This document shows positions 1 to 64,000 of a stretch of 64,000 nt of DNA, one piece after another. The stretch's first letter is position 1. Each line of letters begins with the position of its first letter. The stretch is from assembly GCA_946541845.1 (NCBI GenBank), contig CAMNJW010000001.1, positions 60,499 to 124,498 on the forward strand. The letters run 5' to 3'. This DNA is from an uncultured Methanobrevibacter sp. (lineage in GTDB: Archaea; Methanobacteriota; Methanobacteria; Methanobacteriales; Methanobacteriaceae). A program made the translations under genes and the position numbers. The notes under the pieces are model-generated. The model was not told the DNA's origin, did not search any database, and saw only the letters and a list, made by a program, of their open reading frames with translations.

Positions 1-1
1 T

Positions 2-370
2 CCAATTATTGGATTGGTGATTGGATGCCTAATCATAAAAACAGCATATCAGATTGCAAAGGAGAATATAGACAATATTATGGGAAAAGTCCCATCCCAA
101 GAATTGATTAATGAAATAAGAGAAGTTGCAAACAAATCCATCAATGTAAATACAGCACATGATATAAAAGTAGATTACTTAGGAGCATATGCAACAGTTA
201 CATTACATATTGAGCTTGATGGAGACATGAGCTTAAATGAATCCCATAAATTAGCACATATTGTTCAGGAAAGCATTGTTAAAGAAATTCCTATAGTAAA
301 ATCAGCAACAGTACACACATGCCCAATAGGATTGGAATATAACCATGACCAAGAAATAGATAAATTATAA
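2..370 (+). CDS. Cation diffusion facilitator (CDF) transporter, C-terminal part
   Basis: The reading frame is open from the left edge of the window, so the 5' end is missing; about 122 residues remain. It begins in the last membrane segment (PIIGLVIGCLIIKTAYQIA) and continues into the cytosolic C-terminal domain of CDF metal exporters, with the usual pattern of a helix after the membrane, a beta strand around KVDYLGAYATVTLHIELDG, a His-bearing helix (ESHKLAHIVQESI) and a strand with HTCP. CDF proteins export divalent metals such as Zn2+, Mn2+ or Fe2+ in exchange for protons; the metal cannot be told from this fragment. Confidence 0.85.
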   Translation, partial: PIIGLVIGCLIIKTAYQIAKENIDNIMGKVPSQELINEIREVANKSINVNTAHDIKVDYLGAYATVTLHIELDGDMSLNESHKLAHIVQESIVKEIPIVKSATVHTCPIGLEYNHDQEIDKL

Positions 371-376
371 TAAAAG

Positions 377-460
377 CGCCGGGACGGGGATTTGAACCCC
401 GGAGGTCATATGACCATCGGATTAGCAGTCCGACGCCGTACCAGGCTGGGCCATCCCGAC
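377..460 (-). tRNA. tRNA-Ser (GCT anticodon)
   Basis: Read on the minus strand, the 84-nt sequence folds as a class II tRNA. The 7-bp acceptor stem is GTCGGGA with TCCCGGC (one G-U pair), the T-loop contains GGTTCAAATCC, the anticodon loop reads CTGCTAA (anticodon GCT) and there is a long variable arm (GGTCATATGACC). The discriminator is G at 377, as expected for serine tRNA. CCA is not encoded. Confidence 0.95.
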
Positions 461-559
461 ATATGAAAACAAGTATAATAAATTATATGTAAAAACTTAT
501 TTATAAACTTAATTATTTATTTAAATGGCATGTTCAAAAGTGGACTAATCTCAAAAATA

Positions 560-834
560 TAAGTGATCTAAAAAACCCAACTCCGCCCCGGGATTCTACA
601 AGCATTGAATGTTAACAGTAAAGCTGCTCCCTTCCGGGCCTGACCCATTTCCATATTGAAGATGACTAATCTTTACCCTCCAGTAAAAATCTCACCACCA
701 CCAATCCTGCAGGACGAGGTTTCTATGTTGTTTCTCTTAGGCTTATACTCTCTTAAAAAGCCGCCTCTTGAACTTCAACCGCACCAAAGGGGGTGTGTGC
801 TTACAGAGGACCCCTAACCCTCCGGTCTAGCCAC
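560..834 (-). ncRNA. ffs: Signal recognition particle RNA (archaeal 7S RNA)
   Basis: The minus strand contains the near-invariant SRP54-binding element GGCCCGGAAGGGAGCAGC (positions about 621-640, read in reverse) and an Alu-type 5' domain with GGTTAGGGG and GCGGTTGAAGTTCAAGAGGC near 740-820. The overall length of about 275 nt fits archaeal 7S RNA. The 5' end is placed at about 834 because a TATA box at 855-864 predicts a start there; the 3' end is approximate, set by pairing of the 5' and 3' termini (helix 1). It scaffolds SRP19 and SRP54 for co-translational membrane targeting. Confidence 0.93.
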
Positions 835-854
835 TAATAATTTATGACTTTAAT

Positions 855-864
855 CTTATATAAA
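855..864 (-). promoter_or_regulatory. TATA box of the SRP RNA gene
   Basis: TTTATATAAG on the minus strand lies about 25 bases before the inferred 5' end of the SRP RNA at 834, the standard archaeal TBP-site distance. Confidence 0.7.
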
Positions 865-899
865 TGTTCGTAAAAATCAATTACTGGAAAGAAAAAATA

Positions 900-951
900 T
901 TACTGTAATAAAAATTAAAAAGATTTCTAGAAAAAAATAAGATTACAGTAA
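900..951. repeat. Paired palindromes upstream of the SRP RNA promoter
   Basis: TTACTGTAAT (900-909) and ATTACAGTAA (942-951) are perfect reverse complements. Each half is itself nearly palindromic (ATTAC-N-GTAA). They lie between the end of the CBS gene and the SRP TATA box. They could be a hairpin behind the CBS gene or two operator copies; nothing decides between these. Confidence 0.45.
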
Positions 952-1001
952 CTCTCTAAAAAATAATTAAATTAAAAAATATAAAAAAATAATGATTTAA
1001 A

Positions 1002-1391
1002 TTAGAAAATCTCTTGAATGATATCTCCATCAGATATAATACCTACTAATTTTCCATTTTCAACTACAGGAAGTTGATTTAGGATTCCAGAAGAGGAAGC
1101 TTCTTTCATTATATTAATTGCAGTTTCCAAATCATCTTCAGGAGAAACAGTGACAACAGATTTAATCATTATTTCCTCAACAGCAGTTCCCAATTCATAT
1201 TTATCCAATATAAGATTATGGCCAACATCTGTTGCAGTAATAATGCCCACTAGTTTATCATCCTCAACTACGGGAAGAGAACTAATTTTATTTTTCATCA
1301 ATTTTTCAAATGCACAAACAACATCAATGTCTGAAGTGGTTGTTAGTACATCAGTTGTCATTATTTCCTTGACTTTCTTGCTCAACATCAT
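1002..1391 (-). CDS. Two-CBS-domain protein
   Basis: The protein has 129 residues that are essentially two CBS domains in tandem (about 7-62 and 70-127), with the typical VKEIMTTDVLTT opening and the repeated elements LPVVEDDKLVGIITATD and LPVVENGKLVGIISDGD. CBS pairs bind adenosyl ligands such as AMP, ATP or SAM and act as energy or ligand sensors. No effector domain is attached. The start overlaps the end of the upstream 2-phosphoglycerate kinase gene by 41 bp, so the two genes are probably co-transcribed and translationally coupled. The kinase may be its partner, but that is inference. Confidence 0.85.
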   Translation of the reverse strand: MMLSKKVKEIMTTDVLTTTSDIDVVCAFEKLMKNKISSLPVVEDDKLVGIITATDVGHNLILDKYELGTAVEEIMIKSVVTVSPEDDLETAINIMKEASSSGILNQLPVVENGKLVGIISDGDIIQEIF

Positions 1392-2280
1392 CTATACCTC
1401 CGAATTTTTCAAGTATATCATTTACCATGATATCTATTGTTTCATTTATATCCACATTGTTAATTATGCGAGAATCATGAATTTTAGCCTGTTCAACTAA
1501 AAATTTTTGTGTTTTTCTAATAGTGGAGAAGTTATCCATATATCTTTCAAGAGACCTTTTAACCCATGGTTGCCTACATCTTGAGTAAAATCTTTGTTTA
1601 TGTGCCTCTTCATCATCAACAGTTAAAGTGAATATAATTATATTATTATTTTCCATCAATTCCTGTTTGATGAACCCAGGAACAACATGAACACCTTCAA
1701 TGATTGTACTAATTCCTTCCTTAGCAGATCTTTCTATGATTGCTTCAATACCTACATTAACCACATCAACATGACTAATAAAACCTTCTATTACAGAATC
1801 AATCCGAATTGAAGGAGTTCTTATACTTTCATAAGCATCAAAACTTGATTTATGAATAACAGGACTTAACTCTTTAGAGACAATCTTCCTCATTACCTCC
1901 CGAATCATGTCAGTGCTGATAAGGTTTTTTAATCTCAATCTATTAGCTAACTCAAATGCCATGGAAGAAGTTCCCACACCAGATGCTCCTCCTATCAGGA
2001 TAATCAACGGTTTTTTTGAAGTTCTCAAAGACCTCAAATTTTTATATTTAATAGCAATATTTTCATCTATACTTTTTAGATGATTTAAGACAACATCCGC
2101 TAACTCATAGCTGGGAATTTCAGTAATATTCTTCTGAATTAACTTCGCTTCAATATCGCTGGCTATATCATAAGCTCTTTGGGACCCGATATCCGCAACA
2201 TTGAGTGAACGAGACAGGATTCCTTTAGAAAAAGGTTCTTTATACTTTTTACCATCTACATCTCCTGTAACCCAAATCAT
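1351..2280 (-). CDS. pgk2: 2-phosphoglycerate kinase
   Basis: The 309-residue protein has an N-terminal ATP-cone-like region (about 1-75) followed by a P-loop kinase domain with the Walker A sequence GGASGVGTSS at residues 97-106. This arrangement matches archaeal 2-phosphoglycerate kinase, which makes 2,3-bisphosphoglycerate for cyclic 2,3-diphosphoglycerate, a thermoprotectant and phosphate store of Methanobacteriales. The cyclic-DPG synthetase gene is not in this window. The downstream CBS gene overlaps its 3' end. Assignment is by family resemblance; other P-loop kinases are less likely because of the ATP cone. Confidence 0.85.
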   Translation of the reverse strand: MIWVTGDVDGKKYKEPFSKGILSRSLNVADIGSQRAYDIASDIEAKLIQKNITEIPSYELADVVLNHLKSIDENIAIKYKNLRSLRTSKKPLIILIGGASGVGTSSMAFELANRLRLKNLISTDMIREVMRKIVSKELSPVIHKSSFDAYESIRTPSIRIDSVIEGFISHVDVVNVGIEAIIERSAKEGISTIIEGVHVVPGFIKQELMENNNIIIFTLTVDDEEAHKQRFYSRCRQPWVKRSLERYMDNFSTIRKTQKFLVEQAKIHDSRIINNVDINETIDIMVNDILEKFGGIDDVEQESQGNNDN

Positions 2281-2409
2281 ATTATCACTCTTAATGTATT
2301 AATCTGAATTTATGTATAAAATTAATGTTAAATAAAAGTTGTTATTTGATTTTTGGTAAAAAGCAATGAAAAAATTAAATAAAAAAAGAAAAAAATAGTG
2401 AATAAAAGA

Positions 2410-3099
2410 TTATTCAGCTAAATCAATTATATCAATGTCATAATTAGAACCATCTTTGATATCAATTAAGATAGCCCCATTATCTTTGAGCATACCAGGA
2501 TTAGCCACATCTGTAGTTTTTCCGATTTTACTAAGTGACTTAGCCTCATGAATATGGCCGCAAAGATTTATTTCAGGCTCAAACTCATGAATAGATTTTT
2601 GAATACCTGAACTGCCTACATGTTCACCATTAGCAACTCTATCCGCTGCAGTATTGAATGGTGGTGCATGTGTAACTAATATTCTGACCTTAGGCACATC
2701 AGAATTATAAACATAGTCATAATTAGCTAATAGGTCATAAACTGCCCTGTAGATTTTATCGTCATCCATTTCACCAGGTGTGTCAAATGGAGTTGGATTA
2801 GATCCACCAAAACCAAATAGAATTGCGTCACCATATGCAACAATGTTATTATGAAGACAGAATGCAACATCATTAATAGCATTACAAATTCCATTAGGGT
2901 CACAGTTTCCAGGAATAGCTATTACATCTACTTCATATTCATAAATTTTATTAATAAAAGTTTCTACAAATTCTAAAGGTCCAAAATCAGTAATATCACC
3001 AAGAATCAAAACTAAATCAATGTCGTTGTTGCCTAAATAAGTATATAAATTCTCATTTTCTTCACCATGAACATCACTGATTGCTAAAATTTTAGTCAT
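2410..3099 (-). CDS. Calcineurin-like metallophosphoesterase
   Basis: The 229-residue protein carries the full metallophosphoesterase signature: DVHG near residue 8, GDITDFG near 35, GNCDP near 65, THAPP near 144 and CGHIHE near 176. These supply the Asp, His and Asn ligands of a dinuclear metal centre. The substrate is unknown; the family includes phosphodiesterases and nucleotidases. Start at ATG 3099 behind AGGTGATTAA. It follows the DUF2096 gene by 10 bp and so forms the end of a DUF749-DUF2096-phosphoesterase operon. Confidence 0.88.
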   Translation of the reverse strand: MTKILAISDVHGEENENLYTYLGNNDIDLVLILGDITDFGPLEFVETFINKIYEYEVDVIAIPGNCDPNGICNAINDVAFCLHNNIVAYGDAILFGFGGSNPTPFDTPGEMDDDKIYRAVYDLLANYDYVYNSDVPKVRILVTHAPPFNTAADRVANGEHVGSSGIQKSIHEFEPEINLCGHIHEAKSLSKIGKTTDVANPGMLKDNGAILIDIKDGSNYDIDIIDLAE

Positions 3100-3109
3100 T
3101 TAATCACCT

Positions 3110-3640
3110 TTAATCTTCTAAAAAGAAAGATCCCATCTCTTTTAAACCATTTTGGAGATCTTCTTTATCACCATGTAATTCAACAGTCACATCATCTTCA
3201 AATTCAATGATAAGACCATTCCATTCCGCAATTTCTTGGACTCTTTCTTCAGCTAAAGGAACTCTTAAATTAATTCTTCCAGTAGTTAATCCAGGAGGTG
3301 AATTCACAAGAAATTTTGACCTGGATTTAGGGAATTCAAGTACCTCTTCTCCCCTCATGACTCTTTTTAATAAGTCAAGCCATTGGTCAACATACTCTTC
3401 ACCCTCATTTTCTTCAGCAATTGTTAAAAGAGTAGCCTGAATACTATTTAAAGACATTTCTGCATTTGCTAAACCATTAATCAAATCTGGATGGGAAGGG
3501 TCTCTTTTATAAGAACTAATTGTAGACCTGATCAACCCCATCTCAGGGTTAATTCCTTGAGGAATTTGATATCCTCTTTTAATCAAATCTGTAATAAGAT
3601 TGTTTAGAACTAACCAATTTTGCTCAGATGGTAAGCTCAT
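3110..3640 (-). CDS. DUF2096 family protein
   Basis: A soluble 176-residue protein resembling the uncharacterised archaeal family DUF2096. It is largely helical in the N-terminal two thirds and ends in a mixed alpha/beta segment rich in acidic residues (EFEDDVTVELHGDKEDLQ). There are no cysteine clusters, membrane segments or nucleotide-binding loops. The start overlaps the end of the DUF749 gene by 4 bp and has the leader AGGTGGACATTT, so the two are coupled. Function unknown. Confidence 0.7.
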   Translation of the reverse strand: MSLPSEQNWLVLNNLITDLIKRGYQIPQGINPEMGLIRSTISSYKRDPSHPDLINGLANAEMSLNSIQATLLTIAEENEGEEYVDQWLDLLKRVMRGEEVLEFPKSRSKFLVNSPPGLTTGRINLRVPLAEERVQEIAEWNGLIIEFEDDVTVELHGDKEDLQNGLKEMGSFFLED

Positions 3641-3903
3641 AAATGTCCACCTATAATTTTTAAAGTAGTATGATTGATTTGAGCGTCAGCGTCTCTTAAT
3701 TCTTGTTCAATTTCATCAGTAGTAGAATAAGAGTCTAAAAATAATACATGATGGGTAGAAGTACCAGCAATATTTAAAATTGCCATTTCATCAGTAGGTT
3801 TAAGTTCTCTTTTATCAATAGCTGCTTTGAATTGAACATATGGTTCATATTCTTCCGGAAGGTCAGAATATTTAAATATTCCATCTAATGTTGCTACAAA
3901 CAT
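3637..3903 (-). CDS. DUF749 family protein
   Basis: A small soluble protein of 88 residues, matching in length and pattern the methanogen family DUF749 (opening MFVATLDGIFKYSDLPEEYE). It is the first gene of the three-gene unit with DUF2096 and a metallophosphoesterase. The leader contains GAGGTGTAATT before the ATG. No catalytic motif is visible and the function is unknown. Confidence 0.7.
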   Translation of the reverse strand: MFVATLDGIFKYSDLPEEYEPYVQFKAAIDKRELKPTDEMAILNIAGTSTHHVLFLDSYSTTDEIEQELRDADAQINHTTLKIIGGHL

Positions 3904-3994
3904 ATAATTACACCTCTAATTTATATCATTTAATTTTATTTAACTAATCATATATAAACATGATTACGAATTATTCGCATGAATACAAACAAAA

Positions 3995-4033
3995 AAAAAT
4001 TTGATAAAAAAAAGTTATCACATATGATAACTT
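3995..4033 (-). terminator. Hairpin and U-run terminator behind hdrB
   Basis: On the minus strand, AAGTTATCA (4025-4033) and TGATAACTT (4012-4020) form a perfect 9-bp stem with a 4-nt loop, followed immediately by a run of seven T and later a second T-rich stretch. It lies 67 bp after the hdrB stop codon. Confidence 0.7.
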
Positions 4034-4099
4034 ATCCGAACTGTGTTTTCAATGCCTAGAAAAAATAAAAAAATAAAAAGGATTTAAAATCCTTTAAAT

Positions 4100-4987
4100 C
4101 TATTCACCTAATGCTTTTTTGATTGCAGGAGTTGCATCAATTTTTTGAGCATCGAAGGTTAATTCTTCAGCAGATAATCCCATAGCTAATCCGTATAATT
4201 GAGCTAAGTGGAATACTGGAAGTGCAAAGTCAGTTCCGTATCTTTCGTTTACTTCAGTTTGACCTTGGTCAAATTGCATGTGACAGAAAGGACATACGTT
4301 AACAATTGCATCTACACCTGCTTCAGTCATGTGTTCGAGTTTTTCTTTAGTGAAACTAGTAGTTACATCTAAATCTCTAGCTCTTAAACCTCCACCAGCA
4401 CCACAGCACATCATTTTGTCTTTGTAGTCAACGGATTTTGCACCGGTGATTTCTACAAGGTCATCTAAGATGGATGGGTTTTCAGCTTGATCTTCGATAC
4501 CAATAGTTTTGGTAGGTTTTAAGAAGTGGCAACCGTAGTGTACTGCAACATTTAAGTCTAAAGGTTTTTCAATTAAGGAAGCTAATTTTTCGTAACCAAC
4601 GTCATCTCTTAAGATTTGAGCAAAGTGTTTTACATTAATAGTTCCTTTGAATTCTCTACCAATTTCTGCTAAGTTTTCGTTGATTTTAGCTTTTTTAGCT
4701 TCATCTTCTTTTAACATGTGGTTACATTCGAATAAAGAACCGAAACATCCGTTACATTCGGTCATGATGTCAGCACCCATGTCTTCTGCAAGGGTTAAGT
4801 TACGAGCTGCGATAGTAGCCCAAGTTTCTTCATCAAAAGATCCGAATACACCAGGAGCAGGACAACAAGATGCTCCTTCCATATCTTTTAATTCAATATC
4901 TAATGCTTCAAATAATTTTCTGGTAGCTTTTTCAACACCAGGATAACGGTTGTTCATAATACAACCTAAGAAGTATGCAATTTCCAT
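4100..4987 (-). CDS. hdrB: CoB-CoM heterodisulfide reductase subunit B
   Basis: This is the 295-residue catalytic subunit that reduces the CoM-S-S-CoB heterodisulfide at the end of methanogenesis. Both CCG domains are visible: C9, C41-C42, C78 and C81 in the first, and CHFLKP, CCGAGGGLR and CPFCH (about 153-234) in the second. In the family these bind two non-cubane 4Fe-4S clusters. The gene follows hdrC by 21 bp on the same strand. The HdrA partner is not in the window, as is usual for Methanobacteriales, where hdrA is elsewhere. Confidence 0.97.
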   Translation of the reverse strand: MEIAYFLGCIMNNRYPGVEKATRKLFEALDIELKDMEGASCCPAPGVFGSFDEETWATIAARNLTLAEDMGADIMTECNGCFGSLFECNHMLKEDEAKKAKINENLAEIGREFKGTINVKHFAQILRDDVGYEKLASLIEKPLDLNVAVHYGCHFLKPTKTIGIEDQAENPSILDDLVEITGAKSVDYKDKMMCCGAGGGLRARDLDVTTSFTKEKLEHMTEAGVDAIVNVCPFCHMQFDQGQTEVNERYGTDFALPVFHLAQLYGLAMGLSAEELTFDAQKIDATPAIKKALGE

Positions 4988-5008
4988 ATTATAACTCTCC
5001 TCATAAAT

Positions 5009-6007
5009 CTATTCTTTTAATCCGCCGGTTGCTTCGTCATAACCGATTAATTCGTCGAATGCGGTAATTTTACATAATTTTTGTACTTCTTCTAAAGCTT
5101 CAGGATAAGCGTGAGTTGTAGGTGGTACTTCAGGAAGACCAATTTTAGTTCTTAAAGCTTTTGCAGCATCGTTAATAGGTACAGCGTGACCAGTATTCAT
5201 TACATATACACCAGTCATTTTGTGAGGTTTAGCCATGTATCCAGCGTGAGCTGCGATGTTACGTGCTTTTTTGATAATTTCTACAATTTTAACACTTCTG
5301 AGACATCTTTCTTGACAGGTGTAACAGGTAGTACACATCCATAATGCGTCATCAGAAATAACTTCTTCTTTTAAACCTAATAAACATTTTCTGACAATTT
5401 GTCTTACTTTGTAAGGGGTTCTTCTTCCAGATGGGCAACTACCACTACAGGTACCACATTGGAAACAGTGTTTTACAGTTTCGATACCTGCGTCAATAAA
5501 TTCAGCAGTGAAATCTGGATCACGATTACTATCATTTAATAATTCTTTATCAGTCAATAAAGTCATAGTATCTCTCTCTTTATCATTATTGTTTGAATCT
5601 TCTTCAACTTCCTCAACAACATCTTCAGTTGTCTCGTCTTCATCTTCAGGAGCTTCAATCTCTTCAGGAACTTCTTCCTCAACAGTTTCAACTTCTTCAG
5701 GAGCTTCTTCCACAGGTTCTGCTTCTGCAGGAGCTTCAACTTCTTCAGGAACTTCTTCCTCAACAGCTTCAGCTTCTTCCACAATTTCTTCAGATGAATC
5801 TTCTACAGGATCGATGTCTTTTTTGAAAGTTAAATCTTTTGGACTATCTTCTTCTGTTTTGACTTCAGAAGCGATAGTTTCTTCTACTTTTTGTGAAGAT
5901 GTAACTTCGACATCATTAGATGTGTTTGAAACATCGTTGCTGATGTCTGCTTCTTCTTTCTCATTATCTCCTTTAAATAAGGATTTAAGACGATTTATTA
6001 TAGACAT
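5009..6007 (-). CDS. hdrC: Heterodisulfide reductase subunit C with acidic N-terminal extension
   Basis: The C-terminal 185 residues are a normal HdrC: two CxxCxxCxxxC ferredoxin motifs (CFQCGTCSGSC and CTTCYTCQERC) that wire electrons from HdrA to HdrB. In front lies a long extension: an amphipathic opening (MSIINRLKSLFKGDNE), then about 120 residues dominated by Glu, Val, Pro and Ala. Three starts are possible. ATG 6007 is chosen because GAGGTG stands 7 bases before it; ATG 6031 has GGAG at 8 bases and adds eight residues; ATG 5566 (MTLLTDKELL, behind GAGAGAGATACT) would give a standard-size HdrC. A product from 5566 in addition to the long form is possible. Confidence 0.9.
   Translation of the reverse strand: MSIINRLKSLFKGDNEKEEADISNDVSNTSNDVEVTSSQKVEETIASEVKTEEDSPKDLTFKKDIDPVEDSSEEIVEEAEAVEEEVPEEVEAPAEAEPVEEAPEEVETVEEEVPEEIEAPEDEDETTEDVVEEVEEDSNNNDKERDTMTLLTDKELLNDSNRDPDFTAEFIDAGIETVKHCFQCGTCSGSCPSGRRTPYKVRQIVRKCLLGLKEEVISDDALWMCTTCYTCQERCLRSVKIVEIIKKARNIAAHAGYMAKPHKMTGVYVMNTGHAVPINDAAKALRTKIGLPEVPPTTHAYPEALEEVQKLCKITAFDELIGYDEATGGLKE
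5594..5797 (-). repeat. Glu/Val/Pro low-complexity repeat inside hdrC
   Basis: The DNA encodes an imperfect tandem run of blocks like VEEEVPEEVEAPAEAEPVEE and VEEEVPEEIEAPED. At nucleotide level the same GAAGAA/GTTCC units recur, so the segment looks expanded by slippage. The opposite strand shows a spurious Ser-rich reading frame as a by-product. Confidence 0.8.
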
Positions 6008-6073
6008 TGAAAACACACCTCGGATAATCATCGGATAATCTCCTCAAATCCATACTAATATTCTTTAAAAATT

Positions 6074-6084
6074 CATATATAAAG
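6074..6084 (-). promoter_or_regulatory. hdrC-hdrB promoter TATA box
   Basis: CTTTATATATG on the minus strand predicts a start near 6054, about 47 bases before the preferred hdrC start codon. Three related elements lie upstream of it: TAGTGTAA (6102-6109), TTACACCTAA (6119-6128, inverted) and TTAGTGTAA (6161-6169). Confidence 0.55.
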
Positions 6085-6191
6085 GTTACTAAAATTTTAG
6101 CTAGTGTAACCTAAATGATTACACCTAATGAAAAATTTTTATTAACCTAAAAAACAAAAATTAGTGTAAGAACTAAAATAGGTAGACATAA

Positions 6192-6935
6192 ATGATAAAA
6201 AAATTCGAAATTAAATCACATGACGGCCCCGGAAGAATTGGAAAACTTGACAATAATCTTACCCCAAAAATATTTTTCAAGGAAGAGATGAAAATTGCAC
6301 CAAGCGAAGGATCAGCACACAACGTTGACAGGGAAATTGCTGAATTCAATGTTAAGGAAACATTAAGATTGGCTAAGGAAAACGTTGATGAGTGCGATAT
6401 TGCCGTAATACAGGGCTCCAAATACATAGACTTGCGAATTGAATGTTTAAAAGAATTAGAGGAAATCGGATACAATGGATTTATAATAGCAAATGGAGAT
6501 TCATTGCTTACCAATTCCAGAGATCTTGTTGAAATCATTGTATCTCTAAAAAAAGAAGCTAAAAAAACAAGTTATTTCATATTCCCATTTTGCGAACTTT
6601 CATTTATGCCTATTTTAACATATATGGGAATTGATGGATTTTTAGCTGATGCCGCTAATTATTATAGTCATTTAAATGTCCTACAAACTCCGACCAAATC
6701 ATATGACCTGAATAGCTACCCTATTTATGAGGAGATTTCACAAAAAGATTTGGAAAAAAAGAATCTTGAAAATATGGAATTTGTAATTCGTGAAATACAT
6801 GCACACATGAAAAATAAATCCTTGAGAAATCTTGTAGAAGAACGTTCCGGAACAACTCCACAAAATATCTCAACTTTAAAAATACTTGACAGGACACAAA
6901 TGGACTACCTGCTTGAATATACACAGTTATTTTAA
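6192..6935 (+). CDS. tRNA-guanine transglycosylase/archaeosine synthase-like protein
   Basis: The opening FEIKSHDGPGRIGKL resembles the N-terminus of archaeosine tRNA-ribosyltransferases and ArcS (the pattern FEIK..DG.ARIGKL..TP). The remaining 247 residues keep parts of the TIM-barrel core, for example the strand-turns YNGFIIANGDSL and FIFPFCELSFMPILTYMGIDGF. Full TGT or ArcS proteins are much longer and carry zinc-ligand cysteines and a PUA domain; neither is present here. It is therefore a short paralogue or a split ArcS component. It is divergent from hdrC, and its end overlaps the next minus-strand gene by 9 bp. Confidence 0.55.
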   Translation: MIKKFEIKSHDGPGRIGKLDNNLTPKIFFKEEMKIAPSEGSAHNVDREIAEFNVKETLRLAKENVDECDIAVIQGSKYIDLRIECLKELEEIGYNGFIIANGDSLLTNSRDLVEIIVSLKKEAKKTSYFIFPFCELSFMPILTYMGIDGFLADAANYYSHLNVLQTPTKSYDLNSYPIYEEISQKDLEKKNLENMEFVIREIHAHMKNKSLRNLVEERSGTTPQNISTLKILDRTQMDYLLEYTQLF

Positions 6936-7349
6936 AATTTTAAATGATGAAATAATATTTTTGAATTCCTCTTCAGCCTCACCGGACACATCTAGTGTCC
7001 TGAGTTCAAAAATATAAATATCTCCTTTTTCTATGAACACATAAGTATGGATGTCAAAGTTAATATCGGGAGTGTCCATATTTGCATGAAGTTTTATTGC
7101 ATCCTTATCCGCAATCCTGATAAAATCAGAGGCTAAAATCACACCACCATCATCAGAGATTACATCTTCCATGAATATTTTATAATCATCCAGATTTGTG
7201 GCGGTTGGAAACATTACAGCATTAATTAGGTTATCCTGACCCTTGGATAATGTTGCAATACAATCGGGATTGGATAAAATATCTGCCTTTTCAACTTCCC
7301 ATGTGCCGGGATATTCAAAAGTGATATTTCCGGTATTGAATGTTCTCAT
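6927..7349 (-). CDS. PsbP-like/DUF1795-like small protein
   Basis: A 140-residue protein with the pattern of PsbP-like folds: an opening strand pair (GNITFEYPGTWEVE), a conserved middle and a C-terminal helix (AEEEFKNIISSFKI). There is no signal peptide, so it is probably cytosolic. Such short proteins are common in Methanobrevibacter, but their role is unknown. It lies 3 bp after the coiled-coil gene and is likely in one operon with it. Confidence 0.5.
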   Translation of the reverse strand: MRTFNTGNITFEYPGTWEVEKADILSNPDCIATLSKGQDNLINAVMFPTATNLDDYKIFMEDVISDDGGVILASDFIRIADKDAIKLHANMDTPDINFDIHTYVFIEKGDIYIFELRTLDVSGEAEEEFKNIISSFKILK

Positions 7350-7352
7350 AAA

Positions 7353-8270
7353 TCAATCCTCTTTTTTAGATATGACTTCAATTGTTTCCGGTTCCTCTTC
7401 TTCCATTGTGTCAATGTATTTGGAAAATGGTTCTGGAAGCTTTGGCATGACCTCTTTTAGAATTTCAGCTGCATCAAGTTCTAACGCCTGTCCTGAAAGT
7501 AATTGTTCTACGTCAAAGTCAAAGTCAAATGGTTTGAGCAAATCATCAGTGGGTACTCTTAAATTAATTCTCTTTTTATTCATAATCATTTTAAGAGTAC
7601 TTGTGTTCCTAATCTGCTCATTCATGTCTTCAACAGTGGATTTTATCTCATATGCTATAGCCTTATTCTTCTCATTCACATCATGTTTGGATTTTTCAAT
7701 GGATTTTTCCAAATCTTCAACAAGTTGCGCATTTCTTCTGTTGATATTGTCTCTTGCCTCATCAATGACAACATTGATGGCATTTAAAATAGATTTATTT
7801 AACTCGACATTATAAGCCAAAATCATCTTGTTTTTATAGTCAAGTTCCTTAAAAATAGCTACTCTTTCATCATCGATGCGAGTAATTTTCTTATTTAACT
7901 CATGAATTTCATCTTTAGCCTTCAAAAGCTCTTCCTTATCAGTCAACTGTTCTTTAAGTGAATCAACATCATCAAAGAATGAACCTTTAAGTGTTTGAAT
8001 TTGCTCTTGTAAAGTAGCGATTTCAGCATCTTTCGCTTCTATGGTATGGTGAAACTCATCAAGTTTTGCATCTGAAAATTGATTATCTATAAGTTTTTCA
8101 TAATCTTCTTGTGATAGCACTCTTACCAAGTCATTATCCTCAAAGGGATCTTCTTTTTTAAGACTGACCTGTTTCTGTTGAGACTCTTTCTCGACAGTAT
8201 TGCCATCTTTATCTTTACTAGTATATTTTTTAGTATAAACTCTAACAGTTCTAAATTCATCACTTTCCAT
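7353..8270 (-). CDS. Coiled-coil protein of unknown function
   Basis: A 305-residue protein from ATG 8270, preferred over the in-frame GTG at 8279 because GGTGT precedes it. The first 80 residues are charged and poorly structured. Residues about 85-220 form long heptad-rich helices (ELNKKITRIDDERVAIFKEL, NRRNAQLVEDLEKSIEKSKH). The end has a compact segment around INLRVPTDDLLKPFDFDFD and an acidic tail. No transmembrane or enzymatic motif is visible. It could be a structural or chromosome-associated protein. Confidence 0.6.
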   Translation of the reverse strand: MESDEFRTVRVYTKKYTSKDKDGNTVEKESQQKQVSLKKEDPFEDNDLVRVLSQEDYEKLIDNQFSDAKLDEFHHTIEAKDAEIATLQEQIQTLKGSFFDDVDSLKEQLTDKEELLKAKDEIHELNKKITRIDDERVAIFKELDYKNKMILAYNVELNKSILNAINVVIDEARDNINRRNAQLVEDLEKSIEKSKHDVNEKNKAIAYEIKSTVEDMNEQIRNTSTLKMIMNKKRINLRVPTDDLLKPFDFDFDVEQLLSGQALELDAAEILKEVMPKLPEPFSKYIDTMEEEEPETIEVISKKED

Positions 8271-8353
8271 TTTTGACACCCACTCTATAATTATAAATAG
8301 ATTAGTTTAATTTAAATAGTTAATGTTTAAAAAAAAGAAAAAAAGAGAAAAAA

Positions 8354-8515
8354 TTAATTTTTTTTGTTCTGATTTTCCATCCACAATAACATTGCCTCTT
8401 CAATGGCTTTTGAATACCATCCTGTTTTAAATAACATCTTAGAGGAAGCAATTTTGCGAAAATTCAAGTCAATGTCATTATTGATGCTGATTGTAACACG
8501 TCTGTTTCGAGTCAT
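8354..8515 (-). CDS. Small ribbon-helix-helix (CopG-like) regulator
   Basis: A 53-codon frame on the minus strand encodes a protein beginning MTRNRRVTISINNDIDLNFR and ending in a helix (YSKAIEEAMLLWMENQNKKN). The RRVTISIN strand followed by two helices is the ribbon-helix-helix DNA-binding fold, normally a dimer with the strand inserted in the major groove. The upstream region holds two nested inverted repeats (8526-8582), fitting autoregulation. It stands alone, between the coiled-coil gene and a divergent winged-helix gene. Confidence 0.75.
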   Translation of the reverse strand: MTRNRRVTISINNDIDLNFRKIASSKMLFKTGWYSKAIEEAMLLWMENQNKKN

Positions 8516-8525
8516 ACAAATAGAT

Positions 8526-8582
8526 TGCACACACTAGTTAATAAATGCGTTAGTGTCTTTTCAGGGAAGTTTGATGTGTGCA
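8526..8582. promoter_or_regulatory. Nested inverted repeats upstream of the ribbon-helix-helix gene
   Basis: TGCACACA (8526-8533) pairs with TGTGTGCA (8575-8582), and inside them ACACTA (8531-8536) pairs with TAGTGT (8551-8556). The position just upstream of a ribbon-helix-helix gene suggests operator sites, but no footprint is known. Confidence 0.45.
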
Positions 8583-8684
8583 TTTTAATATTGAAATATC
8601 ATAGCCACTTTACACTTTAGCGAATATCCATCTAACGAATGTTTACCACAAAATATAAACATAGTTAAAATTAAAATTAAAAAC

Positions 8685-9116
8685 ATGGATGAAGATACAA
8701 AACATAAATTAATTCAAGAAAATGAAAAACTTAAAGCAGAAAACGCTAGGCTAAAAGCGATTCTTGAAGAAAGGGAACTCCTTAAAACTAATGAATTATT
8801 AAAAAAAGAAAATCTGGACTTGAAAACCAGCCTAAACAATGAAATTAACATAAATGAAGATGCGGAAATTTTTTCCTTCATCAAACGTTCCCCTAAAAGA
8901 TTGAAAATCTTGGAATCTCTGGAAAACGAAGACAAAATACCGAAAGTGATTAGTGAAGACATTTCAGACAATAGCTACAACATTTCCAAATACTTAAAAA
9001 CACTAAAAGAAAATGACCTTATCAAATGCCACAATGAACAGGACAAGAAATACAGATATTATGGCATTACACCAAAAGGGAAAAAATATCTTGATTTAAT
9101 AAAAAATAATGAATAA
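8685..9116 (+). CDS. Coiled-coil winged-helix transcriptional regulator
   Basis: 143 residues. Residues 1-55 form a strong charged coiled coil (HKLIQENEKLKAENARLKAI). From about 65 on there is a winged-helix domain: KRLKILESLENE, a recognition-helix region SYNISKYLKTLKENDLI and a wing ending in YYGITPKGKKYLDLI. It probably works as a DNA-binding dimer held by the coiled coil. Its end touches the end of the next, convergent gene. Target unknown. Confidence 0.7.
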   Translation: MDEDTKHKLIQENEKLKAENARLKAILEERELLKTNELLKKENLDLKTSLNNEININEDAEIFSFIKRSPKRLKILESLENEDKIPKVISEDISDNSYNISKYLKTLKENDLIKCHNEQDKKYRYYGITPKGKKYLDLIKNNE

Positions 9117-9566
9117 TTATCCATTAAATGGAAGGTCCCTTGCTTGAACTTTATCCTTTAAATTATCCAAATCACTTGAGATTATGGATATTTTTTCACC
9201 GTCAACATAGGTAGTATAACACCATGCATCCCCAAACTCAGAAAGAACATAATCTTTTTTTACTTCTTCAACCTCAGACAATTCCATCGGTTCAAATCCA
9301 TTTATTCTTCGAATACCTAAGTACAAATCCCTAAATTGAGGATTTCCAAACTGACCCTGAATAAACCATTTTAACACTAAATTTCTTTCAACACCTACTG
9401 CAGATGCTGCTTTAAAAATAGACTTATGTTTCCTATATGCATCCAAAACAAGTAAAGAGTCATTTTTGAAATTTTTGAATTTGTAATTTCCATATTTCAG
9501 TTGCTCGTGCAATAACTTGGATTTAAGATTATTATTTCTTTCCTGTAAACTATTTAATGCATTCAT
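9117..9566 (-). CDS. Hypothetical protein with HTH-like segment
   Basis: 149 residues. The middle contains a helix-turn-helix-like stretch (IFKAASAVGVERNLVLKWFI, about residues 50-70) of the kind seen in resolvases and small DNA-binding proteins. The C-terminal half is an uncharacterised mixed alpha/beta segment (EFGDAWCYTTYVDGEKISII). It is convergent with the preceding winged-helix gene with no gap. Function not recognised; DNA binding is a guess from the HTH pattern. Confidence 0.5.
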   Translation of the reverse strand: MNALNSLQERNNNLKSKLLHEQLKYGNYKFKNFKNDSLLVLDAYRKHKSIFKAASAVGVERNLVLKWFIQGQFGNPQFRDLYLGIRRINGFEPMELSEVEEVKKDYVLSEFGDAWCYTTYVDGEKISIISSDLDNLKDKVQARDLPFNG

Positions 9567-9664
9567 TATAATTATTTATGTAATTCAACCTTAATAATCT
9601 TACTATTTTATATATCCAAAAAAACAAATATTAATATACAAGTAAACTATTTGAGGTTTTAAAA

Positions 9665-10600
9665 ATGAGTATTAAAAAAGTAGTTGTCGCCGGAGGAGGC
9701 GTACTTGGAAGTCAAATTGCACTTCAGACAGCTTATTGCGGTTTTGATGTGACAATTTGGCTTAGAAGCGAAGGATCAATCGAAAGGGCCAAACCTAAAC
9801 TTGAGAGATTCAAAAACATTTACGTTGATACTCTCGAGCAAATGAAAACAGATGCAAGCGCATACTGTAGAGGTTTATCTAAAAAAACCGATTTAAGCGA
9901 CGAAGAACTCGATGAGTTAAAAGAGCAAGCACAAAAAGCTTACGACAGTTTAACTCTAACAACAAGTTATGAGGAAGCCGCAGCAGATGCAGATTTAATC
10001 ATCGAAGCAATTGCGGAAAATCCTGAACAGAAAATAGCATTCTACCAGGAATTAGCTAAACATATGGATGAAAAAACTATTCTAGTGACCAATTCATCAA
10101 CATTGCTCCCCTCAATGTTTGCGGAATACACTGGAAGACCTGAAAAATATCTTTCCCTACACTTTGCAAATACCATTTGGGCAAACAACACAGCTGAAGT
10201 AATGGGGCATCCTGGAACCGAGCAAAAATACTATGATGAAGTGGTTCAATTTGCAGAAGACATCAACATGATTCCTTTGAAACTTAAGAAGGAACAACCC
10301 GGTTATATCCTAAACTCCTTGTTGGTTCCATTCTTAAATGCAGGACAGGCATTGCTTGCAAATGATGTTGCAGACCATGAAACAATTGATAAAACCTGGA
10401 TATTGGCTACCGGAGCTCCTGCAGGACCATTCCATATTCTAGATATTGTCGGACTTGAAACCGCATACAATATTGTCATCATGAACCCTGAAGCACAGGA
10501 CCCGGAAACCACACCTGGAAAAATAGCTAAAATGCTTAAAGAAAAAATTGATGCTGGTGAAACTGGTATTAATGCAGGAAAAGGATTTTACGAATATTAA
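9665..10600 (+). CDS. 3-hydroxyacyl-CoA dehydrogenase family NAD-dependent oxidoreductase
   Basis: 311 residues with a Rossmann fold (VVVAGGGVLGSQIALQTAYC near residue 6), the NADP/NAD-binding domain element DADLIIEAIAENPEQK, the catalytic-region motif TNSSTLLPS and the conserved LHFANTIWANNTAEV with the active-site His. The C-terminal domain ends in NAGKGFYEY, a hallmark of the family (G.GFY.Y). Stand-alone members act on beta-hydroxybutyryl-CoA or related hydroxy acids. A methanogen has no beta-oxidation, and no thiolase or crotonase lies nearby, so the substrate is unknown and bacterial origin is plausible. Confidence 0.85.
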   Translation: MSIKKVVVAGGGVLGSQIALQTAYCGFDVTIWLRSEGSIERAKPKLERFKNIYVDTLEQMKTDASAYCRGLSKKTDLSDEELDELKEQAQKAYDSLTLTTSYEEAAADADLIIEAIAENPEQKIAFYQELAKHMDEKTILVTNSSTLLPSMFAEYTGRPEKYLSLHFANTIWANNTAEVMGHPGTEQKYYDEVVQFAEDINMIPLKLKKEQPGYILNSLLVPFLNAGQALLANDVADHETIDKTWILATGAPAGPFHILDIVGLETAYNIVIMNPEAQDPETTPGKIAKMLKEKIDAGETGINAGKGFYEY

Positions 10601-10613
10601 TCCTTTTCTTTTA

Positions 10614-11066
10614 TTATTTTTTTAAATTCAAATCAATGGATTTTAATGTTAACTCGCTGAAAGTTTTCATGAATTCGGGATCCAAATCATTTAAACCCAT
10701 CCTAGTTTCCCAATCCTTATTAATCTCATACAAAACAGGAATAAAACCTTCACCCTTTTCAGTAAGCTTCAATACAAAATGACGTCTATCATGGACAGAT
10801 CTTTCCCGAGAAATCCACTTTCCATCTTCTAATTTTTTTACAGCTTTTGTAATGGCACCTTTTGTTAAATACAATCCCTGTGCCAAATCTTTTTGGTTTA
10901 GCTCATCACTTTCATGAATCATTAGAATGCATAAAGCCTGAATCAAACTCAAATCATATCTTGAAAGTTCATCATTTAAGTATTTTTTATGATTTTTGTG
11001 GAAAATAAAAAGAATATCTCCTAAACGGTTAGAATCATAAAACCCCATTGTCTTTTCAAATTTCAT
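10614..11066 (-). CDS. MarR family transcriptional regulator
   Basis: 150 residues with the standard MarR layout: dimerisation helices at both ends and a winged helix in the middle (LNQKDLAQGLYLTKGAITKA as HTH, then a wing with SVHDRRHFVLKLTEKG, including the conserved D-R pair). It is convergent with the dehydrogenase gene (13-bp gap) and divergent from the small-RNA pair that begins at 11151. Its ligand and target are unknown; the adjacent small-RNA promoters are possible targets by position only. Confidence 0.88.
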   Translation of the reverse strand: MKFEKTMGFYDSNRLGDILFIFHKNHKKYLNDELSRYDLSLIQALCILMIHESDELNQKDLAQGLYLTKGAITKAVKKLEDGKWISRERSVHDRRHFVLKLTEKGEGFIPVLYEINKDWETRMGLNDLDPEFMKTFSELTLKSIDLNLKK

Positions 11067-11121
11067 TAAACAATATTATATCAAAACAATTATTTAAACT
11101 TAAAAAAATCAAATGAAAACA

Positions 11122-11129
11122 TTTATATA
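11122..11129 (+). promoter_or_regulatory. TATA box of small RNA copy 1
   Basis: TTTATATA preceded by AAAACA, the same 14-base context as in copy 2 (AAAACATTTATATA). The start of the conserved ACGAT sequence is exactly 29 bases downstream in both copies. Confidence 0.7.
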
Positions 11130-11150
11130 ACATTAAAATATAAGTATTAT

Positions 11151-11277
11151 ACGATGTGAAGTAAAGTTCATGTCTAATAATGAAGACATCAACCATTTTA
11201 TAATCTCCAAAATGTTAGAATATGTTTCATTAAGGAAGTAGGAAAACACAACTACTTCCACTCCCCCCTTTATTTTT
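11151..11277 (+). ncRNA. Putative small RNA, copy 1 of a tandem paralogous pair
   Basis: No known RNA family is recognised. The inferred 127-nt transcript starts ACGATGTG, 29 bases after the TATA box start. It can form a 5' hairpin, GATGTG (11153-11158) with CATGTC (11169-11174) closing a 10-nt loop, followed by an unpaired core TAATCTCCAAAA (11201-11212). A 3' hairpin follows: GGAAGTAG (11234-11241) with CTACTTCC (11252-11259). The tail is C-rich then T-rich (CTCCCCCCTTTATTTTT). Copy 2 keeps all these elements in order. A 23-codon frame (11170-11241) exists here but is not conserved in copy 2, which argues for RNA rather than peptide function. Confidence 0.7.
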
Positions 11278-11344
11278 CAAAAAACAACCATTATAAAATA
11301 TTTTTACCAATTCTTAACTGATTTTAATAAAAAAAATAAAAACA

Positions 11345-11352
11345 TTTATATA
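11345..11352 (+). promoter_or_regulatory. TATA box of small RNA copy 2
   Basis: TTTATATA inside AAAACATTTATATA, identical to the copy 1 promoter element and 29 bases before the ACGAT start. Confidence 0.7.
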
Positions 11353-11373
11353 TTTCAAAAATATAATTAATAA

Positions 11374-11498
11374 ACGATATGAATTAAATTACATATCTAA
11401 AAGATGAACATCAGTCAACCTAGTTAATCTCCAAAACTACAAAATATGTTCAAAGAAGTAGTAAAAACTCATACTACTTCCTCTCCCCCTTTATTTTT
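11374..11498 (+). ncRNA. Putative small RNA, copy 2 of a tandem paralogous pair
   Basis: About 125 nt, starting ACGATATG. The 5' hairpin is GATATG (11376-11381) with CATATC (11392-11397), again around a 10-nt loop; two pairs that are G-U in copy 1 are A-U here. The core TAATCTCCAAAA (11425-11436) is identical. The 3' hairpin GAAGTAGTA (11455-11463) with TACTACTTC (11472-11480) has gained inner pairs, and the tail CTCCCCCTTTATTTTT matches copy 1. The CUCC core resembles the ribosomal anti-Shine-Dalgarno sequence, so pairing to ribosome-binding sites of target mRNAs is a reasonable guess. Confidence 0.7.
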
Positions 11499-11503
11499 AA
11501 AAA

Positions 11504-12295
11504 CTAAACCTCATCAAGAATGCTAGGGTCCGCACCAGCAATTTCAACCAAATATTCCGCCTCAACAATGTGAAGTTTTGATGGGATGACAATACAATGT
11601 AGAGGACCTCCAAAATCAAAATCAATTAATTCTTTAATCCTTCCGGCCTTTACACATACATTTTTTGAACCAACACGAGCAATACCCATCGCTAATGTAT
11701 TTTCAGTGATTAATCCATCTCTGTCCAATGTTTCATGAATATTCATCAAGTATTCCAATCCCTGATTGACAGTCATGTAACGGTCCTTATGGGCCTGGAT
11801 ATCCAACAAAACCAAAGTATGCAAATCCATTCTTAAATTTTCTTCAATTGCCTCATAAGGAGATTTCGGATAGAAATTATAATCCGGAAACGGAATTGTT
11901 GTTACCTTACCAAACTTGTATCCCTGAAGACCGGAAATGGCAGGTGCTGAGGACAGGATTGAAGACCCATGAATAATCTCATAGTCAATTCCCTTTTTGG
12001 AACATTGCACAATAAAATCACTATGAGTTGTTGCAATCAATGGATCTCCACCTGTGATTAATGCAACATCCTGATTTTTAGCCTCTTCAATGAATTTACT
12101 TTCCTCTTCAACTTCATTTCTGACCAATACCTCAATCTTTTTGCCAATTAACTCTTCAATGGCTTCAAAACTTGAACCGAATAATCTTGATGTAAAAAAT
12201 TCCGCATAGATTTTATCAACATTCCTTAAGCATTCCAATCCCTTAAGGGATATGTCCTTTTCATCAAATAATCCTAAACCCACTAAATAAAACAT
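11504..12295 (-). CDS. dphB: Diphthine synthase
   Basis: 263 residues of the tetrapyrrole (corrin/porphyrin) methylase fold: opening FYLVGLGLFDEKDISLKGLE, the SAM-binding GGDPLIATTH near residue 80, and HGSSILSSAPAISGLQGYKFG. These are diagnostic for DphB, which methylates the 3-amino-3-carboxypropyl histidine of elongation factor 2 on the way to diphthamide. Length is normal for archaea. It is convergent with the small-RNA pair and divergent from trm5. Confidence 0.95.
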   Translation of the reverse strand: MFYLVGLGLFDEKDISLKGLECLRNVDKIYAEFFTSRLFGSSFEAIEELIGKKIEVLVRNEVEEESKFIEEAKNQDVALITGGDPLIATTHSDFIVQCSKKGIDYEIIHGSSILSSAPAISGLQGYKFGKVTTIPFPDYNFYPKSPYEAIEENLRMDLHTLVLLDIQAHKDRYMTVNQGLEYLMNIHETLDRDGLITENTLAMGIARVGSKNVCVKAGRIKELIDFDFGGPLHCIVIPSKLHIVEAEYLVEIAGADPSILDEV

Positions 12296-12331
12296 ATTAC
12301 TATTTATAATAATTTAAACATAAAAAACTTT

Positions 12332-13342
12332 ATGAAATGTGTAAAAGTTCCATTAAAACAATTAAATGACACTCGTATAAAATTAATGGAAAACGGACAA
12401 ATGAATATGGAATATAGAATTAAAGCCGAAGATGAATTCGGATATATTCCCGTCAATGAAGATGTCAACGATTACGAACTAGTTGATATTGAATTAGAGC
12501 CAATGAAAAAAGTGGCTCACAACTTTTCAGAATTACTTGAAGGTGAATTAAGCAATGATGAAATTGAAAATTTAAGGACATCATTCGATACAATTGGAGA
12601 CATAGTTATTTTAGAAATACCTGATGACTTGCAATCTAAAAAACAGATTATTGGAGATGCTGCACTAAAATTCACCAAAAGAAAAGCAATTTATATGAAA
12701 AAAAGCGCTATCAAAGGAACAATACGTATCCGGGATTTGGAATTCCTGTCAGGTACCGACGATTCCGTGACAATTCACAAAGAGCATGGCGCTCGTCTGA
12801 AATTGGATGTTCGTGAAGTTTATTTCTCACCAAGACTTGCAACTGAAAGAAAGCGCGTGATGGAAAGTGTCAAAGAAGGTGAAAAAATATTAGACATGTT
12901 TTGTGGAATTGGCCCATTCCCCATCGTTATTGCTCGAAACAAGAATGTTGACATAACTGCAGTTGACATTAACGAACCCGCAATAAACTATCTGAATGAA
13001 AATATCAGAATGAATAAACTGAAAGGAACTATCACAACATACTGCGGAGATGTTCGGGAAGTTAGCGCTGGTTTTAAAACAAAATTTGATAGAATTATCA
13101 TGAACCTTCCGGGTCTTGCATATACTTTCCTTGATGTTGCAGTTGATTTAATTGAAGATAACGGAATAATCAACTATTATGAATTTTCTGATTCATATGA
13201 ACAGGGAATAAAACGATTGAATGATGCATGTAAACAGGCAGGAAAAGAAGTTGAAATAATAAACTGTCGAAAAGTCAAATCAACAAGCCCGGGTGAATGG
13301 CACGTCGCCATAGATGGCAAAGTAATTAAAAAAAATAGTTAA
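12332..13342 (+). CDS. trm5: tRNA (guanine37-N1)-methyltransferase Trm5
   Basis: 336 residues with the Trm5 domain order: a small N-terminal domain, the D2 region, and a Rossmann methyltransferase with SAM motif MFCGIGPFPIVIA near residue 189 and the catalytic-site motif NLPGLAYTFLDVA near 253. This class I enzyme makes m1G37, which prevents +1 frameshifting and is the first step to wyosine in archaea. The start is ATG 12332, only 36 bp from the divergent dphB; no Shine-Dalgarno sequence is obvious, suggesting a near-leaderless mRNA. Confidence 0.92.
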   Translation: MKCVKVPLKQLNDTRIKLMENGQMNMEYRIKAEDEFGYIPVNEDVNDYELVDIELEPMKKVAHNFSELLEGELSNDEIENLRTSFDTIGDIVILEIPDDLQSKKQIIGDAALKFTKRKAIYMKKSAIKGTIRIRDLEFLSGTDDSVTIHKEHGARLKLDVREVYFSPRLATERKRVMESVKEGEKILDMFCGIGPFPIVIARNKNVDITAVDINEPAINYLNENIRMNKLKGTITTYCGDVREVSAGFKTKFDRIIMNLPGLAYTFLDVAVDLIEDNGIINYYEFSDSYEQGIKRLNDACKQAGKEVEIINCRKVKSTSPGEWHVAIDGKVIKKNS

Positions 13343-13345
13343 AAG

Positions 13346-13374
13346 AAGAAAGATTAATTAAAAATATCTTTCTT
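13346..13374. terminator. Hairpin between convergent trm5 and hypothetical gene
   Basis: AAGAAAGAT (13346-13354) and ATCTTTCTT (13366-13374) form a perfect 9-bp stem with an 11-nt AT loop in the short gap between two convergent genes. It is AT-rich, so only weakly stable; a bidirectional terminator is the simplest reading. Confidence 0.45.
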
Positions 13375-13376
13375 AT

Positions 13377-13703
13377 CTAGAATTGGATTCTGTTACCAGT
13401 CCAATCGTCATCTGTATTAAATGCATTAAATTTCTTTTCATCTTCCATGTATTTTTCCATATCCCTATAGAGTTTTACTCTGAAAATATCCGGATAAGCT
13501 ATGTATAACATATCCCCATTTTCACTAGTTTCTTTCACATAGGTTTCTTCAAATTCAATAATAGAATCATCTTCCTTATTAAAATGATGAACTTCATTAG
13601 CACATAATATTTTAAAATGTACAAAATCATCTTTTAATAATTCTTTAACTAAATCCTTTATTAAAGGAGGGTATTCTTTTGCTTTTCCACTTTTAATTTC
13701 CAT
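13377..13703 (-). CDS. Hypothetical protein
   Basis: 108 residues, acidic overall, soluble, with no cysteine. The central part (DFVHFKILCANEVHHFNKED... to the DMLYIAYPDIFRVKLYRDME segment) looks like an alternating strand/helix fold. It was not assigned to a family. The ATG at 13703 is preceded by GAGGAGTT at proper distance (minus strand), supporting a real gene. The 200-bp upstream region is free of genes. Confidence 0.6.
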   Translation of the reverse strand: MEIKSGKAKEYPPLIKDLVKELLKDDFVHFKILCANEVHHFNKEDDSIIEFEETYVKETSENGDMLYIAYPDIFRVKLYRDMEKYMEDEKKFNAFNTDDDWTGNRIQF

Positions 13704-13803
13704 TTTAACTCCTCATCATGAAATAATTAACAATACAAATCTCTAGATATTACAAAATGTAATAATTAATCAACTAATGCCAAAAGAACATTTATTTTGA
13801 TTG

Positions 13804-13841
13804 AACTATTATAGAAATTCACATAATGTTATATAATAGTT
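13804..13841. repeat. Inverted repeat in the mtnA/hypothetical intergenic region
   Basis: AACTATTATA (13804-13813) and TATAATAGTT (13832-13841) are perfect reverse complements. The region 13704-13905 holds nothing else recognisable. It lies downstream of mtnA and upstream of the hypothetical gene; operator or hairpin are both possible. Confidence 0.35.
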
Positions 13842-13905
13842 TAAATTTTATTCTTTAAATAGTTTTTACCAATTAAATTTAAAAAAAAAGTTTGAGAATT
13901 ATTGA

Positions 13906-14835
13906 CTAAATTGGATCAATAATTCCTTTTTCAGTTATAATTCCTGTAATAAACTCTTTAGGAGTGATGTCAAAAGCGGGATTTATTACTTCAGTACCTT
14001 CAGGACAGATTCTCGCTCCACCATAATATCTTACTTCATCCCCATCCCTTTCTTCAATGACAGTGTCAAAAATTGATATTTCATTATCAAATGTGGAATA
14101 TGGTGCAGCCACATAAAATGGAATGTCGTGATGTTTTGCTGCAAGCGCTACCATAAATGAGCCTACCTTATTTACAACACCGCCCTTGGCAATCCTGTCA
14201 GCACCGATAACCACTTTATCAATTTTGCCCTGTGACATTAGAAATCCTGAAGCGACATCGGGGATTAATTTTACTGGAATATTCTCCTGCTGCATTTCCC
14301 AGACGCTTAAGCTAGCGCCCTGTCCACGTGGACGAGTTTCATCGCAGATTACATTGATGTTCTTTCCTTGCTCATGTGCTGCCCGGATTACTCCCAATGC
14401 TGTTCCATAGTCAACACAAGCAAGTGCTCCTGCATTACAATGAGTTAAAATTGTGTCCCCCTCATCAATGACTTCAGCACCGAATTTACCAATGGCCCTG
14501 TTTGTTGCCATGTCCTCTTCATACATCTTTAAGGCTTCAGCAAGTGCATCATCACTATTCAATACACGGTCAACCGCCCAGAATAAATTAACTGCAGTCG
14601 GCCTTGCCGCTTTAATTTCATCTGCAGCTTTATCCAAATCAACACCTTCGATATCTGCAAGAGCCATTCCAAAAGCAGCGGCAACTCCAATGGCTGGAGC
14701 TCCACGTACAATCATATCCTTAATAGCTATTATAACATCCTGATAATTATCACAGTAAACATAAGTTAATTCATCAGGAAGTTTTGTTTGATCAATAAGT
14801 TTTAATTTATTATCTTCCCATTCAAGTGTTTTCAT
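13906..14835 (-). CDS. mtnA: S-methyl-5-thioribose-1-phosphate isomerase
   Basis: 309 residues of the eIF2B-alpha-like isomerase family. The diagnostic MtnA segments are present: MIVRGAPAIGVAAAFGMALA near residue 42, THCNAGALACVDYGTALGVI with the catalytic-region Cys, DETRPRGQGASLSVWEM, and GADRIAKGGVVNKVGSF with the catalytic Asp. In methanogens MtnA works in salvage of methylthioadenosine and 5'-deoxyadenosine left by radical SAM enzymes. The related ribose-1,5-bisphosphate isomerase is less likely given the MtnA-type RGAPAIG loop. Confidence 0.92.
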   Translation of the reverse strand: MKTLEWEDNKLKLIDQTKLPDELTYVYCDNYQDVIIAIKDMIVRGAPAIGVAAAFGMALADIEGVDLDKAADEIKAARPTAVNLFWAVDRVLNSDDALAEALKMYEEDMATNRAIGKFGAEVIDEGDTILTHCNAGALACVDYGTALGVIRAAHEQGKNINVICDETRPRGQGASLSVWEMQQENIPVKLIPDVASGFLMSQGKIDKVVIGADRIAKGGVVNKVGSFMVALAAKHHDIPFYVAAPYSTFDNEISIFDTVIEERDGDEVRYYGGARICPEGTEVINPAFDITPKEFITGIITEKGIIDPI

Positions 14836-14977
14836 GTTAACACCAAGTTAAAAAAAAGTTTAAAAATTGAAAAGCATAATTAACGTTAGTTTCTAATTTT
14901 TTAATGTATAAAAATACAATTAAAGGTTTTATAATTATGCTTCCCGTCTAATTTTATATCCGAAATGGATTGATTAG

Positions 14978-14998
14978 AGATGTATTAAAAATACATCT
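14978..14998. repeat. Perfect 9-bp hairpin between ppaC and mtnA
   Basis: AGATGTATT (14978-14986), loop AAA, AATACATCT (14990-14998). It lies about 80 bp behind ppaC and 140 bp before mtnA, both minus-strand. No T-run follows on the minus strand, so it is not a clear terminator; an operator or mRNA hairpin is possible. The remainder of 14836-15079 shows only AT-rich promoter-like sequence. Confidence 0.4.
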
Positions 14999-15079
14999 AC
15001 ATAAATATCTTTAAATAATCCTTTATAAATATTTACCTAAACCTTGAAAAACATCAATTTTTTAGTCATGACAAAAAAA

Positions 15080-16000
15080 TTATGCATTTTCAGTCATTAT
15101 AGGAACCACTTGTTTTTTACGTGAAACAACACCCTCAAGTAAAACAGTGTTATCTTCTAATGATACACCATATGCCTTTTCAACCAACGCAGCATCTTTT
15201 CCAAGTGCAATTACTTGAGAATTACTGTTAACTATATCAGTGATTAAAAGCATGAATAAATCTAAACCTTCGTCTTCAATTATCTTATTCATTCCAGCTT
15301 CCAATTCATCTTTCATTGCCATAACATCTTCAATATCTGCAGTATTTACTTGATTTACGATAGATTTTACATCTTTAAAGTCAATTTGTTTTGCATCAAG
15401 CGCTAATATTTCCTCGATTGAGAAGCTACTTAAGTCTGTTCCTGCCTTGAGCATTTCTAATCCATATTCTTCAGCATCAATTTCTGCAATTTCTGCAAGT
15501 TTTTCAACGGCTTTTTTATCATCATCAGTTGTTGTTGGAGATTTCAAAAGCAATGTGTCAGAAATAATAGCGGACAACATCAAGGTAGCGATTTCTTTAT
15601 TAATCTCTACACCATTTTCTTCGTATAATTTGCATAAGATGGTTTCAGTACAGCCAACAGGCTCAAATCTTAGGAACAATGGGTAGGAAGTTTCTAATGC
15701 TAACTTATGGTGGTCAACAACTTTCAGGATATTTGCATTTTCCAAGTTGTCCACGGATTCTGCAGGAGAGTTGTGATCGACCAAAATAACATTTGCACCA
15801 TCTTCAACACTTTCCAAAAGTTCAGGTGCTTCAATATTTAAATAGTTTAAAATAAATTCTGTTTCCTTGTTAATGTTTCCTAATCTGTAAGCTTTAGCTT
15901 CGCTGTTACCTAATTCATTTTCCAAGTTGGTCATTACTAAACTTGAAGTTATAGAATCACTATCCGGACTTTTATGTCCAAAAACATAAGTTTCAACCAT
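15080..16000 (-). CDS. ppaC: Manganese-dependent inorganic pyrophosphatase
   Basis: A DHH-family phosphoesterase of 306 residues: FGHKSPDSDS at the N-terminus, VDHNSP near 75, VDHHKL near 98, and a DHHA2 domain ending in GVVSRKKQVVP, the basic substrate-binding motif. It hydrolyses pyrophosphate in the cytosol, driving biosynthetic reactions. The start is set at ATG 16000 (MVETYVFGHK), which follows ATGAGGAAAACGATAAT; the in-frame ATG at 16024 lacks a ribosome-binding site and would add an eight-residue non-family extension. Confidence 0.95.
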   Translation of the reverse strand: MVETYVFGHKSPDSDSITSSLVMTNLENELGNSEAKAYRLGNINKETEFILNYLNIEAPELLESVEDGANVILVDHNSPAESVDNLENANILKVVDHHKLALETSYPLFLRFEPVGCTETILCKLYEENGVEINKEIATLMLSAIISDTLLLKSPTTTDDDKKAVEKLAEIAEIDAEEYGLEMLKAGTDLSSFSIEEILALDAKQIDFKDVKSIVNQVNTADIEDVMAMKDELEAGMNKIIEDEGLDLFMLLITDIVNSNSQVIALGKDAALVEKAYGVSLEDNTVLLEGVVSRKKQVVPIMTENA

Positions 16001-16117
16001 ATTATCGTTTTCCTCATAAATCAATAAAAATTAACAATAATAAATATCTTTTTTATACATATTTAATTTTGCGATAAGACGGTTGAAAATAGAAAAATAA
16101 GAATAAAAAAATAGAAT

Positions 16118-16984
16118 TTAGTAATGACTTTGAGGAGTCATTCCTAAATGATGATCTTCGCTTTTCTTACCAGGTATTCCGTAAGCATCTGCCCTACATT
16201 GGGTGCATGCTCTAAATACAGGTATGATTTCTTCAACTTGCTCCCTGACGCTTTCCATCATTGAGCAGTCAGGACGTGAATAATGTTTCATTTTTGCCAA
16301 AGGAATTAAAGGCAATACATTCATTAATGCCGCACCTCTCTTTTTGACTTCCTTAGCGATTTCAACAATGTGTTCATCATTCAATCCAGGAATCAACACG
16401 GAATTGACTTTGACAACCAAACCATTAGCAGCTGCCTTTTCAACACCCTCCAGTTGATTTTTAATCAGGATTTCTACAGCTTCACGACCTTTGTAAATTT
16501 TTCCTTCATATTTAATAAATGAATAAATATCCTCTGCAATATCTGGATCAATTGCATTAATTGTTACGGTAACAGAGTTCACTCCAAGTTCTGCAAGTTT
16601 ATCTGCATATTTCGGAAGTAAAAGTCCATTTGTACTCATACATTTGATTAAATCTGGTTGTTCTGTTGCTAACTTTTCAAAGAATTCCAATGTCTCTTCA
16701 TTAGCAAGTGAATCTCCAGGTCCTGCAACACCGACAACTGAAATTGGACCTTCTGCAGTAACTTCATTTACATGTTTTATTGCATCATCAGGTTTCATGA
16801 CACAACTTGTTACACCAGGTCTGTCTTCTTCGTTGTTAATATCCCTTGTACAGAAATTACAAAAGATATTGCATTTTGGTGCTACTGGTACATGTGCTCT
16901 TCCGACTTTATCATGCATCTTTTCATTGAAACATGGATGTGCTTTTGTTATGTGTGCAAATCTTGAACCTTTGTGTTCATTCAT
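16118..16984 (-). CDS. nifB: NifB-type radical SAM protein
   Basis: 288 residues containing only the radical SAM core of NifB. The SAM-cluster cysteines are C38, C42 and C45 (PKCNIFCNFCTR), followed by VVGVAGPGDSLANEETLEFF; the C-terminus has FRACTQCRADAYGIPG, with the CxxC that binds the K clusters in NifB. It makes the 8Fe-9S-carbide NifB-co cluster. No nitrogenase gene is in this window; instead the methyl-CoM reductase activation genes lie directly upstream. It has its own TATA box (17039-17047). Confidence 0.9.
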   Translation of the reverse strand: MNEHKGSRFAHITKAHPCFNEKMHDKVGRAHVPVAPKCNIFCNFCTRDINNEEDRPGVTSCVMKPDDAIKHVNEVTAEGPISVVGVAGPGDSLANEETLEFFEKLATEQPDLIKCMSTNGLLLPKYADKLAELGVNSVTVTINAIDPDIAEDIYSFIKYEGKIYKGREAVEILIKNQLEGVEKAAANGLVVKVNSVLIPGLNDEHIVEIAKEVKKRGAALMNVLPLIPLAKMKHYSRPDCSMMESVREQVEEIIPVFRACTQCRADAYGIPGKKSEDHHLGMTPQSHY

Positions 16985-17038
16985 AATACCACTACTCCCT
17001 TAAATATAACTCATGTTATTTTGTATTGATACGAACAA

Positions 17039-17047
17039 ATATATAAA
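17039..17047 (-). promoter_or_regulatory. nifB promoter TATA box
   Basis: GTTTATATATTTG on the minus strand, predicting a start near 17018, about 33 bases before the nifB ATG. It shows that nifB can be transcribed independently of the mmp genes. Confidence 0.6.
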
Positions 17048-17052
17048 CCTTT

Positions 17053-17613
17053 CTATATGCCTTTGTCCAATTCGTCAATAAATTCATGGGCTTTTTCAAT
17101 CCATGCATCTTTAATCAGTTCATCAGTAGCCACAACAGCTACAATATCACCAGTGGATAAATCTTTAATGTTCTTAAAGCCTTCTGGCAAAATTCTGAAA
17201 ATTGCATCGTAAATACGCCTTTGCAAATTAGAATGAGGATCATCAACAACAACTGTTTTTAAATCTGTGTAATCGCCCTTAATTTCCAATTGATATCTAT
17301 TAGGTTGATAGATTTCATCTCTTGAAAATTCCGCCCACAATATTTTTAAAATGTTCGGAAGGTAATTCTCATTATCAACCAAAATCATAGTAACATCATT
17401 TTGCTTATTATATGTTAAATTAGCGACATCCTCAAACTTGACAACATTTGAAGTTTTTCTCATTTTAATAGCTAAAACGAATACAGGGTCATCAGGGTTA
17501 ACATAAGCTTTCAAATCATCAACAGAAGCTCCCAAAACTAAATCCTGGAAAATCTGTTTAATGATGATTTCATATACTTCTGCACCTCTCTCATCATAGC
17601 ATTCAACTAACAT
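17053..17613 (-). CDS. Methanogenesis marker protein 17
   Basis: A soluble protein of 186 residues from ATG 17613 (the in-frame TTG one codon earlier is unlikely). Sequence pattern and position match methanogenesis marker protein 17, found only in methanogens and relatives and reported as part of the complex that reductively activates methyl-coenzyme M reductase. It contains no cysteine cluster; it is alpha/beta with the landmarks YDERGAEVYEIIIKQIFQDL and DDPHSNLQRRIYDAIFRILP. It is the last gene of the mmp3-6-5-15-17 unit. Confidence 0.85.
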   Translation of the reverse strand: MLVECYDERGAEVYEIIIKQIFQDLVLGASVDDLKAYVNPDDPVFVLAIKMRKTSNVVKFEDVANLTYNKQNDVTMILVDNENYLPNILKILWAEFSRDEIYQPNRYQLEIKGDYTDLKTVVVDDPHSNLQRRIYDAIFRILPEGFKNIKDLSTGDIVAVVATDELIKDAWIEKAHEFIDELDKGI

Positions 17614-17635
17614 CAAACCAACCCTTTAAATACAT

Positions 17636-18877
17636 TTATTTATTATCTTGCCTGTGTCCCATTCCAGATACCAAAAGAGCTGCACCTACAGCACCGATAT
17701 GTTGTGAGTATTCAGGAACAATAACTTCAATTCCACCTAAGGTTTCACTTACTGCCTCAACAAGACCTGAAATCAAACTTGTTCCACCCACTTGGATTAA
17801 TGGTTCACGAATATCAATTTCTTGAAGTTGTTGCTCGTAAACTTGTTCAGATACGGAGTGACATGCAGCTGCTGCAACATCCGCCTTGGAACCTCCTGCA
17901 GCAAGTGTTGTAACAAGATCCTGAATACCGAATACAATACAATAGGAGTTTAACATTGCTTTTCTCCAATCTCCTTGTACTGCAAGAGGACCTAATTCTG
18001 TAATGTCAACATCTAACCTACGAGAAGTCATGTCCAAGAATCTTCCGGATGCACCTGCACAGATACCTCCCATGGTGAAGTTATCAGGAATACCATTGTT
18101 TACAGTAATAACCTTGTTGTCCATACCACCTATATCCAATACTGTTGCTTCTCCTTTTTGACAATCAGCTAAGTATACAGCACCTTTTGCGTTAACAGAT
18201 AACTCTTCTTGGATAAGTTCTGCTTTAAATTCCTGACCCATAGTGAATCTACCATAACCTGTAGTTCCAATACCATCCAAGTCATCCCAACCGTAATCGG
18301 TTTCACCGAATGCTTCTGCAGCTGCGGTTTTTGCAGATTCGATAATGTCTTTTGTAGCTGTCCAACCAGTTCCAATAACCTGGTTGTTTTCCATAAGAAC
18401 AGCCTTTGTAGTGGTTGAACCTGAGTCCAAACCAAGAGTAAGACCTTCTTGTTTTTCACGAGCAAGAATGTTTCTACGGGTTACAGTAGTAGCCAATGCT
18501 TCCATACGGATGAACAGTTCATCAGCTTTTGTTCTTTCAGTAAATGAATAGGTAACTACTGGGATACGTGTATTGTTTTGTATAAATCTTCTTACTTCAT
18601 TTCTGACTAATGCCGCTTCAGCACATCTAAAACATGTTGCAATAAATACTGCATCAGGTTTAGACCTGCCTTCAACAATAGCCATAGCTCTTGCAATCAT
18701 TAATTTTAAACTTGAACTTTGAGCTGAAAATCCAAATTTTTCATAAGACTCATCAATGTAATCTAAATCAATTTCAGGAAGAACAATTTCCGCACCAAAT
18801 TTGTTTGCTGCTTTTTCAATTTCCTTTTGAATTCCACTATATTCTGTTCCACATGAAACTAAAGCAATTTTAACCAT
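17636..18877 (-). CDS. Methanogenesis marker protein 15
   Basis: 413 residues. The C-terminal two thirds (from about 146) are an ASKHA-fold ATPase of the BadF/BcrA/HgdC activator type, with the phosphate loop [15 protein letters not shown], the adenosine motif [11 protein letters not shown] and [22 protein letters not shown] supplies the cluster cysteine typical of activators. The N-terminal part ([20 protein letters not shown]) is specific to marker 15. ATP-driven low-potential electron transfer is the natural inference, in the context of methyl-CoM reductase activation. Starts 3 bp after mmp5. Confidence 0.9.
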
Positions 18878-18879
18878 TA

Positions 18880-19335
18880 TTATTCCTCCTCGCTAGTTTC
18901 TTCTAAAGAGTCTACAAAATTATTAATATCATTCACCATAACATAGGTTTCATCTTGATTGTTAGGATAAGTAACTTCCAAAATAGGAATATCCTTATTC
19001 CTAAGCAAGAATATGGATAATTCGTTGGTTCTTGCACATCCAATACAACCAAAACCATATGGTGCATTATCAACAATAATAGCTGCTTCTGCTTCATCTA
19101 TAAGTGGTCCTATAATGGACATTCTTCCACGAACTCCAGAAGGAACTTCAATTGCAGCATATTTAAGTCCTTTAATTGGATCCTCTTCTGTAATATTCAT
19201 TGGAGGAGAATCAATCTCCGGGTCTTTGATTTTTTGTCTAATTTGTTTTTGAAGAACTAAAGGAGTGTGACCTTTCCTTTCAATTAAATCTGCCAAAATT
19301 AATGAATTTGGAGGATAAATAGCTATTTTCACCAT
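18880..19335 (-). CDS. Methanogenesis marker protein 5
   Basis: 151 residues beginning [20 protein letters not shown], the characteristic opening of methanogenesis marker 5, with the cysteine pair [10 protein letters not shown] near residue 97 that could bind metal or a cluster. The acidic tail (ETSEEE) is not conserved in general. Position between mmp6 and mmp15 supports the call. Its molecular role is not established. Confidence 0.85.
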
Positions 19336-19343
19336 ATTTTCAC

Positions 19344-19814
19344 CTATTCTTTATTTTCTAAACATTCATTCATTATCTTTTTAAATTCATCAACGTCAAT
19401 TGGTTTTTTCTCTTCAACTTCAACTTCCTTAGGATTTTCTAAAGCTTCAGATACAAAACCTAATATTCTATATTCCTTTTCCATTTGGTGGAAACCTTCC
19501 CTAGGACCGAATCTATGTCCCCTACATCTTCTAGGGTCACCCGGAGCAAATCCTCTTTCTTTTGTGAAGATGTGATTTGGGTCAAGTTTTCTAATCTCCT
19601 CAATAGCCTTGTAAACATCCTCACTTTTTCCACTAATCATAGCCCCATAACAGGTATTTTTAATGGTAAGCGGTAAACCTAGCATGTGAAACTCACTAAC
19701 AATTTGTTGTTCACTTACATGAGCTCCTGGCCCAATAAAAATCATACGAGTAATTACATCAGGATCCCAATCTTCTGTACCTAAATCAGGACTCATTGTT
19801 AGATTCTGTGACAT
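19344..19814 (-). CDS. Methanogenesis marker protein 6
   Basis: 156 residues; the pattern [30 protein letters not shown] and [20 protein letters not shown] identifies marker protein 6. It overlaps the 3' end of mmp3 by 29 bp in another frame, and the mmp3 stop lies inside its coding start, so translation of the two is probably coupled. Reported as a component linked to methyl-CoM reductase activation. Confidence 0.87.
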
Positions 19815-21333
19815 ACACTACAACTCCTTCTTTTAAATTTTCAATACGGTCATAATCAGAGGTAATATCCCCAATAATATTAGTTGCCTCAAAAGACTCC
19901 GCAGTCGGTCCGAATTCTGAATTGTCTTCAAATCTGATACCAATCAAACCCGCACTCTTTGAAGCCATGTTTGTAATACCAATTTGACCTCTAATAACTT
20001 TTTCAACAGGGTTATTTTCAGGAATTAAACCTTTAGCCAATTTATTATCCCCTTCGAAAATAACAATATGCATTCCTGGAACTGCAAAGTGAACCTTAAT
20101 TTGACCAACTGGATTTTCTAAAAGGCCAGATAAAAATTTAAAGTACCTGACAGATCTTGGCGCATTTTCTACAAATTTAATAGTACAAATATCCTCTTTT
20201 TTAACAGATTTAGTTATTACACTACCTTCTTTTAGGATATCAATCGTATGTTTAGGAATTTGCTCAACAACAATTGCATCATCATCAATAATACCATCAA
20301 TTATGTGCTCAATGCCTGCTGCAGACAACATTTCTGTAGCTTCACTTTGAGTTTTGTTTAATAACATTAATCTTTGTTGTTCAGCTTTAACAGTAATGAA
20401 ATCATTTTCTTTAGCAATATCAATAATTTCCATACCTTTTATAATTTTACCCACAGTAGTGTGATTTGGAGTCAATACTCTATTTTCACGGTAAATAAAA
20501 AGTTTTCCAACACCAACACCAGTGTTTCTGACTGTGATAGTTCCCCTATTTCTTAGAGTAGTGTGTTCTTTAGGCTTATCAATACCAGCCAAATTATAAA
20601 AACCAATGAAAGATTCACTGTCATATGAAACTTTAATTCTTCCATCCTTAACAAGTGAAAACAAATGCTCTACACAAACAGGTGAATCCTCATCTATTTC
20701 AAATGAGATATAAGTGTATAACTCATTGCCTTCCTCTAAAACTGTACTTAAATCAGATACGGAAGCACTGTCAGTAGTTGTACTTCTTTCTATAATAGGT
20801 TCGATGCCTATTACTCTATCGTCATCAGTCAGTTTCTCTAAAGTTTTTTTACCACCAATAATACGGGCAAAAATACCTTTATTGTATGGAGGCACACTGT
20901 AGACATTTGTAGTATTCTCCTTTAGCAAGATTAAATGAGTTGACTCATTACTGAAACTAGATAAACTTAAAACAACATCCCCTTCATAGTACTTAAATTC
21001 ATCAGGGGTAGGCTCCAAATCTGTCACAATTGGACCGATAGCCACTTCAGTTGGAGTGGACCAGCGAATATCCAAATCGATGAAGTCCTCATACTGGTTT
21101 TTCCAAACATCAACAAGAGGTTTCGCCTCTTCGGATTCATCCAATTGAATAATGATTGAACCTTGGTTTGTTTTAATTTTATACTTGCTAATATTCTTTT
21201 CAAGTTCTTTTTTACCTTTTATTAAGCAAATAACACTACCAGGAGTATAGGGTGCATTTGTTTCATCAATCACATCTTGTATTGTTGAAGCATCTGCCAC
21301 ATCTATTTCTTCTCCATTAATTTTAATTAACAT
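19786..21333 (-). CDS. Methanogenesis marker protein 3
   Basis: 515 residues, the largest marker protein. The N-terminus ([20 protein letters not shown]) is a small ubiquitin/ThiS-like domain; the rest contains a cyclophilin-like beta barrel region ([40 protein letters not shown]) and a second related half ([36 protein letters not shown]). It is a component of the methyl-CoM reductase activation machinery and the first gene of the cluster. Only AT-rich promoter sequence (21334-21457) separates it from the divergent nuclease gene. Confidence 0.9.
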
Positions 21334-21457
21334 ACAATCTCCTAATAAGAATTTTTAATATTATATATTTATAATCTCATTATATATTAAAATTATTTAT
21401 TTGATTTTCAAAAATTATATTAACACAAAATTATAACATTAATAACGGAGGAGAAAA

Positions 21458-22195
21458 ATGACTATCACTAAAAAGCATGTTTTTTCTTTATTGATAATTT
21501 TGATTATTGCATTGGGCACCATTTCAATAGCTAGTGCATACACTGGAACTGGATTCACACATGACATACCATTTTCAAAATACCGTGACGTGTCCAATTC
21601 CAAAATTCTAAATAAATATGATGATACAGAATGCCACGTTGAAAAGACAGGAGTCTGCACAAATGTCGTTGATGGAGATACAATCTATTTGGATAGTGGA
21701 GAAAAAGTGCGTTTTGTTGGCGTGAATACACCTGAAAGAGGTGTTGAAGGATATATTGCCTCAAAAAACTTTGTTCAGAAATTCTGTTTAAACAAAAAAG
21801 TTGGCCTTGATGTCGATGATTCCAAACACAACGACAAATATGGTCGTACACTTGCAGTTGTGATTGTAGACGGGAAAAATCTAAACGAAATGCTTCTAAA
21901 AGAAGGTCTTGCGGAAGTGATGTACATACCGCCAAGTGAATTCTATCCTTATCACTGGGCAAACGATTCCACACACATTCCAACATCACAGCATACCTAT
22001 GCAAACACCCATTCCGATTCAAGTTCAAGTTCCAGCGACTCCGGAAGCTACATTGGAAACTCAAACTCCGGAAAATTCCACAAATCAACTTGCAAATGGG
22101 GTCAAAAGACTGCAGATCATAACAGAGTCTACTTCAAGAGCAGAGATCTTGCAGTAAGTCAAGGATACATACCATGTAAGGTCTGTAATCCTTAA
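21458..22195 (+). CDS. Secreted thermonuclease-like protein with C-terminal Ada-like Cys domain
   Basis: 245 residues with a signal peptide (residues 1-27, hydrophobic LLIILIIALGTISIASA). A staphylococcal-nuclease domain follows: VVDGDTIYLDSGEKVRFVGV, NTPERGVEG, and KYGRTLAVVIV with the catalytic Arg, then LLKEGLAEVMY. A Ser/Thr-rich linker leads to a C-terminal 45-residue module (FHKSTCKWGQKTA ... GYIPCKVCNP) with three cysteines and a His, like Ada-type zinc modules attached to bacterial nucleases. The ribosome site GGAGGAG precedes the ATG. Probably cleaves extracellular DNA or RNA. Confidence 0.88.
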   Translation: MTITKKHVFSLLIILIIALGTISIASAYTGTGFTHDIPFSKYRDVSNSKILNKYDDTECHVEKTGVCTNVVDGDTIYLDSGEKVRFVGVNTPERGVEGYIASKNFVQKFCLNKKVGLDVDDSKHNDKYGRTLAVVIVDGKNLNEMLLKEGLAEVMYIPPSEFYPYHWANDSTHIPTSQHTYANTHSDSSSSSSDSGSYIGNSNSGKFHKSTCKWGQKTADHNRVYFKSRDLAVSQGYIPCKVCNP

Positions 22196-22215
22196 CCTCT
22201 TATTTTTTCATCAAT

Positions 22216-22947
22216 TTAAACAATGTTTGAATACAGCATACCTAATGAATAATTGCCTATGCTTTCAATTATTGGAATCACAATGCAGATATATATTAAG
22301 AATCCAACATAAGGAATTACAAGTACTGCTGAGGAAACAACTGAAATTACAACCATCAACACTGCCATGACAATTATCCATTTGATAATATTGACAATAC
22401 CAATGTTTTTAATGTCCCTGATTACTTTATGAATCTTTAAAGCTTCAGATAAACTGTTTAAATAAGCCAATCTTGCTTTAGCAAAGAACAATAAAAATTC
22501 AAATATTAGATATGTGATTAAGATTGCAAGCAAAGCCAATCCGAATGTTGCCACAAACAGGCTAATTTGCAAATCATAAATCATATTGATACTGTCATAA
22601 CCTGCTGTAGATAAAACAATGAAAAATACCGCAGCTGGAACTATCATATAAACTGCCCTCAATATCAGCACTCTAATTGAATCATATATGCTATTGACTA
22701 AATTTAAAGAAGGAAATAGGGACGATTCATTAGAACCTTTCTTAACAATCCCCAATAGAAATCCCGGAACAATTAGAATAAATATGAAAAATGCAATTAC
22801 ACCAATTATAACCATATTGTTATTATTAAGAAGCCTTCCAATTGGAATAATAGCTATTAAAATAAAAAGAACAAAAATAATTGGCAATTTAACAATGTTC
22901 TTAATAGGGTACTTCAATGAATTAAAAACTATTTTTGATAAATCCAT
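22216..22947 (-). CDS. DUF4013 integral membrane protein
   Basis: 243 residues dominated by hydrophobic segments, about six transmembrane helices (for example LPIIFVLFILIAIIPIG, VIGVIAFFIFILIVPGFLLG, AVYMIVPAAVFFIVL, WIIVMAVLMVVISVVSSAVL). The N-terminal IVFNSLKYPIKN and the glycine/serine spacing match DUF4013 proteins of archaea. No transport motif is visible. It is last in an operon-like run after mmp2 (8-bp gap). Function unknown. Confidence 0.75.
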   Translation of the reverse strand: MDLSKIVFNSLKYPIKNIVKLPIIFVLFILIAIIPIGRLLNNNNMVIIGVIAFFIFILIVPGFLLGIVKKGSNESSLFPSLNLVNSIYDSIRVLILRAVYMIVPAAVFFIVLSTAGYDSINMIYDLQISLFVATFGLALLAILITYLIFEFLLFFAKARLAYLNSLSEALKIHKVIRDIKNIGIVNIIKWIIVMAVLMVVISVVSSAVLVIPYVGFLIYICIVIPIIESIGNYSLGMLYSNIV

Positions 22948-22955
22948 ATCCTACC

Positions 22956-23930
22956 TCATCTAAAAATAAAAATAGGATTTTTATCCTGATTAAATACTTC
23001 CGCCTGTTCATTTTGATAATTTACAAATAATGAATTTGAATCAGTCACTTCACCGACAACTGCAGACGCTATTGAAAATTTAGAAAGATACTCATTAATA
23101 TATTCGCAATTTTCCTCACTGGCTGTGAATACGAATCCTGAACCCGGATATGACCTGAGCCAATCCTCCCAACTGACAGATTCATTTCTTGGAATTTTCT
23201 CCAAGTCAACAACAGCTCCTTTTTGAGATGTTTCCAAAAGCATCTCCAGGGTTCCTAAAATTCCTGGATTTGAAATATCTTTTCCTGATTTAATGTAGTC
23301 ATGTTCAGCCAAATATTGGACTGCAGTTATCTGGTCACGAACCAACTGCACATCCTTGTCATATGTAGTGTCCCAGTTTAGGCTAAACATTTCATGAGGT
23401 TTTCCATCCAGGTCAATCGCTACAATTACCTTGTCCCCAACTTCAGCGCCGAAACTGGTGATGATCTTATCCTTTTGAGCAATTCCGACAATAGCCACTC
23501 CTAAAGAATCAACTTCCCCATCAGGATGTAGGTGCCCTCCAACCATTGGAACACCGAATTTCAAGCATCCATCTTTGATTCCATTCAATAAATCCTCGTA
23601 AATTTCATCATTGCTTATGGACATTATGTTGACCATAGCCAATGGTTTGCCTCCCATTGCTGCAATGTCATTCACATTAACAAGAACAGAACAATATCCT
23701 GCCCAATAAGGATTAACGTTCATAATGTCTCCCCAGATTCCATCAGCTGCAACAAGAATTACCTGATTGTTTCCTATGTCTATTGCTGAAGCATCATCTC
23801 CAATGTCAATTACAACATCTCCTGAAACATTATATGACTCGGTCAAAAGAGAAATTACATTATCAATAGAACTTTTACGTGAAACCCCCTTAAATTCTTG
23901 AACGACTTTTACAAGATTTTCAAAATCCAA
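22956..23930 (-). CDS. Methanogenesis marker protein 2 (AIR synthase-related)
   Basis: 324 residues of the PurM/SelD/ThiL superfamily: [12 protein letters not shown] near residue 42 (Asp-rich nucleotide/metal loop), [20 protein letters not shown], and [20 protein letters not shown]. The divergence from PurM and the neighbourhood fit methanogenesis marker 2. The family binds ATP; the real substrate is unknown. It lies 20 bp after the DUF2117 gene and 8 bp before the DUF4013 gene. Confidence 0.85.
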
Positions 23931-23950
23931 AAATAAACACTCCCTAATAT

Positions 23951-25066
23951 TTAATGAATATAATTAATTTTGTATTTACAATTAATATTATTTATTATTT
24001 CAACAATTTTGTCCCTAACCTCTTCAATATCTGAGTAGTCACTTGACTCCTGTTTTCCGTTGAAGATTATCTTTTGAATATCTCGACCGACGATGTCATC
24101 AAAACCACTTTCAACTTCAAAGATTATAGAATTCTTAACCTTAAATCCATCTTCCACTACCTTGTCCAAATCACCGTCAGTTATTCCGATTATAGGTATA
24201 TCAAATCGGTACAGAATATCCGAAGATATCAATGTAGTGTCATCACCAATTGTTATGACAAGACTGGATTTTCTAAATTTATAAACATCCTCTCCCGCAT
24301 GGTCCAAAAATGAAATTTTAAACCCTTCAGATTTTTCAGTTGATATAACACGAGGAGTAACTTTAGCATGCCTCAAAAGACCAGTTTTTATAATTGCGGA
24401 GTCCAAATCCACTTCTCCCAACTTCTCAAGACCATGCCTTTTGAGCTCTCCGCCAACAATATCCACAATATGATTGTCACGAGCAATCAATGTCAAATTA
24501 TCTGAATTTGTCTTTCCAATGACTACGCTATTGACCATTATATTTTCACCAGGACTTACACCATGAACAATCCTTTGGTTAAATTCAGGGTTGTCATTTC
24601 TTATATGATTATTATAGACGTCCTCAGGAGTGACAACATCCAAATTTAATCTCTGAGACAATTCATAAACAATATCTAAATTATTGTTCCAGGCTATAAT
24701 GCTTCCATCTTCCTCGCCGGGCCTTTCAATTTGAATGATAGGAATATCGTTTTTGGGGATTTTATCAACATAGTGATTATACACCTTATATCCAAAGACC
24801 TGACCTGTGACATCTGATTTTCCATAATTCAATAAAAATATCACATCTACCCTTTTGTCGTAAAAAAGTTTTAGGGAATCACTTGGAACCAGTTTTTTAG
24901 TTATGTCAATTATATCTTCAAGATTGGCATCGATAACGGCAGTTCTGCCCATTGTTCCCCCAAGCCTGACGGAAACATCTCCATAGGATTTGAGTAAATC
25001 TATTAACTTTAATGCATAGCCTGAATCAACAATGTTCGGTCCATGAACAACAATTCCAATATTCAT
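23951..25066 (-). CDS. DUF2117 family protein
   Basis: 371 residues starting MNIGIVVHGPNIVDSGYALK, typical of archaeal DUF2117. The N-terminal half contains LLKSYGDVSVRLGGTMGRTA; the C-terminal half contains an IGDDTTLISSDILYRFDIPI segment. No membrane segments. Its ATG overlaps the nob1 stop codon by 4 bp, so the two are coupled. Function unknown; the conserved pairing with mmp2 and nob1 gives no clear clue. Confidence 0.75.
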   Translation of the reverse strand: MNIGIVVHGPNIVDSGYALKLIDLLKSYGDVSVRLGGTMGRTAVIDANLEDIIDITKKLVPSDSLKLFYDKRVDVIFLLNYGKSDVTGQVFGYKVYNHYVDKIPKNDIPIIQIERPGEEDGSIIAWNNNLDIVYELSQRLNLDVVTPEDVYNNHIRNDNPEFNQRIVHGVSPGENIMVNSVVIGKTNSDNLTLIARDNHIVDIVGGELKRHGLEKLGEVDLDSAIIKTGLLRHAKVTPRVISTEKSEGFKISFLDHAGEDVYKFRKSSLVITIGDDTTLISSDILYRFDIPIIGITDGDLDKVVEDGFKVKNSIIFEVESGFDDIVGRDIQKIIFNGKQESSDYSDIEEVRDKIVEIINNINCKYKINYIH

Positions 25067-25569
25067 TTGTTCACCTTAATTCTTTTTTTATAAATTTTAG
25101 ATCCACAGATTTCACAATCGTCAAATGGATAATCCTCACCATATTCCTTCTTGCATCCTTCACACACTTTCTTCCAATTGTAAATCCCTTTAATACCTTC
25201 AGTTATAATGCCCGAATATGGAATATTCATGATTTTTAAAGTGTTCTGGATAGTGTAGTCATCACTGATTACCTTAACGTTTTCACCCTGTTCGGATAAC
25301 ATGTATGCAAGTGAAATTAATTTTTTATCAGGCAGGGATAATCTTAAAATATCACCGGATTCAGATATAATATCATTGACACAAGATAGATACTTGGAAG
25401 GTACATCTTGTATAACTAATTTACCCTCGTCAATGGCCATGTCAAAAGCCAACCGAGATTCGAAATCTTTAATCTCGGCAGTTATTTCAGGAACTGTGAA
25501 ATTATTTTTTGAATCGATTTTGAAGCCGTTGATAAAAGCGGATGCATCCAACACATAACAAGTTTCCAT
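25063..25569 (-). CDS. nob1: Ribosome biogenesis endonuclease Nob1
   Basis: 168 residues: an N-terminal PIN domain with the acidic residues expected for catalysis (YVLDASAFINGF; EITAEIKDFES; SDDYTIQNT) and a C-terminal zinc ribbon of four cysteines (CEGCKKEYGEDYPFDDCEIC). This is the archaeal Nob1 arrangement; the enzyme cuts the 3' end of pre-16S rRNA. First gene of the nob1-DUF2117-mmp2-DUF4013 run. Confidence 0.93.
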   Translation of the reverse strand: METCYVLDASAFINGFKIDSKNNFTVPEITAEIKDFESRLAFDMAIDEGKLVIQDVPSKYLSCVNDIISESGDILRLSLPDKKLISLAYMLSEQGENVKVISDDYTIQNTLKIMNIPYSGIITEGIKGIYNWKKVCEGCKKEYGEDYPFDDCEICGSKIYKKRIKVNK

Positions 25570-25620
25570 GATAGTATATTGATTTTTATAAATTAATAAA
25601 TTTTAGTTAATTATGAATAC

Positions 25621-25719
25621 TGGAAATGTTTGGGAAAGACATGGGATAAATTTGGAATAACATTGGAAAACGTCCGGAATAGCTTTAGAATTAATTTGGA
25701 AGATATTTGGAAAAATTTA
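25621..25719 (+). repeat. Nine-unit degenerate 11-bp tandem array before the regulator operon
   Basis: Read on the plus strand, units of exactly 11 bp follow one another: TGGAAATGTTT, GGGAAAGACAT, GGGATAAATTT, GGAATAACATT, GGAAAACGTCC, GGAATAGCTTT, AGAATTAATTT, GGAAGATATTT, GGAAAAATTTA. The consensus is roughly GGAAWARMTTT. Eleven bases is one turn of the helix, so all GGAA motifs face the same side of the DNA. The last unit runs into the AT-rich putative promoter (ATTTATTTAAAT, 25714-25725) of the winged-helix operon. It looks like an operator array for a cooperative DNA-binding protein. Confidence 0.7.
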
Positions 25720-25773
25720 TTTAAATTTAGATAAGGAAATGAGATATTATAAAAAAATTGGAGGAACATGAAA

Positions 25774-26565
25774 ATGAATATTCACAATGAGATTAATAGT
25801 GATATCAAATTTCTTGCAAAATCTGAAATTAGACTAAAGATTCTAAGTGAACTATATGACCGCCCAAACAGCATACACGGACTTGTCAAAAGAACAAATA
25901 TCAATTACAGTTCCGTATCAAGCAACATCAGCAAATTGGAGCAGAACAATCACATCAGAAAGATTAAACATAAATACCACATCAATCCCATGACAAAAAT
26001 ATATTTTAAAACACTGATAGACTTCAAAAACACTGTAGACATAATAAATGATTATAATGAATTTTGGGATAAGCACAACCTAGACCAGTTAAGCATCGAT
26101 TCAATCAAAAACATCACCGATTTAAAAGAATCCACACTAGTCGAAACAACACCAATTGACATCTATAAAACCCACAACACTATTAAAAATGAGCTATTGC
26201 AATCAATGTCCATCAAGGCAATTTTTCCATATTTACATCCAGATTATCCTCAAATCATTGAGAGCGTCTTGGAAAACAATGGTAAAATAGAATTGGTAAT
26301 TCCTAAAAGCATATATTCAGCAATCATAACACAAATCGACATGAAATTAAGAAGAGAATCATCAAAAAATGGAAGACTGAAAATCTATCCTGTTAACAAT
26401 GACTTAAAGATATACCTAACAATCTGCGACGGATCAATGAGCTTAGGACTATTCAAAAACGATGACAGTTTTGACCAGAACAGAATCCTGGTTTCCAATG
26501 ATGAAAAATCACATAAATGGGCTGAAAACCTATTTAAAGCAATCAAAGAGGATGTGATGAAATGA
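25774..26565 (+). CDS. Winged-helix regulator, FilR1-like (DUF1724), first of a tandem pair
   Basis: 263 residues from ATG 25774, chosen over ATG 25768 because GGAGG is only 3 bases from the first but 9 from the second. Residues about 10-75 are a winged helix (SEIRLKILSELYDRPNSIHG; YSSVSSNISKLEQNNHIRK). The rest matches the FilR1 middle domain with the hallmark LTICDGSMSLGLFKNDDSFD near the end. FilR1-type proteins regulate methanogenesis-related genes in Methanothrix/Methanosaeta. The 11-bp array directly upstream may be its own operator. Confidence 0.8.
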   Translation: MNIHNEINSDIKFLAKSEIRLKILSELYDRPNSIHGLVKRTNINYSSVSSNISKLEQNNHIRKIKHKYHINPMTKIYFKTLIDFKNTVDIINDYNEFWDKHNLDQLSIDSIKNITDLKESTLVETTPIDIYKTHNTIKNELLQSMSIKAIFPYLHPDYPQIIESVLENNGKIELVIPKSIYSAIITQIDMKLRRESSKNGRLKIYPVNNDLKIYLTICDGSMSLGLFKNDDSFDQNRILVSNDEKSHKWAENLFKAIKEDVMK

Positions 26566-27359
26566 CTTCCGTTCAAACCAAAACAGAACTGACAGAGGAA
26601 TATAAAAATGTCAAATATATCCTAACATCCAGCATGAGAACTAAACTGCTATTGGCCGTGTATGAAAGTTCAAAAAATTTAGAGGACTTGAGAACTGAAC
26701 TTAAAAAACCATCCGCAACAATTTTGCATGGTCTTAAGGAATTGGAAAATATCAATCTTGTTAAGAAAACCCAGAAATATTATGAATTAACCTCAAACGG
26801 TTTTCTCTTAACCACCAATATGATTAAACTGATTGAAAATTGGTTTTCAATCAACAAAAACAAGAAATTTTGGAATGATCATGACTTATCAGATATCCCT
26901 GAAGATATGCTGAAAAGCATGTACCTTCTAAAGGAAGCAGAGTATGAAAATTCAACAACTAGTGATTTATCAAATGCGTTCAATAAATACATTAAACTAC
27001 TTTCAAAATCAACAGAATTAAAAATAATACTTCCTATATACTCTGAAAACCATTTTAAACACATTATTGAATTGCTGAATGAAAGTAAAGTGAAAAATTT
27101 AGAACTGTTAGTTAATGATAAGATTCTAAGTTCAATCAAAAGCAACGATGATTTGAATAAAAATCTGATGAAAAACAAAAAAGTCAAAGTTAAATGCAGT
27201 GAAAATAATCTAAAATTATTTTTAACCTGTTCTGACAATTTCATGTCACTTTCATTGTTTTTCAAAGATGGACTATACGATGATTCCCAAATATTAATTG
27301 GAAAAGACAAAAATGCCATGAAATGGGCGTTGAATCTCTTTAAGTTTTTTTCTGATTAA
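26562..27359 (+). CDS. Winged-helix regulator, FilR1-like (DUF1724), second of a tandem pair
   Basis: 265 residues, paralogous to the preceding protein in length and layout: a winged helix in the first 85 residues (SSMRTKLLLAVYESSKNLED; SATILHGLKELENINLVKK), then the FilR1-type domain with FLTCSDNFMSLSLFFKDGLY and WALNLFKFFSD. The start overlaps the first gene's stop by 4 bp (ATGA). The pair may form heterodimers. The sequences have diverged strongly, so the duplication is not recent. Confidence 0.8.
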   Translation: MTSVQTKTELTEEYKNVKYILTSSMRTKLLLAVYESSKNLEDLRTELKKPSATILHGLKELENINLVKKTQKYYELTSNGFLLTTNMIKLIENWFSINKNKKFWNDHDLSDIPEDMLKSMYLLKEAEYENSTTSDLSNAFNKYIKLLSKSTELKIILPIYSENHFKHIIELLNESKVKNLELLVNDKILSSIKSNDDLNKNLMKNKKVKVKCSENNLKLFLTCSDNFMSLSLFFKDGLYDDSQILIGKDKNAMKWALNLFKFFSD

Positions 27360-27379
27360 TTAAGAGGATGGTAAAAAAA

Positions 27380-27706
27380 ATGTCTAAAAAATCAATGATG
27401 ACAAAAACAATTTTTGCAATAACAAATAGGGAGCTTTCTAATATATTAATTGGAAGAAAAGGTGGTAAAACAACCATTATGATAATAGATAAACTATTAT
27501 CCAAACCCTATAATGCCAATGAACTATCAAAATTATTACATTTAGATTATAAAACAATTACACACCATATCGATATAATTTACGAACATAACTATGTAGA
27601 AAGAGAAGAACTTGAAAACTGCATTTTGTATTATCCAAGCAACAAATTATTTAATTGCCTAGATGAATATAATCTAATTAAGAAGTTTCTCGAAACTGAC
27701 AAATAG
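27380..27706 (+). CDS. Small winged-helix regulator
   Basis: 108 residues from ATG 27380, chosen because AGGATGGTAAAAAAA precedes it as in the neighbouring genes; ATG 27368 would leave GAGG adjacent to the start. The core TTIMIIDKLLSKPYNANELS, then HLDYKTITHHIDIIYEHNYV and LYYPSNKLFNCLDE, is an ArsR-like winged helix. It continues the operon after the FilR1-like pair and stands 8 bp before moaB. Confidence 0.75.
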   Translation: MSKKSMMTKTIFAITNRELSNILIGRKGGKTTIMIIDKLLSKPYNANELSKLLHLDYKTITHHIDIIYEHNYVEREELENCILYYPSNKLFNCLDEYNLIKKFLETDK

Positions 27707-27714
27707 GTGGTAAA

Positions 27715-28221
27715 ATGAAAAGTGAAACAGCAAACGAACATCAAAAAGAATCCTCAAAGGACATCACTTGCGGAGTAATTACTCTCAGCGATAGTAGAAA
27801 ATCAAAAAAGGCAGATTTGTCCGGCCAATACATGGCAGAAGAAATTGAATCAAGATATACCTTGAAAGGTAGGTCACTAATACCTGATGAAAAGGAAGAT
27901 TTGATTAATGCTATTGAAGAGATGATCTCCGATGACATTGATGTTATCCTAACAACCGGAGGAACCGGTCTTGATCCCCGTGACATTACCGTTGAAACTG
28001 TTGAATCACTATTCGAAAAAAAATTAGATGGTTTTGGAGAAATATTTAGAGCAAAATCCTATGAGGAAATCGGCGCTGCAGCATTGCTTTCAAGAGCTAC
28101 CGCTGGAATTTATAAAAAAACAGTTATATTTTCTATGCCAGGTTCTCCAAATGCTGTAAAAACCGCATTCAGCATAATCATTGATGAACTTCCTCATTTT
28201 GTCCATCATGTAAAAAAATGA
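27715..28221 (+). CDS. moaB: Molybdenum cofactor biosynthesis protein MoaB/Mog
   Basis: 168 residues with the MoCF fold: CGVITLSDSRKSKKADLSGQ, the substrate loop TTGGTGLDPRDITVE and the closing SMPGSPNAVKTAFSIIIDEL. MoaB adenylylates molybdopterin before metal insertion; methanogens need this pterin for formylmethanofuran dehydrogenase. It is last in the operon of three winged-helix genes (AGGTGGTAAA before the ATG), so the regulators may respond to molybdate, tungstate or energy state; that link is positional only. Confidence 0.92.
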   Translation: MKSETANEHQKESSKDITCGVITLSDSRKSKKADLSGQYMAEEIESRYTLKGRSLIPDEKEDLINAIEEMISDDIDVILTTGGTGLDPRDITVETVESLFEKKLDGFGEIFRAKSYEEIGAAALLSRATAGIYKKTVIFSMPGSPNAVKTAFSIIIDELPHFVHHVKK

Positions 28222-28254
28222 TGAAATAATATTCATCATTATTTTTTTCTTTTT

Positions 28255-28782
28255 TTAATCAAAAAATTCATTAACACAAATTAAAGGTTCTAATGCAATT
28301 CCTTCTTTTTCAAATTCTTCAATTGCTCCCTCTTGACGGTCAACGACAACAAAAGCTCTTTTTACATTTCCTCCATTGTCTTGAATAGCTTTAATGGCTT
28401 TTAAAAGAGATCCTCCTGTTGTTGAAACATCTTCAACGACGATGACATTATCCCCTTCATTGAGTTCGCCTTCGATTAATTTAGATGTACCATAGCCTTT
28501 CTTTTCCTTACGAATCATCAATAATGGAAGTTTTGATTCAAGTGAAACTGCTGTAGCTATTGGAACCGCTCCCAATGCTGGACCTGCAACTTTATCTATT
28601 TCATCAACATCAACCTTTTCAGTGATTAATTTAGAAATTGTAGATAAAATTTCAGGCTCTGTAATAGCCTTTTTCATGTTAATGTAGTAGTTACTTTTCT
28701 TTCCAGACGATAAAGTAAAATCCCCTTCAAGAAATACTTCATTTTCTTTCAATAAACTAATCAAATATTCTTTAGAAACCAT
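28255..28782 (-). CDS. pyrE: Orotate phosphoribosyltransferase
   Basis: 175 residues of the type I phosphoribosyltransferase family: [20 protein letters not shown] near residue 22, [16 protein letters not shown] (flexible loop), and the PRPP-binding [19 protein letters not shown]. It joins orotate to PRPP to give OMP in pyrimidine synthesis. Convergent with moaB, and downstream of a PRC-barrel gene (9-bp gap). Confidence 0.95.
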
Positions 28783-28791
28783 ATCAATCAG

Positions 28792-29022
28792 TTAAATATC
28801 ATCTTCACCTTTAAGAAGGACCTTATCTCCTATTACCTTAATGAGTTCCAAAGGAACCAAATTTTCACTAGCTTTAATTTGTTCAGAAAATCCTGTTTTT
28901 TTAATTACCAAATCAGTAATTTCAAAAGTGTCCTTGTCAAACACGACATCAGTGACTTTACCGACAATTTGGATTTCTGCATCGAGAACTTCTTTACCAA
29001 ATAATTCATCTTTAATTCTCAT
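28792..29022 (-). CDS. PRC-barrel domain protein
   Basis: 76 residues consisting only of a PRC-barrel: MRIKDELFGKEVLDAEIQIV, GKVTDVVFDKDTFEITDLVI and the closing VIGDKVLLKG. The start is set at ATG 29022 behind AAGGTGTTTTT; an upstream ATG at 29067 would add 15 non-family residues. A second PRC-barrel protein is encoded at 50596-50874. Related small PRC-barrel proteins (CdpB) bind SepF in archaeal cell division, a possible role here. Confidence 0.8.
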   Translation of the reverse strand: MRIKDELFGKEVLDAEIQIVGKVTDVVFDKDTFEITDLVIKKTGFSEQIKASENLVPLELIKVIGDKVLLKGEDDI

Positions 29023-29151
29023 AAAAACACCTTGTTTTTTATATTGTTCTTTCAATTTAAAATACATTTACCTTAATAATCTATTTAAAAAAAGAAAAAT
29101 TGTATTTATTACAAACAATATAATAACAATATTGCTTTAAAGGTGTGATAT

Positions 29152-30405
29152 ATGGACGATGAATATTTAACAGTATCGCAAATTAATGCCTACATCAACA
29201 AAAAACTGAAAATGGATGTCAATTTAAGAAACATCTACATTAGAGGGGAAATATCCAATTATAAAACATATCCTAGCGGACATAGTTATTTCACCCTTAA
29301 GGATAAAAATTCCCAAATCAGTGCTGTGATGTTTAAGGGCAACAAAAGATTCCTTAAATTCGAACCTAAAAACGGCATGAAAGTGATTATCAAAGGTAAA
29401 ATTGAAGTTTATGAAAAAAACGGATACTATCAGCTATATGCCACCAGAATTACAGAGGACGGAATAGGAGAATTGCACATTGCCTTTGAACAGCTGAAGA
29501 AAAAACTTGAAAAAGAAGGATTATTTGACGATGCACACAAAAAAGAAATCCCAAAATATCCTAAAAAAATTGGAGTTGTTACAGCTCAGACCGGAGCTGC
29601 AATTAGGGACATCATCACAACAATCAAAAGAAGATATCCAAAATGTGAAATTTTAGTATTTTCCACATTAGTTCAAGGAGATATGGCGGCGCCTCAAATC
29701 GTGCGCCAAATCAGACATGCTCAAGAATTTGATATTGACACACTGATTGTTGGAAGAGGCGGAGGAAGCATTGAAGATTTATGGCCATTTAATGAAGAGA
29801 TTGTTGCACGTGAAATCTATAACTGTAGAATTCCAGTAATCAGTGCTGTGGGACATGAAATTGATTTCACAATTTCAGATTTTGTTGCGGATTTAAGGGC
29901 AGCAACTCCTACTGCAGCGGCCGAACGTGCAGTCCCCCAATTAAGTGAGGTCACATTTAAGATAAGTCAATTGAATAAAAGATTAAATAAAACCATTGAA
30001 ACAAAGATTCAACATAATAAGGTTAAATTGGAAAATATTTCCCAAAAGCAAATCTTTAAAAATCCCGAATCCATTTATGAAATAAAAGAGATGAACTTGG
30101 ATCATTTAATCAATAAATTGGCTTTCGCATCCAAAAACATTATTTCTGAAAATAAGAACAAACTGTTCAAATTAGAAAATTCAATTGTTTTGAAAAATCC
30201 AAAAGAAATAACAAAACCTAAACGGGATGCCTATCTGAGAAATATTGAAAAACTAGAAATTCTAAATCCACTTTTAACATTGAAAAGAGGATATACAATT
30301 GCAAAAACAGGTGATAAAGTCATATCATCAGCAAAAGACGTTAAAACTGGAGACAAATTAGACATTGAATTTGATGACGGGACAATTAATACACAGGTGA
30401 TATAA
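29152..30405 (+). CDS. xseA: Exodeoxyribonuclease VII large subunit
   Basis: 417 residues in the bacterial XseA order: an N-terminal OB fold (YIRGEISNYKTYPSGHSYFT, QISAVMFKGNKRFLKF), the catalytic domain (GVVTAQTGAAIRDIITTIKR; GRGGGSIEDLWPFNEE; SAVGHEIDFTISDFVADLRA; TPTAAAERAVP), a long coiled coil and a C-terminal TLKRGYTIAK segment. The enzyme degrades single-stranded DNA from both ends. The system is bacterial in origin and occurs in some methanogens only. RBS AGGTGTGATAT; overlaps xseB by one base. Confidence 0.95.
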   Translation: MDDEYLTVSQINAYINKKLKMDVNLRNIYIRGEISNYKTYPSGHSYFTLKDKNSQISAVMFKGNKRFLKFEPKNGMKVIIKGKIEVYEKNGYYQLYATRITEDGIGELHIAFEQLKKKLEKEGLFDDAHKKEIPKYPKKIGVVTAQTGAAIRDIITTIKRRYPKCEILVFSTLVQGDMAAPQIVRQIRHAQEFDIDTLIVGRGGGSIEDLWPFNEEIVAREIYNCRIPVISAVGHEIDFTISDFVADLRAATPTAAAERAVPQLSEVTFKISQLNKRLNKTIETKIQHNKVKLENISQKQIFKNPESIYEIKEMNLDHLINKLAFASKNIISENKNKLFKLENSIVLKNPKEITKPKRDAYLRNIEKLEILNPLLTLKRGYTIAKTGDKVISSAKDVKTGDKLDIEFDDGTINTQVI

Positions 30406-30623
30406 TGGAAAATTTAAGTTTCGAAGAAAGTTTGGAAAAATTAGAAGAAATCGTTAACAAATTGGAAAACGGAGATGTACCCTTAGATGACGCTATTGAA
30501 GAATTTAACAATGCAATGCAACTTGTCAAAGTTTGTAATGATAAATTAAATGCCGCTGAGGAATCCATTGCAAAAATCGTTAAAGATAACGGAGACATAG
30601 TCGACTTTAATCCAACCGAATGA
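30405..30623 (+). CDS. xseB: Exodeoxyribonuclease VII small subunit
   Basis: 72 residues, with the canonical small-subunit motif SFEESLEKLEEIVNKLENGD and VPLDDAIEEFNNAMQLVKVC. Several copies of XseB wrap the coiled coil of XseA. The start shares its first base with the xseA stop (TAATG), showing translational coupling. The 3' end overlaps the convergent cbiZ gene by 17 bp. Confidence 0.93.
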   Translation: MENLSFEESLEKLEEIVNKLENGDVPLDDAIEEFNNAMQLVKVCNDKLNAAEESIAKIVKDNGDIVDFNPTE

Positions 30624-31629
30624 AATAGCTTATCCAATATTCCAATAATTCTTTTATTGGATAACTATTACAATTCTCTTTTACTATTTTTTTAGCTAAA
30701 TATAATGCATCCTCTTTTTTAATCAGATTATTATTGACCTCATCAATCAGATTTAAAACTGATGCAGCAATTGCCACATTATCCTGATTTTTAGCATCAA
30801 TTTTCAATTGTTTTATGAATTCAAATTTATCATAATCCAAATTATCATAAAAATCATTGATATCAAGTTTATATCTGTTTAAACGAACCAAAACATGTGA
30901 CTGTGAATTATTTGTAATCCAAACCTGCTTTCCAATGGCTTTTGTGACAGATTCTATTACACATTTTCCTATTAACTCACCGAGTTTTGAATGCTTTCCA
31001 GCATTAGTGACCTCATCATTTGAATCAAGATTTGAAAAAATACAAATACCATCCGTGCCAGTTCCTGTTGCATATCCGTTAGAATACTGTGAAGGAATCC
31101 TTAAGTTACTTAGGGCAACTGTCTTGGCTTCGGTAGCTGTCATGAACGCTTCCATTAATGTTGATTTGGATAATTTAACATTCAAAAGCAGAATTATATT
31201 TATTGTTCCGAAATGAAACTCGCCATTTTCCTGCCAATATGATGCGACATCACCTGCTCTTGAAGCATTTGTCCTAACGCCAGCAGTTGATATAGCTGTC
31301 ACTTCAACATTTTTAAATGATTTTGTTACTATGCTTGAATTCTTCATTTCAGCCAATGTAATCAAACCAGTTGAAAAATTTGAATCAATATCCATTAAGC
31401 CACATTCATTTATCAGGTAGTCACAAACATCATGGTCAACAAGATAATCAATCTTTTCCTGAGATAAATGCTGATTGAAAACTGAATCATACCTATCGCA
31501 ATATCCACCGTTAAGTTCCGAAGTGGAAACACCATTACGATTGTGTTTAAAGTTAATTAAAATAGTGTCTTTCAAGTAAAATATCTCATCATCGAGTGAT
31601 GTTTTAAAAATAAGTCTATTTGAGTACAT
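30607..31629 (-). CDS. cbiZ: Adenosylcobinamide amidohydrolase
   Basis: 340 residues. The CbiZ core is visible as STAGVRTNASRAGDVASYWQ, GTINIILLLNVKLSKSTLME, and GYATGTGTDGICIFSN. CbiZ removes the aminopropanol from scavenged adenosylcobinamide to give adenosylcobyric acid, allowing salvage of foreign corrinoids. The last ~60 residues after VLVRLNRYKL form an extra helical tail. Together with cbiD (46.7 kb) it shows both salvage and de novo corrinoid synthesis. Confidence 0.9.
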   Translation of the reverse strand: MYSNRLIFKTSLDDEIFYLKDTILINFKHNRNGVSTSELNGGYCDRYDSVFNQHLSQEKIDYLVDHDVCDYLINECGLMDIDSNFSTGLITLAEMKNSSIVTKSFKNVEVTAISTAGVRTNASRAGDVASYWQENGEFHFGTINIILLLNVKLSKSTLMEAFMTATEAKTVALSNLRIPSQYSNGYATGTGTDGICIFSNLDSNDEVTNAGKHSKLGELIGKCVIESVTKAIGKQVWITNNSQSHVLVRLNRYKLDINDFYDNLDYDKFEFIKQLKIDAKNQDNVAIAASVLNLIDEVNNNLIKKEDALYLAKKIVKENCNSYPIKELLEYWISYFIRLD

Positions 31630-31673
31630 AAAAAAATAAAAAAAGAAAAGAAATTATGAAAATTTCTTCATAT

Positions 31674-33284
31674 TTACATCATTGGAGGCATTCCGCCCAT
31701 TGCGGAAGGGTCCATACCCATGTCTTCTGGGCCTTTGGTTGATGCAATTACGTCATCGATTCTTAAGATCATTTCAGCTGCTTCGGATGCAGATTGGATA
31801 GCTTGTTTTTTGACACGTTTTGGTTCAATTACGCCAGCTTCTTTCATGTCTGCAACTTCACCAGTGAATACGTCTAATCCCATGTAAGCGGATTCTTCTT
31901 GTGCTGCTCTTAAGTCTACTAAGGAGTCGATGCTGTCTAAACCTGCGTTTTCAGCTAAGGTTTTTGGTACGATTTCTAAAGCTTCTGCGAATGCGTTTAC
32001 AGCTAATTGTTCTCTACCAGAAATGGATTCTGCGTAGTCTTTGAGTTTTTTAGCCATTGCGATTTCAGGAGCTCCTCCACCTGCAACAACTTTGTCGTCT
32101 TCTACGGTAGCAGCAACTACACCGATTGCGTCTTCAATTGCTCTTACAATTTCATCTACAATGTGTTTGGTACTTCCTCTTACGAATAAGGTTACGGATT
32201 TTGCACCGGAGCATTCTTCGACAAAGATCATGTCATCGCCGGAGATTTTTCTTTCTTCTACGATTCCAGCTTGTCCTAAGTCATCAGCGGTTAAGTCATC
32301 TAAGTTAGTGACAACGGTTGCACCGGTAGCTCTGGATAATTTTTCAATGTCAGATTTTTTAACTCTTCTTACTGCTAAAACACCAGCTTTGGATAAGTAG
32401 TGTTGTGCTAAGTCATCGATACCTTTTTGTGCGAATAATACGTTAGCACCTGCTGCAACAATTTTATCAACCATATCTTTGACCATTTTTTCTTCTTGTT
32501 CGATGAAAGCTTGCATTTGAGCAGGGTCAGTGATTGTGATTTGAGTATCGGTTTCGGTTTCTTTAACTTCTAAAGGAGCGTTGACTAATGCGATTTTTGC
32601 ATCTTTGATTTCAGATGGCATACCTGGGTGTACTCTTTCTTTGTCTACAATTACACCTTCAACTAAGTTGGATTCTTCAACAACAGCTCCATCTTTTTTC
32701 TCGATTTTAATGTTGTCAATGTCAACACCGTCATCGTCAGCAACAGCTTCTACAGCATCTACGATTAATTTTGCTAATGGTTCACGTGCTGCTTCAGTTC
32801 CTTTACCAGTCATTGCAGTCATAGCTACTTTCATTAAGGTTTCGGAATCAACATCTTCGATTGCGATTTCATCTAAGATTTCTTGAGCTTTTTCTGCTGC
32901 TTTTCTGTATCCCATAGCAATGATAGTTGGGTGAATGTCAGAATCGAGTAATCCTTCAGATTTTTTCAATAATTCTCCAGCAATGATAACTGCAGTAGTA
33001 GTTCCGTCTCCAACTTCATCTTCTTGGGTTTTTGCTACTTCCACGAGCATTTTTGCTGCAGGGTGTTCAATATCCATTTCTTTTAAGATAGTTACACCGT
33101 CGTTAGTTACGACAATATCTCCAAGTCCGTCAACTAACATTTTGTCCATTCCTTTAGGACCTAAAGTAGTTCTTACAGTTTCAGCTAATACTTTACCAGC
33201 TAAAATGTTATTTCTTTGTGCATCTCTACCGACAGACCTGTTAGTACCTTCAGGTAAAATAAAAATTGGTTGTCCTTGTGCCAT
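31674..33284 (-). CDS. ths: Thermosome subunit (group II chaperonin)
   Basis: 536 residues with all group II chaperonin signatures: [20 protein letters not shown], the ATPase loop [30 protein letters not shown] in the C-terminal equatorial region, and a Gly/Met tail (GGMPPMM). It folds cytosolic proteins in double rings of eight. The G/C-richer codons and strong leader (AAGGTGATTATTA before ATG) fit a highly expressed gene. Confidence 0.97.
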
Positions 33285-33399
33285 TAATAATCACCTTTTT
33301 TTAATTTTATAAAATAATTAGATCAGTTTAATTATCAACATGAGAAAATAAGTTTATAGTGTTGACTAAACCTTTCTACTTAATACATGAGTTTAAGGT

Positions 33400-33408
33400 T
33401 ATATAAAT
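33400..33408 (-). promoter_or_regulatory. Thermosome promoter TATA box
   Basis: ATTTATATAACC on the minus strand predicts transcription from about 33379 and a leader of about 95 bases. Between 33409 and 33652 only AT-rich sequence is seen; a 26-codon plus-strand frame at 33565-33645 has no ribosome site and is not called. Confidence 0.5.
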
Positions 33409-33652
33409 ACTTTATGGTATAAAGTAAATTAAAGTAAGAAAAAGATTGAAGAGAATATGGTCCTAAGAAAAAAGTATCAAAATCAATGCAAAACGAACCT
33501 ATTATTTTGAGTCAAACACTTCAAACATTGAAAATTTAATAAGGAAAATTGTTTAAATGACATCATGTTGAAAAATAATATCAAACTTATCAGGGCAGAT
33601 AGATGTAAGGAATTAAAAAGAATGAAAATAAAAAAAGTTAAGTAGATATGAA

Positions 33653-35089
33653 TTATCTACCTTGTTTTTTCTCTAACCTGAAAGGTGGAGTGGTTTCTTG
33701 AGTTTCATAAGCTTCTTGTTCCTCTTGAAGCTCATTAAAGAAATTATTAATTTCTTCTAATCTTTTAATTTTATCATTTCTTCTGTTTAACTCATTTTGG
33801 AGAGTTAAATAATCTTCTTTAGGAACAGTTTGTTCTTTTAGGTAACGAAGCTCATTATCTCTTGAATTAATCTCAGATTCAAATTGAGATTTGAGTGTAA
33901 TGTAATCTTCTTTAGGAACTGAACTTTCTTTTAAGTGTTGGATTTCAGTATTGCGAGCAGAAATCTCATTCTCTAATCTATTTTGAAGAGTGATATACTC
34001 ATCTTTAGAAACAGATCTTTCCTTCAAGTATTCAAGCTCACTATTACGAGCGGAAATCTCATTGTCAAATCTGGTTTGAAGGTTGATGTAATCATCTTTA
34101 GGAACAGATTTATCTTTTACATCTTTAAGTTCACTATTAAGAGAAGAAATCTCACTTTCTAACTTAGTTTGAAGATTAACATACTCTTCTTTAGGAATAG
34201 ATCTTTCCTTCAAGTATTCAAGCTCACTATTACGTGCGGAAATCTCATTCTCTAACTTAGTTTGAAGATTAACATATTCCTCTTTAGGGATAGTGCTTTC
34301 TTTAAGAACAGTAATTTGATTATCTAACTTTTTAATTTCATTATCAAAATTAGACTGAAGACTGTCATAGTCTTCCTTAGGAATAGAATCTTGTTTTAAG
34401 TTAGTTATTTCAGCATCCATTGCACTAATTTCAGATTCAAACTGAGTTTGAAGAGAAATATATTCATCTTTAGGAATTGTTTGCTGTTTTAAGATATCCA
34501 ATTCACTATTTCTTTGATTAATTTCACTTTCTTTAATACGAAGCTCATTGTTTTTAAGTTCAAGCTCTTTTTCAAGTTCCATGATTTGAGTTTGAGATTC
34601 GACATTGTTTTCAAGCTTGATGACTTTGATTTTATAGTCATCAATAGTTCTTGAAAGTGAATTAATAGTGGCTTCTTTTTCAGCAATACTCTTGAAAGAT
34701 TCATTCAATCTTTCGTTTACGTCGGATAACTCTTTTTTCTTATATTCCCTTAATTGCTCTGCGAAGTATTCCTTAATTTCATCAAGTGAATTGTTAACAT
34801 AATCTAATTCATAGATCCTGTCCTCTTGATTTTTAATTAAAATATCCTTCTCATCGAGTTGTTTTTTCAAAAGGTTAATTTCGTCTTCTGCTTTGAATTT
34901 AATAACAGAAACTTCTTTTTCCTTGTCTACAATATCTTTTTCGAGTTCTTTTATCCTCTGTGGAGTGTTATCATTAGCCCGTTCCACTTCAAGCTCAGTT
35001 AAGTCATATTTTAATTTATTAAGCTCTAATAGGCAAGATCGAATTAAAGATTGTAGAGTATCTTTTTCAGCATCAATTCCTATTTCCAT
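33653..35089 (-). CDS. Long coiled-coil protein with eight 31-residue repeats
   Basis: 478 residues. Residues 1-200 are charged coiled coil (heptads through ELEKELELKNNELRIKESEI). From residue 205 the sequence is a tandem repeat of exactly 31 residues, starting at 205, 236, 267, 298, 329, 360, 391 and 422 (last unit partial). Each opens with (I/V)PK(E/D)(E/D)Y..LQ and continues as a helix ending LKE.S. The Pro breaks the helix once per unit. There is no signal peptide or membrane segment. A cytoskeleton-like or spacer function is a guess. Confidence 0.65.
   Translation of the reverse strand: MEIGIDAEKDTLQSLIRSCLLELNKLKYDLTELEVERANDNTPQRIKELEKDIVDKEKEVSVIKFKAEDEINLLKKQLDEKDILIKNQEDRIYELDYVNNSLDEIKEYFAEQLREYKKKELSDVNERLNESFKSIAEKEATINSLSRTIDDYKIKVIKLENNVESQTQIMELEKELELKNNELRIKESEINQRNSELDILKQQTIPKDEYISLQTQFESEISAMDAEITNLKQDSIPKEDYDSLQSNFDNEIKKLDNQITVLKESTIPKEEYVNLQTKLENEISARNSELEYLKERSIPKEEYVNLQTKLESEISSLNSELKDVKDKSVPKDDYINLQTRFDNEISARNSELEYLKERSVSKDEYITLQNRLENEISARNTEIQHLKESSVPKEDYITLKSQFESEINSRDNELRYLKEQTVPKEDYLTLQNELNRRNDKIKRLEEINNFFNELQEEQEAYETQETTPPFRLEKKQGR
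33827..34477 (-). repeat. 93-bp coding tandem repeats
   Basis: Seven complete 93-bp units (31 codons) and a following partial unit inside the coiled-coil gene. The units resemble each other at DNA level too (recurrent TTTAGGAA, TAACTTAGTTTGAAG blocks on the plus strand), so recombination between units could change the copy number between strains. Confidence 0.85.
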
Positions 35090-35163
35090 TCTATCCCTTA
35101 GTTTAAATTTTATCCCTATATCGAATTCAAATTCATAATTTTTTATGAAATGGAAAACTCCGA

Positions 35164-35179
35164 TATATTGTACAATATA
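35164..35179. promoter_or_regulatory. Perfect 16-bp palindrome at the coiled-coil gene promoter
   Basis: TATATTGTACAATATA is a perfect palindrome about 75 bases before the start codon. A TATA-like TTTATATC (35186-35195, minus strand) predicts transcription starting within it, so it is placed as an operator would be. Elsewhere in 35090-35319 only AT-rich sequence is seen. Confidence 0.55.
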
Positions 35180-35319
35180 ATTCCTTGATATAAATTATAA
35201 TTTTCATACTATTTAAATTAAACCCTTAAATTAACCTATAATTAAAACTAAAAAGAATAAGAAAACAGATTGAAAAATTAGAAAATTTTAAAAAAAATAG
35301 AAAAAATAAATTGATAAAA

Positions 35320-36369
35320 TTAGAGTATTTTATCATTAATTAATTCAGCATTCAATATTGATGCTCCAGCAGCACCACGGATAGTATTATGTCCAACAAG
35401 AACATATTTGAAACTATTATCAAACGCTTGGTCTTTTCTCAACCTTCCCACAGTAACTGCCATACCATTACCGGCATTTCTATCCATACGAGGTTGTGGC
35501 CTGTCATTTTCTTCTTTGACAATTACTGGATTTTCAGGAGCTGAGAATAGATTTAGTTCTTGTGGCAATGCTTTGAAGTTTGCCATTTTACTTTTGACAT
35601 CTTCAATGTCGAACTCATTATCCAACTCAACAAACACTGCTTCGGTATGACCATCTATTACAGGTACCCTATGACATGATGCACTCAATTTGAAATCCGC
35701 ATCGGTTACACTCTCACCATCGTAAGAACCTAACAAATGAAGGGTTTCGCTTTCCATTTTTTCCTCTTCACTTCCGATGTATGGAACGAGATTATCGACA
35801 ATAGCCATAGAGGGAACCCCGTTATAACCTGCACCAGACACAGCCTGCATGGTTGATACCCTAATTGAATTTACATTAAAATTATCAACAATAGGTTTTA
35901 ATGTTAAAGTCAATGCAATAGTTGAACAATTTGGATTGGTTACAATGAATCCATCCCAATTATTTTCCTTTTGTTGAGCATCAATCATGTCTAAATACTC
36001 AGGATTGACTTCAGGAATTACTAATGGAATATTTTTCTTCATCCTATGTGCACTAGCATTACTTGCAACAACATAGTCACGAGCGAAATCCTTTTCAACT
36101 TTTGCTGCGAATTCTGTTGGAAGGGATGAAAATACAATATCCACATCGTTATCCATGTCATCAGGATTAGTTTCACACACTACGATATCTTTTACAGACT
36201 CTGGCATTTCATTATCCAAATACCATGTAGTAGCATCCTCATATCTTTTACCAGCTGAACGAGAAGATGCCGCTAAAGCTGTAATCTCAAAATCTGGATG
36301 GTTATCGAGCAATTGAATAAATCTTTGACCTACCATACCAGTTGCGCCAAGTACTCCCACTTTTACCAT
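35320..36369 (-). CDS. asd: Aspartate-semialdehyde dehydrogenase
   Basis: 349 residues: NADP-binding [17 protein letters not shown], catalytic Cys in [14 protein letters not shown], and the active-site His in [16 protein letters not shown]. It reduces aspartyl phosphate to the semialdehyde, feeding lysine, methionine and threonine. The start is ATG 36369 behind AGGTGAGTTAT; an in-frame GTG at 36378 is part of that ribosome site. Last gene of the lysC-dapA-dapB-asd run. Confidence 0.96.
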
Positions 36370-36378
36370 ATAACTCAC

Positions 36379-37200
36379 CTATTCTAATCCTAAAACATCA
36401 TTCATGCTACTAACAACACCTTTTTCAGCTGTAGGAACATATCTTATTGCCCTTATTACACCAGCGATGAATACTTCTCTGGTGTGAGCTTGATGTTTAA
36501 TTTCTAGTCTTTCACCATCACCAACAAACATCACGGTATGATCTCCGACAATATCGCCACCGCGAATAGCATGAACACCAATTTCTTCTGAAGTTCTTTT
36601 GCCGACCAAACCTTTTCTTCCGTAAACACCAACTTCTTCAGGGTCACGGTCAAGTTCTTTAGCAATTACTTCAAATGCAGTCATAGCGGTTCCGGACGGT
36701 GCATCTTTTTTCTGGTTGTGATGTGCTTCTATAATTTCAATATCATAATCATATAATAATGGAGCTAATTTTTTTAATGTATTAAAGAATACGTTTACTC
36801 CAATAGCCATATTGGAAGAAATTACTGCTCCAACATTATTATCTTTAACATTTTTAACATTAGATTCCATTTGTTCATCTGTAAATCCTGTGGTTCCAAC
36901 AACAACATTTACACCGCAAGATGTAGCAATCCTAATAGCTTCAGCTGCAGCAGGAGCAATAGTGAAGTCAACCAACACTTCAGCACCGGAGGATTTTAAA
37001 GTTTCCTCTAATTTTTCAGAACCAACAATTTGAACGCCAAGTTCATCGATTCCTGCTTGGATACCTGCATCTTTACCTGCAAGAGGAGTGTTAGGCATTT
37101 CAATAGCTGCAACAACTTCCATGTCATCTTGTTCAGTGATTTTTCTAATAATACCGGAGCCCATTCTTCCAGCAGCTCCAGTTACTGCTACTTTAATCAT
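36379..37200 (-). CDS. dapB: 4-hydroxy-tetrahydrodipicolinate reductase
   Basis: 273 residues with the dinucleotide loop VTGAAGRMGSGIIRKI, GTTGFTDEQM, and the catalytic EAHHNQKKDAPSGTAMTAFE that binds the substrate. It performs the second committed step of lysine synthesis. It is followed by asd with a 9-bp gap and preceded by dapA with a 13-bp gap. Confidence 0.96.
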   Translation of the reverse strand: MIKVAVTGAAGRMGSGIIRKITEQDDMEVVAAIEMPNTPLAGKDAGIQAGIDELGVQIVGSEKLEETLKSSGAEVLVDFTIAPAAAEAIRIATSCGVNVVVGTTGFTDEQMESNVKNVKDNNVGAVISSNMAIGVNVFFNTLKKLAPLLYDYDIEIIEAHHNQKKDAPSGTAMTAFEVIAKELDRDPEEVGVYGRKGLVGKRTSEEIGVHAIRGGDIVGDHTVMFVGDGERLEIKHQAHTREVFIAGVIRAIRYVPTAEKGVVSSMNDVLGLE

Positions 37201-37213
37201 ATTATTACCAACT

Positions 37214-38107
37214 TTAAATTAAATCAGAATCTTTTAATGCTTTTTTAAGAATTTCTAAGTTTTCTTCTTTCATGTCACATAATGGTTGTCTTAAAGGCCC
37301 GGATGGAAGTCCCATTAAATTCATTGCAGTTTTGACAGGAACAGGATTACTTTCAACGAAAAGAGCCCTGATTAATTCAAGCATTTCATAATGAAGCTCC
37401 ATTGCTCTTGTGTAATCATCATTTAAAATACTGTCCACCATTAAAACCATTCTTCTTGCATCAATATTTGCGGATGCACTTATTACACCGGTTCCTCCAA
37501 CAGCCATTATTGGCAAGGTCAATGAATCTTCACCGGAAAGGATATTGAACTTATCTTCAAGGCCTTCATGAGTAAGTGCCCTATAAATATCAGATACTTT
37601 GTCAACACTGCCGCTAGCTTCTTTAATTGCATCTACACCATCAATTTTAGCCAGTTCAACAGCTGTGTCAACTTCAATGTTACTTCCAGTACGGGAAGGA
37701 ACATTATAAGCAATAAGAGGAATGTCACAAGATTCAGCTACAGTACGGTAGTGTTCAACCAATGCATGTTGTTGAGGTTTATTATAATACGGAGTAATTA
37801 ACAATGCAGCGTCAGCACCTGCATCACATGCAAATTGAGTAAGTGAAACTGCTTCGGAAGTAGCGTTACTTCCAGTTCCTGCAATTGTTTCAACTCTTCC
37901 ATCAACTTCATCAACTAACACTTCAATGACTTTGTGATGTTCTTCATGGGTCATTGTAGCAGATTCACCGGTTGTTCCTGCGCCAACCAAACCGTTGACA
38001 CCTTTATCGATTAAGTAATTAATATTTGATCTAAATCCCTCTTCATCAAGAGTTCCTTCTTTTGTGAATGGAGTAACCATTGCAACATAAGTTCCTTCAA
38101 AATTCAT
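37214..38107 (-). CDS. dapA: 4-hydroxy-tetrahydrodipicolinate synthase
   Basis: 297-residue TIM barrel with [20 protein letters not shown], the YNVPSRTG tyrosine motif and the Schiff-base lysine in [14 protein letters not shown]. It condenses aspartate semialdehyde with pyruvate. The start overlaps lysC by 4 bp and follows GAGGTTTTAGA. Confidence 0.96.
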
Positions 38108-39324
38108 TCTAAAACCTCGCTAATAAGTTTATGAGCTTTTTCACCATCTTCCCAATCAACAAATAAAACGACTGCTGTTTGTGATGAGGTAATCTCTAAA
38201 ATATTAATGTTATTTTTTCTAAGTGGTTCTGTAATATCTGATATAATACCAGGAGTTTCAATAATATCCGGACTGACAAAAGTAATCATAGCTGTGTCTC
38301 TTCCAAGAGATAATGAGCTTAAAACATCAGTGTCTATAACCAACTGATGTAATAAATGATATGCTTTGTTTGAATCGGTTTTATCAACGAAAACAGTTAT
38401 TGAATTCTGACCTGCAGATACGCCAAAAATATTAATGCCCTCATCAGCAAGACTAGTTGTTAATTTTGCCATCAAACCAACTTTTTTAAGCATAGCCTCG
38501 CCAACAATAGCTATAAGTGAAATAGGATCTTTATAAAGGGTGACACATTTTAACATGTCTCCTTCAAAAGGTCCGACAATACGGGTACCCTTTGAAGATA
38601 AGTCAACATTAGCAAAATTAATTATTTTTGCACTTATTAATGGATCTTTATATTTTAATGCATGAGGGTGTAGAACTTGAGCCCCATGGGTGGCTAAATC
38701 CCTTAATTCTTCAACTGATATTGTTTCTAACAATTCAGCCTCCTCAATTTTATTCGGGTCAGTTGACATTACACCATCCACATCTGTTACAATTATAACT
38801 TCATTAGCATCTAAGCAATGACCCATTAAGAATGCAGTAATATCACTTCCACCTCTTCCTAATGTTGTGATTTCACCACTAGGTCCTTTTCCTAAAAATC
38901 CGCAGATTACTGGAATAACACCTTGATTAACAAGTTGTTTAATACCATCAGTTTTTTTATGAGTGGTATTTAAATCAATTTTTGCTTCTAATGAATTAGA
39001 ATCAGTTATGATTGGCCATAACTCATTATAAGGATCAATAAATTCAGACTTCACACCTAATGATTCAATAGTTGCTGAGAATAATCTAGCACTAGTTAAT
39101 TCTCCCATAGCCATAATTTCTGCCTTTTGCTTATCAGTCAATCCGCTACCAATAGCCTCATTAGATAATCCAATGAGATCATCTGTAGTCTTGTTAACTG
39201 CTGAAACTACAACTACTACCTGACTACCTTTCATATACTCATTTACGACGGACTGCGCCGCTTTTTTAATTCTAGAACCATCACCAACCGAGGTTCCACC
39301 AAATTTTACTACTATCAAATCCAT
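38104..39324 (-). CDS. lysC: Aspartate kinase
   Basis: 406 residues: a kinase domain opening [19 protein letters not shown] with [16 protein letters not shown], and two C-terminal ACT domains (from about 265), the regulatory part for amino-acid feedback. The start is ATG 39324 behind AGGTGAACTTA; an in-frame GTG at 39333 overlaps that site. A TATA-rich region at 39385-39402 suggests its own promoter, separate from S17e. Confidence 0.95.
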
Positions 39325-39509
39325 TAAGTTCACCTATTTCTTAAAAATTCATTGAAATTTTGTTAAATTATCAATCAAACAAAATATTCATATATATTTT
39401 TATATGACCATATTAATAAACTTTAAAAAAACAATTATTTCAAAAAAAGAGTTCAAAATGATAAAAAAAATATTAAATAAAAAAGAGTAAGAAAAAATAT
39501 GCACTAAGT

Positions 39510-39707
39510 TTAGTCTCTGGTTTGTTCTAACCTTACTAATCTTGTAACATATCCTGCAATTTTATTTCTTAAATGTTTAGTACTTACAGTAGAGTATTCT
39601 TGTACTAATTTTTTGTTTTCTTCAAAATCAGTAGTGAAAACACCTTTGTGAGTTTCAATAAGTTCTTTTGCTAAACGTTTAACAAATGAAGTTCTAATAT
39701 TTCCCAT
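39510..39707 (-). CDS. rps17e: 30S ribosomal protein S17e
   Basis: 65 residues: [20 protein letters not shown], then [20 protein letters not shown], the archaeal/eukaryal S17e. The start at ATG 39707 has AAGGAGG at 7 bases; the ATG at 39713 sits against the ribosome site. It overlaps the 3' end of the chorismate mutase gene by 14 bp. T-rich tracts on the minus strand downstream (39430-39505) would end transcription. Confidence 0.95.
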
Positions 39708-40038
39708 TAACATTCCTCCTTAAAATTTGTTTTTGCTCATTTTTACTTAAAATAGTTAGCATATTTACTATTTGATCAATAATATCAACATCAAGACCTT
39801 TTTCTTCAGATAATCTCTCAATTTTTTCATGGATAGCATCTTCCCTAGACTTATCAAATATTGGCATGCCAATGTATTCCTTAGAGAGAGCTATATCTTT
39901 CGCAAGAGATGTTCTCTGAGAAATTAAATCAAATAATTCATTATCAATTTCATCAATGCGTTCTCTTGATTTTTTGAGAAGTTGTTCAGCTTCTTTTTTA
40001 TTTTTAAAAGATATCTCCTCATAACTTCCATTCAAAAA
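39694..40038 (-). CDS. aroQ: Chorismate mutase (AroQ class)
   Basis: About 114 residues, all helical: [40 protein letters not shown] and a closing helix, with the Arg, Lys and Glu positions of AroQ mutases. It converts chorismate to prephenate. No ATG is available upstream of the helix; the start is taken as TTG 40038 behind GGTGATTTT, the same arrangement as seen before the radical SAM gene at 58227. The GTG at 40047 is the alternative. Confidence 0.88.
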
Positions 40039-40110
40039 AATCACCAAATTGATAATAATGATAATAATATAATTTATTATTATACTAGTATTTAAACTAT
40101 ATGTTTAATA

Positions 40111-41469
40111 TTAAATTAAACTACTAAATTTCAAAAATGACTTCATCATTGAAAGTGATTTGGTTGCTGAACCCTTAGCAATGTATCCATGTGGAGTTAT
40201 GACCTCACAAGTAACTGCAGGAATACGCTTTAGACTAACCATATCTTCCAAAGCTCCAGGATATTCCGTACCTGCTTTTTTATAAATCAAATATTTGACT
40301 TTACTCTTTTTTGCAATGTATTTAGCGAGAGTGGCACTTTTTAGAGTTGGTTTGTAAGTTCCCATCGCAACATCCTTACCCGGTTTTCCACCAGGCTTTG
40401 TGCAGTGGAAATCACCGTATGCCTTACACTTGAACTTAACAATCAACTTAACTGTTTTATAAGATATTGTTCCTTTAACATTAGCTTTGGAATTTAAATT
40501 AAGCCCATGATAATTCCTAACATTTGATGCTGTTGCTTTAGGATTCATGAATGGCATAATATAAACTGTGCCCTTAATCGGATTCTTTTCCAAATATGCT
40601 ATTAGCTTCATTGCAGCAACTTGAGAAGATAACTCATTTCCATGAACCCCTGCAGTCATGAAAACCACCTTGCCCTTGCCGCCTTTAAATTTGATTACAG
40701 GAGTGCCTGATTTTGCGGCTTTTACGACCTTTTTAACTAATGCGGAGTTTGGAATATTGGATTTGATTTTCTTGTTTTTAGTCACATCAGCACCAGATTT
40801 CCATTTGTAAATCAGAACCTTATAATAATTTTTAACTTTATACTTGTTCTTGCCGGAAATACCATCAACAGCATAAGTGATAACATAAGATCCTGCATAT
40901 AAATTAAGCTTTAAAGTAGCAGTACCCTTTGAATTGGTGTATGATTGATAGTTTTTGCCATTTACCTTAAAAGTAACCAACTCATTTTTCATGACTTTAC
41001 CCTGCTTGTCTAAAACATTAACCGTGAACTTTGTTTGCGTTCCGTAAGTTGATGTGACATCCTTTGATGAAACACGGGAAAGCACCTTAATTGAATTTAC
41101 AACAGATTTGTTATCACAGTAAGTAGTTATCTTATATTTGCCAGGGTTTAAATTTATTTTCAAAAATCCCTTGCCTTCCAAATCGGTTACTTTCGTATAA
41201 TTTTTCCCAGCTACATTCAACAGAACAGTTTTATTATAAACTGGTTTATTATCGTCATCTAAAACTTTAAAATCAAATTGAGAATCATTTTTATAATATT
41301 TGACCAAATCTTTGGTTTCAATTTTAGACACTTCTAAAGAAACATCACTGGTGGAATTTTTCAAAAGTAGCGAATCAGAATCAGTTGAATTTAAATCATT
41401 TTCTGCACTTACGGCAGAAATAATAAAAAAGAAAAATAATAAAATGAGAATAATATTAATTTTTTTCAT
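40111..41469 (-). CDS. Secreted AspA/M14-like hydrolase with Ig-like repeats (second paralogue)
   Basis: 452 residues. A signal peptide (1-22) is followed by two Ig-like domains (about 45-128 and 130-210; SSKDVTSTYGTQTKFTVNVL; KGTATLKLNLYAGSYVITYA). The C-terminal domain belongs to the aspartoacylase/M14 carboxypeptidase superfamily: zinc motif TAGVHGNELSSQVAAMKLI (H..E), a second His in AYGDFHCTKPGG and the catalytic-type Glu in PAVTCEV. It would act outside the cell on amide bonds; pseudomurein or dietary peptides are candidates. No anchor is visible. 7 bp separate it from the first paralogue. Confidence 0.78.
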   Translation of the reverse strand: MKKINIILILLFFFFIISAVSAENDLNSTDSDSLLLKNSTSDVSLEVSKIETKDLVKYYKNDSQFDFKVLDDDNKPVYNKTVLLNVAGKNYTKVTDLEGKGFLKINLNPGKYKITTYCDNKSVVNSIKVLSRVSSKDVTSTYGTQTKFTVNVLDKQGKVMKNELVTFKVNGKNYQSYTNSKGTATLKLNLYAGSYVITYAVDGISGKNKYKVKNYYKVLIYKWKSGADVTKNKKIKSNIPNSALVKKVVKAAKSGTPVIKFKGGKGKVVFMTAGVHGNELSSQVAAMKLIAYLEKNPIKGTVYIMPFMNPKATASNVRNYHGLNLNSKANVKGTISYKTVKLIVKFKCKAYGDFHCTKPGGKPGKDVAMGTYKPTLKSATLAKYIAKKSKVKYLIYKKAGTEYPGALEDMVSLKRIPAVTCEVITPHGYIAKGSATKSLSMMKSFLKFSSLI

Positions 41470-41476
41470 TTTATCC

Positions 41477-42781
41477 TCATAATATTGAATTGAATTTTAA
41501 CAGATATTTCATCATGTTATATGATGTAGTTACAGTTTTTGTTGTCACAGTATTGTGTGGAAGCATAACTTCACAGATTACCGCAGGAATGCCTTTTTTA
41601 TTAACATTGTCAGATATTGCACCAGGATATACTTCACCGGCATACTTGTAAATCTTTTTATTTACCTTACAATATTTAGCAATGTAATTTGTAAGCTTTG
41701 CACTCTGGGTAGCTGGACCTTTAGATCCCATAACGATATTTTTACCCGGAACTCCTCCCGGTTTTGTGGTATGGAAATCTCCGTATGCATTACATTTATA
41801 CTTAACAACCAATTTTACAATCTTATTAGGGATTGTACCTGAGTTTGCAGCTATACGATTAAAATCTTTATCAGTATATCTGACCTTTTTGGAAATAGCC
41901 TTAACATTAACAAAAGGAATTATATAAACGGTTCCCTTAATTGGAGTGTCAGTTAAATGTTTAATCATTTTCATTGCTGCAACCTGGGAGGACAATTCAT
42001 TTCCATGAACACCAGCAGTCATGAAGACAACTTTGCCTTTACCTCCTTTAAAAGTTAAAAGAGGAATTCCTTTTTTAGTCGCTGCAACAGCTTTCTTTAC
42101 CCAAGCGTTATTAGGCATGTTCTTCTTAATCAATTTAATCTTAGAAACATCTCCCTTAAGACCCCAGTTCAAGGTAGTTAAAGTGATTTTATTTTTAACT
42201 TTATATGTATTTGAACCGGTTAATTTACCAACTTTATATTTTATTACATAACTGCCAGCTTGACAGTTACAAGTGAAAGTTGCAACCCCCTTAGCATCAG
42301 TAAACTTTGTAACAGACTTTGTACCGATTGTTACAACTACCTCCTGATTTTTAATAGGTTTATTCTTTTTATCTAAAACTTTCACAGTGTAAGATACTTG
42401 AGTTCCATATGTTGATGAAAGATTTTTAGTAACAATTTTACTAGGAGTCTGTTTTGCAACAGGAGTGGTTTGCTGACTGGAGTTATTATTTGCAACATTA
42501 CCATTATTTGAACTGGAATTGGTATCTGCAACAGCACCATTAGTTGAACTGGAACTATTCGCAGTGTTAGTGTCATTAGAGACTAACTCATTATCTCCTG
42601 CATTATTCTGATTATCATTGACATTATTTTTCACATTATCTGCAACAGACGTATCACTTACAGATAAATAACTATCATCAGCTTCCAAATCATTAGAAAC
42701 TGATACATTTTCTGATGCTGAAACAAAAGACAAGCTAACTATCAATACTATCAATGCCAGCATCAAATATCTTTTTTTCAT
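41477..42781 (-). CDS. Secreted AspA/M14-like hydrolase with Ig-like repeat (first paralogue)
   Basis: 434 residues: signal peptide (1-23), a Ser/Asn/Thr-rich linker (about 25-105), one Ig-like domain (STYGTQVSYTVKVLDKKNKP; CQAGSYVIKYKVGKL) and the same hydrolase domain with TAGVHGNELSSQVAAMKMI, AYGDFHTTKPGG and PAVICEV. The linker is longer and one Ig-like unit is missing compared with the next gene. Its ATG overlaps the shikimate kinase stop by 4 bp (ATGA), an unusual coupling of a secreted protein to a cytosolic enzyme. Confidence 0.78.
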   Translation of the reverse strand: MKKRYLMLALIVLIVSLSFVSASENVSVSNDLEADDSYLSVSDTSVADNVKNNVNDNQNNAGDNELVSNDTNTANSSSSTNGAVADTNSSSNNGNVANNNSSQQTTPVAKQTPSKIVTKNLSSTYGTQVSYTVKVLDKKNKPIKNQEVVVTIGTKSVTKFTDAKGVATFTCNCQAGSYVIKYKVGKLTGSNTYKVKNKITLTTLNWGLKGDVSKIKLIKKNMPNNAWVKKAVAATKKGIPLLTFKGGKGKVVFMTAGVHGNELSSQVAAMKMIKHLTDTPIKGTVYIIPFVNVKAISKKVRYTDKDFNRIAANSGTIPNKIVKLVVKYKCNAYGDFHTTKPGGVPGKNIVMGSKGPATQSAKLTNYIAKYCKVNKKIYKYAGEVYPGAISDNVNKKGIPAVICEVMLPHNTVTTKTVTTSYNMMKYLLKFNSIL

Positions 42782-43644
42782 AATATCCTACAACCTTTAT
42801 TATCCACTTTTGTTTCTATAACCTTACCTTCATATTTGCTCCAAGAGTATTTAATATCATCGATTGAATCTTCACTTGCAACTGCTACAAAAGATGAACC
42901 TGTTCCGGATAAACCTGAAGCAACAGCCCCAGCATCTAATGCATCAATAGCAATTGCTGAATCAAAGCCCAATGTTGCTGAATAAATCAATCCATTCAGA
43001 TTGAGAGCTTTGAAGTAATCTTTATTTTTAGCAAAACCAAATGCAGTTTCAACTAATGGTGCCAACAGTTTCATCCTGTCAGGATTTGTATCGCCAGATT
43101 TGGAATAAAAGTTAGGCATGTACACCAAAATTGGGAACTCTTCCATTTTCTCTTTTATAATGAACTCCCTATTTTTATTGTCAGTGACAACAACGCCCCC
43201 AAAATAAGATGCTGTTGCATCATCAAATGATCCGGTGATTGTGACTCCTGCATCAAGGGACGCATCGATTGCCATGTTGATTATTTCCAAATCATCCAAA
43301 GGTTTCAAATCAAACTCTTCAGAAATTATTGATGAAACGACTTTAACAATTGCGTTAGATGATGCGCTACTACTTGATAATCCGGATGCCATTGGCAGAT
43401 TGGATTTTGTCTTTAAGTCAATCCCAAAATCAGTTTTATCTATGTTATAATGATTAAAAACTTTTTCAACACAAATTTCCATCAGGGTGTTATCCGCACC
43501 GACATCATTGGAACATGTTATGCCTTCGGAAGTTGTTTTTGCAGTGCATTCAATATCCAAACCAATTCCAAATGCAGAACCACAACCTGTGGCAATTGCA
43601 TTGATTATTGTTGCAGAACCTGGAGATCTAACCTTTTTTTCCAT
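42778..43644 (-). CDS. aroK: Archaeal shikimate kinase (GHMP type)
   Basis: 288 residues of the GHMP kinase fold: RSPGSATIINAIATGCGSAF, the phosphate loop PMASGLSSSSASSNAIVKV and the C-terminal SGLSGTGSSFVAVA. This archaeal shikimate kinase is unrelated to bacterial AroK. The start is ATG 43644 (GAGG at 7 bases); ATG 43647 is directly before it. Overlaps the glycosyltransferase stop. Confidence 0.92.
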   Translation of the reverse strand: MEKKVRSPGSATIINAIATGCGSAFGIGLDIECTAKTTSEGITCSNDVGADNTLMEICVEKVFNHYNIDKTDFGIDLKTKSNLPMASGLSSSSASSNAIVKVVSSIISEEFDLKPLDDLEIINMAIDASLDAGVTITGSFDDATASYFGGVVVTDNKNREFIIKEKMEEFPILVYMPNFYSKSGDTNPDRMKLLAPLVETAFGFAKNKDYFKALNLNGLIYSATLGFDSAIAIDALDAGAVASGLSGTGSSFVAVASEDSIDDIKYSWSKYEGKVIETKVDNKGCRIL

Positions 43645-44726
43645 CATTTAACCTCATCATAAGGAATAGTCACTTCTGAAAAGTCCAATGCACGATTTCT
43701 TGCATTTAAAGAGAGTACCATCCTTAACTCTTCATCATTAATTATCTCATCAATTGCACTAGCGATGGATGAAATCTTATTCGGATTTACAAGCAAACCA
43801 ACATTTTTATTAATAATTTCAGTAATTCCACCAACATTACTGCCAATTACAGGTTTTCCGCATGCTAACGCCTCAATTAAAACTAATCCAAAGCTTTCAG
43901 AAAATGATGGCAGTACTAAAACGTCACAGCTTGGTATGATATTCTCAACATCATCTCTAGCGCCGGTGAATATCACATCACGGATATTCTCTTCTTCGAC
44001 TTTATTGTTTAATTTTTTAAAGAGAGGCCCATCACCGACAATAACAAGATAATAATCACTATTTGCTATTTTCTTAGCTTCCAAAAGAGATTCAACATTT
44101 TTTCTTTTTATCAGATTGCCTACAAAAAGAACAATCGGCTTATCTTCCAGCCTGTTTTCCTCTTTGAAAGTTGTATTTTCTTTTGCTGAAAATTTATTGA
44201 TGTCCACTGAATTCCAAGACAATCTTGTTTTGCTTGCAATCCCTTCAACACCAGTTGCAATGATTTCATGCCTTAAAGCATTACTGACAGCAAGTACCAC
44301 ATCAGCACGCTTTAAAACTTTTTTAAGTGTTGATCTCATTAGAGGTTGTGTTTTATATAATTCAAACATGTCAGAACCATGAGCTGTCACATATGTTTTA
44401 ATCCCATGTTCATTTCCAACTTCAACAGCCGCAGCACCTGCAGGGAACAAATAATGTCCATGGATAATATCAATATCTTCCTTTTCCAAAAGATTTTCCA
44501 ACGCTTTTTTTGCATTTTTCTTGAACATTAATCCTCTTACGCCTGGAATATTGAGTCCCTTAGTTCCTATGACATGTATTCCATCAATATCCTTGATATC
44601 CTTGTGAGGATATGTGATTACATAAACTTCATGGCCTTCCTTGACTAGCTGTTTGGATAAAGTGTGAATATGAACTCCAACACCTCCAACATGAGGAGGG
44701 AACTGACCAACCATAGCTATTTTCAT
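43644..44726 (-). CDS. GT4 family glycosyltransferase
   Basis: 360 residues of the GT-B fold: N-terminal MVGQFPPHVGGVGVHIHTLS (donor/acceptor loop), central PIVLFVGNLIKRKNVESLLE and the GT4 signature SFSESFGLVLIEALACGKPV with GSNVGGITEII. It transfers a nucleotide sugar to an unknown acceptor, probably a cell-surface glycan or lipid. First gene of the unit that continues into aroK. The 420 bp upstream contain its own promoter and the TetR promoter. Confidence 0.9.
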   Translation of the reverse strand: MKIAMVGQFPPHVGGVGVHIHTLSKQLVKEGHEVYVITYPHKDIKDIDGIHVIGTKGLNIPGVRGLMFKKNAKKALENLLEKEDIDIIHGHYLFPAGAAAVEVGNEHGIKTYVTAHGSDMFELYKTQPLMRSTLKKVLKRADVVLAVSNALRHEIIATGVEGIASKTRLSWNSVDINKFSAKENTTFKEENRLEDKPIVLFVGNLIKRKNVESLLEAKKIANSDYYLVIVGDGPLFKKLNNKVEEENIRDVIFTGARDDVENIIPSCDVLVLPSFSESFGLVLIEALACGKPVIGSNVGGITEIINKNVGLLVNPNKISSIASAIDEIINDEELRMVLSLNARNRALDFSEVTIPYDEVK

Positions 44727-45017
44727 AAAATTTAAACTCCAATTTTCATTACTAATATTATATAGTAAAATTATTGTTTAAATAAATATCCTATCAGTAA
44801 AATCAATGTTAAAAAAATCAAATTTAATGTCTTATTGAAGAAAAAATCTCTTAAAACATTAGATATTAAAACTAATTGAATTTGTTTCACTAGTTTACTA
44901 TAATTAATTTTGTGTATGATTTTATTGGACTTTAAAAGATTAAACTTTTTCCCATAATAAATATTTCATGTTTTCTTTTATTTCATATTCAAACACATTA
45001 CCCATTTTGCGATAACA

Positions 45018-45025
45018 TTTATATA
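45018..45025 (+). promoter_or_regulatory. TATA box of the TetR-CPBP cassette
   Basis: TTTATATA in GATAACATTTATATAGGA predicts a transcript start near 45047, 100 bases before the tetR start. In the rest of 44727-45146 only AT-rich sequence is seen apart from the operator at 45060-45074. Confidence 0.6.
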
Positions 45026-45059
45026 GGATAATCATCATATTAGAATTAAAAACTAAAAA

Positions 45060-45074
45060 CCGACTAATAGTCGG
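45060..45074. promoter_or_regulatory. Palindromic operator CCGACTAATAGTCGG
   Basis: Two 7-bp arms (CCGACTA and TAGTCGG) flank a single base. It sits just downstream of the inferred transcript start, where a bound repressor would block elongation or initiation. It is the natural binding site for the TetR protein encoded next. Confidence 0.7.
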
Positions 45075-45146
45075 AAAATTATTTACAATAATATGAGGTT
45101 AATTATAATATAAAAACCAACCAAGGGTTTATTATTGGAGGCAATT

Positions 45147-45761
45147 ATGAAAAAAGGTGAAAAAAGGAAACAAGAGCTGTTAAAGATAGCTTATGATATG
45201 TTCCTTACACGTGGATACGAGAATACCAGTGTTGATGAAATCATAGAAAGGGCGCAGATAGCAAAAGGCACATATTACTACCATTTCCAAAGTAAAGAGC
45301 AGATGCTCGAAGAGGTCATAGACATGATGATCGACAGTGAGACCGAAATGGCAGAGCAGATTATCAGAATGGATATTACAGTACCTCAAAAAATAGTAGG
45401 GATACTTTCATCGATGAAACCTGCCGAAACAGAACAACCCATAAAGGACACTCTTTTCAAACCTGAGAATGTGCTAATGCACTATAAGGTTAGACAAAAA
45501 TTGATTTATACTCTTACTCCACTTTTATCCGATGTTATAAAAGAAGGAGTAAATGAAGGTCTCTTTGAATGCGACAATATACCTGAGCGCGTTAAGATGC
45601 TCCTTATCATCAGCGACGCTACATTTAATGAAGGCACATTTAGTGAACAAGATATTTTCGTCTTTATAGACATGACCGAAAAACTTCTCGGAGCAGAAAA
45701 AGGTACAATGAGTTTCATTTACGATCTGATTGACAAGAGTGATATGGAGGCGGTCGAGTGA
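45147..45761 (+). CDS. TetR/AcrR family transcriptional regulator
   Basis: 204 residues from ATG 45147 (GGAGGCAATT before it; the in-frame TTG at 45135 is inside the ribosome site). The N-terminal HTH is canonical TetR: MFLTRGYENTSVDEIIERAQ followed by IAKGTYYYHFQSKEQM. The C-terminal ligand domain is unspecific. TetR proteins are rare in Methanobrevibacter and common in Firmicutes, and codons here (CTC, GAG, GTC) look less AT-driven than in neighbours. Overlaps the protease gene by 4 bp; the two form a self-regulated cassette. Confidence 0.92.
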   Translation: MKKGEKRKQELLKIAYDMFLTRGYENTSVDEIIERAQIAKGTYYYHFQSKEQMLEEVIDMMIDSETEMAEQIIRMDITVPQKIVGILSSMKPAETEQPIKDTLFKPENVLMHYKVRQKLIYTLTPLLSDVIKEGVNEGLFECDNIPERVKMLLIISDATFNEGTFSEQDIFVFIDMTEKLLGAEKGTMSFIYDLIDKSDMEAVE

Positions 45762-46609
45762 ACAATACCGGAAACTACAAATATAAACCAGTTCTCTTCT
45801 TTGCTCTGGCATATGTTTTTACCTGGATATTTTGGATTCCTGCAATCTTTTTGCCAGAAAGCATCAGTCCATTACTTATGCTGATAGGTCTTATGGCTCC
45901 AGCAATTGTGTCTACAGTTTTCATTATGTTGTCAGGCTCAGACCTGCTTAAGCAAGACTTCAAGAATAAGATTGTCGGTTTTTACAAAGTAAAATGGCTG
46001 AATGTAGTCTGGGCAATAATCGTATTTGCGATAGTAATAGTCTGTTCTATTCTCTTGTCGCTAGCCTTTGGACAACCGCTTGACCAGTTTTCCTTTACCG
46101 AAAGCTTTTCTTTTACCGGTGTTGGAATAGCCGGAGCATTCATTACCATTACAATTGCTTCAATAATTGAGGAAGTGGGATGGAAAGGATACTGTGAGGA
46201 TTCAATCGGTAACTACATGAACTGGTTCTGGGAATCAATGATTTTTGGAGTGTTATGGTCTTTATGGCATCTTCCTTTAATCTTTATTTCTGGAACCTAT
46301 CAGGCAGGACTTATGGTGAATCCTCTTTATGTAATCAACTTCTTTGTGAGCGGAATCCCTATGGGATTTGTCATTACATGGGTCTATCTTGAAAGCGACC
46401 GTTCGATATTGGCTTGCATGATATTCCATTTCTTCGTCAATTTCATGCAGGAGAAAATAGCGTTAACCCCCGAGACAAAATGTCTGGAAACCATTGTAAT
46501 AACAGTGGTTGCAGTTATTATAGTCCTGGCTAAAAAAGACATGTTCTTTGAAACACGTCATGTCGGAAGACTGCTTGAATACAACAACAGTGAATATAAT
46601 TCCCACTAA
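45758..46609 (+). CDS. CPBP family intramembrane metalloprotease
   Basis: 283 residues with about eight transmembrane helices. The CPBP (Abi/CAAX protease) motifs are present: EEVGWKGY (motif 1, the catalytic glutamates), SLWHLPLIFI (motif 2 with His) and CMIFHFFVNF (motif 3 with His/Asn). Such proteins process prenylated peptides or confer bacteriocin self-immunity. The GTG start overlaps the tetR stop. Acquisition together with tetR is likely; the inducing compound is unknown. Confidence 0.88.
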   Translation: MNNTGNYKYKPVLFFALAYVFTWIFWIPAIFLPESISPLLMLIGLMAPAIVSTVFIMLSGSDLLKQDFKNKIVGFYKVKWLNVVWAIIVFAIVIVCSILLSLAFGQPLDQFSFTESFSFTGVGIAGAFITITIASIIEEVGWKGYCEDSIGNYMNWFWESMIFGVLWSLWHLPLIFISGTYQAGLMVNPLYVINFFVSGIPMGFVITWVYLESDRSILACMIFHFFVNFMQEKIALTPETKCLETIVITVVAVIIVLAKKDMFFETRHVGRLLEYNNSEYNSH

Positions 46610-46667
46610 ATGGGAAAATGAAAATAAAAAAAAGTATTTCGTGAAAAATGGCAAATATGTTCTGAAA

Positions 46668-47756
46668 TTATTTCTTAGGGATAATTTCCATATTACTGTT
46701 TAAATAGGTTCCTTCCATGTCAACCAATATTACATTCAAATCCAAATCAAAACGTTGCTTGCACCTATCTTTAATAGCAGATGCAATACTATTTGAAACT
46801 TCAACAGATAAATTGATTTCATTTAAAATATCCATCATATCGTCGGTTGTTTTGGAATCAAATAGTTTTTGAAGATGTTGCCTATCAGCTCCGCATAAAG
46901 CAGCATGAGTAACCATTATCTCACGTCTTCCATCCGCCACGGCATGTTTGGTGTCGAATATTCCTCCAGCCACTTTAATAAGCTTGCCCATATGGCCAAA
47001 AAATGTGAATTTTGTTATTCCGCGCTTTTCTGCCTCTTCAAACATGAAACCAACAAAATTACCCGTTTGAACAATCTGCTCTTTTGTTACTTCCAGCTGT
47101 TTCAAGGCCAATTTCTCTCCAATATTGCCCGGAACGAACACCAATTCCTCAATGTTTGAAGCCAGTGCCACATCCAATTGAGTGACAATGGAATTCTTAT
47201 AAGCATCGCTGGACATTGATCTTGCAATACCAGTTGTTCCTAAAACAGATATGCCATCTATAATACCTAGTTTAGGATTCATGGTTTTTTTAGCTATTTT
47301 TTTACCTTCGGGAATAGAAACAGTAACCTTAGCAATTTTTCCTTCAGGAATTTTATCTGATAAATTTTTAACAATCATACGGCGTGGACCTGGATTAATT
47401 GCATAATCCCCAACAGGAATCTGAAGTCCGGGCTTTGTAATCTTACCAACGCCCTCTCCCCCAGTAATTATAACATTAGATTCCTCATCCGTTTTGTCGA
47501 ACAGTTCAACAGTGGAAATTATAGCCAAATCCACTGTAACGTCAGGATCGTTATATGGATTTTTATGAGCTACAGCATATGCTTTACATGAAGATAAAAC
47601 ATTGCATTCATCTATAATGATATCTAATGTTTTTTTGGGAGTTTCAACCTTAACGCAAGCAATATCAGAACTATCTAAAATTGCATCCAAAGCGGCTAGA
47701 GAACAAGCTGTCGCTATTGTACCTGTTGTGACTCCAGTATAATTGTCATTAGTCAT
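46668..47756 (-). CDS. cbiD: Cobalt-precorrin-5B C(1)-methyltransferase
   Basis: 362 residues opening TGVTTGTIATACSLAALDAI, the typical CbiD start (.TTGTCA..A), followed by GGEGVGKITKPGLQIPVGDY and the closing segment TFFGHMGKLIKVAGGIFDTK. It methylates C1 in the anaerobic corrin ring pathway for cobamide, the cofactor of methyl-H4MPT:CoM methyltransferase. It stands apart from other cbi genes here. Confidence 0.95.
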   Translation of the reverse strand: MTNDNYTGVTTGTIATACSLAALDAILDSSDIACVKVETPKKTLDIIIDECNVLSSCKAYAVAHKNPYNDPDVTVDLAIISTVELFDKTDEESNVIITGGEGVGKITKPGLQIPVGDYAINPGPRRMIVKNLSDKIPEGKIAKVTVSIPEGKKIAKKTMNPKLGIIDGISVLGTTGIARSMSSDAYKNSIVTQLDVALASNIEELVFVPGNIGEKLALKQLEVTKEQIVQTGNFVGFMFEEAEKRGITKFTFFGHMGKLIKVAGGIFDTKHAVADGRREIMVTHAALCGADRQHLQKLFDSKTTDDMMDILNEINLSVEVSNSIASAIKDRCKQRFDLDLNVILVDMEGTYLNSNMEIIPKK

Positions 47757-47786
47757 TTTAATTAAAAAGAATAAAAAAGAGAGAAT

Positions 47787-48056
47787 CTATAACATAGATT
47801 CTAATTTTTCAATAAGTTCAACATCGGTTGGTGCGCCAACAAAAGAAACATCACCATCAATTACAATAGTAGGAACTGCCATGATTTGATAGTCAATGGC
47901 TCTTTGTCTGTTTTCCGGATTACTTGGGTCATCGATTTTAACTGATTCTACATCAATTGCATCGCCTAATTTATCTTTTGCTTTTTGAGCAGCATCAATT
48001 GCTGCAGGACAGTGTGGGCATGTACTTGTTGAAAATACTTCTACTTTAATTGCCAT
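47787..48056 (-). CDS. Small thioredoxin/glutaredoxin-like protein
   Basis: 89 residues with the thioredoxin fold: VEVFSTSTCPHCPAAIDAAQ (active site CPHC at 13-16), the cis-proline loop MAVPTIVIDGDVSFVGAP. This matches the archaeal mini-thioredoxin (Mt0807 type), a cytosolic disulfide reductant. It lies 30 bp before cbiD on the same strand and is probably read with it. Confidence 0.9.
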   Translation of the reverse strand: MAIKVEVFSTSTCPHCPAAIDAAQKAKDKLGDAIDVESVKIDDPSNPENRQRAIDYQIMAVPTIVIDGDVSFVGAPTDVELIEKLESML

Positions 48057-48181
48057 AGTAAATTCTCCTATTTGTTTTAATTTGTAACTATTTTATAATT
48101 ATTAATATATAACTGTTACTTTAAATATATTTCAAATGCTCTCTGCAAATCTTTATTATATATTAAAAAAATAAAAATTAA

Positions 48182-50257
48182 ATGATTAAAATGGAAAATT
48201 TAGATACTGATATTAAAAAAATAATTAACAGCGCATATCCCTACATTAAAGACTTCAATCCTGCTCAAAAAGCAGTAATCGAGTCAGGATATTTAGATGA
48301 TAATTCAAATTATATAATTTCAATTCCAACAGCAAGTGGAAAAACAGTTTTAGGAGTCTTGCCTGCACTTAAAACCATATTGAATGGTGGAAAAGCAGTT
48401 TATGCAGCCCCATTGCTTTCAATACAAAATGAGAAAGTTAAGGAATTTAAGGCATTTGAAGAACACGGCATTAATGTAGGAAAACACCCATCCAGCGCAG
48501 ATTTATCAGTAATGGTTTTCGAGTCATTTGATGCACTTACACGATTTTCATGGAATGTCCTAAGGGATGTTGACACCCTAATTATAGATGAATTCCATAT
48601 GATTGGGGAATATACTAGAGGCCCTACCCTTGAAGCAGCAATCACAAGAGCCAAAATCATCAATCCAAGCATGAGAATTATTGCACTTTCTGCTACCTTA
48701 AGAAACATTGAAGAAATTGAAGGGTGGCTTGAAGGAACCTGTGTCGAACATGATTACCGGCCTGTGCCTTTACACAAAGAAGTGTTGGATGCTGAAATGT
48801 TCAATACAAAAAATAAGAATGACGTGATTGTTAAAGTTATAGAAAAAGCCATAAAAGACAAATCACAAGCACTTGCTTTTGTTTCAACTAGACGATTTAC
48901 AGAAAGTTTGGCAACCTATGTCGCCAAGAAAATCAACAAAAAGATAAATGTGAAACAGAGGGAACAGTTTAAGGAAGTTGCAGAAAAATTGCTTGATGTT
49001 CCAAAAAAGAAAGGATCACTTCCAACAAGCACATGCCTGAAATTAGCTGAAGCGGCAGAAATGGGAGTTGCATTCCACCATGCAGGACTTTTCAACGAGC
49101 AAAAAGAAATTATCGAAGATGAATTTAGAAAAGGAAACATCCTAATGATTACTGCAACTCCAAGCTTAATGTATGGAGTGAATCTTCCTTCAAAAACAGT
49201 AGTTATAAGAGATCATACCCGCTGGACCAGCAACGGACCACAGCCGATACCAGTTTTTGATTATGAGCAAATGTCCGGAAGAGCTGGAAGGCCACAATAT
49301 GATGACGTGGGATATTCATATCTCATTGCCAAAACAATGGATGAGGCCCAAAACTTACAGGATTATTATGTTGATGGGGAAATTGAACTGACAAATTCCA
49401 AATTAGTTGACAATAAGGATGCCATATACAGGCAAATCATTGCACAAATAGCATCATCACTTTCTAAAAATTTAGACGAATTGACCGACTTTTTCGGGAA
49501 AACACTTTACGGATACCAGATGAGCAATAACCCTTCAATGTCATTTTTTGCTGAGGAAAGCTTAAAATACGAGCTTGAAACTGCATTGAGTTTCCTGCTC
49601 CAAAATGGAATAATCAGAGCAAGTCCAGAGGGACTTAAAACAACAGAATTCGGTAATCTGATAGCAAAATCCAATTATTCCGTTGAAACAGCAGTTAAAA
49701 TTAAGGAATACATTTCAGATATGGATGAACTGAATGTTGAAGAGTTCATTTATGCGTTATCCGAAACCCCTGATTTGCCATTGATTTCATTTAAGGGAAG
49801 AAAATCAAAAGATCCTGTGCGTGATAAATTATCCGAATGCGGACTATTTGCCGTGGATATTGGAAACCCTGAGGCGACTACAGTTTCATTAATTGAGTGG
49901 ATTAACGAAAGAAACGAGTATGAAATTGAAAATAAATATAATGTTTATTCCGCATCAACTAGAAGATCCGCTTATGAAGCATCACGTCTCGTCAAGTTTG
50001 CAAAAAATACTTCCGAAGTATTGGGTAATTATTCTAATTTAAAAGAGTTTGATTTCCTATCCGCCAGACTATACTACGGTGTGAAAACAGACATCATTCC
50101 ACTAGTTGTCGGCGTTAAAAGACTTGGAAGAAAAAGAGCTAGAAATCTAGTAAACATATTTGGAGATAACTTAAGCAGCGCTTCTGAAAAAGAGTTGCAA
50201 CAAGTCGAGGGAATAGGTCCAAAACTTGCAGAAAAAATAGTATTATTCTTTAAATAA
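48182..50257 (+). CDS. hel308: ATP-dependent DNA helicase Hel308
   Basis: 691 residues of the Ski2-like superfamily 2: Walker A SIPTASGKTVLGVLPALK, DEFH box (LIIDEFHMIGEY), SAT motif (IALSATLRNIEE), and motif VI QMSGRAGRPQYDD. A winged helix and ratchet domain follow, and the end is a helix-hairpin-helix (LQQVEGIGPKLAEKIVLFFK). Hel308 unwinds stalled replication forks. No ribosome site is seen before either ATG 48182 or 48191, suggesting a short leader. Confidence 0.93.
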   Translation: MIKMENLDTDIKKIINSAYPYIKDFNPAQKAVIESGYLDDNSNYIISIPTASGKTVLGVLPALKTILNGGKAVYAAPLLSIQNEKVKEFKAFEEHGINVGKHPSSADLSVMVFESFDALTRFSWNVLRDVDTLIIDEFHMIGEYTRGPTLEAAITRAKIINPSMRIIALSATLRNIEEIEGWLEGTCVEHDYRPVPLHKEVLDAEMFNTKNKNDVIVKVIEKAIKDKSQALAFVSTRRFTESLATYVAKKINKKINVKQREQFKEVAEKLLDVPKKKGSLPTSTCLKLAEAAEMGVAFHHAGLFNEQKEIIEDEFRKGNILMITATPSLMYGVNLPSKTVVIRDHTRWTSNGPQPIPVFDYEQMSGRAGRPQYDDVGYSYLIAKTMDEAQNLQDYYVDGEIELTNSKLVDNKDAIYRQIIAQIASSLSKNLDELTDFFGKTLYGYQMSNNPSMSFFAEESLKYELETALSFLLQNGIIRASPEGLKTTEFGNLIAKSNYSVETAVKIKEYISDMDELNVEEFIYALSETPDLPLISFKGRKSKDPVRDKLSECGLFAVDIGNPEATTVSLIEWINERNEYEIENKYNVYSASTRRSAYEASRLVKFAKNTSEVLGNYSNLKEFDFLSARLYYGVKTDIIPLVVGVKRLGRKRARNLVNIFGDNLSSASEKELQQVEGIGPKLAEKIVLFFK

Positions 50258-50274
50258 TTAAAAAAAAGGTGGAT

Positions 50275-50580
50275 TTAACCTCCACCTTCAGCAACATTAG
50301 AATCCAATTCAATGTCTTCCAATGCCATTGCCTTTTCTTTCATTGTTTCGATATCGACTTCACCATCATCTTCCTTATCGTAATAATTAGATTTCTTAAT
50401 GTCCTTTTCATCAAGTAATTCCACTAATTTTGCACGATACCACATGTTGGTTTTATCAATCTTGACCCATTCAATGCCATCTTGTGTTCTTTCATCAACA
50501 ACTTTTCCAATTGTTCCAGTGTCAACATATCGGACATAAGAGTCAAGAGGAATTTCGATATCTCTTGCATCTAAAACCAT
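50275..50580 (-). CDS. DUF2098 family protein
   Basis: 101 residues; a compact barrel-like region (ARDIEIPLDSYVRYVDTGTI, GKVVDERTQDGIEWVKIDKT) and an acidic C-terminal helix and tail. It matches the methanogen family DUF2098. It lies 15 bp after a PRC-barrel gene on the same strand. Function unknown; KOW/SH3-like binding is plausible from the strand pattern. Confidence 0.75.
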   Translation of the reverse strand: MVLDARDIEIPLDSYVRYVDTGTIGKVVDERTQDGIEWVKIDKTNMWYRAKLVELLDEKDIKKSNYYDKEDDGEVDIETMKEKAMALEDIELDSNVAEGGG

Positions 50581-50595
50581 TTTTAAAACCTATGA

Positions 50596-50874
50596 CTATT
50601 CTTCATCATCTTCGATTTCAACTTCAACAGTTTCAGCTACTTCTTCTTCGGTTTCTTTTGGAATTTCTTTGTTTAAGATAACGTAAGCACCGATAGTAGC
50701 AATATCTTCAAAGCTGATTTCAAGTTCATCTCTAGAGAAAATGTTTTTTTGTAAAGTTAAAGAAATGTTTTCGATTTTACCAGTTTCAGTATCGAAGTCA
50801 ACATTAGCGACTTTACCTACTTCGTATGCATTTTTGTCTAAAACAGTGCATCCAATAAATTCTTTAATTTTCAT
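50596..50874 (-). CDS. PRC-barrel domain protein
   Basis: 92 residues. The first 75 form a PRC-barrel (MKIKEFIGCTVLDKNAYEVG, KVANVDFDTETGKIENISLT, FEDIATIGAYVILNKEIPK) and the last 15 are an acidic tail. Paralogous to the protein at 28792-29022. PRC-barrel proteins of archaea include CdpB cell-division factors and RNA-processing proteins. It probably shares a transcript with the DUF2098 gene. Confidence 0.85.
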   Translation of the reverse strand: MKIKEFIGCTVLDKNAYEVGKVANVDFDTETGKIENISLTLQKNIFSRDELEISFEDIATIGAYVILNKEIPKETEEEVAETVEVEIEDDEE

Positions 50875-50962
50875 TTTATCACCTTATTTAATAATATAAA
50901 TCATTAACTATTTAAATGAAACCACTATATAAAATTAACTATTAATTATAGAGGTCGAAATA

Positions 50963-52624
50963 ATGGAAAAAGCATGTCGGATAATAATTGAAGATATTTT
51001 AGATGGCAAAATATCTACTCGACGTGAGCTTGAAGTTGAAAAAAGGCAACTTTGTCGTGACTTAAAATTATCAAGATTCATGAGCAACGCAGACATTCTT
51101 GAATTTGCAAAACCTGAAGAGAAAGAAATCGTTTCCGGAATACTGAAGAAAAAACCTACAAGAACCATGTCAGGCGTTGCTATTGTTGCAGTTATGTGCC
51201 ATCCACATAAATGCCCACATGGAAGATGCTTTTACTGTCCTGAAAGCGATATTGCTCCTCCAAGCTATACCGGTGAGGAACCTGCTGCACTTAGGGGCAG
51301 AATGTACGAATTCCATCCTTATGTACAATGTTTCAACAGGTTGAAACAGCTGAAAAAGATCGGCCACCCTATTGACAAGGTGGAATTAATCATTATGGGA
51401 GGAACATTCCCGTCAAGAGATTTATGCTATCAAGAATGGTTTGTATCACAATGCCTAAAGGCAATGACAGATTTTGGATTGATTATTGAAAACAAACCTG
51501 AAAATTATGATTATAACTTGGATTATGATGAAATAAGATCATTTGAAAAGGGAGTTTTTAAATCATATCCCCCTAATGACTATGTGCTAATTGATGATGT
51601 TCAAAGTGCAAATGAAAGTTCAAAAGTCAGATGCGTTGGAATGACCTTTGAAACACGTCCAGACTACTGTAAAACAGAGCACATTAACAGAATGCTTAAT
51701 TTTGGAGTTACACGTGTCGAATTGGGCGTCCAAACATTGTCCGATGATTTATATAAAAAAATCAAAAGAGGACATACCATTGCTGATGTTATTGAAGCAA
51801 ATCAGCTTTTGAGAGATTCGGCCATTAAAGTGGCAATGCATATGATGCCAGGCCTGTTTTCAGATGAGAAACAGGACCTGAAAATGTTCAAGCAGTTATT
51901 CAGCGATGAAAACTTCAAGCCGGACATGCTTAAGATTTACCCATGCCTTGTCACAAAGGGAAGTGAGCTATATGACTTATGGGCTGAAGGAAAATATGCA
52001 CCATATACCGACGAGGAAGCTGTAGAACTAATAGTTAAAATCAAAAAGATTCTTCCAAAATGGGTCAGAACAATGCGTATTCAAAGGGACATCCCGTCAA
52101 CGCTCATTGAAGCAGGAGTCAAAAAGTCCAATCTTGGAGAATTGGTTTACAACAGACTCGATGAAGAGCATATCAATTGCCAATGCATCAGATGTCGTGA
52201 AATCGGACATAAAAAGACATCAAAAGAATATGGTTTGGATGACTTTGAAATGTTTAGAGAAACATATAAAGCATGTGATGGCGTTGAAAACTTTTTATCA
52301 ATTGAAGACATCAACGAAGAAAGCATTGCAGGATTTTTAAGATTACGTTTCCCCTCCAAAAACCATTTCAGAGAAGAAATAACCGATAAAACTGCACTTG
52401 TGAGAGAATTGCACGTTTATGGAAACCTGATAAAAATTGGAGATAAAAATCCAAAAATCGGTCAACATACAGGATTTGGGGAAAAACTTCTCAAAGAAGC
52501 TGAAAATTTAGCCATTGACAATGGTAGCGAGGAAGTGGCAATCATTAGCGGAATCGGATCCAGAAACTATTACCGAAAATTTGGCTATGAAAAGCTAGGA
52601 CCTTACATGATGAAAAAATTATGA
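50963..52624 (+). CDS. elp3: tRNA uridine-34 acetyltransferase Elp3
   Basis: 553 residues: radical SAM domain with the cluster motif [20 protein letters not shown], the Elp3 element [20 protein letters not shown], and a C-terminal GNAT acetyltransferase ([40 protein letters not shown]). Archaeal Elp3 acts alone to form the carboxymethyl group on the wobble uridine of tRNA. GAGGTCGAAATA precedes the ATG. The 56-bp gap to deoC contains a TATA-like ATATTTAAATATA. Confidence 0.95.
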
Positions 52625-52680
52625 TAACAATATTTAAATATATGTTCGTATAAATACTAACTAATTAAGAGAGTGGTAAA

Positions 52681-53412
52681 ATGTATAATATAAAAAATTC
52701 AAAAGAGTTGGCAAAACTCATCAACTACACAAATTTAAATAACATCATTACTGAAAGTGAAATGAAAGAATTTCTTGAAAAAGCAAAAGAGTTAAACTTC
52801 AATTCAGTAGTTGTTTCACCTACATACGTTTCACTTGCAAAAGAAATCTTAGATGGCAGCAAAGTTAAGGTTGGAAGTGTTATCGGATTCCCGTTAGGAT
52901 TTGAAGATACCGCAAGCAAAGTGGCTGAAGCTAAAGCCCTCCTTGACAAAGGTGTAGACGAATTTGAAGTAGTAATCAATTTAAGTTATTTGAAAGATGA
53001 AAAATACGACTTGATTGAAAATGAAATTAAGCAAATCAAGGAAATAATTGGAGACAAACTTTTAAAAGTAATCATCGAAACCAAAGCTTTGGAAGACTAT
53101 CAAAAGGCAAATGCTGCTAAAGTGTCACAGAATGGTGGAGCAGATTATGTGAAAACCGCAACAGGATTTGTATCCCCAAACCATATCTTCGAAAATGTGA
53201 ACGACATCAACATCATACAAAAACATGCTCCAAAAATCAAAATCGAAATCTTTGGAGGAATCGACAATTATAAATTCGCAAACCAGATTTTAACTGCGGG
53301 CGCAGACATAATTGGTAGTGATCAAGGTTACGAAATTGTTAAAAGATACAAAGAGTTAAGAGAAAACACACAAGTAACACCAAAACCAATTACCTTAACC
53401 AAAAAAGATTAA
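52681..53412 (+). CDS. deoC: Deoxyribose-phosphate aldolase
   Basis: 243 residues, a TIM barrel: SVIGFPLGFEDTASKVAEAK, DEFEVVINLSYLKD, the catalytic-lysine motifs KVIIETKALED and DYVKTATGF, and IEIFGGIDNYKFANQILTAG. It splits 2-deoxyribose-5-phosphate to acetaldehyde and glyceraldehyde-3-phosphate, or runs in reverse for deoxyribose synthesis. AGAGTGGTAAA precedes the ATG. T-rich tracts (53430-53460) follow the stop. Confidence 0.93.
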   Translation: MYNIKNSKELAKLINYTNLNNIITESEMKEFLEKAKELNFNSVVVSPTYVSLAKEILDGSKVKVGSVIGFPLGFEDTASKVAEAKALLDKGVDEFEVVINLSYLKDEKYDLIENEIKQIKEIIGDKLLKVIIETKALEDYQKANAAKVSQNGGADYVKTATGFVSPNHIFENVNDINIIQKHAPKIKIEIFGGIDNYKFANQILTAGADIIGSDQGYEIVKRYKELRENTQVTPKPITLTKKD

Positions 53413-53520
53413 AAAAATCTACCCATCACCTTTTTTTAATCTATTCCACCTTATTTTTAAAAAAATCTAAAATAAACTAGTTTTAAAATAAATTTAAAAA
53501 ATCATAAAAAAATCAGATAA

Positions 53521-53593
53521 TGCCATGGGCCGGACTTGAACCAGCGACATCTAGATCTTCAGTCTAGCGTTCTCCCATCTGAACTACCATGGC
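53521..53593 (-). tRNA. tRNA-Phe (GAA anticodon)
   Basis: 73 nt on the minus strand: acceptor GCCATGG with CCATGGC, discriminator A (53521), anticodon stem CTAGA/TCTAG with loop CTGAAGA (GAA), and T-arm GGTTCAAGTCC. CCA not encoded. It lies 3 bp from tRNA-Val, probably in one transcript. Confidence 0.95.
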
Positions 53594-53596
53594 ATA

Positions 53597-53668
53597 TGGA
53601 CCGAACGAGATTCGAACTCGTGATCTCCTCCACGTCAAAGAGGAATCATACCCCTAGACCACCGGTCC
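53597..53668 (-). tRNA. tRNA-Val (GAC anticodon)
   Basis: 72 nt on the minus strand: acceptor GGACCGG with TCGGTCC (one G-U), discriminator A (53597), anticodon stem CCTCT/GGAGG with loop TTGACGT (GAC), T-arm GAGTTCGAATCTC. CCA not encoded. tRNA-Asp would need GTC in the loop, which is not the reading here. Confidence 0.92.
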
Positions 53669-53744
53669 TATACAACATACTATAATCTGTAAAAAGTAAT
53701 ATATAAAGTTTTCTCAATTGTATAGAACAAGCAATAAGGAATTT

Positions 53745-53778
53745 AAAAATAAAAAAAATTGACCAAGAAAATGGCCAA
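53745..53778 (-). terminator. Hairpin and U-run terminator behind the histone gene
   Basis: On the minus strand TTGGCCA (53772-53778) and TGGTCAA (53759-53765) form a 7-bp stem with one G-U pair and a 6-nt loop, followed by TTTTTTTTATTTTT. It lies 47 bp after the histone stop codon. Confidence 0.7.
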
Positions 53779-53824
53779 TAGATTTTATTATCTAAGCTAT
53801 ATCGAAAATAACCAATTAGTAAAT

Positions 53825-54025
53825 CTATTTGATTGCTAATTTGATATCTTCAGCTTTTACAGTTTTTCTACCAGCGTGGCGTGCGAAATTAACAGCTTTT
53901 TGTGCGATTTCGTCACCTTTTTCTTCTAATGCTTCAGCTAATGCAATTTTTGCATCGTCACTAATTCTTTGTGCGCCAGCATTTTTTAAGATACGACCGA
54001 CTGGTGCGATTGGTAATTCACTCAT
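53825..54025 (-). CDS. hmf: Archaeal histone
   Basis: 66 residues, a complete single histone fold: [60 protein letters not shown]. The [15 protein letters not shown] and final helix match HMf/HMt histones that wrap DNA as dimers and extended stacks. The leader has GGAGGTGTAATA and a TATA box (TTTATATAC, 54058-54066). The remaining upstream gap to 54223 shows only AT-rich sequence. Confidence 0.97.
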
Positions 54026-54223
54026 TATTACACCTCCAATTAAAAGATAGTATGCAATAGTATATAAAGGTATCGGTAAAAATGGTTATTATTCGTCTAT
54101 ATTATAACATATCAACAGATAGAATATGCTTTTCAAATTTAGAAAAAAATATAGATATTAAAAAAAATTAAAGGATACAAATTAACAAGATAATAAAAAT
54201 AAGAATAAATATAAAATTAAAAA

Positions 54224-55504
54224 TTATTCTTCCAATAACTCGCTTATTAGATAAGTTGCCGTAGCTTCAGTTATTTTAACATTAACAAAAGTTCCTAATT
54301 CAACATTATGAACTATTACTGGAATATATGAATCAGTTTTAGCAATAAATCCACCTTTAGAACCTTTTTCAACAACTAAAACATTTTGAATGGAACCAAT
54401 CAAATCGATGTTTTCATCTTCGGTTATTTTTGATTTAATTTCAGATAAAAATTTTGATCTTTTTTTCATGACATCGCGTGGAATTTCTGGAAGTGAAGAT
54501 GAAATTGCACCTTTCCTATGCTGATATTTGGACAAGTGAATTATACTTGGTTTGATTTCCTCAAGTAATTTAACAGTTAACTCAAAATCATCATCGCTTT
54601 CAGTGGGATAACCAACAATTATATCGACCGCCAGAGCCAAACCTGGAATTTCACTTTTAAACTTTGATACAATATCCAAGTATTGGTCCACTGTATGACC
54701 CCGTCTCATTTCAGATAAAACCTTATCACTTCCTGATTGGACAGGTAAATGTATAAAATTATATACCTTCGGATGTTTCATTGCATCAATTATTTCATCA
54801 ACATCATTTAAAATGTTTTTAGGATGCATCATTCCAACACGAACTCTGAAATCTCCATCTAAATTAGCCACTTCTTTAATTAAATCAGATAGTTTCTCAC
54901 CACTGTCACGTCCAAATGCTGCAGTATCCTGTGCAGTGAGTTGAATCTCACAGGCCCCATTTTCAATAGCTTTCTTTGCTTCTGCAACTATATCTTCAAT
55001 TGGATAACTGTTTAATGGCCCACGAGCGAATCGAGTACAGCAAAATGTGCATGCCCCCAAACAACCTTCACAAATTTGAATAATATGAATAAGACTGTCG
55101 TCAGTTACTTTAGGAACTCCAACCTTAGGCTCCTTTGAAAATCCACATTCACGAATGACTTCTCCACAATAAGTACCATTAACAACATCAGCAGCCTTAT
55201 TTAACTGATGAGGTCCAATCCATGAGCAGTTCGGTCCGATTTTATCCAATTTTTCAGGATCAATTTCGACCATACAACCCCCAACAATAATCTTTTTATC
55301 AGGAAAATCCTTTTGAAGCTTTTGGATTTTATATGTAACCTTATTTTCAGTAGGCAATTTAACATAACAAGTGTTTACAATAATCACATCAGCCTCTTCA
55401 ATGGAATCAACTATGTCAATGTCATTTTCCTGCAGATTACCCGCTATAATTTGACCATCGGCTTTATTAAATGTGCATCCGTAAGATTCAATATATACTT
55501 TCAT
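54224..55504 (-). CDS. tRNA t6A37 methylthiotransferase
   Basis: 426 residues with the three-domain layout of the methylthiotransferase family: an N-terminal UPF0004 cluster domain (YIESYGCTFNKADGQIIAGN, CYVKLPTENK), radical SAM motif CLGACTFCCTRFARG and a TRAM domain at the C-terminus. Archaeal members turn t6A37 into ms2t6A37, as CDKAL1 does in eukaryotes. The start is ATG 55504, following GAGTGAACTTA; an in-frame GTG at 55513 is part of that site. Confidence 0.93.
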   Translation of the reverse strand: MKVYIESYGCTFNKADGQIIAGNLQENDIDIVDSIEEADVIIVNTCYVKLPTENKVTYKIQKLQKDFPDKKIIVGGCMVEIDPEKLDKIGPNCSWIGPHQLNKAADVVNGTYCGEVIRECGFSKEPKVGVPKVTDDSLIHIIQICEGCLGACTFCCTRFARGPLNSYPIEDIVAEAKKAIENGACEIQLTAQDTAAFGRDSGEKLSDLIKEVANLDGDFRVRVGMMHPKNILNDVDEIIDAMKHPKVYNFIHLPVQSGSDKVLSEMRRGHTVDQYLDIVSKFKSEIPGLALAVDIIVGYPTESDDDFELTVKLLEEIKPSIIHLSKYQHRKGAISSSLPEIPRDVMKKRSKFLSEIKSKITEDENIDLIGSIQNVLVVEKGSKGGFIAKTDSYIPVIVHNVELGTFVNVKITEATATYLISELLEE

Positions 55505-55514
55505 TAAGTTCACT

Positions 55515-56135
55515 CTATGATGTTTTCTTAAAAATATCCTTAGTTAAATCATAATCATAATTGTTAAATTTAACTGGTTTTGAATATACTCTTTTAATTA
55601 CTCCTGCTTTTGCAAATCCAGAAGTTAATTTTCTCTCTTGTGTTTTAATAACATGTACTTTGACAATATGCTTATCAATTTTGACAATATCTCCAGGAGC
55701 TATTTCGAAATCCCTTTCCAAATCCAACTTATAGGAATCCACCTCACCATGCAAGTCAACGGAAAATCCTATACGCGCAGGAATTTCAACAGAAACCGCC
55801 CATATGGTATCAACATCTTCAAGCATAGCTTTTTGAACCCTTTTATCCCCGATTTCAATACCTGTGACCTCAACCTGGCCCAAATCGGAAAGTAAGATGT
55901 CACCACATTTTAATTCATCACTTGGGGATAAATCTATTGTAGTCTTATGAGATTTGTCTTGCTCTGAAATGATTAATCTGTAAGGCCTTGGTTTTTTTGC
56001 TGAAATAATGTCTTTAAAAACATGACCACAATCCTCACATTTCAATAAATATTCTTCGATTAACTTTTTCTTAGATGATTTTTGCTTTGAATTTAAAATT
56101 TCAATATCGTCAGAACCACAAATTGGACAATCCAT
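55515..56135 (-). CDS. HVO_0476-family zinc-finger protein
   Basis: 206 residues: an N-terminal zinc ribbon (MDCPICGSDDIEIL ... LLKCEDCGHVFK, two CxxC pairs) followed by a basic region and a beta-rich C-terminal domain (GEVDSYKLDLERDFEIAPGD, IVKIDKHIVKVHVIKTQERK). It fits the archaeal HVO_0476 zinc-finger family. Nucleic-acid binding is likely; the target is unknown. 2 bp separate it from hacB. Confidence 0.75.
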   Translation of the reverse strand: MDCPICGSDDIEILNSKQKSSKKKLIEEYLLKCEDCGHVFKDIISAKKPRPYRLIISEQDKSHKTTIDLSPSDELKCGDILLSDLGQVEVTGIEIGDKRVQKAMLEDVDTIWAVSVEIPARIGFSVDLHGEVDSYKLDLERDFEIAPGDIVKIDKHIVKVHVIKTQERKLTSGFAKAGVIKRVYSKPVKFNNYDYDLTKDIFKKTS

Positions 56136-56137
56136 TT

Positions 56138-56629
56138 TTATGCCCCCTGTTCATCTTTCAAATAATGGTTTACTAATCCACCATCTTCCAAAATGCTTAA
56201 CATGAACTCTTTAAATGGTTCGAAGGTTTTCTCTTCGCCAGTTGATTCATTAATTAAAATTCCTTTTGATAGATCTATACTTATAATGTCCCCATCTTTT
56301 GCCTCAATATCACTTACGATAACAGGAAGCCCTATATTTATTGCGTTCCTGTAGAAAATCCTTGCAAATGATTTGGCAACTATTGCATCAACACCCGCAG
56401 TTTTAATGGCAACAGGAGCCTGTTCTCTAGATGAACCGCATCCGAAGTTTTCATCAGCAACTATGATATCTCCCTTTTTGACGTTTTTAGTAAAGTCAGG
56501 ACGTTCCCCCTCCAGTACATGGTCCGCCAAATCCTGAGGATTGAATGTCCTTAAATATCTTCCAGGAATTATTACATCAGTATCGATATTCTCTCCGAAA
56601 GTCCATGTTTTTCCTTTAATAATATCCAT
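56138..56629 (-). CDS. hacB: Homoaconitase/isopropylmalate isomerase small subunit
   Basis: 163 residues of the LeuD/HacB family: GENIDTDVIIPGRYLRTFNP and GCGSSREQAPVAIKTAGVDA. The substrate loop reads YLRT (R27, T28). In M. jannaschii the homoaconitase small subunit has Arg-Thr at this place, whereas the isopropylmalate isomerase subunit has Val-Tyr, so homoaconitase, for 2-oxosuberate and coenzyme B, is preferred. The start is ATG 56629 behind AGTGATATTA. The large subunit is not in the window. Confidence 0.82.
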   Translation of the reverse strand: MDIIKGKTWTFGENIDTDVIIPGRYLRTFNPQDLADHVLEGERPDFTKNVKKGDIIVADENFGCGSSREQAPVAIKTAGVDAIVAKSFARIFYRNAINIGLPVIVSDIEAKDGDIISIDLSKGILINESTGEEKTFEPFKEFMLSILEDGGLVNHYLKDEQGA

Positions 56630-56721
56630 TAATATCACTATAAAAAATTGAATTAAATAAGAAAACGAGTATTGGGATTATCCCAATACAAAATAAGTTA
56701 GGTGATTTTTAGTAATTTAAG

Positions 56722-58227
56722 TTATTTCTTTTGTTTTAGTGGTTGTGCAAATTCTTGTTCGACACTTTGACGATACATTGAATTCATTGTACAGAATGGA
56801 ATGATTCTTCCATCAGGGGTTGCATAATGAATTACACATTTTTTAACCCTATCTTCGTCAAAGTTAAATGGATCCATGAAGTGCATACATGAAATTAGCA
56901 TTGCATCTTTGGAGAAGTCTCCTAAAGCATCATAGTCCCCTTTAGCAAATACGTTTAATAATATTTTTACGATATCCAAATCTTTAGGAGCCTTACTTCT
57001 ATGAACCATTTTAGGCAAATTACCAGTTAAACCAGCAAGCACCCTTTTACGTGACCCGAATTTACCTCTTTTAAGTTTTTCATTATACTCTTTTAACTTA
57101 TCGAATAAATCATCAACATCAATGAAATCAGTGATTGGAATTAATTTGTCTTTTCCGCTGCCTTCAGTTTTTTCTCTGAATACATAAGTAGCGATTCCAC
57201 AATGTTCATGACAGTTAAGAGTTACCTTAGCGGATTCCTCACCGTCAAGTAAAGATATGAATTCTGCAATTGGCTCTACAGAAGATGGTGGGTAGAAAGA
57301 ATCGACAGGAACTTGACCATCAGTTTCATTTGCAATGATATTGACAAAGTCAGGGATTGTTATCCTTTGCTCTTCAACATGCTCAGCAGGAGTTCTTCCA
57401 GAGAATGAAACAGGCTGGAAGTTTACACCATAGATATTTTCATTGTGGTCGAATGCAAACTTGATTATTTCACCAACTTGATGGTCGTTAACACCTTTAA
57501 CCAAAGTAGGCACGAGAACAACACCCAAACCTGCTTTTCTACAGTTTTCGATTGCTTCTAACTTGAATGGAAGCAAGTCCCTACCTCTATTGTTGATGTA
57601 AGGTTCTGGAGTCACACCATCAAATGCAAGATAAACAGTATTTAATCCTGCTGCTTTCAATTCCTTAGCAAGATTTTCCCTTTTTGCCAATCTTATACCA
57701 TTGGTAGCAATTTGAACGTGAGTGAAACCTTCCTCTTTTGCCATCTTAACAAGGTCCACAATATCCTTTCTTACGGTAGGTTCCCCTCCCGCATATTGTA
57801 TAGCAGGACATGGATGAGGTTTTAAGTTTCTCAAATTCCTGAGCATTTGCCTTATTTCATCTTGAGTAGGTTCATACAAATATCCTGCAGCCGCAGCATT
57901 TGCAAAACAGACAGGACATCTTAAATTACATCTATTTGTTACATCAATTAATCCTAATACAGTAGAAGTTTCATGTTTTGAACATAAACCACAATTGCTT
58001 GGACAAGCTCCAATGTCTTCGACACAAGGGTTTTCTACATGAGTGATAGTTGGAATGTACTGTTCCATCTTATCATATAACTCATTATCACTCCAGTAAG
58101 TGTTAACGAATTCCCCATGTTCATCACAAGTTTTTTTAATAAAGACTCTTCCGTCCTCATCAAAAACTTCTGCATCTAGTGGTTTTCCACATTCAGGACA
58201 TAAACTTTTAGTTTCTTTTATCTTCAA
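56722..58227 (-). CDS. tes: Tetraether lipid synthase-like radical SAM protein
   Basis: 501 residues: an N-terminal rubredoxin-like Cys region (CPECGKPLDAEVFDEDGR, TCDEHG), a second cluster region (CVEDIGACPSNCGLCSKH), the radical SAM motif CNLRCPVCFANAAAAG and QYAGGEPTVRKDI, and further cysteines in the C-terminal half (LNCHEHCGIATY; SCMHFMDPF; CVIHYATPDGRIIPFC). Order and length match the archaeal enzyme that joins two archaeol chains to the tetraether caldarchaeol. The start is TTG 58227 behind AAAGGTGATTTT. It is divergent from carS, an enzyme of the same lipid pathway. Confidence 0.82.
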   Translation of the reverse strand: MKIKETKSLCPECGKPLDAEVFDEDGRVFIKKTCDEHGEFVNTYWSDNELYDKMEQYIPTITHVENPCVEDIGACPSNCGLCSKHETSTVLGLIDVTNRCNLRCPVCFANAAAAGYLYEPTQDEIRQMLRNLRNLKPHPCPAIQYAGGEPTVRKDIVDLVKMAKEEGFTHVQIATNGIRLAKRENLAKELKAAGLNTVYLAFDGVTPEPYINNRGRDLLPFKLEAIENCRKAGLGVVLVPTLVKGVNDHQVGEIIKFAFDHNENIYGVNFQPVSFSGRTPAEHVEEQRITIPDFVNIIANETDGQVPVDSFYPPSSVEPIAEFISLLDGEESAKVTLNCHEHCGIATYVFREKTEGSGKDKLIPITDFIDVDDLFDKLKEYNEKLKRGKFGSRKRVLAGLTGNLPKMVHRSKAPKDLDIVKILLNVFAKGDYDALGDFSKDAMLISCMHFMDPFNFDEDRVKKCVIHYATPDGRIIPFCTMNSMYRQSVEQEFAQPLKQKK

Positions 58228-58369
58228 AAAAATCACCTTTACTAACAATATTCTATCATTAGTACAAACTTACATAATATAATATATTTAAATTAATTTA
58301 ATATTTAAACTTAATTAATATATACTACTTTGAATATATTTATAATTAATAAATTGGAGAATTAACTGA

Positions 58370-58936
58370 ATGACACTTAATGTTCAAATTTTACTAATAG
58401 CATGCGTTACAACACTTTATTTTATTCTTCCCGCATACTTCTCAAACGGTGCAGGATTAGTGTTTGGAGGAGGCATGCCTGTTGATTTTGGCAAATCCGA
58501 TTCCAAAGGCAATCGTTGGATAGGCGATGGTGTAACATGGAGAGGTTTGATAGGCGGAACAATCATCGGAATTATAACCGGTGCATTACAGGGATACTTT
58601 GGGCCACAAATAATCTCACAGTTCGGCCAGTACATAATAACTCCAATCATAACAGACATTCCAAGCGGAATATTAATCGGATTTTTGCTTGGTTTCGGAG
58701 CCCTTTTAGGTGATGCAATAGGCAGTTTCCTAAAAAGAAGACTCGGAATTGGAAGAGGAAAACCAGCTCCTATATTGGATCAGCTAGATTTCCTGATTGT
58801 GGCATTAATACTGGTTTCATTTGTTGTTGAACTTAGCTTATTATTCATAGTGATAGCAATCGTATTAACCTTAGCCATACATTTAATTGCAAATAGCTGT
58901 GCTTATCTGCTTGGCATTAAAGATGTCTGGTACTAA
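58370..58936 (+). CDS. carS: CDP-archaeol synthase
   Basis: 188 residues, with four or five membrane helices. The polar loop FSNGAGLVFGGGMPVDFGKS and the GNRWIGDGVTWRGLIGGTII segment, followed by FLLGFGALLGDAIGSFLKRR and LGIGRGKPAPILDQLDFLIV, are diagnostic of CarS. It activates digeranylgeranylglyceryl phosphate with CTP. GGAG lies ten bases before the ATG. Confidence 0.95.
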   Translation: MTLNVQILLIACVTTLYFILPAYFSNGAGLVFGGGMPVDFGKSDSKGNRWIGDGVTWRGLIGGTIIGIITGALQGYFGPQIISQFGQYIITPIITDIPSGILIGFLLGFGALLGDAIGSFLKRRLGIGRGKPAPILDQLDFLIVALILVSFVVELSLLFIVIAIVLTLAIHLIANSCAYLLGIKDVWY

Positions 58937-58969
58937 TTTTTAAAAAAAAAGATTTAAGAGATTGAACTC

Positions 58970-59992
58970 TTAATTTAAATATTTATTCATCATTACGGCA
59001 GTTCCAACAGCCGGTGCCACTGTACATTCGTCATCAGTTAAGATATCGCCCATTGATTTTACTTCCAAACCCAATAATTCAGCTGCAGGTTTGTCTAAAA
59101 TATCCTTGCCGAGACCTGTTGTTACAATCAAGTTTAAATTTTGAGTTTCAACCACCTGTTTTAAACCGTCTGCAATTTGTTCCACTTGCTTTTGATGAAT
59201 GAACTTGGACATTTCAACAATGTCATCCATAGACAACATTTCCAAATCTGCACAGACCACACGTGCAATTCTTTTAGCACAATCTATTTTAGATTTTCCC
59301 TCACCATCAAAAGTATCACAAATATAATCTTTTTCTGCAATCAAATCTAAAACCGTATAAACATCAGCGGTTTGTGCAAACAGTTCACTGGCCACCCGAT
59401 AAGTTTTACCGTTCAATTCAACCTTATCCAGAAAACTTGCAAGATTAGTCCTTAATGTTCCAGTGTAAACCAGTTCTCCGGTTGCAGACCTGTCAAAATC
59501 GGATTTTCCAATTGCGCATTCACAACCATCCTTGATTGGGATGATATCTGTTGTTGTACTTCCAGTATCGATAAAAATACAGTTATCAGATATTAAAGTT
59601 GCAATTTGAGCAGTTGCAATCCAATTTGCAGCCGCCGCCTTTAGAGGAGTCTCTTCAATTTCAGATTTTGAAAGCATTCCGTCAATGCCCACATATGCTA
59701 TCGGGCATTCAAAAGTTTCTTCACATTTTCTAACAACATCCAAAACTCCATCTTTTTTAGTGTCATATGCGTCAACGAGTTCTGCGGTCATGGAAATTCC
59801 AACTGCATCAATTTCAGCCAATGGACAAATCTTTTCTATCAATTCGACTAAAACTCTTGATAAATCATCATTATTGCTCCACATAGGAAGATATGCAAAA
59901 TCAACTTCAATGTTTTTTATTTCTTCTCCTTCAAAGTCAATTATTGCCAAATCAGTGTTTGCACCACCGATATCAAATCCTGCTACCTTCAT
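58970..59992 (-). CDS. mfnF: Methanofuran biosynthesis protein MfnF
   Basis: 340 residues of the hydantoinase/oxoprolinase ASKHA fold: VAGFDIGGANTDLAIID, GISMTAELVDAYDTKKDGVL and CIFIDTGSTTTDIIPIKDGC. The methanogen form, sometimes annotated as an H4MPT-linked C1-transfer protein, joins the glutamylated tyramine to the aminomethylfuran unit of methanofuran. It starts 1 bp after mfnD, which catalyses an earlier step of the same pathway. Confidence 0.9.
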   Translation of the reverse strand: MKVAGFDIGGANTDLAIIDFEGEEIKNIEVDFAYLPMWSNNDDLSRVLVELIEKICPLAEIDAVGISMTAELVDAYDTKKDGVLDVVRKCEETFECPIAYVGIDGMLSKSEIEETPLKAAAANWIATAQIATLISDNCIFIDTGSTTTDIIPIKDGCECAIGKSDFDRSATGELVYTGTLRTNLASFLDKVELNGKTYRVASELFAQTADVYTVLDLIAEKDYICDTFDGEGKSKIDCAKRIARVVCADLEMLSMDDIVEMSKFIHQKQVEQIADGLKQVVETQNLNLIVTTGLGKDILDKPAAELLGLEVKSMGDILTDDECTVAPAVGTAVMMNKYLN

Positions 59993-59993
59993 A

Positions 59994-61082
59994 TTATATT
60001 CTCCTAATCTCTAAAGCATCTCCTGACTTTTTAAATTCTACTTCGCCGTCTAAGGAAATGTCCAAATCTTCAATGCCAATTTCCCCATCAATCAGTTCAA
60101 TGATTGACTTGCCTATATTGAAATTGGCTATTTCATTCAATCCAACATAAGGTGTTGTAAACCTGGAATTTATCTCCAAAAGATAAACTGAGTAAACATC
60201 TTTTTCATCAGCATTAATCAGCAAGTCAACACCCACGAAACCTTTCATACCTTCAATAGATTCAATAGCTTTAACAGCTATTTCAAATGCCTCATCCTTG
60301 TATTCGCTTTCATAAGGCAATTTTCCGCCAATATATGTTCCCTTATCATCCTTAAGCTCTACATACTGCTTGTTCAAACTGATTGGAACCGCTTTTTTGC
60401 CATCGGAAATTAAGCTTACACTTATGTCTTCGCCTTCAATGTACTCCTGAACAATGATTCTGGAACCTGGCTTAAAAATCTTATCCAAATCCAATGTCAA
60501 ATCTTCAATATTCTCAATGATTACTATGTCCTCGCAGTCAACTCCAACCAATGGTTTTATAATCAATTTAAGCGGAGTCAACGGATCTTCGGCTTGCCAT
60601 TTTTCATGCAAGTTTTCTATTGCCCTTTTCCAATATCCTTTCGGGTCAATTTTAAATCTGAATGATCTTGGCTGTGGAACAATGTTGAAAAGTTCCTCAT
60701 AGGTTTCATACTTATCAGACGATTTAAAGCATGCATCTGCAGATGAAGTGTATGTTTTAACATTGTTTTCTTCCAGGATTTTAGTAATGTTGTAAAGGTT
60801 ATTATTGTTTTCGGCAGATATGAAAATAGCTCTTTTGAAATTTTCTGCATTCACCTTAAGCCATTCCACAACATCACAGTCGATTAGAATTGGATTGACA
60901 TTTTCATAATCCTTAACAATGCCCTCATAAGATTTATTGATGACTAAATCAACATCATAATCTTTCAAATCATCTAAAAGTGCAAATATCAATGCTTCCG
61001 CTTCGGAAATTATGCATTTGTCCTTTTCTCCGGAAGCAGTGAAATACTCGAATACTAAAATTGAATCATTCTCTTTTGTCAT
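59994..61082 (-). CDS. mfnD: Tyramine-L-glutamate ligase MfnD
   Basis: 362 residues of the ATP-grasp family: [16 protein letters not shown] at the N-terminus, the ATP-binding core [40 protein letters not shown] and the metal-binding [14 protein letters not shown]. MfnD links glutamate to tyramine in methanofuran synthesis. The start is ATG 61082; the first 17 bp overlap the end of the epimerase gene. It precedes mfnF by one base. Confidence 0.9.
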
Positions 61083-62388
61083 AAGCAATCATCATTCCAT
61101 TTAAGTTTAGCTCATCTGTTGGAAATAGCATTTTCTCCCCATCAAAAACCATGTGAACAAGTGCGTTTTCCTTTAGCTCAAATTCACCGACTGAAATATC
61201 ATCATCAACTTGGGTCATTTTTCTTGTAAACGATGACATGATGTCTTCAGGAGCTGAAATGTTTAACAAACCGTTTTCATAATAATCTTCAATGGCATCA
61301 ACAATTAATTTTGCGGCATTACCCTGGCCATAAGGGTTTGAAGCGTTTTTCATCCTTTCTGCAAATTTCTCATCATTTAAAATCTTATTTGCATTTTCAA
61401 GAATGGCTTGAGTATTTGATCCTACAAGAATATTTCCGCCAGCAGTCACTGTTTCTGGCCTTTCGGTATTGTATCTTAATGTCAGAGCAGGCACATTTAA
61501 TGTAATGGCCTCTTCCTGAAGGCCTCCTGAATCGGTTAAAATCAATGTTGACTTGGAAGTTAGAAGTAAAAAATCAAGATATCCTAATGGTTTTACAATA
61601 TGGATATGGTCCAGATTGGCCAATTCATCAAACAATCCGAATTTTTTAAGTGTGTTTTTGGTTCTTGGATGAATTGGGAAAATTATATTCATGTCACTTA
61701 ATTGCCTTAATGCATCAATAATATTACTCACTCTTGTCTTATCATCCACATTTTCCGCCCTATGCATTGTCAATGTCAAAATATTTTCCATATTTTCAAC
61801 ATTTAGCTCTTTTAAGGATTCATCCTCAAATCCTCTCTTTTGAGCAATTTTTAAATGCCTGAAACAGGCATCAACGACAGTATTGCCTGTGATAAACAGA
61901 TTCTTTCTTGAAAAACCTTCTGCCAAAAGATTAATAGCTGACTCTTCAGTTGGAATAAAATACATTGAAGAGCAAACATCAGCAGCCCTTCGATTAACCT
62001 CTTCAGGCATGGTCATGTCAAATGACCTGAGCCCCGCTTCAACATGGCCGATAGGAATGTGTAATTTAGATGCAACAAGTGCCCCTGCAAGAACCGCATT
62101 TGTATCCCCCTGAACAAGAACAATATCCGGCTTTTCATCCAAAAGAACCTCTTCTATTCCTTTCATCATCAATCCAGTCTGTTTTCCATGGGTCCCTGAT
62201 CCAACATGAATATTGTAATCTGGAACGGGAATCTCCAGATCCTTGAAGAAGTTATCGGACATCTCCTCATCATAATGCTGACCAGTATGCAAAACAATTT
62301 GATTGATATCCCTTTTTGAGATTTCATCAATGATAGGAGCCATCTTAATAATTTCAGGCCTAGTTCCTAGAATTGTTGCTATTTTCAT
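61066..62388 (-). CDS. wecB: UDP-N-acetylglucosamine 2-epimerase
   Basis: 440 residues from ATG 62388 ([20 protein letters not shown]) behind AGTGATATTT; a longer frame from 62433 adds a non-family hydrophobic stretch. The GT-B-like epimerase core is complete: [58 protein letters not shown]. It makes UDP-ManNAc for surface polysaccharide. After the usual end near residue 375 comes a 60-residue C-terminal extension that overlaps mfnD; see findings. Confidence 0.93.
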
Positions 62389-62547
62389 AAATATCACTAT
62401 TAATATATTATATTTAAATAAGGTTAAAAACATTTACAAAAATGCACATATGTAAAATATATCTATTTTGTCAAAAAATATTTGCAAAAATGTATTTATA
62501 TATAAAAAAATAAATTAGTTATTAATCATTCGAACAAAGTGAATTTA

Positions 62548-63537
62548 ATGACAATGAACTATAACACACCCAGGGAATTTGGAAAATACACCATGGCCGA
62601 ATTCCAATTTGAATCCGGAGCCACACTAGAAAACGTTACGGTAGAATACGTAACCTTCGGAACCCCAAAATACAATGAAAACCATGAGCTTATAAACACC
62701 ATAATATATTGTCATGCCTATGATACTGACTACACAGGAGTTAGGGACATCTACAATATTACAAATGAGAACGACCCCTTGGATGAAAATGAATATTTCT
62801 TCATATCCATCAACTCACTTGGATTTCCAGATTCATGTAGCCCTTCATCAACAGGACTGAAATTTAAGTTTCCCCACTATACCCTAAAGGATGCAGTAAA
62901 CTTCAAAAGACAATTTTTAAAAGAAAAATTCGGCATCGAACATATTCACGGAATACTTGGTCGTGAAATGGGTGGTTACGAAGTATTTACCTGGGCCTGT
63001 GAGTATCCTGATGAAATGGATTTCATTTTAGTTGCCGGAAGTGGATTTAAGACCGGCGGACACAAGTATGTGCTAGCAAAAACCATAGATAATATTATTG
63101 AATCCTCTGATTATTACAATGAAAATTATAGCAGTTCCATATCCGAAACTCTTATTTCACTAAACGTTCTAATCTACCCATACTACAAATCAAAACAGCA
63201 ATTAGAAGACATGACCAATGATGAAATTGACATATATATGGAAGATTTTGTTGAAAACAGATTGACATTCGACGTTTATGATATAAAATATAGAAATGAT
63301 GCCCTAATGAACTATGATGTGGAGGACAAACTCAAAAAAATCAAGGCAAAATCATTGATATTCCGTTCAAAACAAGACTTATACTTTTCAATAGAACATG
63401 ATCTTTTACCTTTAAAAGAACTAATTAAAGATTGCGAGATAGTGCTTTATGAATCAGACGAACAGGACTTCGAATATCAAAATCCTGCAATCGTTAAAAA
63501 TGAAATCATGTTATTTTTAAAGGACATTGCCTATTAA
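62548..63537 (+). CDS. MetX-like alpha/beta-hydrolase fold protein, probably inactive
   Basis: 329 residues from ATG 62548 (AGTGAATTTA before it; a GTG at 62539 overlaps that site). It resembles homoserine O-acetyltransferase along its whole length: NTIIYCHAYDTDYTG, INSLGFPDSCSPSSTGLKFK, ACEYPDEMDFILVAGSG. The nucleophile elbow, normally GGSMGG, reads GREMGG, so the Ser is Glu; near the end the expected catalytic His region (GHD.F) reads SDEQDF. Only the Asp (SKQDLYF) remains. Classical acyl-transfer chemistry therefore seems lost; a binding role is possible. Confidence 0.75.
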   Translation: MTMNYNTPREFGKYTMAEFQFESGATLENVTVEYVTFGTPKYNENHELINTIIYCHAYDTDYTGVRDIYNITNENDPLDENEYFFISINSLGFPDSCSPSSTGLKFKFPHYTLKDAVNFKRQFLKEKFGIEHIHGILGREMGGYEVFTWACEYPDEMDFILVAGSGFKTGGHKYVLAKTIDNIIESSDYYNENYSSSISETLISLNVLIYPYYKSKQQLEDMTNDEIDIYMEDFVENRLTFDVYDIKYRNDALMNYDVEDKLKKIKAKSLIFRSKQDLYFSIEHDLLPLKELIKDCEIVLYESDEQDFEYQNPAIVKNEIMLFLKDIAY

Positions 63538-64000
63538 TCAGTTAAGTCATTTAAACTTTTTATCATTGACTCTCTAATGGCATATCTCTTCTGCAAATCA
63601 CTTAAAGAATCGACGAGATCACGCCTGAACCTCTCACACGCATAATCATCATACCTAAACCTGATTCCATCATACTGAATGTCCATCAAAATCAGATATT
63701 CCGCTTCCATCACCTTGATGTTTGCTCTTGGCTCATCATCAGATGGATTTAGTAATCTTTCAACTTCATCCAGACCCATTTTGCCGATTGCTACATCAAC
63801 AAAAACTCTCATCATCTTCCTTACCATATTCCACAGGAAAGATTCACCATAGATATCAACGAAAATCGGAGTAATGGTATTGTGGAGATTAGGAAATTCC
63901 CTTTTGTGATAATCATCCAAATCGACTTTTGTTATTTTGATGTCATCGATTGTCCTTGTGGTTGTCTTTTGGAACCTTTTGGTAAAATTAGTGAAATTAT
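63534..64000 (-). CDS. truA: tRNA pseudouridine synthase A, C-terminal part
   Basis: The frame is open to the right edge, so the 5' part with the catalytic Asp is missing; about 155 residues remain. Visible TruA elements are NFTNFTKRFQKTTTRTI, then YGESFLWNMVRKMMRVFVDV (the conserved FL.NMVR motif) and the C-terminal AEYLILMDIQYDGIRF strand. TruA modifies positions 38-40 of tRNAs. The 3' end overlaps the convergent MetX-like gene by 4 bp. Confidence 0.93.
   Translation of the reverse strand, partial: NFTNFTKRFQKTTTRTIDDIKITKVDLDDYHKREFPNLHNTITPIFVDIYGESFLWNMVRKMMRVFVDVAIGKMGLDEVERLLNPSDDEPRANIKVMEAEYLILMDIQYDGIRFRYDDYACERFRRDLVDSLSDLQKRYAIRESMIKSLNDLTD

Follow-up and report, generated by a model that had tools for sequence, protein, structure and literature searches.

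A tandem pair of predicted small RNAs in Methanobrevibacter, the first with a long antisense match to the start region of fdhA of relatives

Introduction

The closest described counterparts of the RNAs reported here come from Methanosarcina mazei. The small RNA sRNA162 of this methanogen has a single-stranded region that base-pairs with an mRNA encoded in trans and covers a predicted ribosome-binding site (RBS); RBS masking is given as its likely mode of action and as the common mode of bacterial trans-encoded RNAs (PMC3510493). According to the cited text, the masked site is an RBS inside a neighbouring operon that codes for a transcription factor, and sRNA162 has a cis-encoded mRNA as a further target (PMC3510493). 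M. mazei sRNA154 and sRNA41 are likewise intergenic and have been proposed to mask the RBSs of metabolic mRNAs; the targets described for them are several and belong to nitrogen or acetyl-CoA metabolism (PMC5867862). According to the same review, sRNAs encoded in trans 'act via limited base pairing' (PMC5867862). In contrast to sRNA162, the RNA described here matches its putative target over 20-28 nt in most genomes, covers the Shine-Dalgarno (SD) sequence, the AUG and codon 2 of a distant enzyme gene and is encoded in tandem units, and, unlike sRNA154 and sRNA41, it appears to have one main target, which lies in formate metabolism. Its long, near-perfect complementarity resembles that of a cis-encoded antisense RNA, but it is encoded far from fdhA.

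Formate serves gut and rumen Methanobrevibacter as an electron donor beside hydrogen. Gut and rumen members of the genus carry fdhABC, yet Fdh transcripts were reported to be lacking in rumen samples (PMC10658910). Furthermore, fdhAB of M. ruminantium M1 is described to rise in co-culture with Butyrivibrio (PMC2812497), and fdh is reported, beside work on Methanococcus maripaludis, to be up under hydrogen limitation (PMC3600222). Here, a window of 64,000 nucleotides, meaning the whole stretch of DNA that was analysed, from an uncultured Methanobrevibacter sp. (contig CAMNJW010000001.1, positions 60,499 to 124,498) was studied together with relatives, which are referred to by our own labels (G000 for the source genome). 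Among the matches listed for the literature searched, no description of such an fdhA-antisense RNA was recognised.

Two tandem units with predicted promoters and terminators

The locus at 11122..11498 contains two units on the plus strand, which can be aligned over the promoter (AAAACATTTATATA), the motif ACGAT, a 5' hairpin, the core TAATCTCCAAAA and a C/T-rich tail. The promoter of unit 1 (11116..11129) consists of an A-rich BRE-like stretch and the TATA box TTTATATA at 11122-11129, and the promoter of unit 2 (11339..11352) contains the same box at 11345-11352; ACGAT follows 29 nt on, at 11151 and 11374. Both units are where an earlier note on this DNA, made from the sequence alone, had placed them. 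Among 79 units that differ in their upstream sequence, the distance from TATA to ACGAT is 28-30 nt in 75 (58 units with 29 nt, 15 with 28 nt and two with 30 nt) and 39 nt in a single one, and three units have no TATA match. The predicted RNAs with their putative ends span 11151..11278 (unit 1, covariance-model match 7.3e-24) and 11374..11499 (unit 2, 1.3e-14), and the z scores of their folds are -3.41 and -4.51, respectively, with none of the 200 dinucleotide-preserving shuffles made for each unit reaching the native value. Both units end in a terminator-like hairpin and a C/T-rich tail (11234..11278, with the arms GGAAGTAG/CTACTTCC, and 11455..11499), which agrees with the hairpin of the GAAGTAG/CTACTTC type and the tail noted before. 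As far as can be read from promoter spacing, hairpin and tail, each unit of this intergenic locus thus has a promoter and a terminator of its own.

The 5' hairpin had been described with a 10-nt loop, which is found in the centroid structure of unit 2 only, whereas unit 1 (11153..11174) is predicted to fold into an 8-bp stem with a 6-nt loop. The hairpin is followed by a loop containing the candidate guide, which spans 11180..11230 in unit 1, where it is closed by AUGAAGACAU and AUGUUUCAU, and 11405..11452 in unit 2, where the arms are UGAACAU and AUGUUCA. Pairing of such cognate arms has a mean of -6.45 kcal/mol in 56 distinct units and -5.22 kcal/mol (sd 0.19) upon swapping of the arms between units, and none of 300 swaps matched the cognate pairing. 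The RNAalifold consensus contains the 5' stem and the terminator stem only. In the predicted ensemble, the guide of unit 1 is only about half unpaired (mean unpaired probability 0.52 vs 0.47 for the whole RNA), and the corresponding values for seven units of five relatives lie between 0.53 and 0.88.

The earlier note had relied on covariation of the first stem. Among 29 aligned units, this stem shows one-sided changes only (G-U/A-U, G-C/G-U, U-A/U-G) and not a single pair exchanged on both sides, so that stem covariation is too weak to serve as the chief evidence and was dropped as such; the terminator stem has two pairs changed on both sides in the same 29 units. As far as tested, the absence of a conserved peptide held up: when the longest closed frame is taken from each unit, the median length is 17 codons (maximum 36), the frames listed encode unlike peptides, and the units differ by indels of 1-2 nt. 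A small-protein gene was therefore rejected.

The two units are not equivalent. The guide of unit 1 lies at 11189..11212; in the corresponding part of unit 2 (11415..11437), UCAACC and AAUCUCCAAAA are kept and the middle is lost. A second unit whose sequence is also far from the guide is found in G029, G004, G010 and G107; in G101, the exact guide is kept in both copies. Unit 2 is a diverged tandem copy and not an equal partner of unit 1, and judging from its drifted guide, it is likely to be weak or retargeted. The view of the locus as a duplicated regulatory RNA can hence be kept insofar as it is a duplicated, probably regulatory sRNA, with the reservation that the second copy has diverged.

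Elsewhere in the window, an archaeal SRP RNA (522-837, minus strand) lies beside a tRNA-Ser gene (376-460), and an open reading frame at 5009-6031 encodes, as read by eye, a long acidic stretch rich in E, V and P followed by a cysteine-rich, iron-sulphur-like domain.

Distribution of the RNA family and its neighbourhood

A search of Rfam 15 with the two units and seven loci of relatives gave no match at or above a gathering score. When the cut-off was relaxed for the units of the window, the hits were confined to two microRNA families and stayed far under their gathering scores. The pair thus belongs to an RNA family that is absent from Rfam, in line with the previous statement that no named family has this layout. 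A DNA search of 61 genomes revealed units across the genus. The covariance-model search of relatives proposed in the earlier note was carried out as well and detected RNA loci across the genus and in other genera. A first model was built from 29 units and, when applied to 138 genomes of the family, gave matches in 66, namely in 62 of the 67 genomes of the same genus and in G063, G069, G089 and G160 of other genera. A real RNA locus is present in 57 of the 67 genomes, with a degenerate core in G008 and G097; the match in G022, G025, G032, G104 and G110 is the antisense strand of fdhA only. The match in G160 was discarded as a chance hit, since the stretch has no promoter, 5' hairpin or guide of the kind typical of the family. 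With a second model, applied to a selection of 40 genomes, the RNA was detected in eight of the 13 genomes searched from the genus of G079 and once more in G063 and G069; several further matches of this model are the antisense strand of fdhA. A match in G067 was taken as contamination, as its sequence equals that of G093, a genome of a different genus. A downstream motif, AAATTACCTTAAAA(A/C)TT or a sequence near it, is common to the RNAs of the genus of G079.

The constant neighbour of the RNAs is dph5, encoding diphthine synthase (11504..12295, minus strand; TIGR00522, 335 bits), which faces them. It was found within the fetched flanks in 52 of the 54 genomes checked, including G063, G069 and G079, and because of this adjacency, the RNA loci can be regarded as positional homologues. 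On the other side, a divergently encoded MarR-family regulator (10614..11066, minus strand; Pfam MarR_2 and MarR) adjoins the RNAs in the window; it was seen in nine of 54 genomes only, with short flanks, and was rejected as a constant partner.

Complementarity of the guide to the fdhA start

In many genomes, the DNA search of 61 genomes returned a second site that matches query positions 75-99 only. This site is the start of fdhA (TTTTGGAGATTATAAAATGGTTGA), the gene for the formate dehydrogenase alpha subunit (TIGR01591, 918 bits). Read as the reverse complement, positions 11189-11212 of the window are identical to the fdhA start of close relatives, from the SD sequence through the spacer and the AUG to the fifth base after it. 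The core TAATCTCC, previously described as a CUCC-containing mimic of the anti-SD sequence, is part of this 24-nt antisense stretch; it can indeed pair with a Shine-Dalgarno sequence, but it does so as part of a long, gene-specific antisense to the fdhA start and not as a general mimic. In G029, the gene order is fdhC, encoding a transporter of the formate/nitrite family, then fdhA, then fdhB, which starts 17 nt past the fdhA stop codon. The RNA of G029 is located at 1,681,163 and fdhA at 205,292, which is 1.48 Mb apart by contig coordinates; the RNA is thus not encoded opposite fdhA in this genome, as a cis-antisense RNA would be.

Uninterrupted pairing of guide and leader, with G-U pairs allowed, extends over at least 14 nt in 49 of 58 genomes and at least 18 nt in 44 of them (median 23.5), and in most of the 58 genomes it spans about -18 to +7 around the AUG; the RBS complementary to the RNA therefore belongs to an mRNA that is encoded elsewhere. 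The 58 genomes are those with both a unit and an fdhA leader, and where several units are present, the best one was scored; G000, G007, G019, G031 and G114, which have a unit and no fdhA leader in the table, were left out, as were G088, G097, G098 and G121, in which a unit was seen and not entered. Unit 1 pairs with the fdhA leader of G029 over 27 nt with a predicted energy of -39.9 kcal/mol. By comparison, its interactions with 84 candidate leaders (59 window ORFs) reach a maximum of 16 nt and a best value of -27.4 kcal/mol (mean -18.2, sd 4.1). The longest run between unit 2 and the same G029 leader is 12 nt.

The fdhA gene was not found in the source genome G000, a draft of 118 contigs with a completeness of 84.7%, and the pairing for the source organism hence rests on its relatives. 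Contig C81 of G000 ends inside fdhC, with fdhD beyond, and has 92% identity to G029. Since fdhA directly follows fdhC in G029, its absence from G000 is most likely due to the assembly gap. Many drafts of the genus have contig breaks inside or close to fdhA or fdhC, and the absence of fdhA from such drafts therefore means little.

Co-change of guide and leader

Guide and fdhA leader hardly vary within the genus. The start region of fdhA is conserved with 1.48 bits per column, and those of fdhB and fdhC with 1.49 and 1.54 bits per column (42, 36 and 30 leaders, respectively), so that conservation of the target is no evidence for pairing. G063, which belongs to another genus, carries an A-to-T change in its fdhA spacer (GGAGATTATATAATGG), and its dph5-linked RNA shows the matching T-to-A change (CCATTATATAATCTCC). 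A second antisense stretch of this genome on contig C58 (L191:80-225) contains CTCAACCATTATATAATCT, which matches over 19 exact nt and has the same base change; there, a TATA-like box is followed by the antisense sequence between a hairpin and a terminator-like stem, with no dph5 near it in the piece read. The RNA of G063 pairs with its own leader over 17 nt (-30.2 kcal/mol) and better with that of G029 (20 nt, -34.3 kcal/mol) because of extra upstream A/U pairs. Duplex strength is therefore not specific for the cognate partner, and a partner swap is no clean control.

Other genomes show a mixed picture. In G008 and G013, the leader has diverged and so has the core (pairing over 10 and 8 nt), and in G005 and G030, the leader is unfit and no RNA was found with the covariance models. 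G028 and G117 have kept a good core though their own fdhA leaders pair with it over 12 and 11 nt only, and in G010 and G100, a base has been added to the leader or changed in it without a matching change in the RNA. Across 83 genomes, leader fit and core presence are associated (54/15/3/11; Fisher p 9e-5, with kinship ignored). In this table, which is based on a strict pattern, G069 and G098 count as 'not found' although units were seen, G013 counts as 'found' despite its 8-nt pairing, and G088 was added by hand.

Specificity and other candidate targets

A 23-mer of the guide with up to two mismatches occurs in 61 of the 67 genomes of the genus, and its backward-read control in none of them. 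The exact 23-mer was found in 58 stretches among 84,980 species genomes, 57 of which are titled Methanobrevibacter. The remaining stretch is on a MAG contig titled 'Cellulosilyticum' that encodes the same fdhA with the exact start region; this contig is probably misbinned. A match in G059, a distantly related archaeon, has two mismatches, does not lie at fdhA and was set aside as chance.

The exact 16-mer TGGAGATTATAAAATG occurs at 38 sites in 15 near-complete genomes; 17 of these sites are the RNA, 14 are fdhA and seven are a gene for a membrane protein. There are 2-4 sites per genome including the RNA, one in G010, and the two sites of G029 are the RNA and fdhA. This assignment of all 38 sites led us to reject a general RBS consensus as an explanation. 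In the same vein, we consider it very unlikely that the match is a by-product of a common RBS, with the RNA acting as a general anti-SD element for which the fdhA leader is merely typical. Such a role would agree with the RBS of fdhA being conserved no more than those of fdhB and fdhC, and with the genus of G079, whose fdhA leader keeps this RBS where the RNA matches 13-15 nt only (six of seven scored genomes); however, the few sites per genome show that the 16-mer is not a common RBS, and the match reaches into the coding region and is accompanied by the matching change in G063.

In 11 loci, one per genome, the RBS TGGAGATTATAAAATG is shared by the membrane-protein gene, which on this ground is a possible second target of the RNA. 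Its first 60 residues have no Pfam match, and in G034, it follows a gene that was read by eye as cbiT. That this or another conserved mRNA is the main target and the fit to fdhA secondary is quite unlikely. The cores retained in G028 and G117 alongside poorly fitting fdhA leaders and the exact 16-mer at the membrane-protein gene in seven of the 15 near-complete genomes would speak for it; however, the exact 16-mer is found at fdhA in 14 of these 15 genomes, the guide extends to codons 2-3 of fdhA, where the membrane-protein gene differs, and the changed base of G063 follows fdhA. As a separate observation, the start of a small ferredoxin gene (Fer4 domains) in G108 and G096 is TTTGGAGATTATAAAATGGCTGA or one base off.

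For unit 2, the best of the 84 leaders was the start of carS (window 58370; region 58325-58400), with -34.9 kcal/mol in a stretch of 63 nt and -40.5 kcal/mol in one of 90 nt. We attribute this hit to chance, as the relatives' own units give -11 to -28 kcal/mol in the 10 genomes, out of 18 fetched, in which the carS start was located by script.

Discussion

Taken together, unit 1 is probably a trans-acting antisense RNA that would pair with the fdhA mRNA, block the ribosome and lower formate dehydrogenase. Points against this reading are the good cores of G028 and G117 beside poorly fitting leaders, the leader changes of G010 and G100, the short pairing in the genus of G079, the ordinary conservation of the fdhA start, the lack of cognate specificity in duplex strength and the half-unpaired guide of unit 1. 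The RNA, predicted to be transcribed from its own promoter, would pair through its guide with the SD sequence and the AUG of the fdhA mRNA. The long duplex presumed to form in the cell would mask both elements and stop initiation, so that less formate dehydrogenase would be made and formate use would be switched off. Since the long antisense match in G029 covers the fdhA start only, the enzyme would be cut and the upstream-encoded transporter FdhC could be spared; fdhB, given its short distance to fdhA, would likely fall along with fdhA.

We infer repression rather than activation. A reading in which the RNA pairs with the fdhA leader to the opposite effect, as an activator or as a stabiliser that might protect the mRNA against nucleases, is quite unlikely. 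M. mazei sRNA154 is described to stabilise some mRNAs and to mask the RBS of another (PMC5867862), and the evidence for pairing is the same for both modes of action. However, the match covers the SD sequence and the AUG, which a ribosome must reach and which should stay free if the RNA served to stabilise the mRNA.

Under the masking mechanism, repression of fdhA would be relieved when hydrogen is scarce or formate plentiful; we infer this release from the reported rise of fdh under hydrogen limitation and of fdhAB in co-culture. Its mode of action would then correspond to that of the RBS-masking RNAs of M. mazei, from which the RNA would differ by a much longer, gene-specific guide, by its tandem units and by having an enzyme gene as its main target. 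It is conceivable, if still doubtful, that host-associated methanogens have a tandem cassette in which copy 1, with its near-perfect guide of 20-28 nt, is fixed on fdhA as a hydrogen/formate switch and copy 2 is free to retarget, and that a second, unlinked antisense RNA has arisen in G063.

If the proposed mechanism is true, a long, near-perfect antisense match would act in trans, as opposed to the limited pairing of trans-encoded sRNAs. Masking of fdhA would add a further layer of control to the contrasting reports on Fdh transcripts and offer a precise sequence for testing, and the choice of gut methanogens between hydrogen and formate would thereby become testable.
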